This document shows positions 1 through 64,000 of a stretch of 64,000 nt of DNA, one piece after another. The translations under genes were made by a program, and so were the position numbers. The stretch is taken from positions 62,001-126,000 of the forward strand of contig NZ_CABVGX010000002.1 in the NCBI RefSeq assembly GCF_902497625.1. The letters are read 5' to 3'. The DNA comes from Pseudomonas fluorescens (GTDB taxonomy: Bacteria > Pseudomonadota > Gammaproteobacteria > Pseudomonadales > Pseudomonadaceae). The notes below the pieces were generated by a model. The model worked only from the letters and a program-made list of their open reading frames with translations, did no database searches and had not been told where the DNA came from. How positions within the stretch are numbered: position 1 is the first letter of the stretch; every line of letters begins with the position of its first letter.

Positions 1-1283
1 AAATAATTGCGCCACACGCTCAGGGGTTGGCGCCACTGATCATTGCTCGCCATTATTCCACCTTTGCAATAGGTATAGCCGCATGCGGCCAGACCATCGC
101 TGACAAAGGTAGCCAGGCTGCGGAAGTAGCCGTCATGCAGCGCCGCATCAAAACGGTCGTCGAGCACCAGCGCATTATCCTGATCCGTGACCAGTAATTG
201 CTCGTCCCGTGCCATCGAGCCCAGCACCATGAAGCAGTAGGGAACCGGTGGCGGGCCGAGCTTCTTTTCAGCGAGCTCAAGCAGGCGCTGTGTGAAGGCT
301 CTGCCTATCCCGGAAATTGCACTGCCAATCATGTGCGCCGTTGCGCCATCGCGCACCATACGGATGTAAGTGCCTTTGAGGTCCCGCAACAGCGATCGCA
401 GACCTTCCACCGACGTCTGGTTGGAGATTCTGCCCACCAGGTACAGGCTGCTGTGGGATTCGTAGCGGATGATGTCCGACAGGTTGATCAGCCCCGCCGG
501 TCGACCATTCCTGAGCACGGGAAGGTGATGAATATTTCGCCGCAGCATGACCAGCATGGCTTCAAACACTGAATCGTCTACGCCGATTGATACCGGGTCT
601 GCGGTCATGATTTCGCTGACGGCGGTGGCTTCACCGTCGAGCCCGGCTGCGACGACGCGGGTGCGCAAGTCCCGGTCGGTGACGATGCCCTGCATCTCTC
701 CCCCTTCAAGCCCGGCGGGCGACATCACTACCACACATGCCACACGATGTTCAGCCATGAGCCTGGCGGCATCGCCCACCGTGGCGTCAGAGGCCACCCA
801 CACCAGTGAGCGCGAAAGCAGGGCACGGCATCTGAGCTGGATCAGTTCGCTGGCACGCCCTTGTGCCTCGACTGCAGTCTTGAGCCTGGAATGGCCCTCG
901 GCTTCGACAAAGTCAGCGAAGGCGTCATGTTGCGCGCAGAGATCGGCGAACACGTCGGCGGGAATGAAGTAGACAAGGCTGTCCTCCAGCGCCCGCGCCG
1001 GGAAACGCACCTTGTTACTGCGCAACAGCCCGGCCTGGCCAAAGATATCGCCTTCCACCAGACGGTTATAAAGTTCGCCATTGCGTCGATAAATCTCGAC
1101 TGCGCCACTGCGCACGTAGTGCAAGTCCTGGATGACCGCACCCGCTTGCAGAATCTCACTGCCGGCCTTGAAGTAACTGACTTCAATACGCCGCGCGATC
1201 GTCTCGATTACTTCCCTTGGAAGCGAGTCAAACGGAGCGAAGCGACAGAGATGGTCGCTGATCTCCTGTAATTCGATTTGCAT
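1..1283 (-). CDS. Cyclic-nucleotide-binding/CBS/DUF294 putative nucleotidyltransferase (3' end outside window)
   Basis: The gene runs off the left edge, so the C-terminus is missing; about 427 codons are visible. From the N-terminus I read a Crp-like cyclic-nucleotide-binding domain (about residues 1-120), a pair of CBS domains (about 140-265) and the start of a DUF294 nucleotidyltransferase-like region carrying the motif GSMARDEQLLVTDQDN, which resembles the G-S-x-x-R-x-E-x-x-x-x-D-x-D core of GlnD/DUF294 proteins. The family is cytosolic and is thought to sense nucleotides and modify or bind an unknown partner. The ATG at 1283 is preceded by a GAGG about 8 nt upstream. Function beyond the domains is inference. 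Confidence 0.85.
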   Translation of the reverse strand, partial: MQIELQEISDHLCRFAPFDSLPREVIETIARRIEVSYFKAGSEILQAGAVIQDLHYVRSGAVEIYRRNGELYNRLVEGDIFGQAGLLRSNKVRFPARALEDSLVYFIPADVFADLCAQHDAFADFVEAEGHSRLKTAVEAQGRASELIQLRCRALLSRSLVWVASDATVGDAARLMAEHRVACVVVMSPAGLEGGEMQGIVTDRDLRTRVVAAGLDGEATAVSEIMTADPVSIGVDDSVFEAMLVMLRRNIHHLPVLRNGRPAGLINLSDIIRYESHSSLYLVGRISNQTSVEGLRSLLRDLKGTYIRMVRDGATAHMIGSAISGIGRAFTQRLLELAEKKLGPPPVPYCFMVLGSMARDEQLLVTDQDNALVLDDRFDAALHDGYFRSLATFVSDGLAACGYTYCKGGIMASNDQWRQPLSVWRNY

Positions 1284-1419
1284 GAAACCTCATGATGGGC
1301 CGACTGTGGCAGGGGCTGCGGCTGCCAGATGTTGCCACCACACCACATCCTGATGCGACCAGCAAGTCCGGAGCCTGCATAAGCGCGCATTCGCTCCATT
1401 GCGCTGATCCGCGACCCAG

Positions 1420-2085
1420 TCAACCCTTACTGTGCTTGACCTCCAGCTTGTTGAACGTAACCTGCGCGCCTTCGGACTTGTAGCCGGTATTGTCCAGAGC
1501 GTAGGCCCCGGCCTTGAAATACAGCTGCTTGTTCTGCCAGCTTTTGCTGAGCTGCTTGCCCCAGCGGTTACCTTGCGAAATCACATGCAGGTAGCCCGCC
1601 GAGCTCAAGCGAATCTCGTAGGTGAACCGCTTGTTCAAATCGACATCCTCGGCAATCACTACCTTGGTGTCCGCGCTGCCCGGCTTGAGTCGATAGTTGG
1701 CAATGACGCTGCCGGTCTGCCTGGCCTTGTCGTAGACATACTCGACCTTCAGCAGCGGGCCTTTGCCCTGGTAGATATGAATCTGCCCGATAACCACTCG
1801 GCCTTCGGACGGCACCTGGTTGACTGACAGGCTGGCCGTCATCCGGTGATCGGCCTTGGGGTACTTCCAGTTGCGCAGTTCACCGTCCTTGTACGTCTCG
1901 CGAAGTTCACTGCGGGCAAACTCGGATTTGGAGGTGGTCCCGCCCGTCACCGGTGCCCAGAAAAACAGGGTATTGCCGGCGCGGAAGTACGCATCCGAAT
2001 AACCGTCCACCAAGCGCGGCGTCTCGATGACTCGGGCAGGCGCGCCAACCGGGATGGTCAGGTTCCAAGTGCTTAGATCGATCAT
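1420..2085 (-). CDS. Polysaccharide lyase family 7 (alginate lyase-like), copy A
   Basis: This 221-residue protein has the PL7 hallmarks: RSELRE at 58-63, QIH at 101-103 (catalytic Gln and His in the family) and YFKAGAY at 189-195 (catalytic Tyr). Family members cleave alginate by beta-elimination. No signal peptide is visible, so it may stay in the cytosol or leave by another route. The residue two after the motif Tyr is Leu where PL7 enzymes usually have Gln (YxQ); the second PL7 copy at 45.3-46.0 kb keeps Gln. A GGGAG lies about 13 nt before the ATG. It appears to be transcribed alone, and there is no alginate operon nearby. Confidence 0.85.
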   Translation of the reverse strand: MIDLSTWNLTIPVGAPARVIETPRLVDGYSDAYFRAGNTLFFWAPVTGGTTSKSEFARSELRETYKDGELRNWKYPKADHRMTASLSVNQVPSEGRVVIGQIHIYQGKGPLLKVEYVYDKARQTGSVIANYRLKPGSADTKVVIAEDVDLNKRFTYEIRLSSAGYLHVISQGNRWGKQLSKSWQNKQLYFKAGAYALDNTGYKSEGAQVTFNKLEVKHSKG

Positions 2086-2463
2086 GGCGTGGGCTCCCTG
2101 ATAGGTTGTGGGTAAATTCGCAGGTAATGCAAAAGCCCATCAACAGGGCTTTTGCTGGCCGACAACATGGCTGAGGGAGGTTGCCTGGAATAGTCATGAA
2201 CATCGGAATGCTCACGGCACCCCCTGTTTAACATGAATTGATCAGCCACACTCCGGCCAAGTCCGGAAGAGCGATGTGCTGCTCACGCGAGCAAAGGGAA
2301 GAGGGCTTGATTGATTGCTGGTCCATCGCTCCGCGAACCCGGGTGCTTGATAGAGAAAACGCTTGGCCAACGCGTCAAAAGCGCCACCGCTGGACCTCAC
2401 AAAACCCTCAAAGCAATCGTTAAATGGCAGAATCCCCTCAACTTGATCGTTTTGGAGACCACC
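2086..2463. other. Intergenic region between PL7 lyase and ABC exporter
   Basis: This 378-base divergent region holds the promoters of the two flanking genes and one strong hairpin at 2129-2155. No convincing small gene is seen; reading frames that cross it are extensions of neighbours or shadows. Confidence 0.6.
2129..2155. terminator. Perfect 10-bp hairpin with A/T-rich flanks
   Basis: GCAAAAGCCC and GGGCTTTTGC are separated by a 7-base loop. The shape matches a bidirectional Rho-independent terminator, but it lies about 45 bases upstream of the PL7 start and not after a gene. It could be an attenuator in the PL7 leader. Confidence 0.5.
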
Positions 2464-4323
2464 ATGCTTCGTGCGTTTGAACGAAGGCTCGACCCTTTTC
2501 CTCCTGACGAGGTACCGCCGCCGCCCAACGGCCTGGCTCGTTTCCTGTGGGCGTGCACCCGCGGCGCCCGCGGTTACATCCTGGCGTTTGCGCTGCTCAG
2601 TGCCGGCGTGTCGATTTACGAAGCCTGGCTGTTTTCCTTCCTCGGACAGGTCGTGGACCTGCTGTCGACCTGGCAGGCCGGCGGTGATGCAGCTGCGCAG
2701 GAAAGCCGGGTGCTGTGGGGCATGGGCATCGTCATGGTCGCCAGTGTCGGGCTGGTGGCGTTGCGCACCATGGTCCAGCACCAGATATTGGCGATCAATT
2801 TGCCATTGCGGCTGCGCTGGGATTTCCATCGCCTGATGCTGCGCCAGAGCCTGTCGTTTTTTTCCGACGAGTTTTCCGGCCGGGTCACGACCAAGGTGAT
2901 GCAGACTGCGCTGGCTGTGCGCGATGTGCTGTTCACCTTGATCGAGATCGCACCCGGTATCGGCGTGTATTTCATCGCGATCATCGCGCTGGCCGGTGGC
3001 TTCGCATTGAAACTGATGCTGCCGTTCGTGGCCTGGATCGTGCTGTTCGGGCTGGCCATGGTGTACTTCGTGCCGCGCCTGGGGAAAGTCGGGCAGGAGC
3101 AGGCCAATGCTCGGTCGATGATGACCGGGCGCATCTCGGACGCCTACACCAACATCACCACGGTGAAGCTGTTCTCCCACTCCAATCGCGAAGCGCATTT
3201 TGCCCGTGCGGCGATGGAAGATTTCAAACAGACCGGCTTCCGCCAGATGCGTCTGGTCAGCCAGTTCGAGATCGTCAATCAGGCATTGGTGGTGATGTTG
3301 ATCATGGCGGCAGGGGGGTATGCCTTGTGGCTCTGGCATCAGGGTGAAGTCGGCGCAGGTGCTGTGGCAGCGATCACCGCCATGGCGTTGCGCATCAACG
3401 GCATGTCGCACTGGATCATGTGGCAGATGACCTCGCTGTTCGAGAGCATCGGCACCGTTCAGGATGGCATGGCGACGCTGACCCTCGGCACCAAGGTGCG
3501 GGACGCGCCGGATGCGGGCGTGCTGGTGACTTCCGGCGGCGCGGTGACTTTCGATAACGTGAGCTTCAACTACAACGGCGAACGCCAGGTGCTCGATGGT
3601 CTGAGCCTGAACATTCGTCCGGGCGAAAAAATCGGCCTGGTCGGCCGCTCCGGTGCCGGCAAGTCCACGCTCATCAACCTGTTGCTGCGTTTCTACGACG
3701 TCGACAGCGGCAAGATCTGCATCGACGGCCAAGACATCGCGCATGTGACGCAAGACAGCCTGCGCAGCTCCATCGGCATGGTTACGCAGGACACCTCGCT
3801 GCTGCACCGTTCCATTCGCGACAACATCGCGTACGGCCGTCCCGATGCGACCGACGCGCAAATACGCACCGCGGCGGCCAATGCCCAGGCCGATGGATTT
3901 ATCAGCCAGTTGAGCGATAAGCAAGGTCATACCGGTTACGACACGCTGGTGGGTGAGCGCGGCATCAAGCTCTCCGGCGGCCAGCGCCAACGCGTCGCGA
4001 TTGCCCGGGTGATGCTCAAGAACGCGCCGATCCTGCTGCTCGACGAGGCCACCAGCGCGCTGGACTCGGAAGTCGAAGTGGCCATCCAGGAAAGCCTCGA
4101 TGAAATGATGCAGGGCAAAACCGTGATCGCCATCGCCCATCGGCTGTCTACGATTGCGGCGATGGACCGGCTTATCGTCATGGATGACGGGCGCATCATC
4201 GAGCAGGGGACCCATACGGAGTTGCTCGGCAAGAACGGCGTTTATGCGCGGCTTTGGCAGCATCAGAGTGGCGGGTTTCTGGGGGAGGACAAGGGTGTGG
4301 TTGAGGTCATGGATCAGGAGTGA
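2464..4323 (+). CDS. ABC exporter, fused membrane and ATPase domains
   Basis: A 619-residue half-transporter of the MsbA/MdlB/multidrug type. The N-terminal half carries about six membrane segments (residues 35-330). The ATPase half shows Walker A GRSGAGKST, Q-loop in MVTQD, signature LSGGQRQRVAIAR, Walker B ILLLDEATSALD and switch His in AHRLST, all intact. It would work as a homodimer in the inner membrane; the substrate cannot be read from the sequence. I chose the ATG at 2464 because GGAG lies 8-11 nt upstream, rather than the in-frame ATG at 2311 that lacks a site. The gene stands alone. Confidence 0.9.
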   Translation: MLRAFERRLDPFPPDEVPPPPNGLARFLWACTRGARGYILAFALLSAGVSIYEAWLFSFLGQVVDLLSTWQAGGDAAAQESRVLWGMGIVMVASVGLVALRTMVQHQILAINLPLRLRWDFHRLMLRQSLSFFSDEFSGRVTTKVMQTALAVRDVLFTLIEIAPGIGVYFIAIIALAGGFALKLMLPFVAWIVLFGLAMVYFVPRLGKVGQEQANARSMMTGRISDAYTNITTVKLFSHSNREAHFARAAMEDFKQTGFRQMRLVSQFEIVNQALVVMLIMAAGGYALWLWHQGEVGAGAVAAITAMALRINGMSHWIMWQMTSLFESIGTVQDGMATLTLGTKVRDAPDAGVLVTSGGAVTFDNVSFNYNGERQVLDGLSLNIRPGEKIGLVGRSGAGKSTLINLLLRFYDVDSGKICIDGQDIAHVTQDSLRSSIGMVTQDTSLLHRSIRDNIAYGRPDATDAQIRTAAANAQADGFISQLSDKQGHTGYDTLVGERGIKLSGGQRQRVAIARVMLKNAPILLLDEATSALDSEVEVAIQESLDEMMQGKTVIAIAHRLSTIAAMDRLIVMDDGRIIEQGTHTELLGKNGVYARLWQHQSGGFLGEDKGVVEVMDQE

Positions 4324-4589
4324 TTGCCGAGAGTGCCGGGCAGTAGGTGAGAAAGGAGGGCATGTTGGTTGCCGCTCAGCAATGGCTGCGCTTGCCGATT
4401 GTGGGTGGTCCGAGATGGGGGCAATCAACCCGCGGCAGCCGGTCAGCAGGAGCGGTAGGACGCGGACGTTGGGTACCTCTGAAACACTCGCAAAGGGGGC
4501 AGCTTGCATCTGGGCCTTCAAGGATTTGTAAGAGTTGGTGAGCCAACCGCAGACGCTTTCAGTCTTTCTTTTTAGGAACTCGCAGAACA

Positions 4590-5357
4590 ATGAACACTGA
4601 GCTGGTTAGAAAATATATGTCTGCGATATGCGGATCGTCACGACCGTTGGTGCGGGACCCGCGACTCCTGATGGATTCAAGCGGGGATCTTAAAATCTAC
4701 TATGCGCCATTCGAATATATCAATCCGAGTGCACGCATTGTCTTGGTCGGGATCACACCGGGCCCTACTCAGATGGTCAACGCCAATAACGAGGCTCGAC
4801 TCTCGTTGCAAGCTGGAAGATCCCACGCGGAAGCCATCCAGTCTGCCAAAAATGTCGGTGCGTTCAGTGGCGAGCCGTTAAGGGGAAACCTGATCAAGCA
4901 GCTAAACCATTGGGGTTTCCATCAGTGGCTCAGCCTGAAAGATTCAAGTGATTTTTTCTCGACATCGCGCCATCTTGTACACACCACATCACTGCTTCGC
5001 TATCCCGTTTTCGTCAATGATGGCGATTATCGTGGCTCTCCAGACATGACCAAAAATGCGCTGTTAAGAAAGTATCTGCTGGATAACTTTGTAGCAGAGG
5101 TCGAGACACTGAAAGACGCCGTCTTTGTTGGTTTGGGGCCACAGGTGCAGAAAGTGCTGGATCGCCTCATTCAAGAACGGGTGTTGAGAGCCGATCGTGT
5201 GGTCGGCGGGATGCTGCACCCATCGGGTAACTGCACCTACCGAATCAACTACCTGATCGGTGACCGAAAGGGACCTGTCCCTCATGCGACCAATCCCGAA
5301 CCCTACGACCAAGGGCGCAGGGCATTTCAGCAAACCTTTCTTGGCATAAGTCCCTAA
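4590..5357 (+). CDS. Uracil-DNA-glycosylase-like fold protein, function unknown
   Basis: A 255-residue protein with two motifs spaced as in the uracil-DNA glycosylase superfamily: VLVGITPGPTQ near residue 52 (motif 1, normally GxDPY or GEAPG) and MLHPSGNCTYR near residue 210 (motif 2, normally HPSP). Motif 1 lacks the catalytic Asp/Glu of known glycosylases, so DNA repair activity is uncertain; some superfamily members are uncharacterised. Base composition looks AT-richer than the exporter upstream. Its neighbour 94 nt downstream, a small kinase-like gene, runs in the same direction and could share a transcript. Confidence 0.6.
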   Translation: MNTELVRKYMSAICGSSRPLVRDPRLLMDSSGDLKIYYAPFEYINPSARIVLVGITPGPTQMVNANNEARLSLQAGRSHAEAIQSAKNVGAFSGEPLRGNLIKQLNHWGFHQWLSLKDSSDFFSTSRHLVHTTSLLRYPVFVNDGDYRGSPDMTKNALLRKYLLDNFVAEVETLKDAVFVGLGPQVQKVLDRLIQERVLRADRVVGGMLHPSGNCTYRINYLIGDRKGPVPHATNPEPYDQGRRAFQQTFLGISP

Positions 5358-5451
5358 GCTGGGTCAGCAAGTAGGGCTTCAAAGCCATGAGCTCGCGCTC
5401 ATTCTCACTCAGCTATGAACCATTGGATAAAATCAGCTCCGGAGGATGCAC

Positions 5452-6036
5452 ATGCCTGATCCAGCAATATTTGAGGGCGCTCATTTTCAAACGATACTTA
5501 CGCAAGAACCGCTAAAAGACGCCACAGTCTTTTCCCAAGGCTCAAGCAGCATGCTGTTCGAGCGCGGTGACCGCCTCTATCGCCTGACTCTTGAAGGGTG
5601 TGGCCATAACTTCCTCGCCCGGCAGTGGGCCGAGGGCAATCGCCATGTTGTCGAGATCATTCGCGATTACGGTGCAGTCGGTCCTTCCGACTCCCCACTC
5701 CCAGGAAGCGAAAATGAGTTTTACTGGCTGGCCGAAGTTGAAAGGTTGGCGGCCATAGATGAGGACAACGAACCTTTACTTGCCGGGGTATTGTCGGAGT
5801 TACTGGATGACAATGACGATTTACCAGACAACTGCACGCTTCGTGAACGATGCCGGTCCTTGGTCGATGAGCATCCGGAGTTGGCGGGGGTATTGATAAC
5901 TCTCGCCAAGGCGGCGGAGTTTGCGCAGCGCCATGACGGTAACGTCGATGCCAAGCTTGACAACATTATGAGACGACCCGCTACTGGGGAACTGGTCTGG
6001 ATCGACCCTCTGGGCGGGTGTTTTTATGGGCCATAA
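5452..6036 (+). CDS. Small protein-kinase-like protein
   Basis: A 194-residue protein I do not recognise by name. Near the C-terminus, D166-A-K-L-D-N171-I-M followed by VWIDPLG (D185) matches the kinase catalytic loop D-x4-N and the metal-binding Asp of APH/Hanks-type kinases. An N-terminal QGSSSMLFERGDRLYRLT resembles a glycine-rich loop and first strands, although the usual nucleotide-binding Lys is not evident. The middle is acidic (LLDDNDDLPDN). It is much shorter than typical kinases, so it may be a minimal or defective kinase fold. GGAGG sits 6 nt before the ATG at 5452, which decides this start over the ATG at 5446. Confidence 0.5.
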   Translation: MPDPAIFEGAHFQTILTQEPLKDATVFSQGSSSMLFERGDRLYRLTLEGCGHNFLARQWAEGNRHVVEIIRDYGAVGPSDSPLPGSENEFYWLAEVERLAAIDEDNEPLLAGVLSELLDDNDDLPDNCTLRERCRSLVDEHPELAGVLITLAKAAEFAQRHDGNVDAKLDNIMRRPATGELVWIDPLGGCFYGP

Positions 6037-6075
6037 TTCGTCAAAGCAACAGGACGACCTTCGGATACGCACGCC

Positions 6076-6969
6076 TCAACTTCTATACTTCAGCGCCTCG
6101 ACGAAAGCGGAAAAGGCAGGAGACGCCTGGCGTCGGTTGGGGTAATACAAGTGGTAACCCTGAAACACCGGACACCAGTCGGCCAGGACTTCTTTGAGTC
6201 GGCCGTCGGCCAGATACGGTGCGACCAGCTGTTCAGGTACGTACGCCAGACCAATGCCATCAACGGCGGCATTGAGCACATGCATGATGCTGTTGAACAC
6301 CAGTTGCCCATCTGGCTTGACCGTGAACACCTTGCCCTCTTGTTGAAACTCCCAGGCATAAATTCCCCCTGATGGCCGGTGCCGGATATTGACGCAATCA
6401 TGGTCGGTCAACTCATGGGGCGTCGTCGGTACCGGATGGTGTTCGAAGTAGGCTGGAGAACCCACCACAGCCAAGCGCCAATCCGGCCCTATGCGAACGG
6501 CGATCATGTCCTTGCTGATCGATTCGCCCAAGCGAATGCCGGCATCGAAGCGTTCCTCGACCACGTTGGTGAACCCATAGTCGACGTAGAGCTCCAGCGT
6601 GATATCCGGGTAGTGCTTCAAGAAACCTGCAAGCATCGGTCGAATGCACAACTCGATCTGATCGTCAGTGCAGGAAATTCGAATCGTGCCACTGGGCTTG
6701 TCGCGTAATTCGCTCAAGGCCTCAAGCTCGACAGCGATCTGATCAAACAGCGGGGCGATCGAGCGCATCAACCGTTCTCCCGCCTCGGTGGGGGACACGT
6801 TGCGCGTCGTGCGGGCCAGCAGACGTATGCCCAGTCTTTGTTCCAGTGCCCGAATCGTATGACTCAGTGCCGACGGCGTTACGCCCAGTCTGGCCGCGGC
6901 TTTGGTAAAACTCTGATCGCGCGCCACCGCCAGAAAGGCTTGGAGATCGTTGACTTTGGTATTGGCCAT
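6076..6969 (-). CDS. LysR-family transcriptional regulator
   Basis: A 297-residue LysR regulator: N-terminal winged helix-turn-helix (residues 6-65, with SFTKAAARLGVTPSALSHTIRALE) and a two-lobed effector-binding domain. It is divergent from the NepI-like efflux gene across a 116-base gap, the classic LysR arrangement, so it probably controls that gene and itself in response to a small ligand. The effector is unknown. Confidence 0.9.
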   Translation of the reverse strand: MANTKVNDLQAFLAVARDQSFTKAAARLGVTPSALSHTIRALEQRLGIRLLARTTRNVSPTEAGERLMRSIAPLFDQIAVELEALSELRDKPSGTIRISCTDDQIELCIRPMLAGFLKHYPDITLELYVDYGFTNVVEERFDAGIRLGESISKDMIAVRIGPDWRLAVVGSPAYFEHHPVPTTPHELTDHDCVNIRHRPSGGIYAWEFQQEGKVFTVKPDGQLVFNSIMHVLNAAVDGIGLAYVPEQLVAPYLADGRLKEVLADWCPVFQGYHLYYPNRRQASPAFSAFVEALKYRS

Positions 6970-7085
6970 TGCTGAGCTGGTCTCAAAACTACATGAAGAT
7001 TACGCTTACTAATCAAGTTATCCCGAATCCGTCAAGCTCTGTCGCCTATGTGGAACGGAGTATTGATCATGAGCGAGACACTTGA

Positions 7086-8297
7086 ATGACGGCCCAGGTA
7101 TTCGACACACCGGCAGAGGATGCACGCGGCGCGCCGGGCACTGCAGAGTCGCCGGCTTACTGGAGTGGCATCTACGCGATGACGCTGTGCGTATTCGCGC
7201 TGATCGCCTCGGAATTCATGCCGGTCAGTTTGCTCACGCCGATTGCTTCGGAACTGCACATCAGTGAAGGGCTGGCCGGGTATGGGATCGCCATCTCCGG
7301 CGCCTTCGCGGTGCTGACCAGCCTGTCGATCTCCCGGCTCGCTGGCGCAATAGACCGCAAGACGCTGTTGCTGATACTCACCGGGATGATGTGCGTGTCG
7401 GGCCTGGTAGTCGGGTTGGCGCCAAACTATACGGTCTACATGATCGGTCGTGCGTTGATCGGCGTGGTGATCGGCGGTTTCTGGTCAATGTCGGCAGCCA
7501 TGGCCATGCGCCTGGTACCGTCCCGCAGCGTGCCCAAGGCTCTGGCAATCTTCAATGGCGGCAATGCGTTGGCAACGGTAGTGGCCGCCCCGCTGGGAAG
7601 CTATCTGGGCGGTATCATCGGTTGGCGGGGTGCGTTCTTCTGCCTGATTCCGGTAGCGATCATCGCGCTGATCTGGCAATGGATCAGCCTGCCAGCCATG
7701 GCCGCGGCGCCGCGCAAAGCCGGCGAGGGCAATGTCCTTCAACTGTTGAAGAAGCCTTTGATCAGTTTCGGCGTGCTCAGTGTGGGCCTTTTTTTCATGG
7801 GCCAGTTTGTACTGTTCACCTATCTGCGCCCCTTCCTGGAAACCGTCACGGGGGTAGATGTCTCTATGTTGTCGATGATCCTGCTGGTCATTGGTGTGGC
7901 GGGTTTTGTCGGGACCGTCCTGATCAGCAGTTTCCTGAAAATCGGTCTGTATCGGGTCCTGATTTGCATTCCACTGCTGATGGCCGCCATCGCACTTTCC
8001 TTGATTGTCTTTGGCGAAGGAGCCGTGGCAGCGTTTGTATTGCTGGGGCTGTGGGGTCTGATCGCGACGGCAGCGCCGGTGGGATGGTGGTCATGGTTGG
8101 CCAAATCGTTACCCAAGGATGCTGAAGCCGGCGGCGGCCTGATGGTGGCAGTCATTCAGCTGTCCATTGCACTGGGCTCAACCCTCGGCGGGTTGCTGTT
8201 CGACGGGAGCGGTTATCGCATGACATTTCTGGCGAGCGCTCTTTTGCTGGTGCTCGCCGCCGTGATGACTTTTTTCACGGCGCGCAAACAGGTTTGA
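7086..8297 (+). CDS. nepI: MFS efflux transporter, NepI (purine nucleoside exporter)-like
   Basis: A 403-residue DHA1-type major facilitator with 12 predicted membrane segments. The stretches EFMPVSLLTPIA, ISEGLAGYGI, GGFWSMSAAMAMRLVP and VAAPLGSYLGGIIGWR closely follow what I recall of E. coli NepI, an exporter of inosine and other purine nucleosides, so the symbol is given by similarity only. It sits in the inner membrane and is probably regulated by the divergent LysR gene. Related arabinose or drug exporters of the same subfamily are the alternative. Confidence 0.75.
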   Translation: MTAQVFDTPAEDARGAPGTAESPAYWSGIYAMTLCVFALIASEFMPVSLLTPIASELHISEGLAGYGIAISGAFAVLTSLSISRLAGAIDRKTLLLILTGMMCVSGLVVGLAPNYTVYMIGRALIGVVIGGFWSMSAAMAMRLVPSRSVPKALAIFNGGNALATVVAAPLGSYLGGIIGWRGAFFCLIPVAIIALIWQWISLPAMAAAPRKAGEGNVLQLLKKPLISFGVLSVGLFFMGQFVLFTYLRPFLETVTGVDVSMLSMILLVIGVAGFVGTVLISSFLKIGLYRVLICIPLLMAAIALSLIVFGEGAVAAFVLLGLWGLIATAAPVGWWSWLAKSLPKDAEAGGGLMVAVIQLSIALGSTLGGLLFDGSGYRMTFLASALLLVLAAVMTFFTARKQV

Positions 8298-8510
8298 GGG
8301 CTGGCGTTTGAGCAAGACGGGCAACTGAAGGTATTTGCCAGACCGGATTTGATCCAACAGTCTGGGACTGGCCGATTGTTGACTGCCACGACCGAGCGCA
8401 ATCGGCGCTAAAGCGCTCGCACAATCCCGGCATTCTTTTCGGTCAGCAGTGGACGGCCTACGGTTCTGATAAATTGGTACAAGTCACTACCTTCTCGAGA
8501 CCCACGATCA

Positions 8511-8855
8511 ATGAGAGTTATTCGTAGCAAAGATTTCACCGCCACTCGCGCTTGGGGTGCTGACGACATAGCTAACATGGACGGAACCACCGTCCGCCTC
8601 CACTGGACCGACCAGCCATACAAGTGGCATGTCAATGATGGTGAGGAGGTATTCGCAGTTCTCGACGGCACGGTAGATATGCATTATCGCGAGTCAGGCA
8701 TAGAACGCGTCGTGACATTGGTGGTTGGCGACGTGTTTTTCGCAGGGGTTGGCTGTGAACATGTTGCGCATCCTCGTGGAGAAGCGCGGATTCTGGTCAT
8801 CGAACGTGAGGGCAGCGATTGGTTGCCCAAGCTTTCGCTCATCGTTACCAAATAG
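8511..8855 (+). CDS. Cupin-domain protein
   Basis: A 114-residue single-domain cupin. Motif 1 is visible as KWHVNDGEEVFAVLDGTV (residues 43-60, with His, Glu and Gly) and motif 2 around GDVFFAGVGCEHVAHP. Such small cytosolic cupins bind a metal and often act as isomerases or sensors, but no substrate can be assigned. The upstream 213 bases hold no recognisable gene. Confidence 0.75.
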   Translation: MRVIRSKDFTATRAWGADDIANMDGTTVRLHWTDQPYKWHVNDGEEVFAVLDGTVDMHYRESGIERVVTLVVGDVFFAGVGCEHVAHPRGEARILVIEREGSDWLPKLSLIVTK

Positions 8856-9003
8856 ACGACTGCCCCCCTGAAAGCCGGCCAAGCGCTAAAAACAAACCCC
8901 TGACAGAAAACCTCGACGGTCATCAATTCGACACCTTCATGGCACACCATGGCCTGCGGATTACTTCGTGCTGGACCTGGCATCAAATTGGAGGGCGCCG
9001 TTC

Positions 9004-9432
9004 ATGGGTAATACGATCGCCGCAGCAAAACAAAAAGAGCCGAAAAGGCGCGCCACGGTGATCTATCGGCGTGACGAGGAAATATTGTTTGTGCGCAAAC
9101 GCCACGCGAAATGGAATTTGCCCGGCGGCCGCATCGAAGAAGGTGAGACGCCGCTTCAAGCCGCTCTGCGCGAGATGGTAGAGGAAACCGGGCTCGCCTT
9201 TGACCAACTTTCCTATATCTCCGAATACGAAGACAGCAGGGCCACTCACTTCTTGTTTGAAGCTACCTTGGAACGGCAGCACAAGCCTCGCCCATGCAAC
9301 GAGATCGATGCCTGTCGCTGGTTCTCAACGAAGGACCTGGACAAGCGCAGTGTGCGTGGCTCTATCAGGACATTGCTCAAGCACTGTCGGCTCGAGTCAG
9401 GTGATCGATCCGTCACCCTGATTGCCGGGTAG
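9004..9432 (+). CDS. Nudix hydrolase
   Basis: A 142-residue protein with a complete Nudix box, GGRIEEGETPLQAALREMVE followed by ETGL, near residues 40-62. The catalytic REMVEE glutamates are all present. It should hydrolyse a nucleoside-diphosphate-linked compound in the cytosol; the substrate is not readable. GGAGGG about 9 nt upstream supports the ATG at 9004 over the longer start at 8968. Confidence 0.85.
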   Translation: MGNTIAAAKQKEPKRRATVIYRRDEEILFVRKRHAKWNLPGGRIEEGETPLQAALREMVEETGLAFDQLSYISEYEDSRATHFLFEATLERQHKPRPCNEIDACRWFSTKDLDKRSVRGSIRTLLKHCRLESGDRSVTLIAG

Positions 9433-9497
9433 AAAACTCGAGGGTGCCGGCGGGGAAGGGCAGCGCAGTCGATCTGGAAAGACGCTGCCAGCTCAGC

Positions 9498-10124
9498 TCA
9501 GGAAGAAAATACTTCCGGCCGTTGCTGCACAGTCCCGTTGTATCTGCGCGATTGCTGCCACGCCAGCTGTGCCTGAACGTCTGCGGCAGCCTGCAAGACT
9601 TTCTGCGCCCAGTTCTCATCTTGCGGATTGACTACGACCACGCGAAATCCGTAATCACGGCCTTCAATTTGAACGCCTTCGGAATCATCGACATGCAAGT
9701 CGATATCGAAAGCTGGCGGAAATTTCGAAGGGGAGTTCGCGAGTCCACGGGCCTCAAGCGCACGGTTGTGCACAACGCTGTTGACTACGCCGTCAACGTG
9801 GATCCCGTACAACATCAGCCAGCGGCGGATGTAAGCCGGTGTCCGCCCGGACGACGTGTACACCCAGATGCTGCAGCCCTGGCGACGCAACTCTCGAGTC
9901 AGCGAGCGTGTGCCGAGGCGCAGCGGCTCACCCAGCAAACGGTGAACAAAGGCTGGCAGTCGGCTTGGCTCGACGTCGCAGTGGTCCAGTTGGCAGGCCA
10001 GCGTGTCATCGATATCAAAGGAGATACGCACGCGCGGCGCTTGGCGCCGCAGCAGGCCGCGCTGAACGGCTTCACCGGCACGGCTGATCGAGTTTTGGCA
10101 TTTGCTGAACATTGAAGAGTTCAT
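9498..10124 (-). CDS. HAD-superfamily hydrolase, partner of the Fic-like gene
   Basis: A 208-residue HAD-type hydrolase. Motif I is ISFDIDDTL (nucleophile D37, acid D39), motif II is VYTSSGR (T90) and motif IV is LHVDDSEG (D146, D147), so the catalytic set looks intact. The ATG overlaps the stop of the Fic-like gene by one base (TGATG), with AAGGGGG about 10 nt upstream, so the two are translationally coupled. The nucleophile signature fits a phosphatase. In this setting it could reverse a modification made by a partner, which is inference. It is the last gene of the strand-contiguous run that begins with pstS. Confidence 0.75.
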   Translation of the reverse strand: MNSSMFSKCQNSISRAGEAVQRGLLRRQAPRVRISFDIDDTLACQLDHCDVEPSRLPAFVHRLLGEPLRLGTRSLTRELRRQGCSIWVYTSSGRTPAYIRRWLMLYGIHVDGVVNSVVHNRALEARGLANSPSKFPPAFDIDLHVDDSEGVQIEGRDYGFRVVVVNPQDENWAQKVLQAAADVQAQLAWQQSRRYNGTVQQRPEVFSS

Positions 10125-10822
10125 CAATGGCCCCCTTGGTAGACGGGCAGGGGCGTGTCTTTGAGAAAAAACTTCATCGGGTCAGGTGCCTGTTCTTCCA
10201 GGAAATGTGCGTATTTTTTCTTGATCTTGGGCAGCTCGTATAACGCCTTCACACCATGTTTGGCAGAGTTGCGTATCACCGAGGACGGGTTGAAGTAACC
10301 CTCGGCGTTTTCCAGGCTCAACACGAACGGCGGCAAACCTGCGCGCATGAGCAAGTAGCTGACGATGAGCGAGCCGCTTCGGTTATTGCCTTCGATGAAC
10401 AGTTGCGGCTTGCTGAGGATTCGCACATAGACACCGGCCGCGCGCTTCCAGACGGATTCGCTGTGATACGCGCAGTACCAGTTGTACAAATCCTTTATCC
10501 CGCCCTCGACGTTGTTGAAGAAGTGCTCTTCGGTCGCAATCAGGTGCTGGGCATATTCCAGTCGACGCGCAGGATCTCGCCCGCAGAGAACGGTGGCGTT
10601 GATCTCCAGCATTAGATTGAGCTGTTGCAAGTCAAACAGGTCGACGCCACGTGCGACATAGTCGTCAACCAGTGCATAGCCTTCCAGCATGTTGTGCAGC
10701 ACCTCGTCCGTCAGGGGATCGCGCGGCTCGGTAAAGTGCTGGCTGAGCGCGGCAAAGCGGCTCTGCACTTCTCGCAAAGCGCGTTCAATCGCTGGCAAAT
10801 CAAGACGACGTGTTGCAGACAT
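10124..10822 (-). CDS. Fic-like (Fido fold) protein with substituted catalytic His
   Basis: A 232-residue, all-helical-looking protein containing PQLFIEGNNRSGS at 139-151. This aligns with the Fic motif HPFx[D/E]GNGRxxR: F, E144, G, N146 and R148 are kept, but the catalytic His is Gln140 and the last Arg is Ser151. Active Fic enzymes transfer AMP or another phosphate-containing group using that His, so this copy is either inactive, regulatory or of altered chemistry. It starts 95 nt after pstB, and its stop is fused to the HAD gene start. It occupies the position where phoU normally follows pstB. Confidence 0.65.
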   Translation of the reverse strand: MSATRRLDLPAIERALREVQSRFAALSQHFTEPRDPLTDEVLHNMLEGYALVDDYVARGVDLFDLQQLNLMLEINATVLCGRDPARRLEYAQHLIATEEHFFNNVEGGIKDLYNWYCAYHSESVWKRAAGVYVRILSKPQLFIEGNNRSGSLIVSYLLMRAGLPPFVLSLENAEGYFNPSSVIRNSAKHGVKALYELPKIKKKYAHFLEEQAPDPMKFFLKDTPLPVYQGGH

Positions 10823-10868
10823 TGGCTTTCCTGAATAACGCTGGGTACGAAGGTAATGCGACCGTAGA

Positions 10869-10906
10869 CCGCCAGGGCCTGCCTCGCGGCATGCGGCCCT
10901 GGGCGG
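10869..10906. repeat. GC-rich hairpin between pstB and the Fic-like gene
   Basis: CCGCCAGGGCC and GGCCCTGGGCGG pair with one bulged base around a 15-base loop. No U-run follows in either direction, so full Rho-independent termination is unlikely. It may stabilise the upstream pst mRNA or partly attenuate the fic-HAD part. Confidence 0.6.
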
Positions 10907-10917
10907 ACGGGTGCTGA

Positions 10918-11736
10918 TCAGCTGAACTTGCCGCTGATGTAATCGCCGGTCATTTGTTCGCGCGGGTTATCGAAGATCTGTGCAGTCGGGCCCATCTCGA
11001 CCAGATAGCCGGTACGGGTGCCCTGGGAAATATCCACCGAGAAAAAGGCTGTGGTGTCCGCCACGCGAATGGCCTGTTGCATGTTGTGGGTGACCAGGGC
11101 GATGGTGTAATCCTTCTTCAGCTCGACCATCAATTCCTCGACCCGGCGGGTGGCGATCGGGTCGAGTGCCGAGCAGGGCTCATCCAGCAGCAGCACTTCG
11201 GGTTCGGTGGCGATGGCGCGGGCGATACACAGCCGTTGTTGCTGACCACCGGACAGCGACAGGCCGCTGACCTTGAGCTTGTCCTTGACCTCATCCCACA
11301 ACGCGGCGCCTTGCAGGGCGTGTTTCACGCGATCGCCCAGATCGCCTTTGTAGCGATTGAGGCGCAGGCCGAAGGCGACGTTGTCGAAGATGCTCATCGA
11401 GAACGGGTTCGGCTGTTGAAACACCATGCCGATGTAGCGGCGCACGACCACAGGATCCACGCCCTTGCCATAAACGTCCTGCCCGAGGAAATGCACATGG
11501 CCTTCGAAGCGAAAGCCTTTGACCAGGTCATTCATGCGGTTGAGGCTGCGCAGCACAGTACTTTTGCCGCAGCCCGACGGACCGATAAAGCCGGTGATTT
11601 TGTTCTTTTCGATCGGCACGTGGCTGTCACGAACGGCCAGGAAATTACCGTAGAAAATCTTGTCCAGCTTGCAGTCCATGACCACAGGTTCCTGGGTGAC
11701 AAACGGAGCGGCTATTTGCGCAGATGATACGTTCAA
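10918..11736 (-). CDS. pstB: Phosphate ABC transporter ATP-binding protein
   Basis: The 272-residue ATPase of the high-affinity phosphate importer. Walker [10 protein letters not shown], signature [14 protein letters not shown] and Walker [13 protein letters not shown] are all present. It energises the PstC-PstA channel on the cytoplasmic face. The start is a TTG at 11736 with GGAG upstream; an in-frame ATG at 11679 would still include the ATPase domain, so the true start is open. It lies 19 nt after pstA. Confidence 0.95.
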
Positions 11737-11755
11737 GATTCAGGTGCTCCCGTTA

Positions 11756-12649
11756 TCAATACTTGGGCTTGCCGAAGATACGGCTGACAATGTTCACGAC
11801 CAATACGATCATCACCAACACCAGCGAGGCCGCCCATGCGAGCTCGAGCTGGTTGTCAAACGGCATGCCGGAGAAGTTGTAAATCAGCACGGCAAGCGAT
11901 GCCGTCGGATTCATGACCTCCAGGCTGCCTTCATGGAAGATCCAGTAATTGCTGAACAGCGCGGTAAACAGCAGAGGTGCGGTTTCGCCGGCGGCGCGTG
12001 CCACGGCCAGCATGACGCCAGTCAGGATGGCCGGCATGCCGGTAGGCAAAACGATTTTCCAGATCACCTGCGAGCGGGTGCAGCCCATGCCGTAGGCGGC
12101 GTCCTTCATGACTTTGGGCACCATGCGCATCGACTCTTCAGCGGTGAGCACAACGATCGGCAGCATCAGTACCGCCAGTGCAACGCCACCGGCCGGTGCG
12201 GAGTAGGTCCCCGTCGTCATCACCACCAGCGCGTAGGCGAACACCCCCGCCAGAATCGACGGCAGGCCAGTAAGCATCTTGGCGGCAAAGCGTGAAGCGT
12301 TTGCCAGCTTGCTGTCCGGGCCGAGTTCGGCGAGAAAGATCGCCGCCATGATGCCGACCGGCACCGCGATCGCTGCGGCGATGCCGACCATGACAAAAGT
12401 GCCCGCCATCGCGTTGCCGAAACCGCCGCCCGTTTCGAAGCCGGTCGGTGGCAGCTCGGTGAAGACTTCCAGGCTCAGGCGAGCACCGCCGCGCATGATC
12501 AGCATGTAAAGCACGGAAATCAGCGGCACGCTGGCCAACAGAGCGCCAGCCCAGACCAGCGTAGTCAGCACCAGACTGCGCAGGGCGCGGCCTTCAAACT
12601 TGCGCTGCAGGCTTGGCATGGCGGTGATAGGGGAGGTGAGGTTAGTCAT
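11756..12649 (-). CDS. pstA: Phosphate ABC transporter permease PstA
   Basis: A 297-residue inner-membrane permease with about six transmembrane helices and the binding-protein-dependent transport signature around EESMRMVPKVMKDAAYGMG. With PstC it forms the phosphate channel. The ATG overlaps the pstC stop by one base (TAATG), which implies translational coupling. Confidence 0.95.
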   Translation of the reverse strand: MTNLTSPITAMPSLQRKFEGRALRSLVLTTLVWAGALLASVPLISVLYMLIMRGGARLSLEVFTELPPTGFETGGGFGNAMAGTFVMVGIAAAIAVPVGIMAAIFLAELGPDSKLANASRFAAKMLTGLPSILAGVFAYALVVMTTGTYSAPAGGVALAVLMLPIVVLTAEESMRMVPKVMKDAAYGMGCTRSQVIWKIVLPTGMPAILTGVMLAVARAAGETAPLLFTALFSNYWIFHEGSLEVMNPTASLAVLIYNFSGMPFDNQLELAWAASLVLVMIVLVVNIVSRIFGKPKY

Positions 12650-13614
12650 TATTTGGTACCACGTTGGGCATAAACCATGATCATGGAACCGAGGATGTTC
12701 ACCAGCAGCGTGATCACCATCAGCACCAGCGCGGCGTACATCAACACTTCGATTTCGTTGGGGCCGGCTTCGGGGAAGTTCAGCGCCAGCAGGGCCGCCA
12801 GCGTGTTGGCCGGAGCGAACAAGGAAAGCGAAATATTGTTCGCGTTACCGACAAGCATGGCCAGGGCCATGGTCTCACCCAGCGCTCGACCCAGACCCAG
12901 AACCAGGGAGCCGAAAATGCCGGTGGCGGCGGAAGGCACCATGACCTTGAGAATCGCTTCCCAGTGGGTGGTCCCCATGCCGTACGCGGCCTGTTTGGTT
13001 TTCATCGGCACGCCGGTAAGAGCGTCCTGGGAAACGGCGGCGATGGTCGGCAGAATCATGATGGCCAGTACCAACGCGGCCGGGAGCAAACCCGGACCGC
13101 TCAGGGACGTGCCGAAAAAAGGAATCCAGCCCAGTTCAGAGTTCAACCAGGTAGTCAGCGGCCGAATGGCTGGTATCACCACGTAAATCCCCCACAGGCC
13201 GTAAACGACGCTGGGGATTGCCGCGAGTAATTCGACGATGGTGCGAAACACGGCTGCCAGTTTCGCCGGCAGGAAATCCTGAGTCAGGAAGATCGCCATG
13301 CTGACGCCGAAAAAGCCTGCGATCAACAATGCGATGAAGGCGCTGTAAAGCGTGCCCCAAATGGCCGGCAGAATGCCGTACTTGCCTTGGTTAACGTCCC
13401 ACACGCTGCCGAACAGCACGTCGAAACCGTGCTTCTCCATGCCTGGAAGCGCCTTGCGTCCCACCTCGAACACCAGGGCAAATACCACGGCCAGAATCAG
13501 TATCACTCCAATTCGCGCAAGCGCACGAAAGGTGCGATCAACCATGAAATCCTTGGTAGAGGGTGGTTGGCAGGCGGAGTCCGGGTTAACCGGTACGACA
13601 AAAGGTTGGTTCAT
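12649..13614 (-). CDS. pstC: Phosphate ABC transporter permease PstC
   Basis: A 321-residue inner-membrane permease with six transmembrane helices; the loop DALTGVPMKTKQAAYGMG is the site that contacts the ATPase in this family. The ATG at 13614 is preferred over an in-frame TTG at 13632. A terminator-like hairpin lies between it and pstS, so its expression should be lower than that of pstS. Confidence 0.95.
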   Translation of the reverse strand: MNQPFVVPVNPDSACQPPSTKDFMVDRTFRALARIGVILILAVVFALVFEVGRKALPGMEKHGFDVLFGSVWDVNQGKYGILPAIWGTLYSAFIALLIAGFFGVSMAIFLTQDFLPAKLAAVFRTIVELLAAIPSVVYGLWGIYVVIPAIRPLTTWLNSELGWIPFFGTSLSGPGLLPAALVLAIMILPTIAAVSQDALTGVPMKTKQAAYGMGTTHWEAILKVMVPSAATGIFGSLVLGLGRALGETMALAMLVGNANNISLSLFAPANTLAALLALNFPEAGPNEIEVLMYAALVLMVITLLVNILGSMIMVYAQRGTK

Positions 13615-13637
13615 GGGCTGATTCCGGAACAAGGGAG

Positions 13638-13675
13638 AAAACTCTCCCGGCGTGGCTGACAGCCCACACCGAGAG
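13638..13675 (-). terminator. Attenuating terminator between pstS and pstC
   Basis: On the minus strand CTCTCGGTGTGGGCT pairs imperfectly with AGCCACGCCGGGAGAG, followed by TTTT. It follows the pstS stop by 14 bases and precedes pstC, so it likely allows partial read-through and excess PstS, as is common for binding-protein genes. Confidence 0.75.
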
Positions 13676-13689
13676 CGGCCTCACGAGCG

Positions 13690-14721
13690 TTACTGGATGT
13701 TGGCGGAAGCTTTGCGAACCTGGTCGACAACCGATGGCGGCAGCGGGATGTAGCCCATCGAGTCGGCGATTTTCTGACCTTCGGTCAGGCTGTACTCGAC
13801 CATTTCACGCATGGCTTTGGCCTTGGCCGGGTTCTCGTTTTTCTTGCGGAAGATCATCCAGGTGTAGGAAGTGATCGGGTACGACTTGGCGCCGTCCGGA
13901 TCCGGCAACCAGGCCACCAGGCTTTCCGGCATTTTCACCGCGGCCAGAGCTTCGGCACCGCTTTCTGCGTTAGGCACTACGTAATGACCGGCCTTGTTCT
14001 GCAACTGGGCGAAGTCAACCTTGGCCAGTTTGGCGAAGCCGTATTCGATGTAGCCGATCGCGCCCGGGGTCTGGCGTACGGTGGCGGTCACACCATCGTT
14101 CTTCGGCGATTTGATGAATTTGTCGCTGGCTGGCCAGTTGACGGTGTTGCCTTCACCCAGCGCAGTTTTGAACTCTGGATTGATGGTTGCAACGTGCTTG
14201 GTGAACACCGCAGTGGTACCGCTGGAATCTGCACGCACCACAACCGTGATCGGCATATCGGGCAGTTTCAGCTCCGGGTTGGCCGCGACGATCTGCGGGT
14301 CATTCCATTTGGTGATCTTGCCGAGGAAGATGTTGGAGTAAACGTCGCGTGGCAGTTTCAAACCTTTAGGACTGCCTGGCAGGTTGTAGGCCAGGACGAT
14401 CTCGCCCGCGGTCATTGGCAGCAGTTGCGCGCCCTCGGCAACCTTGGCGATGTCTTCGTCTTTCATGGCCGAGTCACTGGCGGCGAAGTCGACGGTTTTG
14501 TTCAGGAAGTCCTGTACACCCGCGCCGCTGCCCTTGGATTGGTAATCCACGGTGACGCCAGCGGTTTTCTTGCTGAAATCCTTGAACCAGGTCAGGTAGA
14601 TCGGGGCCGGAAAACTGGCGCCGGAGCCAGTCAGGCGCACGCTTTCTGCGGCGAAAGACACTGAGGTGGCACAAAGAGAAACCGTAATGGCCAGCGCTGC
14701 AGACTTCATCAAACTTTTCAT
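13690..14721 (-). CDS. pstS: Periplasmic phosphate-binding protein
   Basis: A 343-residue binding protein. The first 24 residues form a signal peptide ending SFAA|ES, and the mature start carries TGSGASFPAP and the phosphate loop VVRADSSGTTAVFTKH, which ligate phosphate in PstS. It captures phosphate in the periplasm for PstCAB. It leads the operon, and a weak Pho-box candidate lies about 40 bases upstream of its ATG. Expression is expected to be PhoB-dependent. Confidence 0.95.
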   Translation of the reverse strand: MKSLMKSAALAITVSLCATSVSFAAESVRLTGSGASFPAPIYLTWFKDFSKKTAGVTVDYQSKGSGAGVQDFLNKTVDFAASDSAMKDEDIAKVAEGAQLLPMTAGEIVLAYNLPGSPKGLKLPRDVYSNIFLGKITKWNDPQIVAANPELKLPDMPITVVVRADSSGTTAVFTKHVATINPEFKTALGEGNTVNWPASDKFIKSPKNDGVTATVRQTPGAIGYIEYGFAKLAKVDFAQLQNKAGHYVVPNAESGAEALAAVKMPESLVAWLPDPDGAKSYPITSYTWMIFRKKNENPAKAKAMREMVEYSLTEGQKIADSMGYIPLPPSVVDQVRKASANIQ

Positions 14722-15107
14722 CGAAGGAGTTCCATGTGATAACGGGCTCCCGAACTTTGCAACATTCTTGTTACGGTTTTATGAATGCGCAGTGTGCGTC
14801 GACCGAAGTCTTCGGTGGGGTCTCACAGTGGTCCAATTGCGAGGGCGGATCAGCCTTGAGCTTGCAGTCACTCAACCAGGCATTGACGCGGTCCGTGGTC
14901 TCGTTGACGGGTCGAGGCGCGGCACAAACTTGCGAACATCATCGCCACCCAGCGACGCATCTGCTGCCGGCGATCCGGTGAGGAAACCTTTGCCCAGCGG
15001 ACTGAACGGGTTTCTATGTACTTTGGTAACCCCGGGGTAGGGATTTTCCTACTCTCAAACTGCAATCCCTACAGGAAAATAGGGAAGCTCTGATTGGTGC
15101 ATTGCTG
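14722..15107. other. pstS upstream region
   Basis: A 386-base stretch between two minus-strand genes, the PAS gene upstream and pstS. It contains the presumed pst promoter and a short palindrome ACCGAAG-t-CTTCGGT at 14802-14816. No convincing coding sequence is seen. Confidence 0.6.
14759..14776 (-). promoter_or_regulatory. Weak Pho-box candidate upstream of pstS
   Basis: The minus-strand reading CCGTAACAAGAATGTTGC has two 7-base units spaced by 4, as in PhoB sites, but matches the CTGTCAT consensus only partly. A -10-like TTATCA lies 16 bases further downstream. Its position fits a PhoB-activated promoter; the match itself is poor. Confidence 0.3.
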
Positions 15108-15818
15108 TTATTTAGCCACTATCTCTCCATGCAACGGAAAAGCTGCACGCCCTCTCCTGGGACTACGCACATTCCGACCGACCCAGCTTGCGCTGGTGTG
15201 GAGAGACCAAGTGAAAGGACAGACGATTTCCCCCCCTGCTGTCTTGACGCTGCTGCCTGCGGGTTTAAGTGGCGTCTTGGGTTTTGCCGCCATCCTGATC
15301 AACAGTGATCTTACATCATCTTGGTGAGTCAATTGCTGGAAGGACGTTTGACGAAGTTCTGTTTCGGTGTAGCCGAGCATCTGGCAGAGCATCTGGTTTG
15401 CGGCGACCCATTCGCCACTCATTCTTAGCAAGGCCAGCCCCGTGCCCGCGGCGTCGAATGCCAGGCGATAATCCTCCACGGCGAGCCTTGCAGACCCAAT
15501 TTGACGGATTTTTGTAATGAATGTTGCTCGTTGGATGCTGTACTCGAGCCTGACGCTCAAAGCTTGGCCACTGCTTGAGATAATTTCAAAGTGGCAATAG
15601 CCCTTCAGCTTTGCCTGGTTGAGATGAGTTTCGAAAGTCAGCGGTACGAGGGCGAATAAACAGGCTGGGGATAGGCTGGCAGAAAGTTCTCCCACGCCTA
15701 GCAGTGCTTCGGCGCAATTGTCTATTGCGAGTATCGCTCCTTGACCGTCCAGCAGCAAAACACCGGTTTCTTCAACGTCTTCTGTGAATGCTCTCGCTTT
15801 CGCGGTGGCCGTGTCCAA
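15108..15818 (-). CDS. PAS-domain protein, probably truncated
   Basis: A 236-residue protein with a degenerate first PAS-like region (residues 10-105) and a clearer PAS domain (about 115-210, with YRLAFDAAGTGLALL and NQMLCQMLGYTETELRQ). After the PAS core ends near GGEIVCPFTW, the last ~25 residues are arginine-rich and family-unlike. No GGDEF, EAL or kinase domain follows, although such PAS domains normally sit in front of an output domain. It may be a remnant of a longer sensor. The start is a TTG with AAGG upstream, so it could shift. Confidence 0.55.
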   Translation of the reverse strand: MDTATAKARAFTEDVEETGVLLLDGQGAILAIDNCAEALLGVGELSASLSPACLFALVPLTFETHLNQAKLKGYCHFEIISSSGQALSVRLEYSIQRATFITKIRQIGSARLAVEDYRLAFDAAGTGLALLRMSGEWVAANQMLCQMLGYTETELRQTSFQQLTHQDDVRSLLIRMAAKPKTPLKPAGSSVKTAGGEIVCPFTWSLHTSASWVGRNVRSPRRGRAAFPLHGEIVAK

Positions 15819-16058
15819 TAGCCTTACTCCCTTCTGAGCCGACCCAGAGCATAGCGTAAGACTTATGTAACAGCATGGGTTGTTCGACTATGGTCATATG
15901 GCTCTCAGCGAGCTTTTGATGGGTGTTTATCCTCATACCTTTTTTCGCAAGCTTCATCTGACCGAAGGTCCGAGGAGAGCTTGGACAAGCACCTGAAATG
16001 AGAGCAGTATGATGTCACATTGGTATCACTCTATTGGTGTGACGTATTGGCCGTATCG

Positions 16059-18962
16059 ATGAAACAAGTCGCCACCAAAAGAACCAGCCTGCGCAGATGG
16101 ATCTGGCGCGCTTTTGTTACTACGAGTCTATTGCCTCTTGTTCTGGTTGAGGGCGTACTGCTCGCCTCCTACTTCATCAGCAATCAATCCATACGCAATT
16201 CCCAAATCGAGCACCTGCACCAAAGCGCGACGCGGGATATTCAGGTTTCAGTTCAACAGAACGCCCTATTAGTTCAAGGGCAACTTGAACAAATTCGCAA
16301 GGCGATAAAGCTATACGCGAAGGCGACTGAGAATGAGCTATCGGAAAATTTGCTACCTTCGGCTGCCCAGCTTGAGATTAGCGCAGAGGGTGTTCGCTAT
16401 AGCGCAGTGGATGATGGTGCTTCAGCTTCATTTTATTCAAATGTTACACCGCTCGAAAAACAGGATCTTTATAAAGTATCACGTCTAGCCAATCAAGACT
16501 TTATGATGCAGCAGTTGAAAAATGAAGACCCTTTGATTGCCAGTATTTATTTTAATAGCTGGGATAGCTACAATCGAATATACCCTTGGTTTAATACATT
16601 GCAGCAATATCCACATGACATGGATATCCCCAAGTTTAACTTTTACTATCTGGCAGACGCTAAGCACAATCCCGAGCGTGAGGTTGTATGGACTGATGTA
16701 TACCTGGACCCCGCAGGAAATGGTTGGCTGATGTCTGCAATTGCACCTGTTTATTCTGGGGAGAAACTGGAGGGCGTAGCGGGTGTAGATGTAACAGTCG
16801 ATGGAATATTGAAACGTATCGAAAATTTGCAAGTGCCATGGAATGGCTATTTGATGTTGGTCAGTGAAAAACTCAATGTAATGGCCGTGCCATTGGCGGG
16901 TCAACGCGATTTTTCCTTGCAGAAACTCGAAAGTTTAGCTCCAGGCGAGTTGGTGGCTCAGGAGCGGTTGCAGTCTTCCGACTTCAATATTGCCAGTCAT
17001 CCCGGCCTGAGCGCTCTTTCTGAGAGATTGCCCAAATTGGATAAGGGACTCGTCACGATGACGCTCAACGGGCGTCCTCATTTAGTTGCGTGGAGTAATA
17101 TTCCTTCAACAGGCTGGCACCTTCTTGCTGTAGTAGATGAAGCGGCAGTGATGGAAGAAACAAACATGCTCGCTAATCATTACCGTCAAATTGGCTATTG
17201 GATGATTGCTGGGTTAGTGCTGTTCTACGCTATGTTCTTTGCCTTTATGTGGTGGCGAGCGCGTGCGCTTAGCCATCAGCTTCATTCCCCCGTGCTAGGG
17301 GTTTCCCGAATGATGCGGGAGATTGGCCAAGGCAATGGGCACCCTGTCGGCACCCCCTCCGACATCGAGGAGTTGTGGTCCATGTCCAACCAGGCACTGG
17401 GCATGGGCAGGCAGTTAGCTGAAGCGGAATCCAGACGCAGATCTACCCAGCAGCGACTGGAGTTGGTCATGGAAAGTTTCGCAGAGGGGCTATGGGAGTA
17501 CTCCCCAAATACCGGGCGTTTTATTCTCAAGGGTGCGCTGTGTTTGCGTTTCGGTTTTTCATCAAATGATGTGCCGATGGAGTTACTACTGGAAAAGATC
17601 CATATTGAAGATCGAGAGACCTTCACCCAATTTCTAGTGGCTGCTCAGGGTAGCGACAGCGTAGCCGTTGAAGTCGAATTCCGGATAAAGGGGGTCCAGG
17701 GTGAGTTGATCTGGATCCTGTGCCGTGGCCGTACGCTGGCGCCTTCCCACCCCGAGGGCTTCAGGGGTGTAGTAGTTGCTTGTGTGGACATTACGACCCT
17801 CAAGAGAACCCAGTTGGATTTGCGGGGGAAGACCTTGGAGGCCGAATCAGCGAGCAGCGCCAAATCCAAGTTTATTTCCAGCATGAGTCACGAACTACGT
17901 ACTCCCTTGAATGCTATTTATGGGTTTGCCCAGTTGGGGCTCATGCAGGCCCCGGTTGATTCGTTGCAGCATACCGCTAACCTGGATGAGATCATTGGGG
18001 CCAGTGAACACTTGATGCAGTTGGTTGACGATCTCCTCGACCTTTCCAGCTTACAGGCTGACAAGACGTTGCTGGGGCTGAAGCCGATACCAGTCCAGGC
18101 CTTATTGCAGAGTTGTGCCGATATGGTTCATCAGCAAGCACTGGGCCATAATCAGACGCTGCATATTGAAGAGGTGCCGGATCATTGGGAGGTGTGGGCG
18201 GATAAACGACGGCTCAAGCAAGTGCTCATAAACCTGTTGTCCAATGCCATCAAATATAATCGGCCTCATGGGAGTATTACACTCGGTGCGCGTGCAAATG
18301 ATGATGGGTCATGCTTGCAGCTTTATGTAATAGATACTGGTATAGGCATCAGTGCGGTGCTGCAGAATGAACTCTTTACTCCTTTTCAGCGGCTAGGCAA
18401 GGAGAACTCATCAATTCAGGGAACTGGCATTGGTTTGGCGCTCTGCCGTGATCTGGCGCACTTGATGCACGGAAGTATGGGCTTCAAAAGTGAACTGGGT
18501 GAGGGCAGTACCTTCTGGATCGAATTATGTTCGGCTGAACACTCTATGCCCGTTGATGCGGCAACCAGTTCACAGCCGTCAACCTTGCCCAAAGTGTTGT
18601 TGGTGAGCGATAACCTTGAGCAAGGCGAGTTGATTAATGATGCGTTAGCCGGTTATGCAGAGGTGGAGCTTGTCGGCACGCTGCTACAAGCTGAACTTAG
18701 CCTGCAGGGTTCGTCGGTGAAAGTATTAATAACAGCGACGCAAGATTCAGTCGCCGTATTGAATGCGTTTATAAAAAGACTCCGAAAAAATGCTGCGCCA
18801 GGTGTGATGTCGATCATCGTTGTGGACTCAGGCAGAGATGAAGAAGTAACAAGACAGCTTGATTGTCAGGCCTTACTAGCGATTCCAATGGAACCGCTAA
18901 GCGTTCGTCGAGTAGTTCTGGCGATTACAATGGGAGTACCGAATTTATGTTTTCCAAAATAA
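16059..18962 (+). CDS. Membrane sensor histidine kinase with decayed C-terminal receiver
   Basis: A 967-residue sensor. It has a membrane segment at about 18-42, a large periplasmic dCache-like domain (about 45-370), a second membrane segment (about 380-402) and a PAS domain (about 470-590). A HisKA dimer follows with phospho-acceptor His near 610 (SSMSHELRTPLN), then a HATPase domain with N-box LLSNAIKYN, DTGIGIS and GTGIGLAL. The last ~120 residues look like a receiver, but the Asp strand reads VKVLITATQ and the Lys strand LLAIPMEP, so both key residues are missing. The N-terminal half is visibly AT-richer than its surroundings. The start lacks a clear ribosome site; a TTG at 16020 is possible. 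It overlaps the next gene by 16 bases. Confidence 0.8.
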   Translation: MKQVATKRTSLRRWIWRAFVTTSLLPLVLVEGVLLASYFISNQSIRNSQIEHLHQSATRDIQVSVQQNALLVQGQLEQIRKAIKLYAKATENELSENLLPSAAQLEISAEGVRYSAVDDGASASFYSNVTPLEKQDLYKVSRLANQDFMMQQLKNEDPLIASIYFNSWDSYNRIYPWFNTLQQYPHDMDIPKFNFYYLADAKHNPEREVVWTDVYLDPAGNGWLMSAIAPVYSGEKLEGVAGVDVTVDGILKRIENLQVPWNGYLMLVSEKLNVMAVPLAGQRDFSLQKLESLAPGELVAQERLQSSDFNIASHPGLSALSERLPKLDKGLVTMTLNGRPHLVAWSNIPSTGWHLLAVVDEAAVMEETNMLANHYRQIGYWMIAGLVLFYAMFFAFMWWRARALSHQLHSPVLGVSRMMREIGQGNGHPVGTPSDIEELWSMSNQALGMGRQLAEAESRRRSTQQRLELVMESFAEGLWEYSPNTGRFILKGALCLRFGFSSNDVPMELLLEKIHIEDRETFTQFLVAAQGSDSVAVEVEFRIKGVQGELIWILCRGRTLAPSHPEGFRGVVVACVDITTLKRTQLDLRGKTLEAESASSAKSKFISSMSHELRTPLNAIYGFAQLGLMQAPVDSLQHTANLDEIIGASEHLMQLVDDLLDLSSLQADKTLLGLKPIPVQALLQSCADMVHQQALGHNQTLHIEEVPDHWEVWADKRRLKQVLINLLSNAIKYNRPHGSITLGARANDDGSCLQLYVIDTGIGISAVLQNELFTPFQRLGKENSSIQGTGIGLALCRDLAHLMHGSMGFKSELGEGSTFWIELCSAEHSMPVDAATSSQPSTLPKVLLVSDNLEQGELINDALAGYAEVELVGTLLQAELSLQGSSVKVLITATQDSVAVLNAFIKRLRKNAAPGVMSIIVVDSGRDEEVTRQLDCQALLAIPMEPLSVRRVVLAITMGVPNLCFPK

Positions 18963-20017
18963 AAGCTGAAAGCAAGATAATAATTATTGATGATGTGGCC
19001 ACTAATCTACGCTTGCTCGATTCGTGTTTGCGAGCGTTTGGTCTTCAAAACATCACTACGTTTTCGAACCCGGCTGAAGGGCTGGATTGGTTGCTCTCCA
19101 ATCATTGGGACTTGGTTCTACTGGATTTGGATATGCCGGCACCGGATGGGTTTGAAATTCTCGAGCGCCTGAAGGAACGCGACCGTACCGAGTCACCCAT
19201 CATTATCGTAACGGCCCTGAATGACCCGAAAAATAGGCGCAAAGGTCTTGAAAGAGGTGCCAATGACTTCGTTTCCAAACCGATTGACTTGCCCGAGGTG
19301 TTACTCAGAGTGCGTAGTTGCCTGGAGTTGGCACAGGCGGCAAGGCTTCTACGCGACGCTAATAACGAACTTGAGCGAAAGGTGGTATTGCGCACCGCCC
19401 AATTGGCATCGAGCTATAAGGCAATCATCGGTAGTTTGAGCCGAGCAGCCAGTTATCGTGATAATGACACCGGTAGTCATATCAGTCGTATCGGGCAATC
19501 TGCCGCCATGCTGGCCAAAGCCATTGGGATGCCCCCGCAATGGTGTGAACTGATCCGTATGGCGGCACCGATGCATGATGTCGGAAAAATAGGAATAGAA
19601 GATGCTATTTTGCAAAAGCCTGGGGCTCTGACGCCTGCTGAGCGAGAAGTCATGCAGGAACATGCCCGAATTGGTTACGAGATTCTGCATGACCTAAATG
19701 GTTCACCTGTGACTGATCTCGCGGCAGAAATCGCCTTGGCTCATCACGAACGTTGGGATGGCACAGGCTACCCAAACGGGCTGGAGGGGGAGAACATTCC
19801 ACTCTCAGCAAGAATCGTTGCTATCTGCGATGTCTATGACGCGTTGCGAATGACGCGACCCTACAAGGCAGCGTGGGATGTTGAGCGGTCAAGGCAGTTC
19901 ATCATCGAGCAGTCTGGAAAGCAGTTTGATCCACTATTAGTAGATCTCTTCTGCAGTTTATTTGATGAGCTGGAACAGTTGCGATTGGTTAATCCTGATG
20001 ACTCAACTGATAATTAA
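18947..20017 (+). CDS. Response regulator with HD-GYP c-di-GMP phosphodiesterase domain
   Basis: A 356-residue protein: receiver domain with DLVLLDLDMP (acceptor Asp near residue 59) and conserved Lys in VSKP, a coiled linker, then an HD-GYP domain with HDVGKIGIEDAIL, AHHERWDGTGYPNGLEG and following metal ligands intact. HD-GYP enzymes hydrolyse c-di-GMP. The ATG at 18947 lies inside the 3' end of the kinase gene, so the two are coupled and are a likely cognate pair. Phosphorylation would switch phosphodiesterase output. Confidence 0.9.
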   Translation: MFSKIKAESKIIIIDDVATNLRLLDSCLRAFGLQNITTFSNPAEGLDWLLSNHWDLVLLDLDMPAPDGFEILERLKERDRTESPIIIVTALNDPKNRRKGLERGANDFVSKPIDLPEVLLRVRSCLELAQAARLLRDANNELERKVVLRTAQLASSYKAIIGSLSRAASYRDNDTGSHISRIGQSAAMLAKAIGMPPQWCELIRMAAPMHDVGKIGIEDAILQKPGALTPAEREVMQEHARIGYEILHDLNGSPVTDLAAEIALAHHERWDGTGYPNGLEGENIPLSARIVAICDVYDALRMTRPYKAAWDVERSRQFIIEQSGKQFDPLLVDLFCSLFDELEQLRLVNPDDSTDN

Positions 20018-20271
20018 AACCATCACCTGACGGCTTTCAAGGCGACGCGAACGGAATAATCGCTTTTTACTGTGCATTTATCCCTTGGCTGGATTGTTAA
20101 CGTCGCCCTCAAAACCGGTCTCATCAGACTCCGTCAGAGCGGCTGATCAGCGCACGCCAAATTTCAGCCAGATACGATAATGGCACTTTGTATATACAAC
20201 GCTATGACGCCGAAGGTCTACTCAACTAAACTGGCGGCCAGCGCTCCTTCTACCAGCGCCGGTGAAACGCC

Positions 20272-21474
20272 ATGATCGCTCATACACCCACGCTGTTTGC
20301 CTGCGTCGCGCTAGTGGCGACGATCATGGCTTTTTGTCTGATCCTGGTCGGACAATTCAGCCGGCGTGACGGTTTGCTAACCATCGGTTGTGGTTTGTTG
20401 GCCCATGCTCTGGCGTACGTCGGCTACACCTTGTACGGCCATGCACCGTTGTGGTTTACCTATGGCGCATCCAATACCCTGTTAGCGATAGCGCTGGCCT
20501 TTTATGGAGCCAGCGTGTTTCGGGTAGTGGAGTTGCCGGTCTCCTGGTGGCGGGTGTTCACGCCGGCGGCATTGATGCTGGTATTGATGGTCAGCTTGAT
20601 CGACACCCTGGAACCGCGAATGCTCGCGGCCTCCGTTGTATTGATGTTGCAGTGCGCGTTGATCATCTACTGGACGCTGCGCTACGTCCCCAAACAAGGG
20701 CGGGCGCGCATGCTGTTGATCTTCGGTTCGAATATCAGCCTGATCGGCCTAGGCATGCGAGTGTTGGCCGTGTTAGGCGGAGGTGCTGCAGAGATGCGTT
20801 ATGACGTGAGCAACCTCAAGCAAACCATCTCGGTCAGTATTGGTACGTTCTCCGCGATAATGATTTCCCTGGGCCTGGTGCTGTTGTCCAAGGAGCGCAG
20901 CGAGTCTCTTTTCCAGCACCTGGCACTGCGGGATGTGCTGACGGGCATTCTCAATCGGCGCGCCATCCTTGACCGGTTTTGCGCAGAACTGGAACGCGCA
21001 CGCCGCGACGGCTCGTGGCTGGCGGTGGCCATGATCGACATCGATCACTTCAAACAGATCAATGACCAACATGGCCACCTGGCTGGGGATGAGGTGATCT
21101 GTCACTGCGCCAACCATTTCACCCGGCGACTTCGACGGTCCGACAGCATGGGTCGTTATGGTGGCGAAGAGTTTCTGGTATTGCTGCCTGATACCTGCCC
21201 GGAGGCAGCCATTGCGGTACTTGATGAACTGCGTGCCTCGCTGGCCGAGTCATCTGCCGCGTATGGCGATTCAACGATCGACCCGCGCATCAGCATCGGT
21301 GTTTGCTGTGTGATTCCCGACGAAGACGACACCACGGCCAGCCTGCTGGCCAGGGCGGATGCCGCTTTGTATGAAGCCAAAGGCCAGGGGCGCAATACGT
21401 TGCGCATGGCCCAGCCGGTTGTGCAACAGCCTGACAAACCGCTCGGCGCCGCTTCGGAAACACTCGGCGGCTGA
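20272..21474 (+). CDS. Membrane-bound diguanylate cyclase
   Basis: A 400-residue protein with about six to seven N-terminal membrane segments (residues 5-210) and a C-terminal GGDEF domain (about 225-385). The active-site motif is RYGGEEF. The inhibitory site RRSD sits five residues before it, as required for product inhibition, so it should be active and feedback-controlled. The membrane part probably senses a signal, but I cannot name it. Upstream 254 bases show no gene. Confidence 0.9.
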   Translation: MIAHTPTLFACVALVATIMAFCLILVGQFSRRDGLLTIGCGLLAHALAYVGYTLYGHAPLWFTYGASNTLLAIALAFYGASVFRVVELPVSWWRVFTPAALMLVLMVSLIDTLEPRMLAASVVLMLQCALIIYWTLRYVPKQGRARMLLIFGSNISLIGLGMRVLAVLGGGAAEMRYDVSNLKQTISVSIGTFSAIMISLGLVLLSKERSESLFQHLALRDVLTGILNRRAILDRFCAELERARRDGSWLAVAMIDIDHFKQINDQHGHLAGDEVICHCANHFTRRLRRSDSMGRYGGEEFLVLLPDTCPEAAIAVLDELRASLAESSAAYGDSTIDPRISIGVCCVIPDEDDTTASLLARADAALYEAKGQGRNTLRMAQPVVQQPDKPLGAASETLGG

Positions 21475-21633
21475 GTTCAGTCAGCGCCCGTGGCTTTGTG
21501 GAACCGCCGAATACATCGCACGCGAATTTCACCCTTGGGTTTCATGCCGAGTTCGGCCAGAGTGCCGACGCGGGGAACGACTCGCTGTGCCTGTAAGTCT
21601 ACCCGTAACCACTCATTGGTAAGGTACAGCGCA

Positions 21634-21933
21634 ATGGATAAGACAATCACTGTGGATCAACTGGCGACCACGGACCTTAGATCGATCAACGAGATATGGC
21701 TCGGCGGGACTCACACCCAGCTATGCCTGTGGCGTGGCGAGCAAGTCTTCACCCACGAAATGCTCAGCGAGGGCACCCACGATCAGAATGTCCGACGCCT
21801 GTGCTTGCAGTTGGTCAACCCGGACGATCAGGCCGCAGTGGCCAGCGTTGAATTGATCGCGCGCGAACGGCTGCAAAAAATGGGAAAGGAGGGCGAGTTT
21901 TATCCGGCTGAGGAAGCGGACACTCATCTATAG
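21634..21933 (+). CDS. Small hypothetical protein
   Basis: A 99-residue protein without a signal peptide or membrane segment that I can link to a family. It is acidic at the C-terminus and rich in predicted helix. The ATG at 21634 is chosen because the upstream in-frame extension is basic and composition-unlike; AAGG lies about 10 nt before it. It follows the cyclase gene by 159 bases on the same strand. Confidence 0.5.
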   Translation: MDKTITVDQLATTDLRSINEIWLGGTHTQLCLWRGEQVFTHEMLSEGTHDQNVRRLCLQLVNPDDQAAVASVELIARERLQKMGKEGEFYPAEEADTHL

Positions 21934-22082
21934 TCGCCTCCCTGATCGCTGCACCAGCCTGGGTGTACTGCTCACGGTGGAACCCGGCAGTTGGGTTCTG
22001 CTGGGCAGCCAACTTTGCTGAGGCACTCCGGCAAAGGCGAAGGTCGGGCAGCAAACCTGCAACGCATCCACAAACACCTCAA

Positions 22083-22697
22083 TTACAAAGCCTCATCCCG
22101 CTCCATTTCCACACTTGCCACAGACCGCAGCACCATCTGCTGCAACCCTTTGATTAACACTTCACCGCGCAACTCGCTGCTCAGTGGCCCAATGACCGCG
22201 CCATCCAGCATCGCCCGCACAACGCTCACCGCAATATCAAGGTCTTCCACCTGAAAGCATCGTCGCGTCACTCCGGCGGCAATAATGTCTTTCAGGATCC
22301 GGGCCTGTGTGTCGCGCATCCTTTTGATTTTCGCCTGTTGAGCGGGCTCCAGGCAGTAACCTTCGCGCATTGACAAGATGTGCCACTCGCGCCGTGGCAA
22401 GGCACACCGCAAGTACGCGCCAAGGTAGTGTCCCAACGCCGACCTAGAGTCGAAGCGGGCGAGGGGAGGTTTGCTGATGCAGTGGAGCAGGCGATACTCA
22501 TGTTCTTCGATGAAGTCGAACAGCAGGCTTTGTTTGCTTTCGATGTAGTGATACAGCGAGCCGGCTTGTATACCGGCCTGCTCGGCCAGTTGACGCAGGC
22601 TCACGGCCTGAAAGCCCTCGTTGACGAACAGGCGCAGCGCGACGCTGCGAATGGCCTCTAATCTGGATAGGGCGGCAGTGGTTGTCGTAGTCATCAT
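22083..22697 (-). CDS. TetR/AcrR-family regulator
   Basis: A 204-residue repressor-type protein with an N-terminal helix-turn-helix (AEQAGIQAGSLYHYIESKQSLL) and a helical ligand domain. It is the last gene of a five-gene minus-strand run (FAD dehydrogenase, LysR, MFS, OprD, TetR) and starts 64 bases after the porin gene. Two adjacent ATGs at 22697 and 22694 make the exact start uncertain. Members of this subfamily often control acyl-CoA or small-acid catabolism; the target is not known here. Confidence 0.85.
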   Translation of the reverse strand: MMTTTTTAALSRLEAIRSVALRLFVNEGFQAVSLRQLAEQAGIQAGSLYHYIESKQSLLFDFIEEHEYRLLHCISKPPLARFDSRSALGHYLGAYLRCALPRREWHILSMREGYCLEPAQQAKIKRMRDTQARILKDIIAAGVTRRCFQVEDLDIAVSVVRAMLDGAVIGPLSSELRGEVLIKGLQQMVLRSVASVEMERDEAL

Positions 22698-22761
22698 GGT
22701 TACCGTTGCCCGGCCACGAACGCGGCCGGGCAAAATCAGAAAGCACCGAACAAGTTCGTAC

Positions 22762-24102
22762 TTAAAACATGGCCAGCGTGTAAGACATCACCAGTCGCGT
22801 CTGGTCCTGAGCGCCATCGCTGGGAACTCCACTTCGCAGCGCCGCGTTTCTGAGGCCGAAGCCCACGCCCTGAAAACTGCCGCTTTGAATGACGTAGTCG
22901 ACGATAATGTCGCGCTCCCATTCCCGAGCGTCCGCGGCACCGGCTTGTTTGATGTGAGTGCCACGGTAGTAGCCAATGGATGCAGTCAGACCGGGCAGTC
23001 CTGAGGCGACGAAGTTATAGGAGTACATGCCGAACGCAGTGTCTTCTCCCGCCCGAAGGAAGCTTGAGGCGAACCTGTCCGTTGGCAGATAAGTACTGGC
23101 ACCGGCGGCGCCTTCGCCGGTGCTCGCCTGATTCAACTGGGTGAAATTGCTGCCGGATGACACGCTTTGATAGCCAGCCACCAGCGAATGGCCGCCGACG
23201 TTATAAGTGAATATCGCCGCCCAGGTGTCGTTGTCTATTCGGCCGGGAACATCGCCATGGCCGCTGAGCGTGTAACCGGCGGCACGTCCCTGAGCACTGT
23301 TGTTTTGACCCTCTGCGCGGGTTCGGAAGTAACGCAGGTCCGTTTTGAATGTCTGCCCTTCGACAACGGGGAACAGGTGGGTCAAACCCATGAAGTCTTG
23401 ATCGTAATAATTGTCGAGTTGGGCGCGGTAATACTGCAAGAGCAGCTGTTTATTGACTTGATAGTCGGCACCGGCAAAAGAGAAGTCGTCACTTTCGCGC
23501 CGTCCTCCGGCGACCGCCAGTCCGGAATCGTTGGATGAAGCTCGTCCGGTGGTTTTGGTAAGGCGTCCACCGACCAGGGTCAGGCTGTCGATGGCTTTGG
23601 AGGTGAGCATCGCGCCTTCGAACGTTTGCGGGAGCAGTCGGCCATCGTTGGACACCAGAATCGGCAGTTTGGGCTGCAGCGTACCGACCCTGAGCTCGGT
23701 GTTTGCAAACCTGGCCTTGGCGGTCAAGCCGAGTCGACTGTATTCGTCGACTGCCGATCCGTCGCTGTCATCGGGAAACATCGAACTGCCGCGATGATTA
23801 CCCGCGCCGCCGTCGAGTCGCACGCCCAGGGTGCCAAAAGCATCCAGCCCGAAGCCCAACGCGCCGTCGGTGTAGCCCGACTTGAGGTCGAGCATCAAAG
23901 CATTACCCCATTCGCGCAGCTTGCTTTGACCTTGAGGACCTGGCTGATCCCGATAGTCGTTATTGAAGTAGAAGTTGCGTACGTTCAGCGTGCCGTGGTT
24001 GTCTGCGATGAAGTCTGCCAGTGCCGCATCGGGCCCGGCCAACAAGCAACCAAGGGTGGACAGCAATAGCGGTTTTATCGGGGAGGCTTGTGTCATTGTC
24101 AT
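22762..24102 (-). CDS. OprD-family outer-membrane porin
   Basis: A 446-residue porin with a signal peptide (cleavage near AALA|DF), the OprD-type start FIADNHGTLNVRNFYFNNDYRD and a C-terminal aromatic residue as expected for an outer-membrane barrel. OprD proteins admit amino acids or small organic acids. In this operon it would pass the substrate of the adjacent MFS importer and FAD dehydrogenase. AGGAG lies 5 nt before the ATG at 24102. Confidence 0.9.
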   Translation of the reverse strand: MTMTQASPIKPLLLSTLGCLLAGPDAALADFIADNHGTLNVRNFYFNNDYRDQPGPQGQSKLREWGNALMLDLKSGYTDGALGFGLDAFGTLGVRLDGGAGNHRGSSMFPDDSDGSAVDEYSRLGLTAKARFANTELRVGTLQPKLPILVSNDGRLLPQTFEGAMLTSKAIDSLTLVGGRLTKTTGRASSNDSGLAVAGGRRESDDFSFAGADYQVNKQLLLQYYRAQLDNYYDQDFMGLTHLFPVVEGQTFKTDLRYFRTRAEGQNNSAQGRAAGYTLSGHGDVPGRIDNDTWAAIFTYNVGGHSLVAGYQSVSSGSNFTQLNQASTGEGAAGASTYLPTDRFASSFLRAGEDTAFGMYSYNFVASGLPGLTASIGYYRGTHIKQAGAADAREWERDIIVDYVIQSGSFQGVGFGLRNAALRSGVPSDGAQDQTRLVMSYTLAMF

Positions 24103-24226
24103 GGGCTCCTATTGAATTTTTTATTGTTGTTGTTCAGTCACGCAGGTTTTCTTCAGACGAGTTAATCCCGGCCCTGACAGTGACATCAGGGCGTCCCGGG
24201 ACTCGGTTAACTAATGGCTGGGCAAA

Positions 24227-25549
24227 TCAAATTGCCCGGGCGGCGGCAGGCGTGGGTCGCAGCCGGTAGACAAGCAAACCAAGCCCGCCACCGACGACGA
24301 GTATCGACGCCATGATGTACATCGCTGCGTGGGTGGTACCGGTGACTTGCGTCAGCCAACCGACGACAATCGTGCTGAAGAAGCCGGCAATGTTGCCCAG
24401 TGAGTTGATCAATGCCACGCCCGTCGCGGCGGCAGCACCGCCGACCACGGCGCTGGGCATGCCCCAGAAAACCGGCAGGCTGCTGATCATCGCGGCCGTG
24501 CCGATGGTCAGGCCGATCATGCCGAGTACCAGGTTGTCGCCGAAGTAAGTACCGAAGGCGATGCCCAGTGCGCCTATGCCGGCGCAAATTGCCAGATGCC
24601 AGCGGTATTCGCCATGCCGGTCGGAACTGCGCCCCACCAGGATCATGGTGATGATGGCCGCCGCATAGGGGATGGCGCTGAGCAAACCGATGACGGCCGG
24701 TTGTTGCACGCCACTGTTGCGAATGATGGTTGGCAACCAGAAACTGATCACGTATTGGCCCAGCACCAGGCAGAAATACACGGCGCCGAGCAGCCAGATC
24801 TGCGGGTTGAGCAAACCGTCGCGCAGGCGATGGCTCTGCTTCTGCGAGGCCTCACGGTCTATGGCCGCCTGCATGCCCTGGCGCTCTTCAATCGTCAGCC
24901 AGTGCGCATCGGCAATCCTGTCGCGCAGCAGGAAAAACACCGCAGCCCCCAGCGCAACGGCTGGCAGTCCCTCAATCACAAATAGCCACTGCCATCCGGC
25001 GTAACCGGCGACGCCGTTGAAGTGCTGCAGGATAAGACCGGAGATCACCGCGCCCAACATACTCGAGACCGGCAAAGCCATGATGAACAGCGCTGTCATC
25101 ACGCCGCGACGATGGCTGGGAAACCAGGTGGAGAGATAGAAGATGATGCCGGGAAAGAATCCGGCTTCGGCAATACCGATCAGAAAACGCAGTACGTAGA
25201 AGGCCAGCGGCGTTTCGATAAACATCATCGCCGCCGACAGGAAGCCCCAGCTGACCATGATGCGCGCGATCCAGCGACGAGCGCCGAAGCGATGCAAGGC
25301 GATGTTGCTGGGGATTTCGAACAGCAAATAACCGACGAAGAAAATACCCGCGCCCAAACCGTATACCGCTTCGCTGAACTTAAGGTCGTCGAGCATCTGC
25401 AACTTGGCGAAACCGACATTCACCCGGTCCAGATAAGCCACCAGATAACAGAGGATCAGCAGCGGGATTATGCGCCAGGCGGTTTTGCGGTAGGCGGATT
25501 TCAGGGCATGGTCGGGCATCACGCCCGTCGGGAGTGGAGGTTGGTTCAT
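24227..25549 (-). CDS. MFS transporter, anion:cation symporter type
   Basis: A 440-residue transporter with 12 predicted helices. YLDRVNVGFAKLQM and the loop RFLIGIAEAGFFPGIIFYLSTWFP are typical of the ACS family, which imports organic acids and sugar acids. It lies 47 bases after the LysR gene and 124 bases before the porin. Substrate is inferred to be a 2-hydroxy acid or related carboxylate. The ATG at 25549 follows AGAGG; the longer open frame upstream is not coding. Confidence 0.88.
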   Translation of the reverse strand: MNQPPLPTGVMPDHALKSAYRKTAWRIIPLLILCYLVAYLDRVNVGFAKLQMLDDLKFSEAVYGLGAGIFFVGYLLFEIPSNIALHRFGARRWIARIMVSWGFLSAAMMFIETPLAFYVLRFLIGIAEAGFFPGIIFYLSTWFPSHRRGVMTALFIMALPVSSMLGAVISGLILQHFNGVAGYAGWQWLFVIEGLPAVALGAAVFFLLRDRIADAHWLTIEERQGMQAAIDREASQKQSHRLRDGLLNPQIWLLGAVYFCLVLGQYVISFWLPTIIRNSGVQQPAVIGLLSAIPYAAAIITMILVGRSSDRHGEYRWHLAICAGIGALGIAFGTYFGDNLVLGMIGLTIGTAAMISSLPVFWGMPSAVVGGAAAATGVALINSLGNIAGFFSTIVVGWLTQVTGTTHAAMYIMASILVVGGGLGLLVYRLRPTPAAARAI

Positions 25550-25596
25550 GTCTGGCCTCTTTATTGTTGTTGTCGAAGCGAAAATGAAGCGGTTGT

Positions 25597-26544
25597 TCAG
25601 GGTGCGGGCAGTAAACGTGTGGAAGGCCACTCGCCGGATCGGCACATGTCGTGCACGACCTGGGTGATCAGTTGCGCAATGAGCGTGCGTAAATTGCTCG
25701 CCGGTCGCGTTCCGCAGGTGCAAATACCCAGTGTGCGAAACACGCCGGGCGCGGCGAAAGGGTGAGCCTCCAGCCGTCCTTCGGCCACCTCGCGCAGCAC
25801 CAGATTGAGCGGCATGATCGTCGGTCCGATGCCGGCCTCTACCGCGCTTTTAAGGATGTAAACCGAGTTGACTTCCATGGCTACGGCGGCCGGCGCTCGC
25901 TGCTGCTGTTCCAGTGCCTGATCGACGATGGCGCGGGTGCTGTGGCTGTGCGCCCGACTGGGGAAGACCAGCGGACGCGCCACGCCTTGGGCCAATGTCA
26001 CCTCGCCAGGTGACGGTGCCTCGGGGTCGTGAGCGTGATGGATCAGATAGAGGTCCTCTTCTATCAGCGGTGTGAAGCTCACTTCCGCCGGCAATCCGCT
26101 TGGCGTAAACAACGCGATGTCGACACTGCCACGGATCAACTGGTCGACCAGATTGCCGGTCAACTCTTCATTCAATTGCAGCTCCACCTGTGGGTAGGTC
26201 CGGCCGACTGCCTGCAACAGCGGCAGCGCAACGATCGGCGACACACTCTGCGGCAACGCCACCACGATGGACCCGGTCAACACACCATGGCCCGGCAGGA
26301 CCGCCGCTTTGGCGTCGCGCAATTGCTTGAGAATGCCCAACGCGTATTCGTAAAACACCTTGCCGGCTTCGTTGATGGCGATGCCGCTGTTGCCGCGATG
26401 GAACAAGGTCACGCCCAGTTCGGCCTCAAGCGCACTCATCTGTTTGCTCAGCGCCGATTGCGCAATCAGCACCTTGCGAGCTGCCGCCGACAGGCTGCCG
26501 GCATCGGCGACCGCGACGAAGTATTTGAGTTGGCGGATTTCCAT
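25597..26544 (-). CDS. LysR-family transcriptional regulator in the catabolic run
   Basis: A 315-residue LysR regulator with the helix-turn-helix at residues 1-60 (MEIRQLKYFVAVADAGSLSA). The effector domain resembles the Nac/Cbl-like subfamily, with CTCG near the end. It is placed inside the operon, 22 bases after the FAD dehydrogenase, rather than divergently, so it is probably co-expressed with its targets. AGAGG precedes the ATG. Confidence 0.9.
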   Translation of the reverse strand: MEIRQLKYFVAVADAGSLSAAARKVLIAQSALSKQMSALEAELGVTLFHRGNSGIAINEAGKVFYEYALGILKQLRDAKAAVLPGHGVLTGSIVVALPQSVSPIVALPLLQAVGRTYPQVELQLNEELTGNLVDQLIRGSVDIALFTPSGLPAEVSFTPLIEEDLYLIHHAHDPEAPSPGEVTLAQGVARPLVFPSRAHSHSTRAIVDQALEQQQRAPAAVAMEVNSVYILKSAVEAGIGPTIMPLNLVLREVAEGRLEAHPFAAPGVFRTLGICTCGTRPASNLRTLIAQLITQVVHDMCRSGEWPSTRLLPAP

Positions 26545-26566
26545 AAGCGAACCTCTGGCGACGCGG

Positions 26567-27991
26567 TTACGCGAGCGGTGTGCCACGGCAAAAGATCTTC
26601 CCGGGGTTCATCAATTGCTGCGGGTCCAGCGCGGCCTTGATGGCGGCCATGGCGTCGACCCCGTGCTGGCCGAACTCCGCCAGCAGGAACGATTGCTTGG
26701 TCAGGCCGACGCCATGTTCACCCGTACACGAACCGTTCATGGCGATGGCGCGGTCGGCCAGGCGATGGGCGACGGCGGCGGCGCGTTCGATCTGATCGGG
26801 GTCATCCGGGTCGATCAGGATCACCGCGTGGAAATTTCCATCGCCGACGTGGCCGAAGATGGGCGCGAGCAGATCCTGCTCACGCAGATCGGCGGCGGTC
26901 GCTTCGATGCATTCAGCCAGTCTTGAGATTGGCACCACTGCATCGGTGGTCACCGAGCGGCAGCCAGGGCGCAGCGCCAATGCTGCGAAATAGGCATCGT
27001 GTCGTGCCTGCCACAGGCGGGTGCGATCTTCCGGGTGGATGGCCCATTCGAAGTCCTGGCCACCTTGATCGTCGGCCAGCATGCGCAGGGTTTCCACTTG
27101 TTCCTTGACACTGGATTCGGAGCCATGCAACTCGAAAAACAGGCACGGGACTTCTTGTAGTGAGGTCTTGCTGTAGGCATTCAGCGCACGAATTGTCAGC
27201 GCATCGATCAGCTCGACACGCGCCATCGGAATGCCCAACTGAATCGCCTGAATAACCGTGCGCACGGCGTGATCGACGCTGGGGAAATTGCACACCGCCG
27301 CCGAAATGGCTTCAGGGATCGGATGCAGTTTTACCGTCAATTCGGCAATCGTCGCCAAGGTGCCGCCGGAGCCCACCAGCAAGTGCGCCAGGTCATAACC
27401 GGCCGAGGATTTACGCGCTCGACCGCCAGTTTGCAGCACTCGGCCATCAGCGAGAACGGCAGTCATCGCCAGGACATTCTCGCGCATTGTCCCGTAGCGC
27501 ACCGCGTTGGTCCCCGAAGCGCGGGTTGCCGCCATCCCGCCCAACGAGGCGTCTGCGCCCGGATCGATCGGGAAGAACAGCCCTGTCCCGTGCAGCGCGG
27601 CATTCAACTGCTTGCGCGTCACCCCCGGTTGCACTGTGACGTCCATGTCGTCGACACGCACTTCAATGATCTGGTTCATGCCCGACACATCAATGCAGAT
27701 GCCGCCGTGCACCGCATGCAGCCAACCTTCCAGCGAACTGCCGCTGCCGTACGGAATGATCGGCACTCGATGGTCGTGGCAAAGCGTCTGCACGCTGACA
27801 ATTTCCGCCAGGCTGTGCACAAAGGCCACAGCTTGCGGCGGCATCGGATCAAGGGCGGAAATGTCGCTGCCGTGGTGTTCACGAACACTGGCCGAGCAAT
27901 TGAACCGATCACCGAGCAGCTCAGTGAGTTCGTCGAGCAGCGTTGCTGGCAATGTCTGGAAATCGAACGTCTGGATCGCAGGGCTTTGCAT
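26567..27991 (-). CDS. FAD-linked D-2-hydroxyacid (D-lactate-type) dehydrogenase
   Basis: A 474-residue flavoenzyme. The PCMH-type FAD domain shows IPYGSGSSLEGWL and ATRASGTNAVRYGTM. The C-terminal domain shows HVGDGNFHA and GSCTGEHGVG, characteristic of D-lactate dehydrogenase (cytochrome type) and glycolate oxidase subunit GlcD. It lacks extra Fe-S domains. It would oxidise a D-2-hydroxy acid and pass electrons to the respiratory chain. It leads an operon that also holds an importer and porin. AGGAG lies about 10 nt before the ATG. Confidence 0.88.
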   Translation of the reverse strand: MQSPAIQTFDFQTLPATLLDELTELLGDRFNCSASVREHHGSDISALDPMPPQAVAFVHSLAEIVSVQTLCHDHRVPIIPYGSGSSLEGWLHAVHGGICIDVSGMNQIIEVRVDDMDVTVQPGVTRKQLNAALHGTGLFFPIDPGADASLGGMAATRASGTNAVRYGTMRENVLAMTAVLADGRVLQTGGRARKSSAGYDLAHLLVGSGGTLATIAELTVKLHPIPEAISAAVCNFPSVDHAVRTVIQAIQLGIPMARVELIDALTIRALNAYSKTSLQEVPCLFFELHGSESSVKEQVETLRMLADDQGGQDFEWAIHPEDRTRLWQARHDAYFAALALRPGCRSVTTDAVVPISRLAECIEATAADLREQDLLAPIFGHVGDGNFHAVILIDPDDPDQIERAAAVAHRLADRAIAMNGSCTGEHGVGLTKQSFLLAEFGQHGVDAMAAIKAALDPQQLMNPGKIFCRGTPLA

Positions 27992-28131
27992 GCGGCATCT
28001 CCTGTTGTTTTTGTTCGTGCCGACTCGGTACGGGGGAGTGGCTATATCTTAGCCGCATGGTTGGGGTAGTGGTTGTGCAGATTAGAGATGGGGCTATCGC
28101 CACGGCAGATGACGGGCGAAGGGTAGACGTA

Positions 28132-28159
28132 TTGACATATCGGGAAATACCGATATTAT
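28132..28159 (+). promoter_or_regulatory. Sigma-70 promoter of the ArsR-type gene
   Basis: A perfect -35 TTGACA at 28132-28137 and a -10 TATTAT at 28154-28159 are 16 bases apart. The predicted transcription start falls at about 28166, which is the A of the ATG, so the mRNA may be leaderless. Confidence 0.75.
28137..28156. promoter_or_regulatory. Operator copy 1 of the ArsR-type repressor
   Basis: Inverted repeat ATATCGG-gaaata-CCGATAT lying between the -35 and -10 boxes, an ideal place for repression. The same pattern recurs at 28485 and 28632. Confidence 0.75.
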
Positions 28160-28165
28160 CGGGGT

Positions 28166-28468
28166 ATGGACTTACTCGAACTATTTAAAGCGCTCTCGAA
28201 CCGTACACGCCTTGAAATCCTCAAAGGCCTGAAGGATCCGGCCAAGCACTTTCCGCCACAGGATGAAGGTGATGTGCACACCGTGGGCGTCTGCGTGAGC
28301 AGTATTCAGGAAGGCGTGGGGCTGTCGCAGTCGACCGTGTCAGATTATCTTGCAACGCTGCAGCGAGTAGGCCTCGTCGAAGTCAGGCGCATTGGCCAGT
28401 GGACCTACTACAAGCGTAATGAAGCTACCATCAGCGCTCTTGCGGAGGTCATAGGTAAGGAGCTGTAG
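28166..28468 (+). CDS. ArsR-type repressor, possible thiol sensor
   Basis: A 100-residue winged-helix protein with FKALSNRTRLEILKGL at the start, helix-turn-helix GLSQSTVSDYLATLQRVGLV and wing RRIGQWTYYKRN. It has no CxC metal site of classic ArsR. A single Cys in VGVCVSSIQ (near residue 43) is a candidate redox or electrophile sensor, by analogy with quinone-sensing regulators. Operator copies lie in its own promoter, after its stop and before the oxidoreductase gene, so autorepression and control of the downstream genes are likely. No ribosome-binding site is evident. Confidence 0.85.
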   Translation: MDLLELFKALSNRTRLEILKGLKDPAKHFPPQDEGDVHTVGVCVSSIQEGVGLSQSTVSDYLATLQRVGLVEVRRIGQWTYYKRNEATISALAEVIGKEL

Positions 28469-28484
28469 ATATTTTTATCACGAC

Positions 28485-28504
28485 ATATCGACAAATCCCG
28501 ATAT
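28485..28504. promoter_or_regulatory. Operator copy 2
   Basis: Inverted repeat ATATCG-acaaatcc-CGATAT, followed by TCCCTTTTTACCG, GAGG and an ATG. The whole block closely repeats the leader in front of the oxidoreductase gene 147 bases downstream. Confidence 0.7.
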
Positions 28505-28531
28505 CCCTTTTTACCGAAATGAGGTAATACT

Positions 28532-28546
28532 ATGAAAATCGGATAG
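28532..28546 (+). other. Orphan 5' gene end (four-codon frame) after operator 2
   Basis: ATG AAA ATC GGA TAG follows a normal leader with GAGG 9 nt upstream. It looks like the start of a lost gene or a deletion scar, not a functional coding sequence. The next 130 bases carry no gene. Confidence 0.4.
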
Positions 28547-28631
28547 CGCGTAAGGCAAGTCTCTCAGGTACACACCGCACGGCGCAGCGTGCTCGCTGTG
28601 GGGAAAAACCGAATAATTTTTTTGATCCATG

Positions 28632-28651
28632 ATATCGAGAAATCCCGATAT
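28632..28651. promoter_or_regulatory. Operator copy 3, upstream of the oxidoreductase
   Basis: Inverted repeat ATATCG-agaaatcc-CGATAT located 29 bases before the ATG at 28680. It presumably blocks transcription of the oxidoreductase and ABM genes when the repressor is bound. Confidence 0.7.
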
Positions 28652-28679
28652 CCCTTTTTATCGAAGTGAGGATGTAAAA

Positions 28680-29642
28680 ATGAAAGCATTGTTGCTCAAA
28701 TCATTTGGCGGGCCGGAATCGTTCGAACTCAGCGAGGTGCCAACGCCTGTTCCGCAAGCGGGGCAAGTCCTGGTGCGGGTACACGCAACCTCCATCAATC
28801 CCTTGGATTTCCAGGTGCGGCGGGGCGATTATCCGGATCTGGTGCAGTTACCGACCATTACAGGCCACGACGTGTCCGGAGTTGTTGAAGCCGTCGGGCC
28901 GGGTGTGAAGTCCTTCGTGCCTGGAGACGAGGTCTGGTACACGCCGCAAATATTCGACGGGCCAGGTAGCTACGCCCAATACCACGTTGCCCACGAAAGC
29001 ATTGTCGCAAGGAAGCCAGCCTCGCTGAGTCATCTTGAGGCGGCAAGCCTGACGTTGGTGGGCGGTACCGCATGGGAGGCACTGGTGGTGCGCGCGGCGC
29101 TCAGAGTCGGAGAAAGCATCCTGATACATGGCGGCGCGGGAGGCGTCGGCCATGTTGCGATCCAGGTGGCAAAAGCCATAGGCGCAAAGGTGTTCACGAC
29201 CGTGCGGGAAGCAAACTTCGAGTTCGCAAAAAGTATGGGCGCCGATGTGATGATCGACTATGAAAAAGAAGATTACGTCGACGCCATCATGCGGGAAACG
29301 GCGGGTCGCGGAGTTGATGTGGTGTTCGACACCATCGGCGGTAATACCTTGTCGCGCAGCCCCGACGCGCTCGCGCAACTGGGCCGAGTGGTCTCGATTG
29401 TGGACATAGCTCAGCCGCAGAACGTCGTTCAGGCCTGGGGCAAGAACGCCAGTTATCACTTCGTGTTCACCAGACAGAATCGCGGCAAGCTCGATGAGTT
29501 GAGCGCCCTCATTGAGCGCGGTCAGCTGCGGCCGCATGTTGGCGCCGTTTACTCGCTTGCCGACATACCGCTCGCCCATGCTCGCCTGGAAAGTCGTGAC
29601 AACGGTCTTCAGGGAAAAATCGCCATTTCAATCGAGCCATAG
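28680..29642 (+). CDS. Quinone oxidoreductase-like MDR enzyme (zinc-independent)
   Basis: A 320-residue medium-chain dehydrogenase/reductase of the NADPH:quinone reductase type. The N-terminal GroES-like domain shows [16 protein letters not shown] and [12 protein letters not shown]. The Rossmann fold shows [17 protein letters not shown]. The zinc-binding cysteines of alcohol dehydrogenases are absent. It probably reduces quinones or enones in the cytosol. It follows operator copy 3, and the ArsR-type repressor is its likely regulator. The ATG at 28680 has GAGG 9 nt upstream. Confidence 0.88.
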
Positions 29643-29698
29643 GCTTCGCTTGCAAGTGCGTATTTTTAACCGCAGAACTCATTGATAAGAGGCATGCC

Positions 29699-30058
29699 AT
29701 GATTTATGAAATCGCTCTGCTCCCTGTATATCAGGACCACATCGCAACGTTCAGAAGTGCCTTTGTTGAAGTCGCGCCACTGCTCACCCGTGCGCAGGGC
29801 TATCGCGGTCACGTGCTCGCGCAAGGCATCGAAACGCCTCACCGGTTCAACCTGATTGTGCGCTGGCAATCACTCGAGGACCACACGCCAGGCTTTGAAG
29901 AAAGTGAAGACCATCGGCTGTTCATGGAGGGTTTGCAGGATTATTTCTCGGAAGAACCGACGGTGTATCACGTTGAGGGGCCCGCTTTTGCTATAGACGA
30001 AAATGATGCACTGGCCCGTGCCATTGACATCGGTGATACCGGCACTAAAAGTACCTAG
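29699..30058 (+). CDS. Antibiotic-biosynthesis-monooxygenase (ABM)-like protein
   Basis: A 119-residue ferredoxin-like dimeric alpha/beta barrel candidate, with VAPLLTRAQGYRGHVLAQGIE and RFNLIVRWQSLEDHTPGFEES matching the ABM pattern. Members act on quinones or aromatic polyketides without cofactors. It lies 56 bases after the oxidoreductase with AGAGG upstream and is likely co-transcribed, which fits a quinone-detoxification unit under ArsR-type control. Confidence 0.7.
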   Translation: MIYEIALLPVYQDHIATFRSAFVEVAPLLTRAQGYRGHVLAQGIETPHRFNLIVRWQSLEDHTPGFEESEDHRLFMEGLQDYFSEEPTVYHVEGPAFAIDENDALARAIDIGDTGTKST

Positions 30059-30362
30059 CGTGGGATTTATCCGGCACACAGCAGCTTTGGGTGCAGTTGT
30101 ACCGTGCACCTGTCACCCGGAGCTGTTCAAACAGGGAGTGTTGGGGGATTGGAGATTTACGACGCCATTGGAGGGACGAACACACGATAAAGGCGGGCAA
30201 AGACAAGGTCGCGTATGGCGACGGACCTGTTGTTCACCAGGTGCGGGGATGCACGCCGGCGCTTCGCAGAAAAAGCAGGCAGGTGAAACTGACAGCACAG
30301 TGTCTTTGACTGGTCGGTGCAGGTTAGAGGGTTGCAGGGAGGCAAAAAGAATGGATTGCGGG
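30059..30362. other. Intergenic stretch
   Basis: About 304 bases between two convergent genes. I see no plausible gene or clear terminator; short frames on both strands have no start signal or family likeness. Confidence 0.5.
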
Positions 30363-31316
30363 TTATTGAGCGGCAGTTGATGCCGTTGCTTTGCGCACTG
30401 TGCGGGCGCAGGCATACAGGTAACGCAAGGTCGGTTTGCAGCTATCGAAGAACAGCGTCTGCCAAGAATATTCCAGCATTTTCCGGTATACGCCCATCAC
30501 CTCGACATGTTCGGCTCTGCGGGAAAACGCATTGAGAAAGTCAGTGTGATTCCCCAACACGAAATCGATCCGTTGTTGCTTGCTCAGCTGTTCGCCATAG
30601 CGGGCAAGATACACTTCGATGAACCTGATCTTGTTTTGATAATACTTCTTCGGTTGCGCGGTCATGTTGCCGCCGTTCACCGTGCGCTCCAGCAAAACCT
30701 GAGGCACCGTGTGAATCTCCCAGTGCTCGGCAATGCGAGTCCACATGTAACGATCTTCAGAGTAACGCAGGCTGGCATCGAAGCCGCCGAGTTGCATCAT
30801 CACGTCGCGCTTGACCAGCGCGGTGGATACGCCATTGACCACGTTGGCGTGGATGAAGTCGAAGAAATGCCGGCCGTTCTTGCGAATGTTGTCAAACTGC
30901 CGCCGACCGTCGCTGTAGTTGACCTGCGTGAAGCAGTCGATCAATCCAACCGGCCGACCCTGAAGACTGAGTTCCTCATACAGGGCCAGTTGCAGCTCCA
31001 GCTTCTGCGGGAGCCACTGATCATCGGCATCCAGCATTGCCACAAAAGTCTCTTCAGAATGTCGCAGCCCATGATTACGGGCACTGGCCTGGCCTTCGTT
31101 GGCTTGCTGCAACAGCGTCAGACGAAACGGCGCCATAAAATCCCTTACCCGCTGCGGCCCGTCATCGGTGGAACCGTCGTCGATGACAATGACGTGATCC
31201 GGCAGTCGGGTTTGATCAATCAGGGACGCCAGTGTCTGCTCAATGCTGGCGGCACCGTTGTACATCGGGATCACAACGCAGACTGATTGCGATAGAGGGG
31301 CGGGTTGATCTGGCAT
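30363..31316 (-). CDS. Family 2 glycosyltransferase
   Basis: A 317-residue GT-A enzyme with VVIPMYNGAASIEQTLASL at the N-terminus, IDDGSTDDG (nucleotide binding), LDADDQW (DxD metal site) and SEDRYMW (putative catalytic base). It would transfer a sugar from a nucleotide donor to a surface glycan or lipid on the cytoplasmic side. No other polysaccharide genes are adjacent. The ATG at 31316 follows AAGGAG by 9 nt. Confidence 0.88.
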   Translation of the reverse strand: MPDQPAPLSQSVCVVIPMYNGAASIEQTLASLIDQTRLPDHVIVIDDGSTDDGPQRVRDFMAPFRLTLLQQANEGQASARNHGLRHSEETFVAMLDADDQWLPQKLELQLALYEELSLQGRPVGLIDCFTQVNYSDGRRQFDNIRKNGRHFFDFIHANVVNGVSTALVKRDVMMQLGGFDASLRYSEDRYMWTRIAEHWEIHTVPQVLLERTVNGGNMTAQPKKYYQNKIRFIEVYLARYGEQLSKQQRIDFVLGNHTDFLNAFSRRAEHVEVMGVYRKMLEYSWQTLFFDSCKPTLRYLYACARTVRKATASTAAQ

Positions 31317-31944
31317 GGGTGTTACTCCTTTAGTTACGCCATGGCTATATCGCAAGGAAATGCCCTGTCAGGAGAAGGCTTGGGCAGGGTTGCCTGTCGC
31401 AAAGGTCAGGTGATGTCGGAGAGAGTTTGCTCAAGGGGCATTTGCGCAGGCAAAGCTACCGCATGATCCTTGTTGGGGATCGTGTCAATAACGGTTTACG
31501 GAGGTCGCTCTGGGGAAGAGCGTAAGCTGCGCAAGTGCCACGCATGTCATTGTTGACGGACAGTTTTAGTTATTGACCAGTCCTGAGAAACTGTCAAATG
31601 CCCCTTGTCAAAAAAATGCCTTTTATCCAGATCCAGCCGAGGCCGCCTCGACCAACTAATTGTTTTAACTAATAAAAATGTCTATTAATAAATTTAAACT
31701 TTTCGGCCAAATTAGAGTCTGGCGAGGGCAGAATGCAGAGATCTTCAGTTGCCTTCATCCTGGTAGGGGCCAAACGGTTTTTAATGCTTCTTCCAGATAT
31801 TCAAATCGTGCCGAACAGTCACATCGCGAAGCCAGCGTCACGAATGACCGATGGACCTCAAGCCCACGCCCCACCGGCCGATAAACATTATGTCGACGGC
31901 TCCCGGCCGCGCCTGCTGCTTTGAGTAAACCAAGGTAATCGTCC
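31317..31944. other. Long divergent intergenic region
   Basis: A 628-base region between the glycosyltransferase and the binding-protein operon. It includes an inverted repeat at 31559-31595 and a very AT-rich patch at about 31650-31710, which may be a promoter or nucleoid-protein target. No supported gene is present. Confidence 0.55.
31559..31595. repeat. Inverted repeat GACAGTTT/AAACTGTC
   Basis: Perfect 8-base arms separated by 21 bases, in the divergent intergenic region. It could be a regulator site or part of a structured leader; nothing decides between these. Confidence 0.45.
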
Positions 31945-32715
31945 ATGGCTTCACCACTTAACCGCCTCGTGATGTTCAGCGTCCTCGTGTTTCTGGCTGC
32001 CTGCGAGTTTGCGCCGCGCGCCTACGCGGAGCCGGCACTACGAATCGTCACGGAAGAGTTGCCGCCCTACAACATGACGCAAAATGGCAAGGTCACGGGC
32101 ATGAGCACCGAGGTGGTTCAGGCCGTGCTCAAAGAGATTGGCGTCGAAGCGTCGATTCAGCCGATGCCCTGGGCGCGTGCGTATGAGCTGGCACTCAATG
32201 AAAGCAATGTGTTGATTTATTCGATCGCCCGGACGCCTGCGCGTGAGCAGCTTTTTCAGTGGGTTGGGGCGATTGCGCCGACTCAGTGGTACATCTTTTC
32301 CCTGGCGGAGCGGCCGGTAAAGCTCATCTCGCTGAACGACGCTCGCGGTCATCAGATCGCCACGGTCAATCAGGATGTGGGCGAGCAATATCTGATTTCG
32401 AAAGGTTTTCGTATCGGTGAAGAACTGCAGTCGAGCACCAAGTACGAACACAATTACCGCAAGCTCAAGGTAGATCACGTTGAGCTGTGGATTTCCAACG
32501 AACTTAACGCGCTGTACCTGACCCGCCAGAATGGCGAGGACCCGGACAAGGTCCTGATCCGTTCGCTGCCGCTTCCAGAGCTCACCAGCGAAGAGGGCTT
32601 GAGTATGGCGTTCAGCCGCAATACGCCCGAGGAGACTGTTGAGAAATTTCGTTCAGGCCTGGACACCATCCGGCGCAATGGCGTTTATGACGCCATCATG
32701 CGCAAGTGGCTATGA
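31945..32715 (+). CDS. Periplasmic solute-binding protein (SBP_bac_3 type), copy 1
   Basis: A 256-residue family 3 binding protein with LRIVTEELPPYNM near the mature start and PWARAYELALNESNVLIYSIARTPAREQLFQWVG from residue 75. The export signal is ambiguous: VFLAAC20 could be a lipobox, while AYA|EP near 28 is a signal-peptidase I site. No permease or ATPase is nearby. Its 3' end overlaps or abuts the diguanylate cyclase gene, so it is more likely a sensory partner than a transport component (inference). Confidence 0.8.
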   Translation: MASPLNRLVMFSVLVFLAACEFAPRAYAEPALRIVTEELPPYNMTQNGKVTGMSTEVVQAVLKEIGVEASIQPMPWARAYELALNESNVLIYSIARTPAREQLFQWVGAIAPTQWYIFSLAERPVKLISLNDARGHQIATVNQDVGEQYLISKGFRIGEELQSSTKYEHNYRKLKVDHVELWISNELNALYLTRQNGEDPDKVLIRSLPLPELTSEEGLSMAFSRNTPEETVEKFRSGLDTIRRNGVYDAIMRKWL

Positions 32716-34072
32716 CCGGGTGGACAATTTCGAGCGTTCACCTGAAGAAACTTCATCTCAAGAAACTGAAAAAAAGAAATTCAGTTCACTGGGGCGTCGC
32801 CTGGTCATGGCGACGCTTTTATTTTGTTTGCTTTTTACGTTGGCGATGGTCTCGTTGCGTACCTGGATCGCTTGGGAAAGCAATCTTGCGGACATGAACT
32901 CCGAACTCGTCCTGATCGATCAGGTGTTCCAGAACACCTTGTCGCACGCCATCTGGGAAATGGACCGTGAGTCACTGAACAAGCAGCTCGCCAGTGTCGC
33001 CAGCGCCGCGCCGGTCGGGCGTGTGGTGCTGAACATCCCGCGGCCGGGTCAGTCGGATGAAGTCATCGAACTGAACAGATATGCCAACGCCACGTCGGAC
33101 GAGGCGCCGGTGCTGAATCGCCAGCTCGTTGCGCAGCCTTATGCAGGCGCCCACGAAGTTGTCGGTGAGCTGACAATCGAAGGCGATGCGCATTTGCTTC
33201 GAGAGCGCCTTTGGGGCGAAGCGCGCGGCATCGTGATTACGCAAGTGATCCAGTCGCTGTTGCTGGCCGGGTTGATCATGACCATGTTCAATCGACTGGT
33301 GACTGTACACGTCGTACACATCGCACGGCACCTGGGTCGACTCGCGCCGCAATCGCTTGGCAATCACCTCAGGCTGCAGCGCACGGTACGGCGTCAGGAC
33401 GAGCTCGGCCTGCTTGAATTCCAGGTCAACGAGCTGCAGGACAACCTCCACGCTCACCTGGAGCGTCAACGTACGGATGAACTGGCGATTGCCTCCAGCC
33501 GCGATCATCTGGCCGACCTGGTCGAAGCGCGCACCGCGCAGTTGAAGGCCGCCAATCAATCTCTCGAAGCGCTGTCGCGTCACGATGCGCTGACCGGGTT
33601 GGCCAACCGTCGCTATTTCGACGAACTGAAAGAAGTGGAATTCCGCCGTGCCATGCGTCACCAGACACCGTTGGCGGTGCTCATGTGCGACGTCGATTTC
33701 TTCAAGCTTTACAACGACACCTACGGCCACATGCTGGGTGACGAGTGCCTGAAACAGGTCGCTGAAACCTTGAGGGGCGTTTTCGGACGCTCCGGCGAAC
33801 TGGCTGCCCGGGTCGGTGGCGAGGAATTCGTCGTGGTCCTGCCGAACATCAATGCCGAGCAGGCCTTCAACGCTGCACAACGACTGCGTGAAAGCCTGGC
33901 TGCGCGCGAATTGCCACACAGTGGCTCGACGGTATCGCCCTTTGTGACGCTGAGCATCGGAGTCGCCGAGCTGGACCCCCAGACCATGGACCATTTCGAC
34001 CAATTGCTGCAACGCGCCGATCAAGCGCTGTACCGGGCGAAATCCCAAGGACGCAATCGCGTCGCCTTATAA
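32687..34072 (+). CDS. Membrane diguanylate cyclase between two binding proteins
   Basis: About 461 residues: two membrane segments flanking a periplasmic domain of roughly 150 residues, a HAMP-like linker, a coiled coil (EARTAQLKAANQSLEALSRHD) and a GGDEF domain with RVGGEEF. The inhibitory site position reads RSGE instead of RxxD, so product inhibition may be weak. The start is uncertain: ATG at 32687 inside the preceding gene, or GTG at 32720; neither has a clear ribosome site, which suggests coupling to the upstream gene. The flanking binding proteins may regulate it from the periplasm. Confidence 0.85.
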   Translation: MTPSCASGYDRVDNFERSPEETSSQETEKKKFSSLGRRLVMATLLFCLLFTLAMVSLRTWIAWESNLADMNSELVLIDQVFQNTLSHAIWEMDRESLNKQLASVASAAPVGRVVLNIPRPGQSDEVIELNRYANATSDEAPVLNRQLVAQPYAGAHEVVGELTIEGDAHLLRERLWGEARGIVITQVIQSLLLAGLIMTMFNRLVTVHVVHIARHLGRLAPQSLGNHLRLQRTVRRQDELGLLEFQVNELQDNLHAHLERQRTDELAIASSRDHLADLVEARTAQLKAANQSLEALSRHDALTGLANRRYFDELKEVEFRRAMRHQTPLAVLMCDVDFFKLYNDTYGHMLGDECLKQVAETLRGVFGRSGELAARVGGEEFVVVLPNINAEQAFNAAQRLRESLAARELPHSGSTVSPFVTLSIGVAELDPQTMDHFDQLLQRADQALYRAKSQGRNRVAL

Positions 34073-34095
34073 TCCAGCGTGGCCATGAGGTCTGT

Positions 34096-34839
34096 ATGCA
34101 ATTTCGAATGACGTTTTGCGCATGCCTGTTGCTGGCCGTGGTCAGCCTGCAATCCAGTGCCGAGGGGATAGACGTGGTGACCGAGGACTCGATGTACGCT
34201 TATCCCAGTGACGGCAAGGTCGGCGGGCCGGGGACGCGCATCGTTGAAGAAACCCTGCGAGGCGCTGCACTGACTGAGTATCGCCTCTCGCTATATCCGT
34301 GGGCAAGGGCCTACGAAAAGGCCTTGCACGAGCCGAACGTGCTGATTTATCCGTTAACCCGCACGGCCGTTCGTGAGGATTTGTTCAAGTGGGTGGGCGA
34401 GATCGATCAGGTTGCAATCAAGTTATACAAATTGCGCGGGCGCATCGATATCGCGCTGGACAGCCTGGAAGATGGCAAACGCTATACGGTCGGTGTGGTG
34501 CGTAACGATACCAAGCAGATTTTCCTCGAGCAGAAGGGGTTCACTCGGCTGGTTGTATCCACCGACAATCACGACAACTTTCAAAAATTGCTCAACGAGC
34601 AAGTCCAGTTGCTGCCGATGTCGGAGAACTCGGCACGGCTGGCCAGTAAGGACGCGCAGGTAGACTTCAGCTTGCTGGAGGAAATCTTTACGATCGAAGA
34701 GCAGCCCGCACGGATCTATATGGCGTTCAGTCGAGAGACTCCGGACGAAATCGTCGACAAGGCCCGGCGTTCATTCGAGCAGCTTGAAGCTTCCGGGGCA
34801 GTGGTGCGGATGATGAGTGAAGGCAGGCCTTCAAGATAA
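34096..34839 (+). CDS. Periplasmic solute-binding-like protein, copy 2
   Basis: A 247-residue protein with a signal peptide ending near SSA|EG and the same core as the first binding protein: YPWARAYEKALHEPNVLIY from about residue 67, then RTAVREDLFKWVG. It starts 23 bases after the cyclase. The ligand-pocket regions outside this block have diverged from copy 1, so the two may bind different ligands. No transporter genes accompany it. Confidence 0.8.
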   Translation: MQFRMTFCACLLLAVVSLQSSAEGIDVVTEDSMYAYPSDGKVGGPGTRIVEETLRGAALTEYRLSLYPWARAYEKALHEPNVLIYPLTRTAVREDLFKWVGEIDQVAIKLYKLRGRIDIALDSLEDGKRYTVGVVRNDTKQIFLEQKGFTRLVVSTDNHDNFQKLLNEQVQLLPMSENSARLASKDAQVDFSLLEEIFTIEEQPARIYMAFSRETPDEIVDKARRSFEQLEASGAVVRMMSEGRPSR

Positions 34840-34896
34840 AGGGCAAACGCTGCGGCTACTGTATAAAGCTGAGGCCCAACCTGAATGGAGAGCAGT

Positions 34897-36336
34897 ATGT
34901 CGCCTAGCGAGTTCGTCGAGCGGGAAAGTGCGGTCCTGGCGTTGTCCATGGTCGGGGACCTGAGCATGGGCCAGCCGTTCGATCAGTCGCGGCGCACGGC
35001 ACGCCTGGTGCAATTGCTCGCTCGCACGTGTAACGGTGATGGCGAGCACGTTGAGGTCGGGCGTCAAGTCGCGTTGTTGCGCTGGTCGGGATGCACCGCC
35101 AATGCGGAAGGTTTCACGCGCCTGCTGGGCGACGACGTTGAAGGCCGGAATGCCATGCTCAGTCACACGTTGGGCGCTGCCGGCCTGAGAGCGATGCGCA
35201 GGTCCACGCCTTTGGCGCAGGTGCATTGCGAAGTGTCCGGCGATATTGCGCGGACGTTGGGGCTCGGCGCTGGCGTCGAATCGGGCCTGCGTAACGTGTT
35301 CGAGCAGTTCGACGGTGGGGGCAGGCCATTCGGGCTGAGTCATCCTGACGTGCCTGAAGTGGTGTATCAGGTTCTGCTGGCCGGCGATCTGGAAATTCTC
35401 TCGCGGGTTCACGGAATCGACGTCGCCGTGGAATTGATCGCCAGCATGCGTGATCAGCGTTATCCCAAAGCGCTGGCAGGCGAACTCTTGCGGCATGCCG
35501 CCGATTGGCTGGAACAGTTGCGCCTGCCTGCGCAAATGCCGGCGAGCCCGCTTAAAGAACAGGGCAATGTTCCGCTGACGCTGGTCGGGGATGTGATCGA
35601 TCTCAAGTTGCCCTGGCTCGCCGGGTACTCGCGGCGTTCGGCCAGCCTGGTGCGGGCGGCGTCGCGGCTTTCGGGCTTGTCGCAAACGTCCACGGACCAG
35701 TTGGGTCAAGCGGCGCTCATCCACGGCATTGGCAAAGCGGCGGTGCCCAATCGCATCTGGAACACCCCGGCCGCGCTGCTGGAGGGCGATCTCGAGCAAA
35801 CGCGTCTCGTGCCTTACTGGACTTCACGCGCCTGTAGCCAGATTCCCGCCCTTGCCGAGTCGGGGCAATTGGCAGCGCATGCTTATGAGAGGTTGGATGG
35901 CAGCGGCTGCTTCCGTAATCTGAGCGCGAGTTCGCTGAATGCCGAGCATCGTTTGCTCGCCGTTGCACTGGCCTGGGAGGCGTTGCGCAGCCAGCGACCG
36001 TGGCGACCGGCGTTCAGTGAGGATGAGACGACGCGTCTGTTGCTCGAGGAAGTGGCGCAGGGCCGCTTCGATTCGCGCGCATGTCAGGCCGTTATTGCCG
36101 CAGCGCGCGGCGAAACGTCAGTGCCGGCGGCGAAAGCCAACGGCAGTTTGCTCAGCGAGCGCGAAACTGAAATTCTGCGTTGCATCAGTCAGGGGGGCAG
36201 CAACAAAGAGGTCGCCCGTCAGCTGCAGATCAGCCCCAGCACTGTGCGCACCCACGTGGAAAGCGTGTTCCGCAAACTGCAATGTTCGACACGGGCTGCG
36301 GCGACACTCAAGGCGCTGACCTTAGGCCTCATTTAA
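34897..36336 (+). CDS. HD-GYP-like domain fused to LuxR DNA-binding domain
   Basis: A 479-residue cytosolic protein. The first ~400 residues resemble a duplicated HD/HD-GYP fold. The metal-site motifs are eroded: HGIGKAAVPNRIW stands where HDIGK is expected, and AHAYERLDGSGCF stands where HHExxDGxGYP is expected. The C-terminal 65 residues are a LuxR-type helix-turn-helix (LSERETEILRCISQGGSNKEVA). A likely role is a transcription factor that binds, rather than hydrolyses, a cyclic nucleotide; this is inference. GGAG precedes the ATG at 34897 by 8 nt. The 3' end overlaps the convergent HxlR gene. Confidence 0.75.
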   Translation: MSPSEFVERESAVLALSMVGDLSMGQPFDQSRRTARLVQLLARTCNGDGEHVEVGRQVALLRWSGCTANAEGFTRLLGDDVEGRNAMLSHTLGAAGLRAMRRSTPLAQVHCEVSGDIARTLGLGAGVESGLRNVFEQFDGGGRPFGLSHPDVPEVVYQVLLAGDLEILSRVHGIDVAVELIASMRDQRYPKALAGELLRHAADWLEQLRLPAQMPASPLKEQGNVPLTLVGDVIDLKLPWLAGYSRRSASLVRAASRLSGLSQTSTDQLGQAALIHGIGKAAVPNRIWNTPAALLEGDLEQTRLVPYWTSRACSQIPALAESGQLAAHAYERLDGSGCFRNLSASSLNAEHRLLAVALAWEALRSQRPWRPAFSEDETTRLLLEEVAQGRFDSRACQAVIAAARGETSVPAAKANGSLLSERETEILRCISQGGSNKEVARQLQISPSTVRTHVESVFRKLQCSTRAAATLKALTLGLI

Positions 36337-36699
36337 GGCTCGGACAGGCTCTATCGTCACCGGGGCCGATCGCTCCGGCGAGTCCGCCCATTTCAACATC
36401 CCGTCCAGCACCGGACACAGCTTTTGGCCCCACATCGTCAGGCGATAATCCACGCGAGGCGGCTTTTCGTCATAGACGGTGCGGATCACCAGCCCGTCGT
36501 TCTCCAGTCCTCGCAGTTGTTGCGCGAGCATCTTTTGCGAGATGCCGCTGACAGCCCGTTCAAGGTCTGAGAAGCGCTGAACCTTGCCATCGAACAGGTG
36601 AAACACAATCACCAGTTTCCATCGGCCGCGCAGTAACGCGAGCACCGCGTTGACATCTTTCGCAGCCGAATCCGGCGTGTAGATTTTGCTCTGGCTCAT
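36322..36699 (-). CDS. HxlR-family transcriptional regulator
   Basis: A 125-residue winged-helix protein with LALLRGRWKLVIVFHLFDGKVQRF and SGISQKMLAQQLRGLENDGLV, typical of HxlR. These regulators often sense electrophiles or quinones and control divergent oxidoreductase genes. It is divergent from the NTF2-like/SDR/hydrolase genes across an 89-base gap, so it is their likely regulator. Its 3' end overlaps the convergent LuxR-fusion gene by 15 bases. ATG at 36699 is preferred to GTG at 36708. Confidence 0.88.
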   Translation of the reverse strand: MSQSKIYTPDSAAKDVNAVLALLRGRWKLVIVFHLFDGKVQRFSDLERAVSGISQKMLAQQLRGLENDGLVIRTVYDEKPPRVDYRLTMWGQKLCPVLDGMLKWADSPERSAPVTIEPVRALNEA

Positions 36700-36788
36700 G
36701 GCAGTCACTTACTTTTTCGTGCGTTCTTGTCGGGTTTTGCTGAAGCGCTGATCATGGGCACCTGCTTACCCATCAGGAGTACCTGTCG

Positions 36789-37115
36789 ATGAATATCACT
36801 CAGCACCCAGCGATTGAAGCATATTTTGCCCACGAGTCAGCGACCGATCTCGCCACGCTAAGCACAGCGTTCGCGCACGATGCAGTGGTGAAAGACGAAG
36901 GCGAAACCATTGTTGGCCTGGATGCGATTGCAGCATGGCGCACTGCAGCGAGAAAGAAATATCAATACACCGTAGAACCACTCGACAGTCAGGAAGATGA
37001 TCAACGATCGGTGGTCAGGGTGCGGCTGGCGGGTAACTTTCCGGGCAGCCCGGCGGTGGTGAATTTCACTTTCCGAGTGCGTGACGCGAAGGTCGCGGCC
37101 CTGGAGATCGGCTGA
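36789..37115 (+). CDS. NTF2/SnoaL-like small protein
   Basis: A 108-residue cone-shaped-fold candidate with IEAYFAHESATDLATLSTAFAHDAVVKDEG at the start, as in SnoaL-like and nuclear-transport-factor-2-like proteins. These act as isomerases, hydrolases or binding proteins for small hydrophobic molecules. AGGAG lies 8 nt before the ATG. Its stop overlaps the SDR start (TGATG), so both are in one operon. Confidence 0.78.
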   Translation: MNITQHPAIEAYFAHESATDLATLSTAFAHDAVVKDEGETIVGLDAIAAWRTAARKKYQYTVEPLDSQEDDQRSVVRVRLAGNFPGSPAVVNFTFRVRDAKVAALEIG

Positions 37116-37894
37116 TGACTTCAGATAATGGATTGACCGGGCGCCGCGCACTCGTGACCGGCGGCACCCAGGGGATAGGCAAAGCCGTGGTTCAAACCCT
37201 CCAGGCGCAAGGTGTCGAGGTGCTTGCCGCCTCCAGAAATCGTCCGGAGTGGATGTCGAATGAGGATTTTTTTGCGGCGGATCTGAGCACGCTGCAGGGG
37301 TGCGCGGCCATTGTCCAGGAAGTGCAACGCAGGTGGAAAAACATCGACATGGTCGTGCATGTTCTGGGTGGATCTTCCGCTCCGGGCGGTGGCTTCCAGG
37401 CGCTGACCGAGGAACACTGGCGCGCTGCGTTCGACTTGAACTTCTACCCTGCGGTGCGGATAGACCGCCAATTGGCACCCATGATGCTGGCGCGAGGGGC
37501 TGGCGTTATCGTGCATGTCACCTCGATTCAGAGCCAACTGCCGCTGCCTGAGGCAACCACTGCTTATGCGGCGGCGAAGGCGGCACTGTCCAATTACAGC
37601 AAGGCCCTCTCCAAAGAACTCAGCCCGCGTGGCGTCAGGGTTGTGCGGGTCTCGCCCGGGTGGGTCGAGACAGAGGCGGCAGTGGGGCTGGTCCAAAGAG
37701 TGGCCGAATCTGCCGGGATCGACGAAGAGGCTGCCAGGCAATCGGTAATGGATTCCCTCGGCGGCATTCCTCTTGGCCGACCGAACAGGCCGCAGGAAGT
37801 CGCCGACCTGATCAGTTTTCTGCTGTCGCCCAAGGCCAGCGCGCTGACCGGCATGGAGTTTGTCATTGACGGCGGAACCATTCCGACCGTTTGA
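37115..37894 (+). CDS. Short-chain dehydrogenase/reductase
   Basis: A 259-residue SDR with the cofactor motif TGGTQGIG, catalytic Ser in TSIQS and YAAAK active-site Tyr and Lys. It likely reduces a carbonyl using NAD(P)H in the cytosol. It is coupled to the NTF2-like gene and followed by a secreted hydrolase. Control by the divergent HxlR regulator is inferred from position. Confidence 0.9.
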   Translation: MTSDNGLTGRRALVTGGTQGIGKAVVQTLQAQGVEVLAASRNRPEWMSNEDFFAADLSTLQGCAAIVQEVQRRWKNIDMVVHVLGGSSAPGGGFQALTEEHWRAAFDLNFYPAVRIDRQLAPMMLARGAGVIVHVTSIQSQLPLPEATTAYAAAKAALSNYSKALSKELSPRGVRVVRVSPGWVETEAAVGLVQRVAESAGIDEEAARQSVMDSLGGIPLGRPNRPQEVADLISFLLSPKASALTGMEFVIDGGTIPTV

Positions 37895-37991
37895 CCCCTC
37901 TGGACATTTCTGCCCCGGCTCGGACAAACGACCGATACCCACACTCGCACGTCTGGCCGAGACTGATCACACCCACACAGGAGATCGCATC

Positions 37992-38753
37992 ATGTTTAAA
38001 CCAAAAGCTCTCGCCCTCGCTCTTGCCATGTCCGCCGCCGTTTTTACGGGTGCCGGTTTCGCTGCAACTCAGCAACCTTCGGTAGTGATTGTGCATGGTG
38101 CGTTCGCCGACGGCTCCGACTGGGCCAAGGTCGTCCCGCTGGTGCAGGCTGAAGGCATCAAAGTCACTGTGGTGCAGAATCCGCTCACCTCGCTGGCTGA
38201 TGACGTAGCAGCGACTCAACGCGTTCTGAACAACCAGGAAAACAACGTAGTGCTGGTCGGCCACTCCTGGGGCGGCACCGTGATCAGCGAGGCTGGCGCC
38301 GACAAGAAAGTCCGCAGCCTGGTCTACGTCGCCGCGTTCGCCCCCGATGCCGGTCAAACCAGCAAGGATTTGGGTAAAGACTACCCCGCACCGTCCGGAG
38401 TGAAAGAGATCGCTGCCGACAAAAACGGCTTTCTCTACATGACGCCGCAGGGCATGGCCACTGGCTTTGCTCAAGACCTTCCTGCCGAGCAGACCGCGAT
38501 AATGGCAGCCACCCAAGGCCCGATTCGCGCCTCGGCCTTTGACGACAAAACCAGCGTCGCGGCCTGGAAAGGCAAGCCGTCGTGGTACGTGGTCGCTCGT
38601 GAAGACCGGATGATTCAGCCTGATCTGCAACGAGCCTTTGCCAAGAAGATCGGCGCGCAGGTAACGGAAGTCGACGCCAGCCACGTGCCCCAGCAATCGC
38701 GCCCGGCGGATGTGGCCAAGGTGATCATCGAAGCGGTGCGCAAGACTCAGTAA
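37992..38753 (+). CDS. Exported alpha/beta hydrolase
   Basis: A 253-residue hydrolase with a signal peptide cleaved near GFA|AT. It shows oxyanion-hole HGAFADGSDW, nucleophile elbow VGHSWGGTV and catalytic His in DASHVPQQSRP. It belongs to the group of small esterases that resemble plant methylketone or nitrilase-type hydrolases. The substrate is not readable. AGGAG lies 7 nt before the ATG; it is 97 bases downstream of the SDR. Confidence 0.85.
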   Translation: MFKPKALALALAMSAAVFTGAGFAATQQPSVVIVHGAFADGSDWAKVVPLVQAEGIKVTVVQNPLTSLADDVAATQRVLNNQENNVVLVGHSWGGTVISEAGADKKVRSLVYVAAFAPDAGQTSKDLGKDYPAPSGVKEIAADKNGFLYMTPQGMATGFAQDLPAEQTAIMAATQGPIRASAFDDKTSVAAWKGKPSWYVVAREDRMIQPDLQRAFAKKIGAQVTEVDASHVPQQSRPADVAKVIIEAVRKTQ

Positions 38754-38933
38754 GCGCACAGGCAGTACCGGTGGCTCAGGCTGCTGGTACTGCAACCCCC
38801 CCGCAGCGATCGCTCGCAACGAATGAATAGCCAAATCTCAGGGCTACTGCCTCTCGGGCAGCATCCGGCTGGATGACGCGTGGCCGCCGCTCCCTCTTAC
38901 CCATTCTCCAAACAAACTGACGGATTCGAGTTG

Positions 38934-40493
38934 ATGTCTACAAACACGGAACTACCGGCCAGCTACTTCGATTTCATTGTGTGCGGGGCCGGCACCTCCG
39001 GTTCCGTCGTTGCAGGCCGGCTGGCGGAAAATCCCGAAGTGCGGGTTCTGTTGATCGAGGCGGGCGGCTGTGATGAGCACGAGAACGTCCAGGAACCGTG
39101 CAACTGGCACTTGAATCTGGGCACCGAGCGCGACTGGAGTTTTACCGGTGCTGCCAATCCTCATCTCAACGGTCGGCAGATCCCGTTGAGCATGGGCCGG
39201 GGCTTGGGCGGCGGCTCCAGCGTCAATGTGATGTTATGGGCGCGTGGCCACAAGAATGACTGGGAAGACTTCGCGGCTGAAAGCGGCGACGAGGCCTGGA
39301 ACTACGCGTCGGTGCTGAAGATTTATCAGCGCATCGAGGATTATCAGGGCGCAGCCGACCCTGCACGTCGCGGCACGGGCGGTCCGGTGCATGTCGCGCC
39401 TGCCAGAAACGTTCAGCCGATCGCCACGGCAATGATCAGCGCGGCCGGCGAAATGGGCGTTCCGGCCTTTGACGATCCGAATGGTCTGATGATGGAAGGG
39501 CGCGGCGGTGCGGCAATCAATGATTTGATCGTCAAGGACAGCAAGCGTCATTCCATCTACCGCGCCTATGTTCACCCGCGTCGTGGCCAGGCCAACCTGA
39601 CTGTACTGACCGACACACTTGTCAGCCGCCTGATATTTCAGGGTGAGCAGGTTATCGGCGTGGAGACCATCAGCGAAGGTCGGCTTCAGCGTTGTTACGC
39701 CAATTACGAAGTGGTTCTCTCGCTGGGCGCGGTTAATACGCCAAAGGTGCTGATGCAGTCCGGTATCGGTCCGGAACAAGAGCTGAGGCGCCATGGCATA
39801 CCTGTACGTCAGCACCTGCCGGGGGTTGGCGCGAACCATCAGGACCATGTGTCGTTTGCAGCGATTTTCGAATACGAAACGCCTCAACTCATCGGGTATG
39901 GCGGCTCGGAGGCGACGCTCTACTGGAGCAGCGACAGCGCGCTGCGCCTGCCGGACATGTTCCATTGTCAGCTCGAGTTTCCGGTCGCCAGTGCACAGAA
40001 TGCTACGCTGGGGGTGCCTGAGCATGGCTGGACAATGTTCGCCGGCCTTGCTCATCCGCACAGTCGCGGGCGAATTACCCTGTCCGGCCCGGAGGTGAAG
40101 GATTCACCGATCATCCATCCTGAAACGCTGGCACACCCTGCCGATTTGCGTGCAGCCCTGGAAAACATCCGCTTCGTCCAGGAACTGGGCGCGCAGGCAC
40201 CGTTCAGGGGGCTGGTCAAAGGTGAGCGTCTGCCTGCTCTCTCGGATACGAAAGGGCTGGAGCACTACGCCCGTAATGCGGCTGTGACTTACTGGCACCA
40301 GTCCTGTACGGCGAAAATGGGTCGGGATGCGATGTCGGTGGTCGACAGTCGCCTGCGGGTTTACGGCATACAAGGTTTGCGCATCGCCGACGCTTCGATC
40401 ATGCCCCACATCACCAGCGGCAACACCATGGCGCCTTGCGTCGTCATCGGTGAGCGCGCGGTCGAGGAGATCCGCGCGTGCTACACCATTTGA
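38934..40493 (+). CDS. GMC-family FAD oxidoreductase (choline/alcohol dehydrogenase-like)
   Basis: A 519-residue flavoenzyme with FAD-binding IVCGAGTSGSVVAGRLAE, GMC signature 1 MGRGLGGGSSVNVMLWARG, signature 2 GAVNTPKVLMQSGIGP and the catalytic region TYWHQSCTAKMG. GMC enzymes oxidise alcohols, choline or polyethylene glycol. It precedes an APC permease gene by 111 bases, so import and oxidation of an amine or amino alcohol is plausible. The ribosome site is weak at the chosen ATG. Confidence 0.9.
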   Translation: MSTNTELPASYFDFIVCGAGTSGSVVAGRLAENPEVRVLLIEAGGCDEHENVQEPCNWHLNLGTERDWSFTGAANPHLNGRQIPLSMGRGLGGGSSVNVMLWARGHKNDWEDFAAESGDEAWNYASVLKIYQRIEDYQGAADPARRGTGGPVHVAPARNVQPIATAMISAAGEMGVPAFDDPNGLMMEGRGGAAINDLIVKDSKRHSIYRAYVHPRRGQANLTVLTDTLVSRLIFQGEQVIGVETISEGRLQRCYANYEVVLSLGAVNTPKVLMQSGIGPEQELRRHGIPVRQHLPGVGANHQDHVSFAAIFEYETPQLIGYGGSEATLYWSSDSALRLPDMFHCQLEFPVASAQNATLGVPEHGWTMFAGLAHPHSRGRITLSGPEVKDSPIIHPETLAHPADLRAALENIRFVQELGAQAPFRGLVKGERLPALSDTKGLEHYARNAAVTYWHQSCTAKMGRDAMSVVDSRLRVYGIQGLRIADASIMPHITSGNTMAPCVVIGERAVEEIRACYTI

Positions 40494-40604
40494 TCGCTGT
40501 GAAACAGAACTGAACTTTCGTGCCCCGGATAACTTCTCACTGCTGACCATTTCAAGCAGCAACCACCACCGGTTCGCTGATAGATCCGCGCCGAGAACCT
40601 GAGC

Positions 40605-41936
40605 ATGAAAGTCACTAGCGCAACATCCCGTGTCCCACTGCGTCGCGCCATCACCGGGTCGATGCTGTTTCTGTTCATTCTCGGCGATGTGCTCGGCGCC
40701 GGTGTCTACGCACTGGCGGGCACCATTGCCGGGGAAGTGGGCGGCGCGATCTGGATTCCGCTGCTGATTGCCTTGTTCTTCGCGATGCTCACAGCAGGAT
40801 CCTATGCCGAACTGGTGACGAAGTACCCGCACGCCGGAGCCGCTTCGGTCTTCGCCGAAAAGGCGTTCAAGTCGCCAGTGATTTCGTTTCTGGTCGGCTT
40901 TTGCATGCTGGCGGCAGCGGTCACCAGCGCAGCAGGCCTGTCCCTGGCGTTCGCCGGTGACTACCTTGCAGCGTTTATCAACGTTGCGCCTCACCTGGCC
41001 GCGTTGGCTTTTCTGGTGGTGATAGCGCTGCTGAATGCCCGGGGAATCAAGGAATCCCTCGGCGCAAATCTGCTCATGACCGTGGTCGAATTGTCCGGCC
41101 TGATTCTGGTGATCGTCGCCGCTGCCTGGTACTTCCAGACGGGTGAAGCGGACCTGGGACGCAGTCTTGAATTCAAGCCCGGGGTCAGCCCGACATTGGC
41201 GGTGCTGGGTGCAGCTCTGCTGGCTTTTTATTCCTTCGTGGGCTTCGAAACCTCAGCCAATCTGGCGGAGGAAATCGTCGACGTTCGCCGGGTTTATCCG
41301 CGCGCCTTGTTCGCCGCGCTGTTGACGGCGGGGGTCGTGTACATGGCAGTCGGCATTGCGGCGTCGGCCGTCCTGCCGATGGATAAACTGGTGCAGACTT
41401 CCGCCCCCTTGCTCGAAGTGGTTCGAGCGTCGGGGCTGAATATCCCGCCGCGTCTGTTTGCCTTCATCGCTCTGGTCGCTGTCGCCAACGGCGCATTGCT
41501 GACCATGATCATGGCGAGTCGACTGGCCTACGGAATGGCGCGTCTGGGGCTGCTGCCAAGTCCGTTGGCGAGAGTACTGCCCCAGCGGCAAACGCCTTGG
41601 GTCGCGATCATCGTGACCACCCTGGCGGCGATCGCATTGACGCTGACCGGAACACTCGCGACCCTGGCCGAGACCGTCGTGCTGCTGTTGCTTTTCGTGT
41701 TCCTCAGCACCAATGTCGCGGTGCTGGTGCTGCGCCGCGACACCGTTGAAGAAGCGCATTTTCGCGTGTTTACCTGGGTGCCGGTGCTGGCGATCGTTTC
41801 CTGCCTGTTATTGCTCAGTCAGCAGAGCATGGGAACCTGGTTGCGGGGCGGCGGATTGATGGTGATCGGCACGCTGCTGTACGCCTGTTCCCGCGTGGCT
41901 GTGCGGACCGCAGCCGAGCCCGGTCAAAAGGCCTGA
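40605..41936 (+). CDS. APC-superfamily amino acid/amine permease
   Basis: A 443-residue inner-membrane transporter with 12 predicted helices. The opening GDVLGAGVYALAGTIAGEVG and FYSFVGFETSANLAEEI match basic amino-acid/polyamine or amine permeases. It probably imports the substrate of the adjacent GMC enzyme. Its last 13 bases overlap the convergent glutathione-transferase gene. Confidence 0.88.
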   Translation: MKVTSATSRVPLRRAITGSMLFLFILGDVLGAGVYALAGTIAGEVGGAIWIPLLIALFFAMLTAGSYAELVTKYPHAGAASVFAEKAFKSPVISFLVGFCMLAAAVTSAAGLSLAFAGDYLAAFINVAPHLAALAFLVVIALLNARGIKESLGANLLMTVVELSGLILVIVAAAWYFQTGEADLGRSLEFKPGVSPTLAVLGAALLAFYSFVGFETSANLAEEIVDVRRVYPRALFAALLTAGVVYMAVGIAASAVLPMDKLVQTSAPLLEVVRASGLNIPPRLFAFIALVAVANGALLTMIMASRLAYGMARLGLLPSPLARVLPQRQTPWVAIIVTTLAAIALTLTGTLATLAETVVLLLLFVFLSTNVAVLVLRRDTVEEAHFRVFTWVPVLAIVSCLLLLSQQSMGTWLRGGGLMVIGTLLYACSRVAVRTAAEPGQKA

Positions 41937-42754
41937 TGCCGTTCGGCAACCTGGCTCGCTTCGTCGCCCCAGGTGCGGTTGACCCGTTGGCCGCGGACCA
42001 CTGCCGGCCGCTTGGCAATATCCTCCGCCCAGCGCTGCAAATGGGCGTATTCACTGGCTGAGAGAAACTCGGCCGCCGAGTAGACGTTGTTGCGCACCAG
42101 CTCGCCGTACCACGGCCAGACGGCGATGTCGGCGATGGAATAGCTGTCGCCGGCAAGATACGGGCTCTCACTCAGGCGCCGATCCAGCACATCCAGTTGC
42201 CGTTTGGCTTCCATGGTGAATCGATTGATCGCGTACTCGAATTTTTCCGGCGCATACGCATAAAAATGTCCAAATCCGCCGCCCAGATAAGGCGCGGCGC
42301 CCATCTGCCAGAACAGCCAGTTGAGGGTTTCCGTGCGTCCGGCGAGATCGGTCGGCAGCAACTCGCCGAATTTCTCCGCCAGGTACAGCAGGATGGCGCC
42401 GGACTCGAAGACGCGAATCGGCGGCTGCACGCTGTGATCCAGCAATGCCGGAATCTTTGAATTCGGATTGATCTCGACAAAACCGCTGGAGAACTGATCG
42501 CCCTCGCCGATGCGGATCAGCCAGGCGTCATATTCGGCACCGGCATGTCCCAGCGCGAGCAGCTCCTCGAGCAGGATGGTCACCTTCACGCCGTTGGGCG
42601 TCGCCAGCGAATAGAGCTGCAAGGGATGCTTGCCGACCGGCAGCGTTTTGTCGTGGGTCGGCCCGGCAGTGGGGCGATTGATGTTGGCGAACTGGCCACC
42701 GGATGGCGCGTCGTTCGACCAGATTTTTGGCGGGACATAGGGTGAATCAGTCAC
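41924..42754 (-). CDS. yghU: YghU-type glutathione S-transferase/disulfide-bond oxidoreductase
   Basis: A 276-residue protein closely following YghU: FANINRPTAGPTHDKTLPVG, LYSLATPNGVKVTILLEELL, NPNSKIPALLDH and VFESGAILLYLAEKFG. This group binds two glutathione molecules and reduces disulfides. The start is a GTG at 42754 with GAGG upstream, giving the N-terminus (M)TDSPY as in E. coli YghU (MTDNTY); the longer ATG at 42796 is unlikely. Confidence 0.9.
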   Translation of the reverse strand: MTDSPYVPPKIWSNDAPSGGQFANINRPTAGPTHDKTLPVGKHPLQLYSLATPNGVKVTILLEELLALGHAGAEYDAWLIRIGEGDQFSSGFVEINPNSKIPALLDHSVQPPIRVFESGAILLYLAEKFGELLPTDLAGRTETLNWLFWQMGAAPYLGGGFGHFYAYAPEKFEYAINRFTMEAKRQLDVLDRRLSESPYLAGDSYSIADIAVWPWYGELVRNNVYSAAEFLSASEYAHLQRWAEDIAKRPAVVRGQRVNRTWGDEASQVAERHQAF

Positions 42755-42874
42755 GGGAGGAACCTCACTAAACTGAAAAGGGAAAAGGGCGCGCATTCAC
42801 ATTAACTCGGGAGCGGCATTTTCTACATAACGTTTAACAGGTGAGACAAACATCAACGTCACCACTCCATGTTT

Positions 42875-42893
42875 GCAAATGAGAATACGTATC
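42875..42893 (+). promoter_or_regulatory. Fur box for siderophore receptor 1
   Basis: GCAAATGAGAATACGTATC matches the 19-base Fur consensus at 13 positions and lies about 85 bases upstream of the receptor ATG. This predicts iron-repressed expression. Confidence 0.7.
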
Positions 42894-42977
42894 AAAAGCT
42901 AACACTTTGGGATACCATGCGCCGCGATTAATGGCACGTATGCCGTCCTGTCTGGCTCTTTTCTCAAGGTTTTCTCG

Positions 42978-45104
42978 ATGCGTCGTACTCTGGTTTCGAT
43001 TTGTGTGCTTCAGGCGTTTTCAGCACCAGCCTGGGCGGAGCAGGCAACAACCGCGACAAACAGTCTGGAATTGCAAGCGACCGACATCGTCGGAACGGCT
43101 GATTATGAAACGGCGCAAGGGCCCGTGAAGGGCTATCGGGCCACGCGCTCTGCCAGTGCGACGCGAACCGACACCTCCATCCATGAAACGCCGCAGTCCA
43201 TCAGTGTCGTGACCAAGGACGCCGTAGAAGATATCGGCGCCACTCGCCTGCAGGACGCGCTGGATTATGCCGGCGGCGTGGGCCGGGCCAACAACTTCGG
43301 CGGCCAGGGGCTGACCACGTTTACCGTGCGCGGATTTACCACCGGCGAGTTCTATCGCAACGGTTTTCCGATCAATCGCGGTTACCCGAACATGCCGGAC
43401 GCGAACACCATCGAGCGCCTGGAAGTGTTGCGCGGCCCGGCGACCACTCTGTACGGGCGCGGCGATCCCGGCGGTACGTTCAATGTGGTCTCCAAGCAGC
43501 CTCTGGGCGAACGCACGGTAACGCTGGGCAGCCAGCTCGACGATCAGGGCATGCGCCGCGGCACGCTGGATGCCTCCGGTCCGCTCGACGAGGAGGGCCG
43601 TTTGGCCTATCGCCTGAACGTGGTGGGAGAGGGCGGCGACACCTTTCGCGATCATGTCGAAACCGAACGCTACGGTGTGACCCCGGTTATTTCATGGCAG
43701 GCCAGCGACGCCACCAAGGTGATCTTCGAGGGCGACTTCATGCGCAACAATCACCCGCTGGATCGCGGCGTCACGCGTTATCCAAATCAGCTTGGCACCG
43801 CGTCCCGGGACACTTTCTTCGGTGAGAAAGACGCCGGCAAATTGCACAACGACAACAACATGGCGCAGTTGCGCTTCGAACATTTCCTGAGTGACAACTG
43901 GACCTTGGGCGGCGGCTTTCAGTGGCTGGATGGCAGCTTGCAAGGCAACGCCATCGAAGCCAACGGCATGACTGCGGACGGGCGCACGCTGGGACGCAAT
44001 TTCAACTACCGCAAACTGGAATGGACGGACAAGGACACCCAACTGAACCTCACCGGGCGTTTCTCCACTGGCGGTTTCGATCACACCTTGTTGACCGGTA
44101 TCGAGTACGAAGACTACGACTACAAGTCCATCATCCAGCGCTCCAGTGGTGCGGTCGGCGCTTACCCGATCGATATCTTCAATCCGGTTTATGGCCAGCC
44201 ACGGCCGGCCTTGACCCGCACGCCGACCCACGACAAGGAAAACCTCAAGACGTACGCGGCCTTCGTTCAGGATCAAGTGGCATTGACCGAGCGCTTGAAG
44301 GTGCTGGCGGGCGCCCGTTTCGAACGCTTCGAGCATGATTATGAAACCTTCGTGCCGGGTGGCAGAAGCTGGCAGGCCAGCGACAATGCGGTGACGCCGC
44401 GCATTGGCGTGCTGTATGACCTCACCGACAGCGTGGCGATGTACGCCAACACCGCGCGCTCGTTCAAACCCAATACCGGGGCCAGTCGACAGGGTGGGGG
44501 CTTCGCGCCGGAGAAGGGCAAGTCCTATGAAATGGGGGGCAAGTGGCAGGCACTGGAGGGTCAATTGAGCGTGGATGCCGCGATCTATCAGATTGAAAAA
44601 CGTAACGTGCTGACCACCGACCCCGTGGACTCGACGTTCAGCGTGGCAGCGGGCGAGGTGCGCAGCCGTGGCTTTGATCTGAATGTGGCAGGCAATCTGA
44701 CCCCGGAATGGAGGATGATCGGCGGTTACGCCTATGTCGACGCCGAGGTCACCCAGGACAGCGTCCTGCAGTCGGGCACCCGGTTGATGAACATTCCCAG
44801 GAACAGCTTCAGCCTGCTCAACGTCTATGAGTTTCAGGACGGTTATCTGAAAGGCCTGGGCCTTGGGGTGGGTGGCAAGTACGTCGATGAACGGGCGGGC
44901 CAGACCGCCAATACGGCGTTTTCAATGGGCAGTTACACCGTCATGGACGTGCTCGGCTTCTACAAGATCAACGACAACGTCAGGCTCAATCTTGATGTGA
45001 AAAACCTGTTCGATCGCGATTATCAGGAGGGTGCGTTCGGTAACGTCTACGCCTATCCAGGGGAGCCGAGGACGGTCCAGGTGGGCATTGCGTATACGTT
45101 GTAG
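42978..45104 (+). CDS. TonB-dependent siderophore receptor 1
   Basis: A 708-residue outer-membrane receptor: signal peptide (PAWA|EQ), plug domain (TSIHETPQSISVVTKDAVED, RLEVLRGPATTLYGRGDPGG, NVVSKQPLG) and a 22-strand barrel ending in NLFDRDYQEGAFGNVYAYPGEPRTVQVGIAYTL-type sequence with terminal Leu. There is no N-terminal secretin/TonB short domain, so it is a plain transporter, not a transducer. It likely takes up a ferric siderophore made by other species; the ligand is unknown. A Fur box lies upstream. No biosynthesis genes are nearby. Confidence 0.92.
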   Translation: MRRTLVSICVLQAFSAPAWAEQATTATNSLELQATDIVGTADYETAQGPVKGYRATRSASATRTDTSIHETPQSISVVTKDAVEDIGATRLQDALDYAGGVGRANNFGGQGLTTFTVRGFTTGEFYRNGFPINRGYPNMPDANTIERLEVLRGPATTLYGRGDPGGTFNVVSKQPLGERTVTLGSQLDDQGMRRGTLDASGPLDEEGRLAYRLNVVGEGGDTFRDHVETERYGVTPVISWQASDATKVIFEGDFMRNNHPLDRGVTRYPNQLGTASRDTFFGEKDAGKLHNDNNMAQLRFEHFLSDNWTLGGGFQWLDGSLQGNAIEANGMTADGRTLGRNFNYRKLEWTDKDTQLNLTGRFSTGGFDHTLLTGIEYEDYDYKSIIQRSSGAVGAYPIDIFNPVYGQPRPALTRTPTHDKENLKTYAAFVQDQVALTERLKVLAGARFERFEHDYETFVPGGRSWQASDNAVTPRIGVLYDLTDSVAMYANTARSFKPNTGASRQGGGFAPEKGKSYEMGGKWQALEGQLSVDAAIYQIEKRNVLTTDPVDSTFSVAAGEVRSRGFDLNVAGNLTPEWRMIGGYAYVDAEVTQDSVLQSGTRLMNIPRNSFSLLNVYEFQDGYLKGLGLGVGGKYVDERAGQTANTAFSMGSYTVMDVLGFYKINDNVRLNLDVKNLFDRDYQEGAFGNVYAYPGEPRTVQVGIAYTL

Positions 45105-45146
45105 ATGACCGACAAGCGCACATTAACGCTTCAAACCTTCAACAGC

Positions 45147-45167
45147 GTCTGCACCTCTGGTGCAGAC
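45147..45167. terminator. Hairpin after receptor 1
   Basis: GTCTGCACC-tct-GGTGCAGAC, a perfect 9-base stem 42 bases after the receptor stop. It lacks a U-run, so it may be a weak terminator or an mRNA 3' end stabiliser. Confidence 0.5.
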
Positions 45168-45176
45168 AGACCGCAA

Positions 45177-45201
45177 TCGCCAGCAAGCCGGCTCCTGCAG
45201 G
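45177..45201 (-). repeat. REP-like element
   Basis: The minus-strand reading CCTGCAGGAGCCGGCTTGCTGGCGAT matches the common intergenic REP palindrome of fluorescens-group Pseudomonas (GGAGCCGGCTTGCTGGCG core). Only one copy was noticed in the window. Confidence 0.7.
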
Positions 45202-45295
45202 TGCGTTTGCTGGCTTGATGGCAACCTGGGCATGTTCATGCTCGGCCTGGCGTTCATGTCCGACGGCATCAGGGGTTACGCTGCTGTAGAAGCCG

Positions 45296-45964
45296 CTAAA
45301 TCTTGTGGTGAATCTCCAGCATTTTGAATGTCACTTTTCCGCCTTCGCTCGGGTAGCCGGTGTTGTCCTGCACATACGCCCCCGCTTTGAAATACAGCGG
45401 TTTGGTCTTCCAGCTCGGGTCGACCGTGGCTCGCCAGTTGTAGCCCGCTGCGCTGATGCCCAACGCGCCTTTGGGGCTGATGTGGATCTGGTAGGAAAAG
45501 TTCTGGTTGAGCGGGACACCGGTTGCAATGGTGATGACCTGGCCCGTTTCATCTTCAGGATTCAGGCGCACCTTGGCAACAATGTTCCCCGTTAACGACT
45601 TCTCTTTGTACTGGTATTCCAGCTTCACCATCGGGCTGTTGCTGTCCTTGTTATGAATCTGGCCGATCACGATTTTGCCGGTGCTGGGTACTTGATTGAC
45701 CGTCACACTCGCCCGCAGGATGTTATCCGCCGCTGAATACTGCCAATTGCGCAGCGACCCATCGCTAAAGGTTTCGCGCAGCTCGCTGCGTGGGTAAATG
45801 GCGTTGGCCGTTTTCGAGCCGGTCACCGGTGCCCAGAAGGACAGGGTGGTGGTATCGGCATTGAAATACTGGTCCGTGAACCCTTGCATCAGCCGAGGCG
45901 TTTCTATGGTGGCCGGCGGGCTGCCTTCAGGGATGCTTAAGTTCCAGGTGGCGAGGTCGATCAT
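45296..45964 (-). CDS. Polysaccharide lyase family 7 (alginate lyase-like), copy B
   Basis: A 222-residue PL7 protein with RSELRE, QIH (GQIHNKD) and YFKAGAYVQDN, including the YxQ that copy A lacks. It aligns with copy A (1420-2085) from the first residues (MIDLATWNLSIPEGSP against MIDLSTWNLTIPVGAP), so the two are paralogues. That alignment and an AAGGAC upstream set the start at 45964 over GTG 46000. No signal peptide is visible. Alginate cleavage is the family activity; the biological role is open. Confidence 0.88.
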   Translation of the reverse strand: MIDLATWNLSIPEGSPPATIETPRLMQGFTDQYFNADTTTLSFWAPVTGSKTANAIYPRSELRETFSDGSLRNWQYSAADNILRASVTVNQVPSTGKIVIGQIHNKDSNSPMVKLEYQYKEKSLTGNIVAKVRLNPEDETGQVITIATGVPLNQNFSYQIHISPKGALGISAAGYNWRATVDPSWKTKPLYFKAGAYVQDNTGYPSEGGKVTFKMLEIHHKI

Positions 45965-46209
45965 GGCGAGAGTCCTTCGGGCAGAGAATATTGCGGCCAC
46001 AGTTTCCCCATCCGTGCTTTTTGCGCGGCGTCAATCAGGCATTCTGATGGGGTGATTCGTATGGCGGTTGATTGACGTCAAATGATCGTCAATGGCTCTA
46101 CTGCAGGCTTTATGCCTAGAGAAGCGACCGCTGGTCGGTTTTAGCGTGGAGCTTGGAACCTATGGCTTTTGAAGTACTCTGCGGCTATCTGGCGCCGAGT
46201 CATGGCAGC

Positions 46210-47121
46210 CTATTTTTCCAGCCACTCGGAATGCGCCTGCGGAAAATGCTGTTGCATCCATTCAATGAAAACCTGCACCTGCGGCGCCAAATGCCGGCTT
46301 GGATAGACCACTGACACAGGACGAGGAGATGGCCGATAGGGTTTTAAAATCTCAACCAACGCGCGACTGGCAAGATGCTCGGCGACAGCGATGCCCGGCG
46401 CCTGGATGATTCCGAAAGCTGACACGCCACATTGAACGTAGGCATTTGACTCTGTAACCGTGATCGCCGCGTTACTGATAAACGCGCGGTCTTGATTTTT
46501 TACCGAGAAATGCCAAGGCAACGTCCTGTTGCTCTGACCGGACAAAAAGTTTACCCCGCGATGGGCAGCCAGTTCGTCGAGTGTCTCCGGTTCGCCGTGC
46601 CTGTGCAGGTACTCGGGCGCAGCGCACGTCACCATGGTTGCCATCGCGATGGGGCGCGCAATCAGGCTGGAGTCCGGTAACTCGCCTATACGCAGCGCGC
46701 AGTCGATGCCCTCACCAATCAAATCAACCGCCCGGTCGGTCACGCCCAATACTATATTGATGCCGGGGAAGTTCACGGTGAACTGCTTAAGGCTTTTGAT
46801 GAATTCCGTTTGGGCGAAGGCGTTGGGGATGTCGACGCGAAGTCGACCCTCGAGAGTTGCTCCAGATCGGTCAAACATCGAGGTCGCGGCAGAAATATCC
46901 GCCAGTATTTCCTGCACCCGTTCATAGAATCGTTCGCCCTCAGTGGTGAGCGCTACTTTTCTCGTTGTGCGCTGGAAAAGGCGCACGCCCAATGACGTCT
47001 CCAGCTCCTGGATATAGCGAGTGACCTGCGGTCGCCCGATGTCCAGCGACTCGGCGGCTTTGGTGAAGCTCCCCAGTTCAGCGAGCCGGGCGAACAAACG
47101 CATCGATTGCAGCAATTCCAT
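46210..47121 (-). CDS. LysR-family transcriptional regulator
   Basis: A 303-residue LysR protein of the CrgA/DsdC-like subgroup, with MELLQSMRLFARLAELGSFT and LFQRTTRKVALTTEGERFYERV in the DNA-binding half. It is divergent from a frameshifted quinone oxidoreductase gene over a 174-base gap, which is a common pair in Pseudomonas. It presumably regulated that gene. Confidence 0.9.
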   Translation of the reverse strand: MELLQSMRLFARLAELGSFTKAAESLDIGRPQVTRYIQELETSLGVRLFQRTTRKVALTTEGERFYERVQEILADISAATSMFDRSGATLEGRLRVDIPNAFAQTEFIKSLKQFTVNFPGINIVLGVTDRAVDLIGEGIDCALRIGELPDSSLIARPIAMATMVTCAAPEYLHRHGEPETLDELAAHRGVNFLSGQSNRTLPWHFSVKNQDRAFISNAAITVTESNAYVQCGVSAFGIIQAPGIAVAEHLASRALVEILKPYRPSPRPVSVVYPSRHLAPQVQVFIEWMQQHFPQAHSEWLEK

Positions 47122-47295
47122 GACGCTTTCCCATAAACCCCGCCTGACTCACGGAGTTGAAAATGATTGTTACCCAAGAATAGAACAATCATGTCTTTTT
47201 TCACGCATTTATTGCGCCTCGCCAACAGCGAAAGATGGGCGCAACACAGAACCGATTCCGGTTTGAATCCATCAACGTGTTTTTGGAGAGTCACA

Positions 47296-48305
47296 ATGAA
47301 AGCCTGGTTATTGAAAGATTTCGGCCTCGACAATCTGCAATTGGGGGAGGTGGCGACCCCGCAACCCAAGGTTGGCGAGCTGCTGGTCAAGGTAGGGGCG
47401 GTCTCGCTCAACTTCCGCGACAAGGCCATCGTCGATGGCATCTATGAACCGCATAAAGTGCCCAAGAACCTCATCCCGGTGAGTGACGCGGCCGGCACAG
47501 TGGTCGCGGTCGGCGACAGCGTCACGCGATTCAAAGTCGGTGATCGGGTCAACTCGCACTTGTACTCGCGTTGGCTGGACGGCGAGCCTGGCCCCGACGA
47601 GCCCGATCACTGCTTCGGCTCGCCGTTGCCGGGCGGCCTGGCCGAATACATGATCATCCACGAAGACAGCGCCGTGAGTGCGCCCGCCAACATGAGCGAC
47701 GAAGAGGCCGCAACATTGCCCATTGCCGCGCTCACGGCCTGGTACTCGCTGGTCGACTTCGGCAAATCAAGCCGGGGCAAACGGTGTTGGTTCAGGGCAC
47801 TGGCGGTGTGTCCATTTTTGCTGTGCAGATCGCTACCGCACTTGGCGCAAAGGTGATTGCAACGTCGAGCAACGATCAGAACTTGCAAACCGTCAAGACG
47901 TTGGGGGCCGCAGCGGGCATTAACTACAGAACAACGCCGGCCTGGGCGGACGAAGTACTGAAACTGACTGAAGGCAAAGGTGTGGATCTATTGCTCGATG
48001 TGGCCGGTGGCAGCGGCATTAATCAATCGGTTGCAGCGACCAAGGCATCCGGGCGCATTGCACAGATCGGCTTCTTGACCGGGCAGACCGTTGAACTCAA
48101 TCTGATGCCACTCATCTTCCGTCAGACCACCCTTCGCGGTATCGCTGTAGCGCCGCGCTCATCTTTCGACCGCATGAACGTGTTCCTCAACGAGCACACT
48201 ATTCGTCCCGTGATTGATCGGGTGTACTCGTTCGAGCAAGCACGTGAGGCTTACGAGCATCTTGCGAAGGGCGCATTCTGCAAGGTTGTGATAAAAATCG
48301 CTTGA
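47296..48305 (+). pseudogene. Zinc-independent quinone oxidoreductase with a single-base frameshift
   Basis: The first 157 or so codons (MKAWLLKDFGLDNLQLGEV to TAWYSLVDFGK) and the second part (IKPGQTVLVQGTGGVSIFAVQ to VVIKIA) are in different frames. They together make one complete MDR protein of about 336 residues. The break is at 47763-47767, where GGCAAATCAAG should read GGCAAAATCAAG, so one A is missing. This is a real inactivating mutation or a sequence error; AAA is too short to suggest programmed frameshifting. GGAGAG precedes the ATG. It is divergent from the LysR gene. Confidence 0.85.
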
Positions 48306-48361
48306 TGTTCAAGGGTGCGAACAGGGCGCCTGTTACTCGGTCTCCCGATGAACTCCAATGC

Positions 48362-48413
48362 CTGGCCTGAACGGCGTTCGATTCTGTTTGAAAGAATGTC
48401 GATATCAGGCCAG
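48362..48413. repeat. Long imperfect inverted repeat
   Basis: CTGGCCTGA (48362-48370) and TCAGGCCAG (48405-48413) are perfect outer arms, with further inner pairing ATTCT/AGAAT. The hairpin lies between the oxidoreductase and the first lipoprotein gene. No U-run follows. Confidence 0.55.
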
Positions 48414-48513
48414 TCGGCGCTATTGAATTTATCGTGAATCAATATATCTCCGCATTTTCATGTGGCTACTATTAATTCGTTGAATGGGTTGGCTCATCAA
48501 AAGGGTGAAAATT

Positions 48514-48912
48514 ATGAACAAGCTAATTATTTACTCCTTGCTTGGACTGTTCATGACGGGCTGTTCGTCTTCGGGTCATCAAGCTGCGGCCGACGCACAT
48601 GCCGCCGCGCCGGCGAGCGCGAAACAACTCAACGCGAGCGAGATAAACTCTACGGTCATAGGTCGCCAGCATTCGAGTGTGACGTCTACTGGTTATCCTT
48701 TTTCCGAGACACTCAACCCTGACGGGACCGCAGTAATAAATATCTCCGGAGAGTCCACGCAGAAGGGCAATTGGGTCATCACCAAAGACGTTATCTGTGT
48801 GAGTTATCAGAAGTATGGCAAGGAGTGCAATAAGGTGCTTAGTGACGGAAACTCTTTCTGGTTTGTTGATAGCACCACCAACAAGACCAATAACAAGTTT
48901 TCCGTCAAATAG
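48514..48912 (+). CDS. Small lipoprotein, tandem copy 1
   Basis: A 132-residue protein with a lipobox LFMTGC at residues 12-17, so it should be lipid-anchored in the envelope. The mature part has two Cys in DVICVSYQKYGKECNKV that may form a disulfide, and the pattern STVIGRQHSSVTSTGYPFSETLN-DGTA shared with the next gene. It resembles small lipoproteins of the DUF995 kind, but that name is tentative. The sequence around it is AT-richer than average. Function unknown. Confidence 0.7.
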   Translation: MNKLIIYSLLGLFMTGCSSSGHQAAADAHAAAPASAKQLNASEINSTVIGRQHSSVTSTGYPFSETLNPDGTAVINISGESTQKGNWVITKDVICVSYQKYGKECNKVLSDGNSFWFVDSTTNKTNNKFSVK

Positions 48913-48961
48913 GGTGCCGACGAATTTTTAGTGCTGTCGAGATCAAATTGCAAGGTGAGTT

Positions 48962-49357
48962 ATGAACATCAAGATTTGCAGTTGCCTGTTGCTCAGCCTC
49001 ATCCTGTCGGGTTGCGCTTCGACAAGTGAGCAGAAAATAAAACCGGTTTCAGCCTCCGCAGTAGCGCTTGATGATGAACAAGTGCGCAAGACCTTGATCG
49101 GCAACAAGCTGAACAATATCGGGCGCACTGGCTTGCCCTATTCCTTGAGCTTCAATGGCGATGGAACGGAAATTTTCAGAATGTCGGGCAACCCACCCGA
49201 AACCGAGTATTGGACCGTCAAGGATGGGGTGATCTGTTTCACCGCGGCCAAGAGCCCCAAAGAATGTTATCGACTCAAAAAAGATCAGGATGACTACTGG
49301 CTGGTGCACCCCGACACGGGTGCGGTCCATTACCATTACACGCTGACGCCACAGTGA
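48962..49357 (+). CDS. Small lipoprotein, tandem copy 2
   Basis: A 131-residue protein with lipobox LILSGC at residues 13-18. The body parallels copy 1: RKTLIGNKLNNIGRTGLPYSLSFNGDGTE, WTVKDGVICF and KECYRLKKDQDDYWLV. The two Cys and the Trp are in the same spacing, so these are diverged tandem duplicates. It starts 49 bases after copy 1 and is probably co-transcribed. Function unknown; a cell-envelope role is inferred from the lipid anchor. Confidence 0.72.
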   Translation: MNIKICSCLLLSLILSGCASTSEQKIKPVSASAVALDDEQVRKTLIGNKLNNIGRTGLPYSLSFNGDGTEIFRMSGNPPETEYWTVKDGVICFTAAKSPKECYRLKKDQDDYWLVHPDTGAVHYHYTLTPQ

Positions 49358-49393
49358 TAATGGATTGCCTGGCTGTCTTGAGCGCCGCGCGAA

Positions 49394-49555
49394 TCAGACG
49401 TTGGACGAGCTGATGGTGTCCTCCGCGGATTCTTCAGCCAGCTTCAACCGGTCAGCCTTGCTGATGTATCTGGACTTGCTGGCCGGTGCCAATTTGGCAC
49501 TGGCTTTCTTGGCGTGTGCCTTCAATAACTGCTGTATTTTTTTGCGACGATTCAT
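49394..49555 (-). CDS. DUF2986 small basic protein
   Basis: A 53-residue reading frame, MNRRKKIQQLLKAHAKKASA then KLAPASKSRYISKADRLKLA, ending with an acidic tail. The basic N-terminal half and the SKxxYISKADR motif match my memory of DUF2986, a small conserved protein in Pseudomonas and Vibrio. The function is not known. It is convergent with the lipoprotein genes and has a weak ribosome site. Confidence 0.7.
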   Translation of the reverse strand: MNRRKKIQQLLKAHAKKASAKLAPASKSRYISKADRLKLAEESAEDTISSSNV

Positions 49556-49651
49556 AGTGCGCTACCCGGTTTGTAAGCGCTTGCATGATATCAGCTCAAA
49601 GAGGTGCGCTGCCTCGCAAAAACTCGGCCATGCAGCAATCCCGACAGATAT

Positions 49652-50326
49652 TCAGGGGCGTGAGGCCACCTCGTCCAGGTGATGCAGCAAACTCAGCGGG
49701 TCTTCATAAACCCTCAGCGCACCTGCTCGCTCCAGCTCACCACGGTCATAGCCACCGGAAAGCAAACCAATGCCGGTGGCTTTGCAGCGCCTTGCGGCCA
49801 GCATGTCCCACACGGCATCGCCGATGACCAGGCATTCTTCTATGGCGACATCCATTTTCCGTGCGGCTGCGAGGAAGAGGTCCGGGTCAGGTTTGCCGTA
49901 TTTGACGTCATCGCGGGTAATGAGGTTGATGTCCTTGGCATCGAGCTTCAAGGCCTTGAGGTTGATGCTCGCGGTGTCGACACCTCCGCTGGTCGCAATG
50001 CACCACTGAACACCTTCCTCGGATAGCGTATCGAGTAGCTCCACGGCACCGGGCAGCGCGATGATCTGCCCTTGTAAGGCTTCATAGGCCTGCGCATGTT
50101 TGTCGCTCAGCCGCTTCGCTTGTTCGGCATTGATCGTCAGCCCGGTCTCGCGGGACAGGGTCTTGAGCATCAAGCCGCCGCTCATGCCGATTTTCCGATG
50201 AATGCGCCACATGGCGAGGGGAATATTTTCCGAATCGAGAGCTTCTTTCCAGGCCGCGACGTTTTGATAGACGCTGTCGGTCAGCGTGCCGTCGAGGTCA
50301 AATATGAATGAGGTTTGCGGTCGCAT
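49652..50326 (-). CDS. HAD-family phosphatase (phosphoglycolate phosphatase-like)
   Basis: A 224-residue HAD hydrolase: motif I FIFDLDGTLTDS, motif II CIATSGG, motif III Lys in KYGKPDPD and motif IV VIGDAVWD. A helical cap lies between motifs I and II, as in phosphoglycolate and beta-phosphoglucomutase-like enzymes. The substrate is unclear. No operon partner is evident, though the manganese catalase cluster lies upstream in the same direction. Confidence 0.9.
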   Translation of the reverse strand: MRPQTSFIFDLDGTLTDSVYQNVAAWKEALDSENIPLAMWRIHRKIGMSGGLMLKTLSRETGLTINAEQAKRLSDKHAQAYEALQGQIIALPGAVELLDTLSEEGVQWCIATSGGVDTASINLKALKLDAKDINLITRDDVKYGKPDPDLFLAAARKMDVAIEECLVIGDAVWDMLAARRCKATGIGLLSGGYDRGELERAGALRVYEDPLSLLHHLDEVASRP

Positions 50327-50390
50327 GCAGTACTCCAGTATTCAAATGTCATCCATGGCTATTTCCATTCCAGACAACCGAGCGGCCGGC

Positions 50391-50699
50391 CTACGGGATT
50401 GGCGCTCGTTCCAGGTCAGCAGGGCCGGGTTCGACCCGCGCTCCATCACCTTCAGATTCTTCGCGACTCACGCGCTCGTCATCGGTCAGGCCGACGTCTG
50501 TTTCATTCGATCCATCACGGTCGGACAGGTCGTTTGGCAGGAGGGTGCCTACCCCGAAGATAATCGCTGCCATGTAAACCTTCAGTCCCCTGCATGCTTG
50601 TCTGCAATCATGTTCAAAGCCTGCGAAGGCTCTATCCATCACTTTGTTGAAGTGATCCTTCACTGACACTGTGCTGTTATCCGGTTCCAATCTCGTCAC
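50391..50699 (-). CDS. Hypothetical protein upstream of HAD phosphatase
   Basis: A 102-residue candidate starting at GTG 50699, with AGAGGA immediately before it. It has one short hydrophobic stretch (GLKVYMAAIIFGVGTLL) around residue 45 and a highly acidic C-terminal tail. No family is recognised. It follows the manganese catalase by 43 bases on the same strand, with a perfect palindrome between. It could be a real small membrane-associated protein or chance; the start and reality are uncertain. Confidence 0.4.
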   Translation of the reverse strand: MTRLEPDNSTVSVKDHFNKVMDRAFAGFEHDCRQACRGLKVYMAAIIFGVGTLLPNDLSDRDGSNETDVGLTDDERVSREESEGDGARVEPGPADLERAPIP

Positions 50700-50712
50700 T
50701 CCTCTGGTTTAT

Positions 50713-50732
50713 GCGACCTCATATGAGGTCGC
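50713..50732. repeat. Perfect 20-bp palindrome GCGACCTCAT/ATGAGGTCGC
   Basis: A complete dyad with no loop between the catalase stop and the next start. It may be an operator or, as RNA, a hairpin that ends or protects the catalase message. There is no U-run. Confidence 0.6.
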
Positions 50733-50742
50733 TGAACACACA

Positions 50743-51624
50743 TCAGGCATCTTTGCCTTGCACGTAACCTGAGCCCAGGTCCGCGCCTGTCACCGGTTCA
50801 CTGAGTGGGTCAGATGCCGTGCGAATTTTCATCGCTTCCAAAACAGATTCATCGTCTTGGGAAAGATTCACAGAAGCCGATCCGTCACCGCCATCGACGG
50901 CAGGCTCAGGGCTCTCGACATATTCCCACCCGGCACCCTCGTTCCAAGGGCCGCGAACATTGGGTTCGCCCGACATGTTGAAATATTTGTGGGTAAACGC
51001 CGGATCGCCAGGCAGCTTGCCTTGCGGGAAGTTCGGTTGAATGGAGTGCAGCGCTTTTTCAAATGACTTCTGGTGCGCGATTTCGCGCGTCATCAAGAAA
51101 CCCAGTGCTTCTTTCACGCCGGGATCATCGGTCACGTTGATCAAACGTTCATAGAGAATTTTTGCCCGTGCTTCTGCGGCGATGTTTGAGCGAAAGTCTG
51201 CGGTAGGTTCGGAGATCGAGTCTACGTAAGCCGCTGTCCATGGAACGCCGGCGGAGTTGACCAGTGGCGCGCCTGCGCCGTACAGAAGACTGGTGATGTG
51301 CGAGTCGTTACCGGCGCCGTTGATTGCCCGGTACAGTTCACCTTCCTCTTGCACGCCTTCCGCCAGCTGGCCTTTGGCACCCCGGTTGAGCATCACGATG
51401 ATCGAACCGACGATTTCCAGGTGGCTCAATTCTTCAGTGGCAATGTCCATCAACAGGTCCTTGCGACCCGGATCTTCTTCCGCCAATGCCTGGGTGAAAT
51501 AGCGAGCTGCCGCGGCCAGTTCACCATTGGCACCGCCGAATTGCTCAAGCAGCAGGTTGGCCAGCCCCGGGTTGGGTTGTGCCACTCGCACGGTGTACTG
51601 AAGGCGTTTGTTATGTAAAAACAT
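50743..51624 (-). CDS. Manganese catalase
   Basis: A 293-residue non-haem catalase. The dimanganese four-helix bundle shows LLLEQFGGANGELAAAARYF, ATEELSHLEIVG, AAEARAKILYERL and TREIAHQKSFEKAL, carrying the Glu and His metal ligands. It dismutates hydrogen peroxide in the cytosol and in Pseudomonas is often expressed under stress or in stationary phase. The ATG at 51624 has AGGA upstream and gives the usual MFLHNKRLQY start. There is a proline-rich, acidic C-terminal tail. Confidence 0.93.
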   Translation of the reverse strand: MFLHNKRLQYTVRVAQPNPGLANLLLEQFGGANGELAAAARYFTQALAEEDPGRKDLLMDIATEELSHLEIVGSIIVMLNRGAKGQLAEGVQEEGELYRAINGAGNDSHITSLLYGAGAPLVNSAGVPWTAAYVDSISEPTADFRSNIAAEARAKILYERLINVTDDPGVKEALGFLMTREIAHQKSFEKALHSIQPNFPQGKLPGDPAFTHKYFNMSGEPNVRGPWNEGAGWEYVESPEPAVDGGDGSASVNLSQDDESVLEAMKIRTASDPLSEPVTGADLGSGYVQGKDA

Positions 51625-51814
51625 TGGGTCATTCCTCATGCAGGCTAAAAGCGCATTCACCACTTCGGGCGTTAGCGCGTGCATGAGTTGTGAGAGGCAG
51701 AAACCGGGGGAATTTCGTTTTTTACCGCCACGCGAGACGGACGGTATCAGTTCAATAGTTCAAGTAATTTACGCGGGGCTGGCGATCACGAGCCGACCGT
51801 TTGATCGACCGTTA

Positions 51815-51839
51815 CTGCAGACACGCTTAGTGTCTGCAG
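51815..51839. terminator. Hairpin after receptor 2
   Basis: CTGCAGACAC-gctta-GTGTCTGCAG, a perfect 10-base stem with a 5-base loop, 26 bases after the stop of the minus-strand receptor gene. No U-run follows on the minus strand, so termination is possible but not certain. Confidence 0.55.
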
Positions 51840-51864
51840 CGAGGCCATGCTGCGTATTAATGAC

Positions 51865-54042
51865 TCAAAATTTGTATTTGGCGGTCAGCATGTAGCTGCG
51901 TGGAGTGCCGTAGTTATCGGTCGAGCCCCAGGTGGTGTTGTAGCCGATCGAGGAGTAGTAGACCCGGTCGAACACATTGTTGGCGTTCACTTGCAGGTCG
52001 AGGTGTTGGTTGACTTCGTAGCCTGCCATCAAATCAGTAATGGCGTAGCTGCCTTGCTGGAGACGATAGCTACCTGCGGTGAGCGGCACGTCGTTGTACA
52101 TGCGGCTCTGCCAATAGACGTTGCCGCCGACGCGGAATTTCTCCAGCGGACCCTGCAGGCGATACATCGTCGAGACCTTGAACAGGTGCTCAGGCGTGTC
52201 GGTGTCGAAACGCTGATTCTCGTTTTCCGGGTTCTCGTCCTTGATGTAATGGGCGCGGGTGTAGGTGTAGCCGGCACCCACTTGCCAGTTTTCGGTGAGC
52301 GCGCCTTGCAGTTCCAGGTCCAGGCCCTGGCTGCGGACTTTGCCGGAGGTCTCGTAGCAGGTCATGACCGGGCAACCGAGTTGGCTGTCCGCCAGCGAGG
52401 CACGGTTTTTCTGGTCGATCTGGAACACCGCGAGGCTGGCGTTGAGGGCGCCGTCGAAGTACTCGCCCTTGATGCCGACTTCATAATTCTCGCCAACAAT
52501 CGGTTCCAGCAGTTTGCCGGAGATGTCCTGCGAAGTTTGCGGGGTGAAGATATCGGTGTAGCTGGCGTAAACGGAGTGGTGGTCGTCCAGTTTGTAGATC
52601 AGGCCGGCGTAGCGCGTCAGGTTGCGGGTGACCTTGTAATCGCCGTCGCCGGAGCGGTCGTCGTAGTCGTACCAGTCCAGGCGACTGCCGAGGATCAGCG
52701 TCAGCGGATCGGCCAGACTCAGACGGGTCGTCAGGTAAACGGCATCCTGGGTGGTGACATTATGGGTTTTGCCGTCACGGACAAAGTCCGGCTTCGGCGC
52801 ACCGATCGGCCACGCGGTGGTGTACGGGCTGTACTCTTTGGTGGTGGCATCATAAGCGCGGTTGCTGGCGCCGACGACCACTTCGTGGGTGCGGCCGAAG
52901 GCTTCGACCGGGCCGCTCGCGTACACGTCCAAGGCGTTTTGTTTGTCAGTGTGATGCGATTGATAGGCCGTGGTTTCCAGCGGTCCGGCGTAGCGTGACT
53001 GGTAAGTGCCGGAGAACTCGCCGTCCAGTGTCGAAGCCGAGGCCGCTGCGTGCAGCTTCCAGTCGTTGTTGAGGCGATGCTCCACTTCACCGAACAACGT
53101 GTCGATCTGCAGCTTCTTGTTTTCCCAATCCGTGCCCGGGTAGGTGGAGCGGGGCAGGTCCAGGTGGTGGCCGTCGGTGCCAATCGGCAAGCCGCCCCAG
53201 AAATAGTTGGTCTGCTCGTTCTGGCGCGAAAAGCCCAAAGTCGCCGTTGTGCTGTCGCTCAGATCGGCTTCACCGATGGCGTAGAACAGGCCGTGATCGT
53301 TTTCTTCCTCGTCGCGAAAACTGTCGGCGCCTTGATAGGAACCCACTACACGACCGCGCAGCGTGCCGCTTTCGTTCAGTGGGCTCGACGCATCGAACAC
53401 ACCGCGATAATCATCCCAGCTGCCGGCGGCGCCCGTGAGGGTCACTTGCTGGTCTGCCGTGGGCCGTTTGCGCACCATGTTGATGGCGGCCGAAGGATTG
53501 CCGGCACCGGTCACCAGACCGGTTGCACCGCGAATGATTTCGACGCGGTCGAACATTGCCAGGTTCGGCTGCACCGCCATCGAGTAGGGCTGGTACGAAC
53601 TGGGCAGTCCGTCGTACATGATGTTGTCGATGTCAAAACCGCGCGAACTGTAAGTCTGCCGCCCCGGTCCGCTTGCCTGGCTGAGGAACAGCCCCGGCGT
53701 GGCCCTCACCACATCGTTGATGCTGGTCATCGCCTGATCGTCCATGCGCTGACGGGTAATCACGGTAACCGCTTGAGGTGTTTCGCGCATGGTCAACGGC
53801 AGCTTGGTAGCGGTCTGCATGGGACCGGTGGTGTAGGACCCGGTGTCTTCGGTGGTGCTGCCCAAGCCGGTGGCGCTGATTTCGGTCGCGCCCAGTTCCA
53901 GAGTGCTGGGTGGAGCGTCTGTAACGCCCGTCGCGGGCGGCGTCTCATCGGCTGAAGCCTGCGGAATGCTTGCCAGGCCGATGGCTAATGCCAACAGGCC
54001 GGGCGCGAAGTTGCAACGGCGATTTGTGGTGTGAAACGACAT
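51865..54042 (-). CDS. TonB-dependent siderophore receptor 2 (FhuE/FoxA-like)
   Basis: A 725-residue outer-membrane receptor with a signal peptide (cleavage near ASA|DE), TonB-box-like LELGATEISATGLG, a plug (MRETPQAVTVITRQRMDDQ, DRVEIIRGATGLVTGAGNPS) and barrel ending YGTPRSYMLTAKYKF with the terminal Phe expected for outer-membrane insertion. The plug style is that of hydroxamate/coprogen/pyoverdine receptors without a signalling domain. Ferric-siderophore uptake is predicted. A Fur box lies upstream. The start at 54042 follows GGGGAA; the longer frame is not needed. Confidence 0.92.
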   Translation of the reverse strand: MSFHTTNRRCNFAPGLLALAIGLASIPQASADETPPATGVTDAPPSTLELGATEISATGLGSTTEDTGSYTTGPMQTATKLPLTMRETPQAVTVITRQRMDDQAMTSINDVVRATPGLFLSQASGPGRQTYSSRGFDIDNIMYDGLPSSYQPYSMAVQPNLAMFDRVEIIRGATGLVTGAGNPSAAINMVRKRPTADQQVTLTGAAGSWDDYRGVFDASSPLNESGTLRGRVVGSYQGADSFRDEEENDHGLFYAIGEADLSDSTTATLGFSRQNEQTNYFWGGLPIGTDGHHLDLPRSTYPGTDWENKKLQIDTLFGEVEHRLNNDWKLHAAASASTLDGEFSGTYQSRYAGPLETTAYQSHHTDKQNALDVYASGPVEAFGRTHEVVVGASNRAYDATTKEYSPYTTAWPIGAPKPDFVRDGKTHNVTTQDAVYLTTRLSLADPLTLILGSRLDWYDYDDRSGDGDYKVTRNLTRYAGLIYKLDDHHSVYASYTDIFTPQTSQDISGKLLEPIVGENYEVGIKGEYFDGALNASLAVFQIDQKNRASLADSQLGCPVMTCYETSGKVRSQGLDLELQGALTENWQVGAGYTYTRAHYIKDENPENENQRFDTDTPEHLFKVSTMYRLQGPLEKFRVGGNVYWQSRMYNDVPLTAGSYRLQQGSYAITDLMAGYEVNQHLDLQVNANNVFDRVYYSSIGYNTTWGSTDNYGTPRSYMLTAKYKF

Positions 54043-54092
54043 CAATCTGATTCCCCAAGCGATACCAAAACGAATCGAATGCAAGCGCATCT

Positions 54093-54111
54093 AATAATAA
54101 TTCGCATTAGT
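54093..54111. promoter_or_regulatory. Fur box for siderophore receptor 2
   Basis: AATAATAATTCGCATTAGT matches the 19-base Fur consensus at 12 positions and lies about 50 bases upstream of the minus-strand receptor start, predicting iron repression. Confidence 0.65.
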
Positions 54112-54224
54112 GTCTCAGATCGTTACACCTGAAGAAAGATAGACCAGTCAGTTAGTTAACAAAATTTTCACACCGAATTCGGGTTGGCCCGCCGGATGAT
54201 GTACTGCAGATAAGGCGTGACCGA

Positions 54225-55253
54225 TTAGTCATAAGCCCTGCGGTAAGCGAAAATCCCGGGCGTGCCGCCGGTCATGATGAACAGGATATTCGACCCGGCC
54301 TTATAGTCACCTCGTGCCACCGAGGCGAGCAATCCGGCGAACGCTTTGCCTCCGTATACAGGATCGATCAACAAGCCTTCCTGCGTCGCCATGGTCCGTG
54401 TTGCGGCCAGCATCGCAGGGGTAGGCGAACCATACGAAGCGCCACGCTGTGAGCCATCGACGACGACAGCGCCGTCGTCGAGACGGGCGTCACTGCCCAG
54501 CAACTGCAAAACCTCACGGGTTTTCTCCAGGGTCGCGTCACGGGTTTGTTCTTCGCCGGCGAGTACCGAATAGCCCGATACACCGGTGGCGGAGCCGGCC
54601 ATGGTCAGGCCCGCCAACAGCCCGGAATGGGTGCCGCTGCTGCCATTGGGCACGACGATTCGAGTGAAATCGAGTTCAAGCGCTGCTGCTTGGGACAAGA
54701 CTTCGGCCGCGCAGGCGGCGTAACCCAGACAGCCAGCAGGGCTGGACCCGCCCAGAGGCATGAGGAACGGTTTTCGGCCTTGGCGTTGAAGGTGATCAAC
54801 CAGTTCATCGGCGTACGCCGCTGGTGTGATGCCCTGGGGTAAATGGTGGACGGAGGCGCCAAAAATTGTGTTCAGGAGAACGTTGCCGTTGAGCCGGTAA
54901 TCGTCGTCTTCGCGCACCGAAGAGGGCGTGAGGATCAGCACGCAACGCAGGCCGCAACGCGCAGCAACCGCGGCAGTGAGCCGGGCGTTGTTGGACTGCA
55001 GCCCGCCCCAGGTGATCAAGGTGTCGGCGCCTTCGATCAGCGCGCGACCGAGCAGGAATTCCAGCTTGCGCAGCTTGTTTCCGCCGCCTCCCAGCCCCGT
55101 GAGGTCATCACGTTTTACGTAGATGTTGCAACCGTTCATGGCGGCCATCGCGCTCAGTCGCGGTAGTTTCTGCAAGGGCGTGACACCTTCCAGCAACTGC
55201 ATGTGCGGGAAATTCGACAGGGCTGATTGCAGAGCGTCAAGAGAGGGGGGCAT
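54225..55253 (-). CDS. D-cysteine desulfhydrase/ACC deaminase-like PLP enzyme
   Basis: A 342-residue fold type II PLP enzyme. The PLP Lys is in GGGGNKLRKLEFL and the phosphate loop in NGSSGTHSGLLAG; the end shows MTGGTPGIFAY. The sequence favours D-cysteine desulfhydrase (D-cysteine to pyruvate, H2S and ammonia) over ACC deaminase. One oddity: the substrate motif reads LQSNNAR where relatives have QSNHxR. Two terminators separate it from the glucarate genes, so it is probably a separate unit. Confidence 0.82.
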   Translation of the reverse strand: MPPSLDALQSALSNFPHMQLLEGVTPLQKLPRLSAMAAMNGCNIYVKRDDLTGLGGGGNKLRKLEFLLGRALIEGADTLITWGGLQSNNARLTAAVAARCGLRCVLILTPSSVREDDDYRLNGNVLLNTIFGASVHHLPQGITPAAYADELVDHLQRQGRKPFLMPLGGSSPAGCLGYAACAAEVLSQAAALELDFTRIVVPNGSSGTHSGLLAGLTMAGSATGVSGYSVLAGEEQTRDATLEKTREVLQLLGSDARLDDGAVVVDGSQRGASYGSPTPAMLAATRTMATQEGLLIDPVYGGKAFAGLLASVARGDYKAGSNILFIMTGGTPGIFAYRRAYD

Positions 55254-55271
55254 CACGTTTACCTGCCAGAT

Positions 55272-55312
55272 AAAAACGGTCACCGCAGCGCAAGGGGACG
55301 TGCTGCGGTGAC
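55272..55312 (-). terminator. Rho-independent terminator, second of two after gudD
   Basis: On the minus strand GTCACCGCAGC pairs with GCTGCGGTGAC around a 12-base loop and is followed by CGTTTTTATC. The stem is perfect and the U-run is clear. Confidence 0.8.
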
Positions 55313-55318
55313 CAAAAG

Positions 55319-55371
55319 GGAGCGCCGGGCTTCCAGCGGATTGGGCCCACTCTAGGCAAGCCCGGCGCTCC
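55319..55371 (-). terminator. Terminator-like hairpin, first of two after gudD
   Basis: Perfect 14-base arms GGAGCGCCGGGCTT and AAGCCCGGCGCTCC with a 25-base loop, followed on the minus strand by CTTTTGG. The large loop is unusual; with the next hairpin it makes a tandem stop. Confidence 0.65.
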
Positions 55372-55467
55372 TATCTATGCACTCTCTGACAAAACAGTTG
55401 ATACCTGATGTAACTGATGAATGAGCCGGGCGGCCTTTAGCTACGTGCCAAAAACCTTGGGCGAGAA

Positions 55468-56820
55468 TCAACGCACCAGACAAGGTTGCTTGTTGTTGAA
55501 GCGCCAGCCTGGAATCAGGAACTGCATCGCCACGCTGTCGTCGCGGGCGCCGAGCCCCATGCCTTTGTACAACTCATGCGCCTTCGCCACGGCGTCCATG
55601 TCAATTTCTACGCCCAGACCGTGACGGGTCGGCACCTTGACGTAACCCCCTTCAATTTTCAGCGGGTCCTTGGTCAGGTGTTGACCGTCCTGCCAGATCC
55701 AGTGGGTGTCGATCGCGGTGATTTCACCCGGTGCAGCGGCTGCCACTTGGGTGAACATAGCCAGGGAAATATCGAAGTGGTTGTTGGAGTGAGAGCCCCA
55801 GGTCAGGCCCCATTCATGGCACATCTGCGCGACACGCACGGAGCCCTGCAGGGTCCAGAAATGCGGGTCGGCGAGCGGAATGTCGACCGAATGCAGCTGA
55901 ATCGCATGACCCATTTCGCGCCAGTCGGTGGCGATCATGTTGGTCGCGGTCTTCAGCCCGGTGGCGCGGCGGAATTCAGCCATGACTTCGCGACCCGAAT
56001 AGCCATTTTCCGCGCCACAGGGATCTTCCGCGTAGGCGAGCACGTGGTGCTGGTCACGGCACAAACGGATGGCTTCTTTGAGTGACCATGCACCATTCGG
56101 GTCGAGCGTAATGCGCGCATCGGGAAAGCGTTCGGCCAGTGCGGTGACGGCTTCGATCTCTGCATCGCCGCTGAGCACGCCGCCTTTGAGCTTGAAATCG
56201 TTGAAGCCATATTTGGCTTTTGCGGCTTCGGCGAGGCGCACCACGGCTTCAGCAGTCATGGCTTTCTCGTGACGCAGGCGGAACCAGTCGTCACTCGCAT
56301 CCGCCTCGTTGCGATAGGCCAGATCAGTGACGTTGCGATCACCAATGTAGAACAGATAGCCGAGCATTTTCACCGCGTCGCGTTGCTGCCCTTCGCCCAA
56401 CAGTGCAGCCACCGGTACTTCAAGGAATTGCCCCAGCAGATCGAGCAGGGCGGCCTCCATTGCGGTCACGGCATGGATGGTGATGCGCAAGTCGAAGGTC
56501 TGCAGGCCGCGACCGGCGGCGTCCCGCGAGGCGAACGTGGTGCGCATCTGGTTGAGGATGCGCTGGTACTGACCAATTGGCTGGCCGATCACCAGCCCGC
56601 GCGCGTCTTCGAGGGTTTCGCGAATCCGCTCGCCACCCGGGACTTCGCCCACGCCGGTATTGCCGGCACTGTCTTTGAGAATGACGATGTTGCGGGTGAA
56701 GAACGGCCCGTGGGCGCCGCTCAGGTTTAGCAGCATGCTGTCGTGACCGGCGACGGGGATGACTTGAAAACTGGTGATAACAGGTGACTTGGTGGTGTTG
56801 GCAGCGTGTTCAGCGTTCAT
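55468..56820 (-). CDS. gudD: Glucarate dehydratase
   Basis: A 450-residue enolase-superfamily enzyme, the normal length for GudD. The catalytic KxK Lys is in FNDFKLKGG, metal ligands in [17 protein letters not shown] and TNMIATDW, and the catalytic His in [10 protein letters not shown]. It dehydrates D-glucarate to 5-keto-4-deoxyglucarate. It lies 42 bases after its presumed transporter gene. The following pathway enzymes (KDG dehydratase and semialdehyde dehydrogenase) are not in the window. AGGAA precedes the ATG. Confidence 0.95.
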
Positions 56821-56862
56821 GGCAAATTCCTGCAAATGAGTTCATTCAGCGATCAATAAAAG

Positions 56863-58230
56863 TCAGTGAGATTTGCTGACGGTCACTGTGGGTGCTGCGG
56901 CAATCGGCGGGGTCAGCAGGGACGACGATTTCGGCGAGGTCCTGGCGAAGAACACCAGGATCGCGGCCAGTATCGACGTGCCGGCCAGGCCATAGAGACC
57001 GCCCTGGATGGAGCCGGTGGTCTGCTCGAGAAAACCGAAGGTCGTCGGTGCCACGAAGCCGCCGAGGTTGCCGATCGAGTTGATCAGCGCGATCACGGCC
57101 GCGGCGATCCGGGCATCCAGGTAGCCTTGAGGAATCGGCCAGAACAGCGACGATGCCGATTTGAAGCCGATGGCGGCGAAACAAATGGCGACGAAGGCAA
57201 AGATTGGCCCGCCGGTGGTCGAGAGGAACATCCCCGCAGCGGCAATCAACAAGGCTGTCGCAACCCAGGCCTGCTGGAATTTGAACTTGCCGGACAACGC
57301 CGCGAAGCTGTACATCGCAATGATGGAAATCAGCCAGGGAATCGAGTTGAAAAAGCCGACCTGGATGTCGCTCAGGTCGCCCATTTTCTTGATGATGCTC
57401 GGTAGCCAGAACGTTGCTGCATAGATCGTCAGTTGTATGCAGAAATACAGCGCGCAAAACAGCACGATCTGTCGATCTCTGAGCAATTTTCCGATGGTGG
57501 GTTTGACCGTGGTCAGCGCTTCACGCTCACGCTGTTCCTGGTCGATGGCGTTTACCAGTGCATCCTGCTCTTCCCGGCTCAGCCACTTGGCATAATGGGG
57601 TTTGGAATCGAGCCAGAACCATACGAAGAAGCCCAGAAATACCGAGGCCAGGCCTTCGATGGCGAACATCCACTGCCAGCCCTTGAAGCCGAAGCCGTCG
57701 ATCTGCAACAGGACACCCGACAGCGGTCCGGAAATCAGTGAGGCAATGGCCGAGCCACTGAGGAAAATCGCGATGGCTTTACCGCGCTCCACGCCTGGCA
57801 GCCAGCGGGTGAAGTAATAGATCACGCCTGGGAAGAAGCCGGCTTCGGCCACGCCCAGCAGGAAACGCAGAATGTAGAAATGGGTTTCGTTCTGGATGAA
57901 CGCCATCATCGTCGCAACGATGCCCCAGGTAAACATGATGCGGGTCAGCCAGATTCGCGCGCCGACTTTTTGCAGCAGCATGTTCGACGGGACTTCGAAG
58001 AGGGCGTAGCCGATGAAAAACAGACCCGCACCCAGACCGTAGGCGGCGGCACCGATGCCGAGATCGTGCTCCATGTGCGTACGCACAAATCCGATGTTGA
58101 CCCGGTCGATATAGTTGAGGATGAACATGATGACGAAAAGCGGGAGGACGTGTCTCTTCACTTTGCTGACGGCGCGAGCCAGGACTGAATCTTCTGCCGG
58201 AGCGACAGACGCATTGCTTGAATTGTTCAC
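56863..58230 (-). CDS. MFS sugar-acid (glucarate/tartrate-type) transporter
   Basis: A 455-residue ACS-family transporter with 12 helices, including NYIDRVNIGFVRTHM and RFLLGVAEAGFFPGVIYYFTRWLP. It heads the operon with glucarate dehydratase and so most likely imports glucarate or galactarate. The start is a GTG at 58230 with GGGAG 9 nt upstream. Sequence style is closer to tartrate transporters than to E. coli GudP, so no gene symbol is given. Confidence 0.88.
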   Translation of the reverse strand: MNNSSNASVAPAEDSVLARAVSKVKRHVLPLFVIMFILNYIDRVNIGFVRTHMEHDLGIGAAAYGLGAGLFFIGYALFEVPSNMLLQKVGARIWLTRIMFTWGIVATMMAFIQNETHFYILRFLLGVAEAGFFPGVIYYFTRWLPGVERGKAIAIFLSGSAIASLISGPLSGVLLQIDGFGFKGWQWMFAIEGLASVFLGFFVWFWLDSKPHYAKWLSREEQDALVNAIDQEQREREALTTVKPTIGKLLRDRQIVLFCALYFCIQLTIYAATFWLPSIIKKMGDLSDIQVGFFNSIPWLISIIAMYSFAALSGKFKFQQAWVATALLIAAAGMFLSTTGGPIFAFVAICFAAIGFKSASSLFWPIPQGYLDARIAAAVIALINSIGNLGGFVAPTTFGFLEQTTGSIQGGLYGLAGTSILAAILVFFARTSPKSSSLLTPPIAAAPTVTVSKSH

Positions 58231-58578
58231 AATTCAAAACTCCCACTGATTTGTTTTTATGCGGGTTTATGGTGTCAGTCATCATACAAGTGCTTATTTA
58301 ACCTCGCAACGTGCGCCGCAAAGTTTATGTGCATAAAAGAGGGAGTTTTACGGCGCTATTGGTTATTTAGGCTCTCTAAGCAGGGAGCGTGGGGCAGGAG
58401 TTTAGTGTTGCGAGGCGGCAGGTAAGGAGGTGGTGGAATATTCTTTGCACCAGACTGATCATGTGTTGTCATACAAGCTGGACGGTTTCTTAAAAAATGT
58501 CCCACGGTGTGAAATTGCATTGCAGGACCATTCGGGATGCGGCCGCCCCGGGTTCGAGACGGCCTTATTCCAGACAAG
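58231..58578. other. Intergenic region upstream of the glucarate operon
   Basis: A 348-base gap. The 9-base sequence TCATACAAG occurs twice, at 58282-58290 and 58469-58477, and could be regulator half-sites for a GntR-type protein. No supported gene is present. Confidence 0.45.
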
Positions 58579-59640
58579 TCAGGGGATCAGGCGGGATGCC
58601 CGTAATTTGTCGAACACATCAAAAAACGCTCGATCACTCGCTTGATAGCCAGTAAAATCCAGGGTCCTGCTTTTCGACATGTCGGTGACGACCTCGATCG
58701 GGCGACCCAGATCCGCATCGGTGTGCCATGGTGAAATCAGACGGTTGATGTCCGATTCTTTCAGCCCATGTTCGGCCACGATCTGCTGCCAAACGGCCTG
58801 GTCATCCGCCATTTGTGTTTCCAGTGGTGAGACGGCAGCGGGATAGTCGGCAGGATGCACTGCGAAATAATGGGCAATTTGCCCCCACATCCATTTCCAG
58901 CGGAACACATCGCCATTGGTAACGTTGAACGCCTGGTTGGCCGCTTCAGGGGTGGTGGCGGCCCATAGCTGTTGTGCCGCCAATTGTCGGGCGTCGGTCA
59001 TGTCGGTGAGGCTTTCCCATTGCACACGGGAGCCAGGAAATACGAAAGGGCGGCCGGTGTGTTTGCAGATGCTGGCATAGACGGCGAGGGTGGTTGCCAT
59101 GTTCATCGCGTTGCCCACGGCGACACCGGTAACGGTGTGTGGCCGGTGCACACTCCAGGTGAAGCCATCCTTTTCAGCCGCGGCAAACACTTCATCTTCC
59201 TGGGCGTAATAGAAGTTTTCGATGTCCAGCCGACCCTGTTCTTCACGGAACGGTGTCTGTGGCAGGCTGCCTTTGCCATAGGCTTCGAAAGGCCCCAGGT
59301 AGTGCTTCAAGCCCGTCACCAGCGCCACATGCTGGACACTTTGCGCCGGGCGAACGGCGTCGAGGACATTGCGCACCATGGCGGCGTTGACGCGAATATT
59401 TTCCGCTTCGGTGGCCTGCCGCGACCAGGTGGTGATGAACACATGAGTCGGTTTCAGATCCGCCAGCGCTCGCCTCAGCGACGACGGGTCTTGCAGGTCT
59501 GCCGCCACCGGAATCACTCCCGGTGTCGGCGCGGGGTCTCGGGAAAGCGCGGCCACCTGCCATTTGTTGTCGATCAGTAACTGGGTGATGGCGCTGCCAA
59601 CGATGCCGCTGGCGCCCACGATCAATGCTGTCTGGGTCAT
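58579..59640 (-). CDS. NAD(P)-dependent SDR reductase, PRISE (progesterone 5-beta-reductase/iridoid synthase-like)
   Basis: A 353-residue extended SDR with IVGASGIVGSAITQLL at the N-terminus, THVFITTWSRQ and the pattern NFYYAQEDEVFAAA with the Tyr of the atypical active site. This group reduces activated C=C bonds of enones. A GGAGA lies before the ATG. It is 75 bases downstream of the methyltransferase start on the same strand, so it may share its transcript. Confidence 0.85.
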   Translation of the reverse strand: MTQTALIVGASGIVGSAITQLLIDNKWQVAALSRDPAPTPGVIPVAADLQDPSSLRRALADLKPTHVFITTWSRQATEAENIRVNAAMVRNVLDAVRPAQSVQHVALVTGLKHYLGPFEAYGKGSLPQTPFREEQGRLDIENFYYAQEDEVFAAAEKDGFTWSVHRPHTVTGVAVGNAMNMATTLAVYASICKHTGRPFVFPGSRVQWESLTDMTDARQLAAQQLWAATTPEAANQAFNVTNGDVFRWKWMWGQIAHYFAVHPADYPAAVSPLETQMADDQAVWQQIVAEHGLKESDINRLISPWHTDADLGRPIEVVTDMSKSRTLDFTGYQASDRAFFDVFDKLRASRLIP

Positions 59641-59715
59641 AAGATTCTCCGGTAAGTAGTTTTCTGAGCCCGCGCGCTTTGCGGAGGTTCAACCGGATCC
59701 GTCAGTGAAACGTTT

Positions 59716-60393
59716 TCAGCCGGGCCGGCAAGCGACCCAGCCCTTGAACGTGAACGCGGCGTAGAACAGTTCCACGTCGCTAAATCCGGCCTGACTCAGC
59801 AATGCTTCGTCTTGTTCCGGCGGTAACAGCGCGAGGCGGCTGTCCATGGCGGTGATTGCCTGTTCGGCATCGGCAGGGCGAATTCCCGAGGCCACCGCGA
59901 AAGCTGCGTACCGCTTGAGCCAACGATTTTTTTCAGCCCGGGTTTGCGGGAAGCTGTGATGAGCCACCACCAGTCGCGCGCCGGGTTTCAACCGCAGCAA
60001 TAATTGTTTGAGCGTGTGCAACCGTTGTTCCACCGTGAGGAAATGCAGGGTCAACAGGCACGTCGCGCCATCAAATGGGCCGTCAGGGGCGTCGTCGATG
60101 TAGCCCTCATGGAGATCCACGCGGGTCTCAAGTGCGCCTAATGTCTGGCGTGCAAGCGCCAGCATCGGGGCTGAAGGGTCGACACCGACGAATCTCCAGT
60201 CGGGCCTGGCCTGGGCGAATACCTTCAACTCCAGCCCTCCGCCTGCGCCCAGGACGAGCACGCGGGCATCTGTGGGGGCTCGCTCGGCCAGCAGCAAAGT
60301 GGCCATTGTCTGCAGTGCTTGAAAACCCGGAACTTGCTTTACCGGGCGCTCGGCGTAGTTTGCGACGGCGTCAGGGTCAGAGAAAAAAGACAT
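59716..60393 (-). CDS. Class I SAM-dependent methyltransferase
   Basis: A 225-residue protein with the SAM-binding loop VLVLGAGGGLELKVFA, acidic residue in FVGVDPSAPML and post-I motifs (FDGATCLLTLHFL). The methyl acceptor is unknown. It lies between a PRISE-type reductase and a flavin reductase, all on the minus strand and closely spaced (26 and 75 bases), which suggests one detoxification-type operon. GGAGG precedes the ATG. Confidence 0.88.
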   Translation of the reverse strand: MSFFSDPDAVANYAERPVKQVPGFQALQTMATLLLAERAPTDARVLVLGAGGGLELKVFAQARPDWRFVGVDPSAPMLALARQTLGALETRVDLHEGYIDDAPDGPFDGATCLLTLHFLTVEQRLHTLKQLLLRLKPGARLVVAHHSFPQTRAEKNRWLKRYAAFAVASGIRPADAEQAITAMDSRLALLPPEQDEALLSQAGFSDVELFYAAFTFKGWVACRPG

Positions 60394-60419
60394 ACAGATC
60401 CTCCAATGGGATTCGGGAA

Positions 60420-61304
60420 TCAGCGAAAAATCAATGATTGATGCGCTGCGCCACCGCTGCGTGCGCCGTCACCCACGGCGATGGCGACATTGCCGGCCGC
60501 CATCGCGGCATCGCCGCAGGCAAACACGCCCGGCACACTGGTTTCACGCATCGCGTCGACCTTGATGAAATCGCCCATGGGGCCGGGTTCGAATTCGCAG
60601 CCCAGTTGCTCGGCCAGTGGCGCAGCCATATGGCAACGCGGCAGCACGAACACCCCCGCCAGTTGCAGCATCCGCCCACTGCTCAACGTCACCTCGGCAT
60701 GCCCGCTAAGGGATTTCACCGGTTCGCGCTCCAGGGCCACGCCGCGTTGTTGCAGGCTGGCCAACTGCTCGACGTCTGGCTCGAACGCTTCATTGAGCAG
60801 CAGCGTCGTTGGCCCCCAGTCGGGCAGCATCAGGGCGTGGTGCATGGACAGCGGACCGGTCGCGAGAACCCCGATCGGTCCTCCGTTCAACTCGTACCCG
60901 TGGCAATACGGGCAATGGAAAACCGATGTGCCCCAGCGCTCCGCCAAACCTGCAATGGCCGGTAACTCGTCCGTTACGCCCGTCGCCAGGATCACCCGTC
61001 TCCCGGTGACAGATCGGCCCTCTGCGAGGGTGATCTCAAACGCATCGCCACGCTTGATCGCCCGGGCCGCCAACTCCGAGACCCATTCAACGTTGGAATA
61101 CGCCAGTAACTGCGTGCGCGCGTCGCTGGCGATCAGGGCCGGGTCTCGCCCATCTTGTCCAAGGAAACCGTGGGAATGGTGGGCGAAGCGATTGCGTCGC
61201 TGACCGCCATCGATCACCAATACTTTACGGCGTGCGCGGGCTACCTGCAGGCCTGCGGAAATACCGGCATAACTGCCACCGACGATAATGATGTCGTACA
61301 CCAT
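60420..61304 (-). CDS. Thioredoxin-reductase-like FAD oxidoreductase
   Basis: A 294-residue flavoprotein with FAD motif IIVGGSYAGISAGLQVARA, the redox-active pair in HCPYCHGYE and the second FAD motif GVFACGDAAMAAGNVAIAVG. It lacks the long interface region of some relatives and is close to the small bacterial thioredoxin-reductase-like enzymes. It is divergent from the Rrf2 gene, which likely regulates it. GGAG lies 8-11 nt before the ATG at 61304. Confidence 0.9.
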   Translation of the reverse strand: MVYDIIIVGGSYAGISAGLQVARARRKVLVIDGGQRRNRFAHHSHGFLGQDGRDPALIASDARTQLLAYSNVEWVSELAARAIKRGDAFEITLAEGRSVTGRRVILATGVTDELPAIAGLAERWGTSVFHCPYCHGYELNGGPIGVLATGPLSMHHALMLPDWGPTTLLLNEAFEPDVEQLASLQQRGVALEREPVKSLSGHAEVTLSSGRMLQLAGVFVLPRCHMAAPLAEQLGCEFEPGPMGDFIKVDAMRETSVPGVFACGDAAMAAGNVAIAVGDGARSGGAAHQSLIFR

Positions 61305-61354
61305 GATGACCACTCCGTGCTCTTCAAGAGCGCTTGAAAAATTCTCGACACACC

Positions 61355-61395
61355 GTAAGTTACGTGAAAGTAGCCTGTCAATGGTCTCGTAACTT
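61355..61395. promoter_or_regulatory. Candidate operator in the Rrf2/reductase intergenic region
   Basis: AAGTTACG (61357-61364) and CGTAACTT (61388-61395) are perfect 8-base inverted arms, 23 bases apart. The first arm is part of a local palindrome GTAA-g-TTAC. Its place between two divergent genes fits a site for the Rrf2 protein. Confidence 0.5.
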
Positions 61396-61446
61396 TCGAT
61401 GTGGCGATTCATACTCGGCGCATCTTTTTGCCCGGATTCGTCGTCT

Positions 61447-61887
61447 ATGAGAACCGACACCCGCCTGTCACGGATGCTTCACGTGCTGATTCACATCGCA
61501 CGTCACGATCAGCCCGCCACCTCCGATACCCTCGCGCAGATGCTCGGCACCAACCCGGTGGTGGTGCGCCGGACCATGGCGTTGCTCAAGGAGGAGGGTT
61601 ACGTCCGTTCGGAAAAGGGCCATCGTGGTGGTTGGACGCTGGCCAAGCCGTTGACGCAAATAACCTTGCTGGATATTCACCGGGCGCTGGGTTCGTCGTC
61701 GCTGTTCGCCATCGGCCTGTCCACAGATCACCCCGAATGTCTGGTAGAGCAAGCGGTGAATGCTGCGCTCACCGATGCATTCGATGCCGCCCAGGCGCTG
61801 CTGATTGCGCAACTGGGAAGCGTCACGCTGGAGCAGTTGGCGGAGGATTTTGAAGCGCGTTTCAAAGATGTGGAGAAACAGGTCTGA
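61447..61887 (+). CDS. Rrf2-family transcriptional regulator without Fe-S cysteines
   Basis: A 146-residue winged-helix regulator with LSRMLHVLIHIARHDQPATS, MLGTNPVVVRRTMALLKEEGY and SEKGHRGGWTLAKP. The three Cys that hold an Fe-S cluster in IscR/NsrR are absent (a single Cys remains in HPECLVEQ), so it is the YwnA/CymR-like kind that senses by thiol or protein contact. Divergent from the flavin reductase operon, it likely represses it. The exact start is the ATG at 61447. Confidence 0.87.
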   Translation: MRTDTRLSRMLHVLIHIARHDQPATSDTLAQMLGTNPVVVRRTMALLKEEGYVRSEKGHRGGWTLAKPLTQITLLDIHRALGSSSLFAIGLSTDHPECLVEQAVNAALTDAFDAAQALLIAQLGSVTLEQLAEDFEARFKDVEKQV

Positions 61888-62027
61888 CTCGGCCGTGCCG
61901 GATGTGCGCCCGGTCAAGCGAGAAAACTTCACGGACGGGCGACTTTTTGCTTCCCCTGACGTCCAAGCCTGAGACGGCCAATGTGGCTTCCCAATTCAAG
62001 ACAGCTGGCTTCAGCTAAGGACGGACG

Positions 62028-62468
62028 ATGACCTTTTTCATTTTTCTGATTGCCTGCGGTGCCGCGGCGAGCACCGGCATCATGTTCCAGCCCGGTCAAT
62101 GGTACAACGAGCTGAAGAAGCCCGGCTTCACGCCACCCAATTGGCTTTTTCCGGTGGCCTGGACGATCATTTATCTGCTGCTCGCCTGGGTCGGGTATCG
62201 CTTGACGCTGATGCCCGGGAGCCAATTGCTGTTGGCATTATGGGCAGCCCAGATAGCCCTCAACACACTATGGACTCCGGTGTTTTTCGGCGCGCACAGA
62301 ATCTTCGCCGGTTTGGTGATCCTTGTGCTTCTCTGGTTGGTGGTCGCGTTCATGGTGGTCATGGCGTTGCGTTTCGATCTGGTGACCGGTCTGATCCTGT
62401 TTCCGTACCTCGCGTGGCTGTCGGTGGCTGCCGCATTGAATTTTTCGATCCTGCGTAATAATCGCTGA
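62028..62468 (+). CDS. tspO: TspO/MBR-family tryptophan-rich sensory protein
   Basis: A 146-residue membrane protein with five predicted helices and the family signatures WYNELKKPGFTPPNWLFPVAWTIIY and ALWAAQIALNTLWTPVFFG. TspO proteins bind porphyrins and are linked to stress and light responses. AAGGA lies 8 nt before the ATG. It stands alone. Confidence 0.92.
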   Translation: MTFFIFLIACGAAASTGIMFQPGQWYNELKKPGFTPPNWLFPVAWTIIYLLLAWVGYRLTLMPGSQLLLALWAAQIALNTLWTPVFFGAHRIFAGLVILVLLWLVVAFMVVMALRFDLVTGLILFPYLAWLSVAAALNFSILRNNR

Positions 62469-62485
62469 GTCCTGTGTCGCTCTGT

Positions 62486-62881
62486 TCAGCGCAGAGCGAC
62501 AATCTCGCAGCCCCACAGCTGCACGGACGGCTGGTTGCCGTCCGGCGCGCCGATCCATTTGCTGAACGGATCACAGCTACCGTCGAAACACAGCTGGTAA
62601 TCACCCGCTTCAGGCGTGCGCCCAAGATTCAACGCCGGCAACGGCGGCAATACGCGGCGGTAGTGCCAGCTGCCGTTGACCAGATAAGCATCGGCCGGGA
62701 TTTCCATGCCGGCGCCACTTCCCCGCACTCGAGCTTCACCCAATACCAACCCTTGCGCCGTCACGCGGTAGTCTTCCTCCCAGCGGATTTTTTCAATGGT
62801 GTGATTCCACGCGAGGGTGAAGGTGGCGACGGGGAGCTGAGCCCAGACCACACCCGCCAGCCCCAGGCACAATCCGATCAC
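62486..62881 (-). CDS. DUF1850 protein, TRAP-associated
   Basis: A 131-residue protein with an N-terminal hydrophobic signal or anchor and the DUF1850 pattern FTLAWNHTIEKIRWEEDYRV. DUF1850 genes typically sit next to fused TRAP permease genes in TAXI-type systems, as here. Its start overlaps the TRAP stop by 4 bases, so it is coupled. The role in transport is unproven. Confidence 0.85.
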   Translation of the reverse strand: MIGLCLGLAGVVWAQLPVATFTLAWNHTIEKIRWEEDYRVTAQGLVLGEARVRGSGAGMEIPADAYLVNGSWHYRRVLPPLPALNLGRTPEAGDYQLCFDGSCDPFSKWIGAPDGNQPSVQLWGCEIVALR

Positions 62882-64000
62882 GCCTGCGCCACCCGGATCT
62901 GACGCGAGCGCCAGAGATGCTGGGCGATGATCAACGCGCCGAGGGCGAAACCGATTTCATCGGTCAGCGGCAGCGCGACCACCAGCAACGCCCCCGCAGC
63001 GAAACTCCCCAGGCGTTCCCACAACGGCATTCTCTGTTGTAGAAAACCAGTGGAAGCCATACCCCACAAGCCGACTGCCAGAACAGTCTTGATGAACATG
63101 TAAGCGGTCATCCACAGGCTGCCGCCCTGCATCATCAGCGCCGGATTGTAGACCGCCATGAACGGGATGACGAAGCCGGCCAAGGCAATCCGTACCGCCC
63201 ACAGGCTGATCTTGAATCCTGATTCCCTGGCGATGGGTGCGGCGGCAAAGCAGGCCAGTGCAACCGGCGGCGTGAGGTCGGCGAGGATGCCGAAATAGAA
63301 CACGAACATGTGTGAAACGATCAGCGGCACGCCGAGTTCCAGCAGCGCGGGCGCAGCGATGGAGCTGGTGATGATGTAGTTGGGGATGGTTGGAATGCCC
63401 ATGCCCAGCACCAGGCAGGTGATCATCGTCAGGATCAGCGACAGCAGCAAATTGTCGCGCCCGATCGCCAATATGTAACCGGCGAACGTCGACGCCACGC
63501 CGGTCAGCGACACCACGCCGATGATGGTTCCGACCAGCACGCAGGCGATCCCGACGGGCACCGCGTGCCGCGCGCCGTCGACCAGCGCGAACAGGCAGAT
63601 TTCCAGTGTCTCGCGACCACCCTTGATGAACCAGCACACCAGCACCAGTGCGGCAATCACCGCGAAAATCACGCCAATGCCGAGCTGGAAGAAACCTACG
63701 CAGAGCACGCCGAGTGCTACCCAGAAGGCGCAGCGCAAAGCAAAACTGGAGACCCGTAGAATGATCGCCGAACCGAGGATCACGATGGACGTCAGCGCCA
63801 GCCCGACCATGCCCGAAAACAACGGCGTGCGCCCGGAAAACAGCAGGTAGACCAGAACCAGCAGCGGGATCAGCAGGTACCAGTTTTCCTTGATCGCCCC
63901 CAGTGCACTCGGGCATTGATCCTTGGGCAAACCCTTGAGGTTGGAGCGCTTGGCTTCGAGGTGAACCATCCAGAAGACCGAGCCGAAGTAGAGCATCGCA
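62878..64000 (-). CDS. TRAP transporter fused permease (DctQM type), 5' part outside window
   Basis: The gene continues beyond the right edge; about 374 codons of the C-terminal part are seen. It has many membrane segments and the conserved GMGIPTIPNYIITSSIAAPALLELGVP-type large-subunit motif and DLTPPVALACFAAAPIA. Fused TRAP permeases work with a TAXI-type binding protein, which would be expected just upstream (beyond position 64000). The substrate is likely a carboxylate; this is not readable here. Confidence 0.9.
   Translation of the reverse strand, partial: AMLYFGSVFWMVHLEAKRSNLKGLPKDQCPSALGAIKENWYLLIPLLVLVYLLFSGRTPLFSGMVGLALTSIVILGSAIILRVSSFALRCAFWVALGVLCVGFFQLGIGVIFAVIAALVLVCWFIKGGRETLEICLFALVDGARHAVPVGIACVLVGTIIGVVSLTGVASTFAGYILAIGRDNLLLSLILTMITCLVLGMGIPTIPNYIITSSIAAPALLELGVPLIVSHMFVFYFGILADLTPPVALACFAAAPIARESGFKISLWAVRIALAGFVIPFMAVYNPALMMQGGSLWMTAYMFIKTVLAVGLWGMASTGFLQQRMPLWERLGSFAAGALLVVALPLTDEIGFALGALIIAQHLWRSRQIRVAQA

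Follow-up and report, generated by a model that had tools for sequence, protein, structure and literature searches.

Two genes for periplasmic solute-binding proteins (SBPs) that enclose the gene of a membrane GGDEF protein, with no transporter among them, raise the question of what these binding proteins serve. Such a trio occurs in the 64,000-nucleotide stretch of a Pseudomonas fluorescens contig that was analysed here as a whole (the window). The answer that we consider fairly probable is that the trio forms a binding-protein-governed diguanylate cyclase, a periplasmic chemosensor with c-di-GMP output that is made with the flagellar regulon. The signals of most c-di-GMP enzymes are unknown, and a conserved cassette of this kind puts candidate sensors beside the enzyme.

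Organization of the locus

The three genes are closely packed on the forward strand. The first (31945-32715) encodes SBP1, an exported solute-binding protein of the SBP_bac_3 family with 256 aa. The second (32720-34072) encodes the diguanylate cyclase, for which PF00990, the structural model and hhalign indicate the succession of TM1, a CHASE5-related periplasmic PAS/Cache-like domain, TM2, a weak HAMP and the GGDEF domain. The third (34096-34839) encodes SBP2, a divergent solute-binding protein of 247 aa that was recognised by its identity to SBP1, its modelled fold and its tree clade. The preliminary description had read the locus as two paralogous SBPs bracketing a membrane GGDEF protein, with neither permease nor ATPase, and this reading was borne out. 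Both SBP genes and the end of the cyclase gene agree with the ORF list, the PWARAYE-x-AL motif occurs in both SBPs (x is L in SBP1 and K in SBP2), the two proteins are 33% identical across 238 columns (E 4e-32), the middle protein matches PF00990 with 176.7 bits and carries a GGEEF motif, and the trio encodes no permease or ATPase. The cyclase start given by the ORF lister is TTG 32639; the alternative GTG 32720, located 4 bases past the SBP1 stop codon, was chosen by inspection and is preferred. No sigma70 promoter, tandem repeats, known RNA or defence system were found, and terminator-like sites (7 vs 5.5 ± 2.3 in shuffles) were not in excess.

Conservation of the trio

Conservation of the triplet in other genomes had been set beforehand as a test that could refute the claim of a functional unit, and the claim withstood it. 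The trio is kept together in many Pseudomonas relatives. Among 148 searched genomes, 20 contained a close cyclase match (44-62% identity, the window's own aside), and all 20 had SBP1, cyclase and SBP2 in this order on a single strand. Close SBP2 matches (40-49% identity, the window's own aside) were found in the same 20 of the 148 genomes. Because cyclase and SBP2 matches share these genomes, in all of them in order, the association of the trio is above chance. In a second set, the same order on a single strand was found at 76 of 80 loci, these being the best 80 of 111 loci confirmed by tblastn, so that distant relatives are under-sampled. Before fragment correction all three profile matches were present in 78 of the 80 loci; the lower value is used because the SBP1 matches in L178 and L179 are fragments (35 and 54 bits) in which no SBP1 gene was called. 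The locus counts take in related genomes and are not independent, so p-values are not read as probabilities, and the two sets overlap, since 7 of the 20 loci from the 148-genome set have cyclase DNA identical to a locus of the 80-locus set. A split reading frame was observed in four of the 76 ordered loci, affecting either SBP1 (L139, L141) or the cyclase (L137, L152). L160 has the cyclase alone and L172 the cyclase with SBP2.

The flanking genes vary among the loci: the glycosyltransferase gene of the window recurs in 0/80 and the HD-LuxR gene in 1/80. The latter gene, which lies downstream (34885-36336), was rejected as a part of the system, the one locus that has it being the nearest relative, L104. 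Purifying selection acts on all three genes of the trio (dN/dS 0.05-0.18 across 15 comparisons, of which several have saturated dS). A search of plasmids returned no SBP2 match of at least 60% identity (39 records, all below 60%).

FliA-type promoter

Upstream of SBP1, sigma28-type -35 and -10 elements with a 14-base spacer were found, giving a FliA-type promoter TCAAG-N14-GCCGATAA (31858-31884, forward strand) 61 nt before the SBP1 ATG. The exact 26-base match (31858-31883) is the sole one in the 64-kb window, the promoter scores 13/13 (L083), and the site is conserved upstream of the orthologues. A FliA-type site with at least 12 of 13 matches was present at 59 of the 80 loci and at 13 of the 20 loci of the 148-genome set, compared with 0/1600 shuffles and 4/458 other upstream regions serving as controls. 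All four Rhizobacter loci lack the promoter, with scores of just 8-9 of 13, and L160 and L170 score equally low. The window's own genome contains nine exact sites, only two of which precede plain flagellar or chemotaxis genes. The same promoter form is carried by flgKL of Escherichia coli (PMC4183435). Neither the FliA-type promoter nor the link to CHASE5 had appeared in the first reading of the locus.

The cyclase and its relationship to CHASE5

The GGEEF motif of the cyclase is intact in the window and present in 78 of the 80 loci, the exceptions being L137, with a broken frame, and L158, which lacks the motif. RxxD is the product-inhibition site of diguanylate cyclases; the window has RxxE instead, as do 77 of the 78 motif-bearing loci, and the remaining one has GxxE. 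The cyclase has no Pfam match to an EAL domain, a tandem GGDEF-EAL output being absent, and its HAMP match is weak (17.8 bits, below the cut-off of 25).

CHASE5 (PF17149) was matched in Pfam neither by the window's cyclase at E≤1 nor anywhere in its own genome at E≤0.001, and the CHASE5 alignment had no match among solved structures. When the periplasmic region was compared with CHASE5 receptors by hhalign, a match of 99.8% (E 1.6e-27) was obtained over 219 columns including both TM helices. Given this profile-profile match and the lack of a Pfam match, the cyclase is called CHASE5-related and not a member; profile comparison makes its periplasmic region, whose domain covers about residues 50-155, a distant relative of CHASE5. 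An SBP-like neighbour gene was found at 14/26 and 15/29 loci of CHASE5 receptors, about half (12/26 and 14/29) being without an SBP match by the profile used, which was built with SBPs from L091 and L100 and is thereby biased toward matches L336-L338. At CHASE8 and dCache loci, such a neighbour occurred in 0/30 and 0/30. The SBP gene lies on the opposite strand in 2 of the 15 phylum CHASE5 loci with an SBP neighbour. When the best 30 GGDEF loci in the window's own genome were compared, an SBP neighbour was present at the trio alone. The kinase of L091 is not claimed to be an AruS orthologue; PMC11113362 places an SBP_bac_8 gene there.

The two binding proteins

SBP1 passes the cut-off of SBP_bac_3 (PF00497; 60.1 vs 26.4 bits), and its profile matches AncQR (4zv1, E 1.2e-18) among solved structures. 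It retains an Arg aligned with the one that we take to bind the carboxylate in amino-acid SBPs, and it carries an invariant Asn at the position of the Asp that presumably binds the amine. Amino acids had been proposed as candidate ligands; the Arg is retained, but the Asn in place of Asp weakens the proposal. SBP2 remains under the PF00497 cut-off and has no SBP match in Pfam at E≤1; its model (pLDDT 87.2) folds as a type II binding protein, with VIA as the best match (Z 20.6, 215 residues, 3.1 Å). Because the Pfam match is absent, SBP2 is termed SBP-like and is not filed under PF00497, its homology to SBP1 and its fold remaining. In the tree, the SBP2 rows form one clade (support 100/99) and 17 of the 18 SBP1 rows another, which leaves a recent tandem duplication of one SBP unsupported. 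Judged from the sequences, SBP2 is an old lineage separate from SBP1. L102, a hisF-adjacent SBP of the same genome, branches with SBP2 (99/94), on a long branch whose position is unsure.

It is also necessary to consider which of the two proteins acts on the cyclase. SBP2 might regulate it alone or mainly, for instance as an HmsC- or YfiR-like brake, with SBP1 dispensable or tuning only. Three loci (L172, L178 and L179) keep cyclase, SBP2 and promoter but have lost SBP1 or retain only a remnant of it, whereas SBP2 is missing beside SBP1 and cyclase in 0/80, and the sole PDB profile match of SBP2 is 5gzs (E 4e-4), a member of the GGDEF family that folds like a binding protein. However, the SBP gene of CHASE5 loci is usually the one directly upstream, which is the position of SBP1, and SBP1 evolves more slowly and is better conserved than SBP2. 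This possibility appears unlikely.

The transporter question

Many SBPs operate with distant permeases. SBP1 and SBP2 could likewise be orphans that belong to amino-acid ABC transporters encoded far away and merely share an operon with a cyclase that senses independently. The nearest PF00528 permease match on the contig (C2:73774-75308) lies upstream, its end being about 18.6 kb away from SBP1. In Pseudomonas putida, arginine SBPs are reported to act on c-di-GMP via arginine pools, with no direct signalling (PMC7423604). Moreover, adjoining SBP and kinase genes can be functionally unlinked: the kinases AgtS and AruS showed no binding to the SBPs that were tested from their neighbourhood, which are SBP_bac_8, and adjacency is therefore no proof of contact (PMC11113362). 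Against this explanation, the trio persists while its surroundings change, ABC genes lie nearby in just 3 of the 80 loci (as a control, the permease profile finds permeases at 6 of 8 SBP loci of the window's own genome), SBP1 and SBP2 stand apart from five transport SBPs in the tree, and close SBP2 matches are confined to genomes that also have the cyclase; we regard it as quite improbable. Little credence is given to the idea that the cyclase senses small molecules itself through its Cache-like domain while the SBPs just concentrate the periplasmic ligand, since, although ligand-binding Cache domains are among the fold neighbours of its model (Z about 8), WalK and the LapD orthologue CdgS9 match better (Z 9-11) and no direct-ligand site was identified, neither point being decisive.

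Proposed mechanism

The preliminary description had proposed that periplasmic ligand capture tunes c-di-GMP, and comparison points the same way, through the conserved unit, the rarity of ABC genes beside it and the CHASE5-related receptor region. In a binding-protein-governed cyclase of this kind, which would work in the manner of NspS-MbaA, FliA would transcribe the operon upon completion of the flagellum, and SBP1 would bind a small, probably carboxylate-bearing solute and dock onto the dimeric cyclase at its periplasmic domain. TM2 and the HAMP-like linker may transmit the docking event to the GGDEF domain and so alter its activity. On meeting the solute, a swimming cell would then shift its c-di-GMP, in either direction, and thereby choose whether to stop and attach. 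SBP2 may be a second regulator on the same receptor, responding to a second ligand, or could act as an antagonist or accessory; the preliminary description had suggested either two ligands or two affinity ranges. The trio and its flagellar-type promoter offer a short list of proteins for ligand screens and for a test of the swim-to-settle decision.

A wider and more tentative possibility, which is rather doubtful at present, is that CHASE5-type domains serve quite generally as platforms on which SBPs dock. The trio would be their two-input version, in which SBP1 and SBP2 compete or cooperate as agonist and antagonist on one cyclase dimer, and freshly flagellated cells might read the solute ratio, set c-di-GMP and stop rather than turn. 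If CHASE5-type domains do dock SBPs, many uncharacterised kinases and cyclases would gain a named partner gene.

Comparison with known systems

Among the matches listed from the open-licence literature, mostly at the level of titles and abstract beginnings, no published SBP-GGDEF-SBP trio was found, nor was there a title on the CHASE5 domain. The trio resembles CHASE5 histidine kinases and CHASE5-PAS-GGDEF proteins (L091, L100, L194-L216), which have a related periplasmic domain and an SBP gene directly upstream or overlapping. These loci differ in encoding mostly kinases and one SBP, the SBPs being far from SBP1 and SBP2 in the tree and not grouping with them, and their receptors exceed the CHASE5 Pfam cut-off, whereas the window's cyclase does not.

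NspS of Vibrio cholerae is kin to PotD/SBP_bac_8, and ScrABC of Vibrio parahaemolyticus has a GGDEF-EAL output and a signal-making enzyme within its operon. The trio differs from ScrABC in having two SBPs and neither EAL nor a signal-making enzyme, and from NspS-MbaA in its two SBPs, its FliA-type promoter and probably its CHASE5-related domain. In NspS-MbaA, the SBP is reported to contact the periplasmic domain of MbaA and to control c-di-GMP (PMC8079147); as in the trio, the gene of the membrane c-di-GMP enzyme directly follows a dedicated SBP gene, but MbaA combines GGDEF with EAL, where the trio cyclase has GGDEF only, and NspS is a polyamine SBP, where SBP1 belongs to SBP_bac_3. ScrABC, which is referenced in PMC9602780, resembles the trio in that its membrane GGDEF protein is under the control of a periplasmic binding protein. 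In Salmonella, the periplasmic amino-acid SBP ArtI is reported to be needed for the response of the cyclase STM1987 (PMC8846402, PMC7423604); there, ArtI comes from an arginine transporter and STM1987 carries dCACHE_1, whereas the SBP genes of the trio are dedicated and adjoin the cyclase. An SBP_bac_3 domain also senses for the c-di-GMP enzyme RmcA of Pseudomonas aeruginosa (PMC8846402), where it lies inside the enzyme, whereas the SBPs of the trio are separate proteins.

Organization and conservation of the trio

The host genome (Pseudomonadaceae) comprises 5.85 Mb in 124 contigs, the window being C2:62001-126000. The three plus-strand genes placed there by the preliminary description were all found as ORFs and translations: a first solute-binding protein (SBP1, 31945-32715), a diguanylate cyclase (DGC, 32720-34072) and a second solute-binding protein (SBP2, 34096-34839). 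The SBP1 stop at 32715 is followed by a possible GTG start of the cyclase at 32720, and the gap between the cyclase stop and the SBP2 ATG is 23 bases. In 68 of 80 loci compared, the cyclase frame is already open ahead of the SBP1 stop (stop-to-stop frames), so an overlap of the two genes is possible there. In Pfam, SBP1 belongs to SBP_bac_3 and the middle protein is a GGDEF protein with a weak HAMP match; for SBP2 no significant SBP family match was obtained. The predicted structure of SBP2 has a type II binding-protein fold (pLDDT 87.2), and the earlier claim that SBP1 and SBP2 are paralogues agrees with their 33% identity. Both N-termini are, by inspection, hydrophobic and signal-peptide-like. 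GGEEF was found in the cyclases of 78 of the 80 loci, and the RxxD site reads RxxE in 77 of these 78. The dN/dS values ranged from 0.05 to 0.18 over 15 comparisons (five loci, three genes), SBP2 having the highest of the three in four of the five loci. The SBP2 profile matched a single PDB entry, 5gzs (E 4e-4), which is listed as a GGDEF family protein and shows a binding-protein fold in its periplasmic part.

Conservation of the triplet in other genomes, the check proposed previously, was observed in two sets overlapping by 7 loci: the full order is present at 20/20 loci from a 148-genome family set and at 76/80 loci from a cyclase-anchored scan, in which the best 80 of 111 confirmed loci were kept. 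Within the family set, the N-terminal 231 residues of the cyclase have some match in 69 genomes, close in 20 and at 22-30% identity in the remaining 49. Close SBP2 matches lie in the same 20 genomes, all of which carry SBP1-DGC-SBP2 on one strand and in this order; some SBP2 match occurs in 106/148 genomes, with at most 39% identity beyond the 20 among the matches listed. The 80 loci derive from Pseudomonas, Stutzerimonas, Rhizobacter and one gammaproteobacterial assembly. A frame is split in four of the 76 full-order loci. In the family set, gene calling misses or merges one member at L070, L075 and L078. A series of decay is visible in L160 (cyclase without either SBP), L172 (SBP1 lost, cyclase and SBP2 kept) and L178 and L179 (cyclase, SBP2 and an SBP1 remnant). 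L137, like L160 from P. typographi, also belongs to this series. In L074-L082, from one genus (g6), the distance between the cyclase periplasmic region and SBP2 is about 0.5 kb longer, and the L082 cyclase bears a GAF_3 domain.

The genes neighbouring the trio in the window are not common to the 80 loci: glycosyltransferase and ABM protein were found at none, HD-LuxR, HxlR and hydrolase at one each, and SDR and alcohol dehydrogenase at three each, some of these matches being only 27-40% identical. ABC permease or ATPase genes lie inside three of the 80 loci (L112, L116, L117). The HD_5 and LuxR-type HTH protein just 3' of the trio (34885-36336), with its single counterpart, has an HD-GYP motif that looks degenerate by eye.

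A FliA-type promoter

Alignment of the upstream DNA of seven loci revealed a single conserved block, TCAAG-N14-GCCGATAA, which has the form of sites for the flagellar sigma factor FliA, such as that of E. coli flgKL (PMC4183435). The window contains an exact match on the plus strand at 31858-31884. Each locus was given its best score, out of 13, over the 400 bases that precede SBP1 (the cyclase at the four loci lacking SBP1). The score was at least 12 in 59/80 loci and at least 11 in 66/80; among 1600 shuffled controls it reached 11 in six and 12 in none, and among upstream regions of 458 other genes of the same loci it was at least 12 in four and at least 11 in 13. In the family set, 13/20 genomes score at least 12, including six loci with an SBP1 of only about 40% identity to that of the window. 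The site is kept despite SBP1 decay in L172, L178 and L179, and is absent (score 8-9) from all four Rhizobacter loci, L160 and L170.

The own genome holds nine exact sites, versus none for the backward pattern. Besides the trio, they precede flgK, CheW-receiver (CheV-like), GGDEF, dCache-HAMP, DUF3530 and Tle1-like genes; one lies within a gene ahead of pilN and one has no downstream gene. The second GGDEF gene (L339, 433 aa) has its site at C1:131178-131203, 7 nt before the ORF. The site before the T6SS Tle1-like lipase-domain gene (L343) may be chance. As P. putida bifA is described as partially FliA-controlled without a canonical site (PMC5300878), FliA sites and FliA control need not coincide. 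FliA control of the trio is a probable reading of the promoter match, under which an SBP-coupled diguanylate cyclase would be produced along with the flagellar late genes.

The receptor domain and its CHASE5 relatives

The predicted model of the 231 N-terminal residues (pLDDT 76.7; blocks within residues 11-160 mostly 82-91) has TM1 and TM2 as long helices, with a short helix followed by four strands between them. Its top structural match was an integrative model of WalK (Z 11.0, 209 residues, 5.4 A), besides the periplasmic domain of the LapD orthologue CdgS9 (4u64, Z 10.8, 117 residues, 3.4 A) and WalK crystal structures (Z 8.3-9.1). Because unrelated ribosomal structures reach Z 8.1, the fold search supports only a PAS/Cache-like class. 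The window cyclase itself has no CHASE5 (PF17149) match in Pfam; profile-profile comparison with CHASE5 receptors gave 99.8% and E 1.6e-27, at 25% identity across 219 columns that take in the TM helices. CHASE5 kinases and CHASE5-PAS-GGDEF proteins are among the distant sequence relatives found in the family. The gene order at L091 is TetR, response regulator, SBP_bac_3, CHASE5 kinase, amino-acid permease, and in L100 a CHASE5-PAS-GGDEF gene is overlapped by an SBP-like gene (25.1 bits, slightly below the cut-off).

In Gammaproteobacteria, CHASE5 occurs in 17/185 genomes (26 loci); at 14 of these loci the ORF immediately upstream, in the same orientation, is SBP-like. Across the phylum it occurs in 52/349 genomes; of the 29 loci that this added, 15 have an SBP-like ORF, which is upstream in the same orientation at 13 and on the opposite strand at two. 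About half of the CHASE5 loci therefore give no SBP match with the single SBP profile used. The same profile matched at 0/30 CHASE8 and 0/30 dCache control loci and, in the own genome, at one of the best 30 of 39 GGDEF matches, the trio itself. Among ten ORFs upstream of CHASE5 scanned in Pfam, one is elongation factor P and some further ones match PF00497 weakly (L209, L213; E 0.07-0.09) and were left out of the count. Of ten CHASE5 receptors scanned, six carry HisKA and one GGDEF within the stretch examined. A general pairing of CHASE5 receptors with adjoining SBP-like genes (L194-L219, L310-L338) is possible.

Control of a c-di-GMP enzyme by an SBP is known from ScrABC. Further cases are NspS-MbaA (PMC8079147) and ArtI-STM1987 (PMC8846402, PMC7423604), and SBP-receptor signalling has been reviewed as widespread (PMC9602780, PMC11113362); for AgtS and AruS, no binding to the neighbouring SBPs tested is reported (PMC11113362). 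The trio differs from the known systems in its two SBPs, a GGDEF domain only, the CHASE5-related receptor and the flagellar-type promoter. Gene architecture, conservation, the promoter match and the kinship of the receptor domain are observed; docking of the SBPs on this receptor, the class of ligand, the role of SBP2 and the direction of the response are presumed in the model.

Ligand site and lineages of the binding proteins

In a profile-based comparison with AncQR (4zv1), SBP1 Arg100 aligns with the carboxylate-clamp Arg of amino-acid SBPs, and Asn185 with their amine-clamp Asp. Arg100 (17/17) and Asn185 are both invariant, and the SBP2 counterpart of the Arg, Arg93, is kept in 17/17. The alignment suggests that the ligands are carboxylates, perhaps other than ordinary alpha-amino acids.

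In a 56-row tree, SBP2 forms one clade (support 100/99) and 17 of 18 SBP1 rows another (95/88), with transport SBPs separate from both. The ten SBPs taken from CHASE5 receptors cluster in a separate clade, which falls on the transport side of the midpoint; they are therefore not SBP1 orthologues, which makes a common ancestral SBP-receptor pairing less likely, without excluding it. An orphan SBP of the own genome (L102:7274-8029), adjoining hisF-like genes and 34% identical to SBP1, groups with SBP2 on a long branch.
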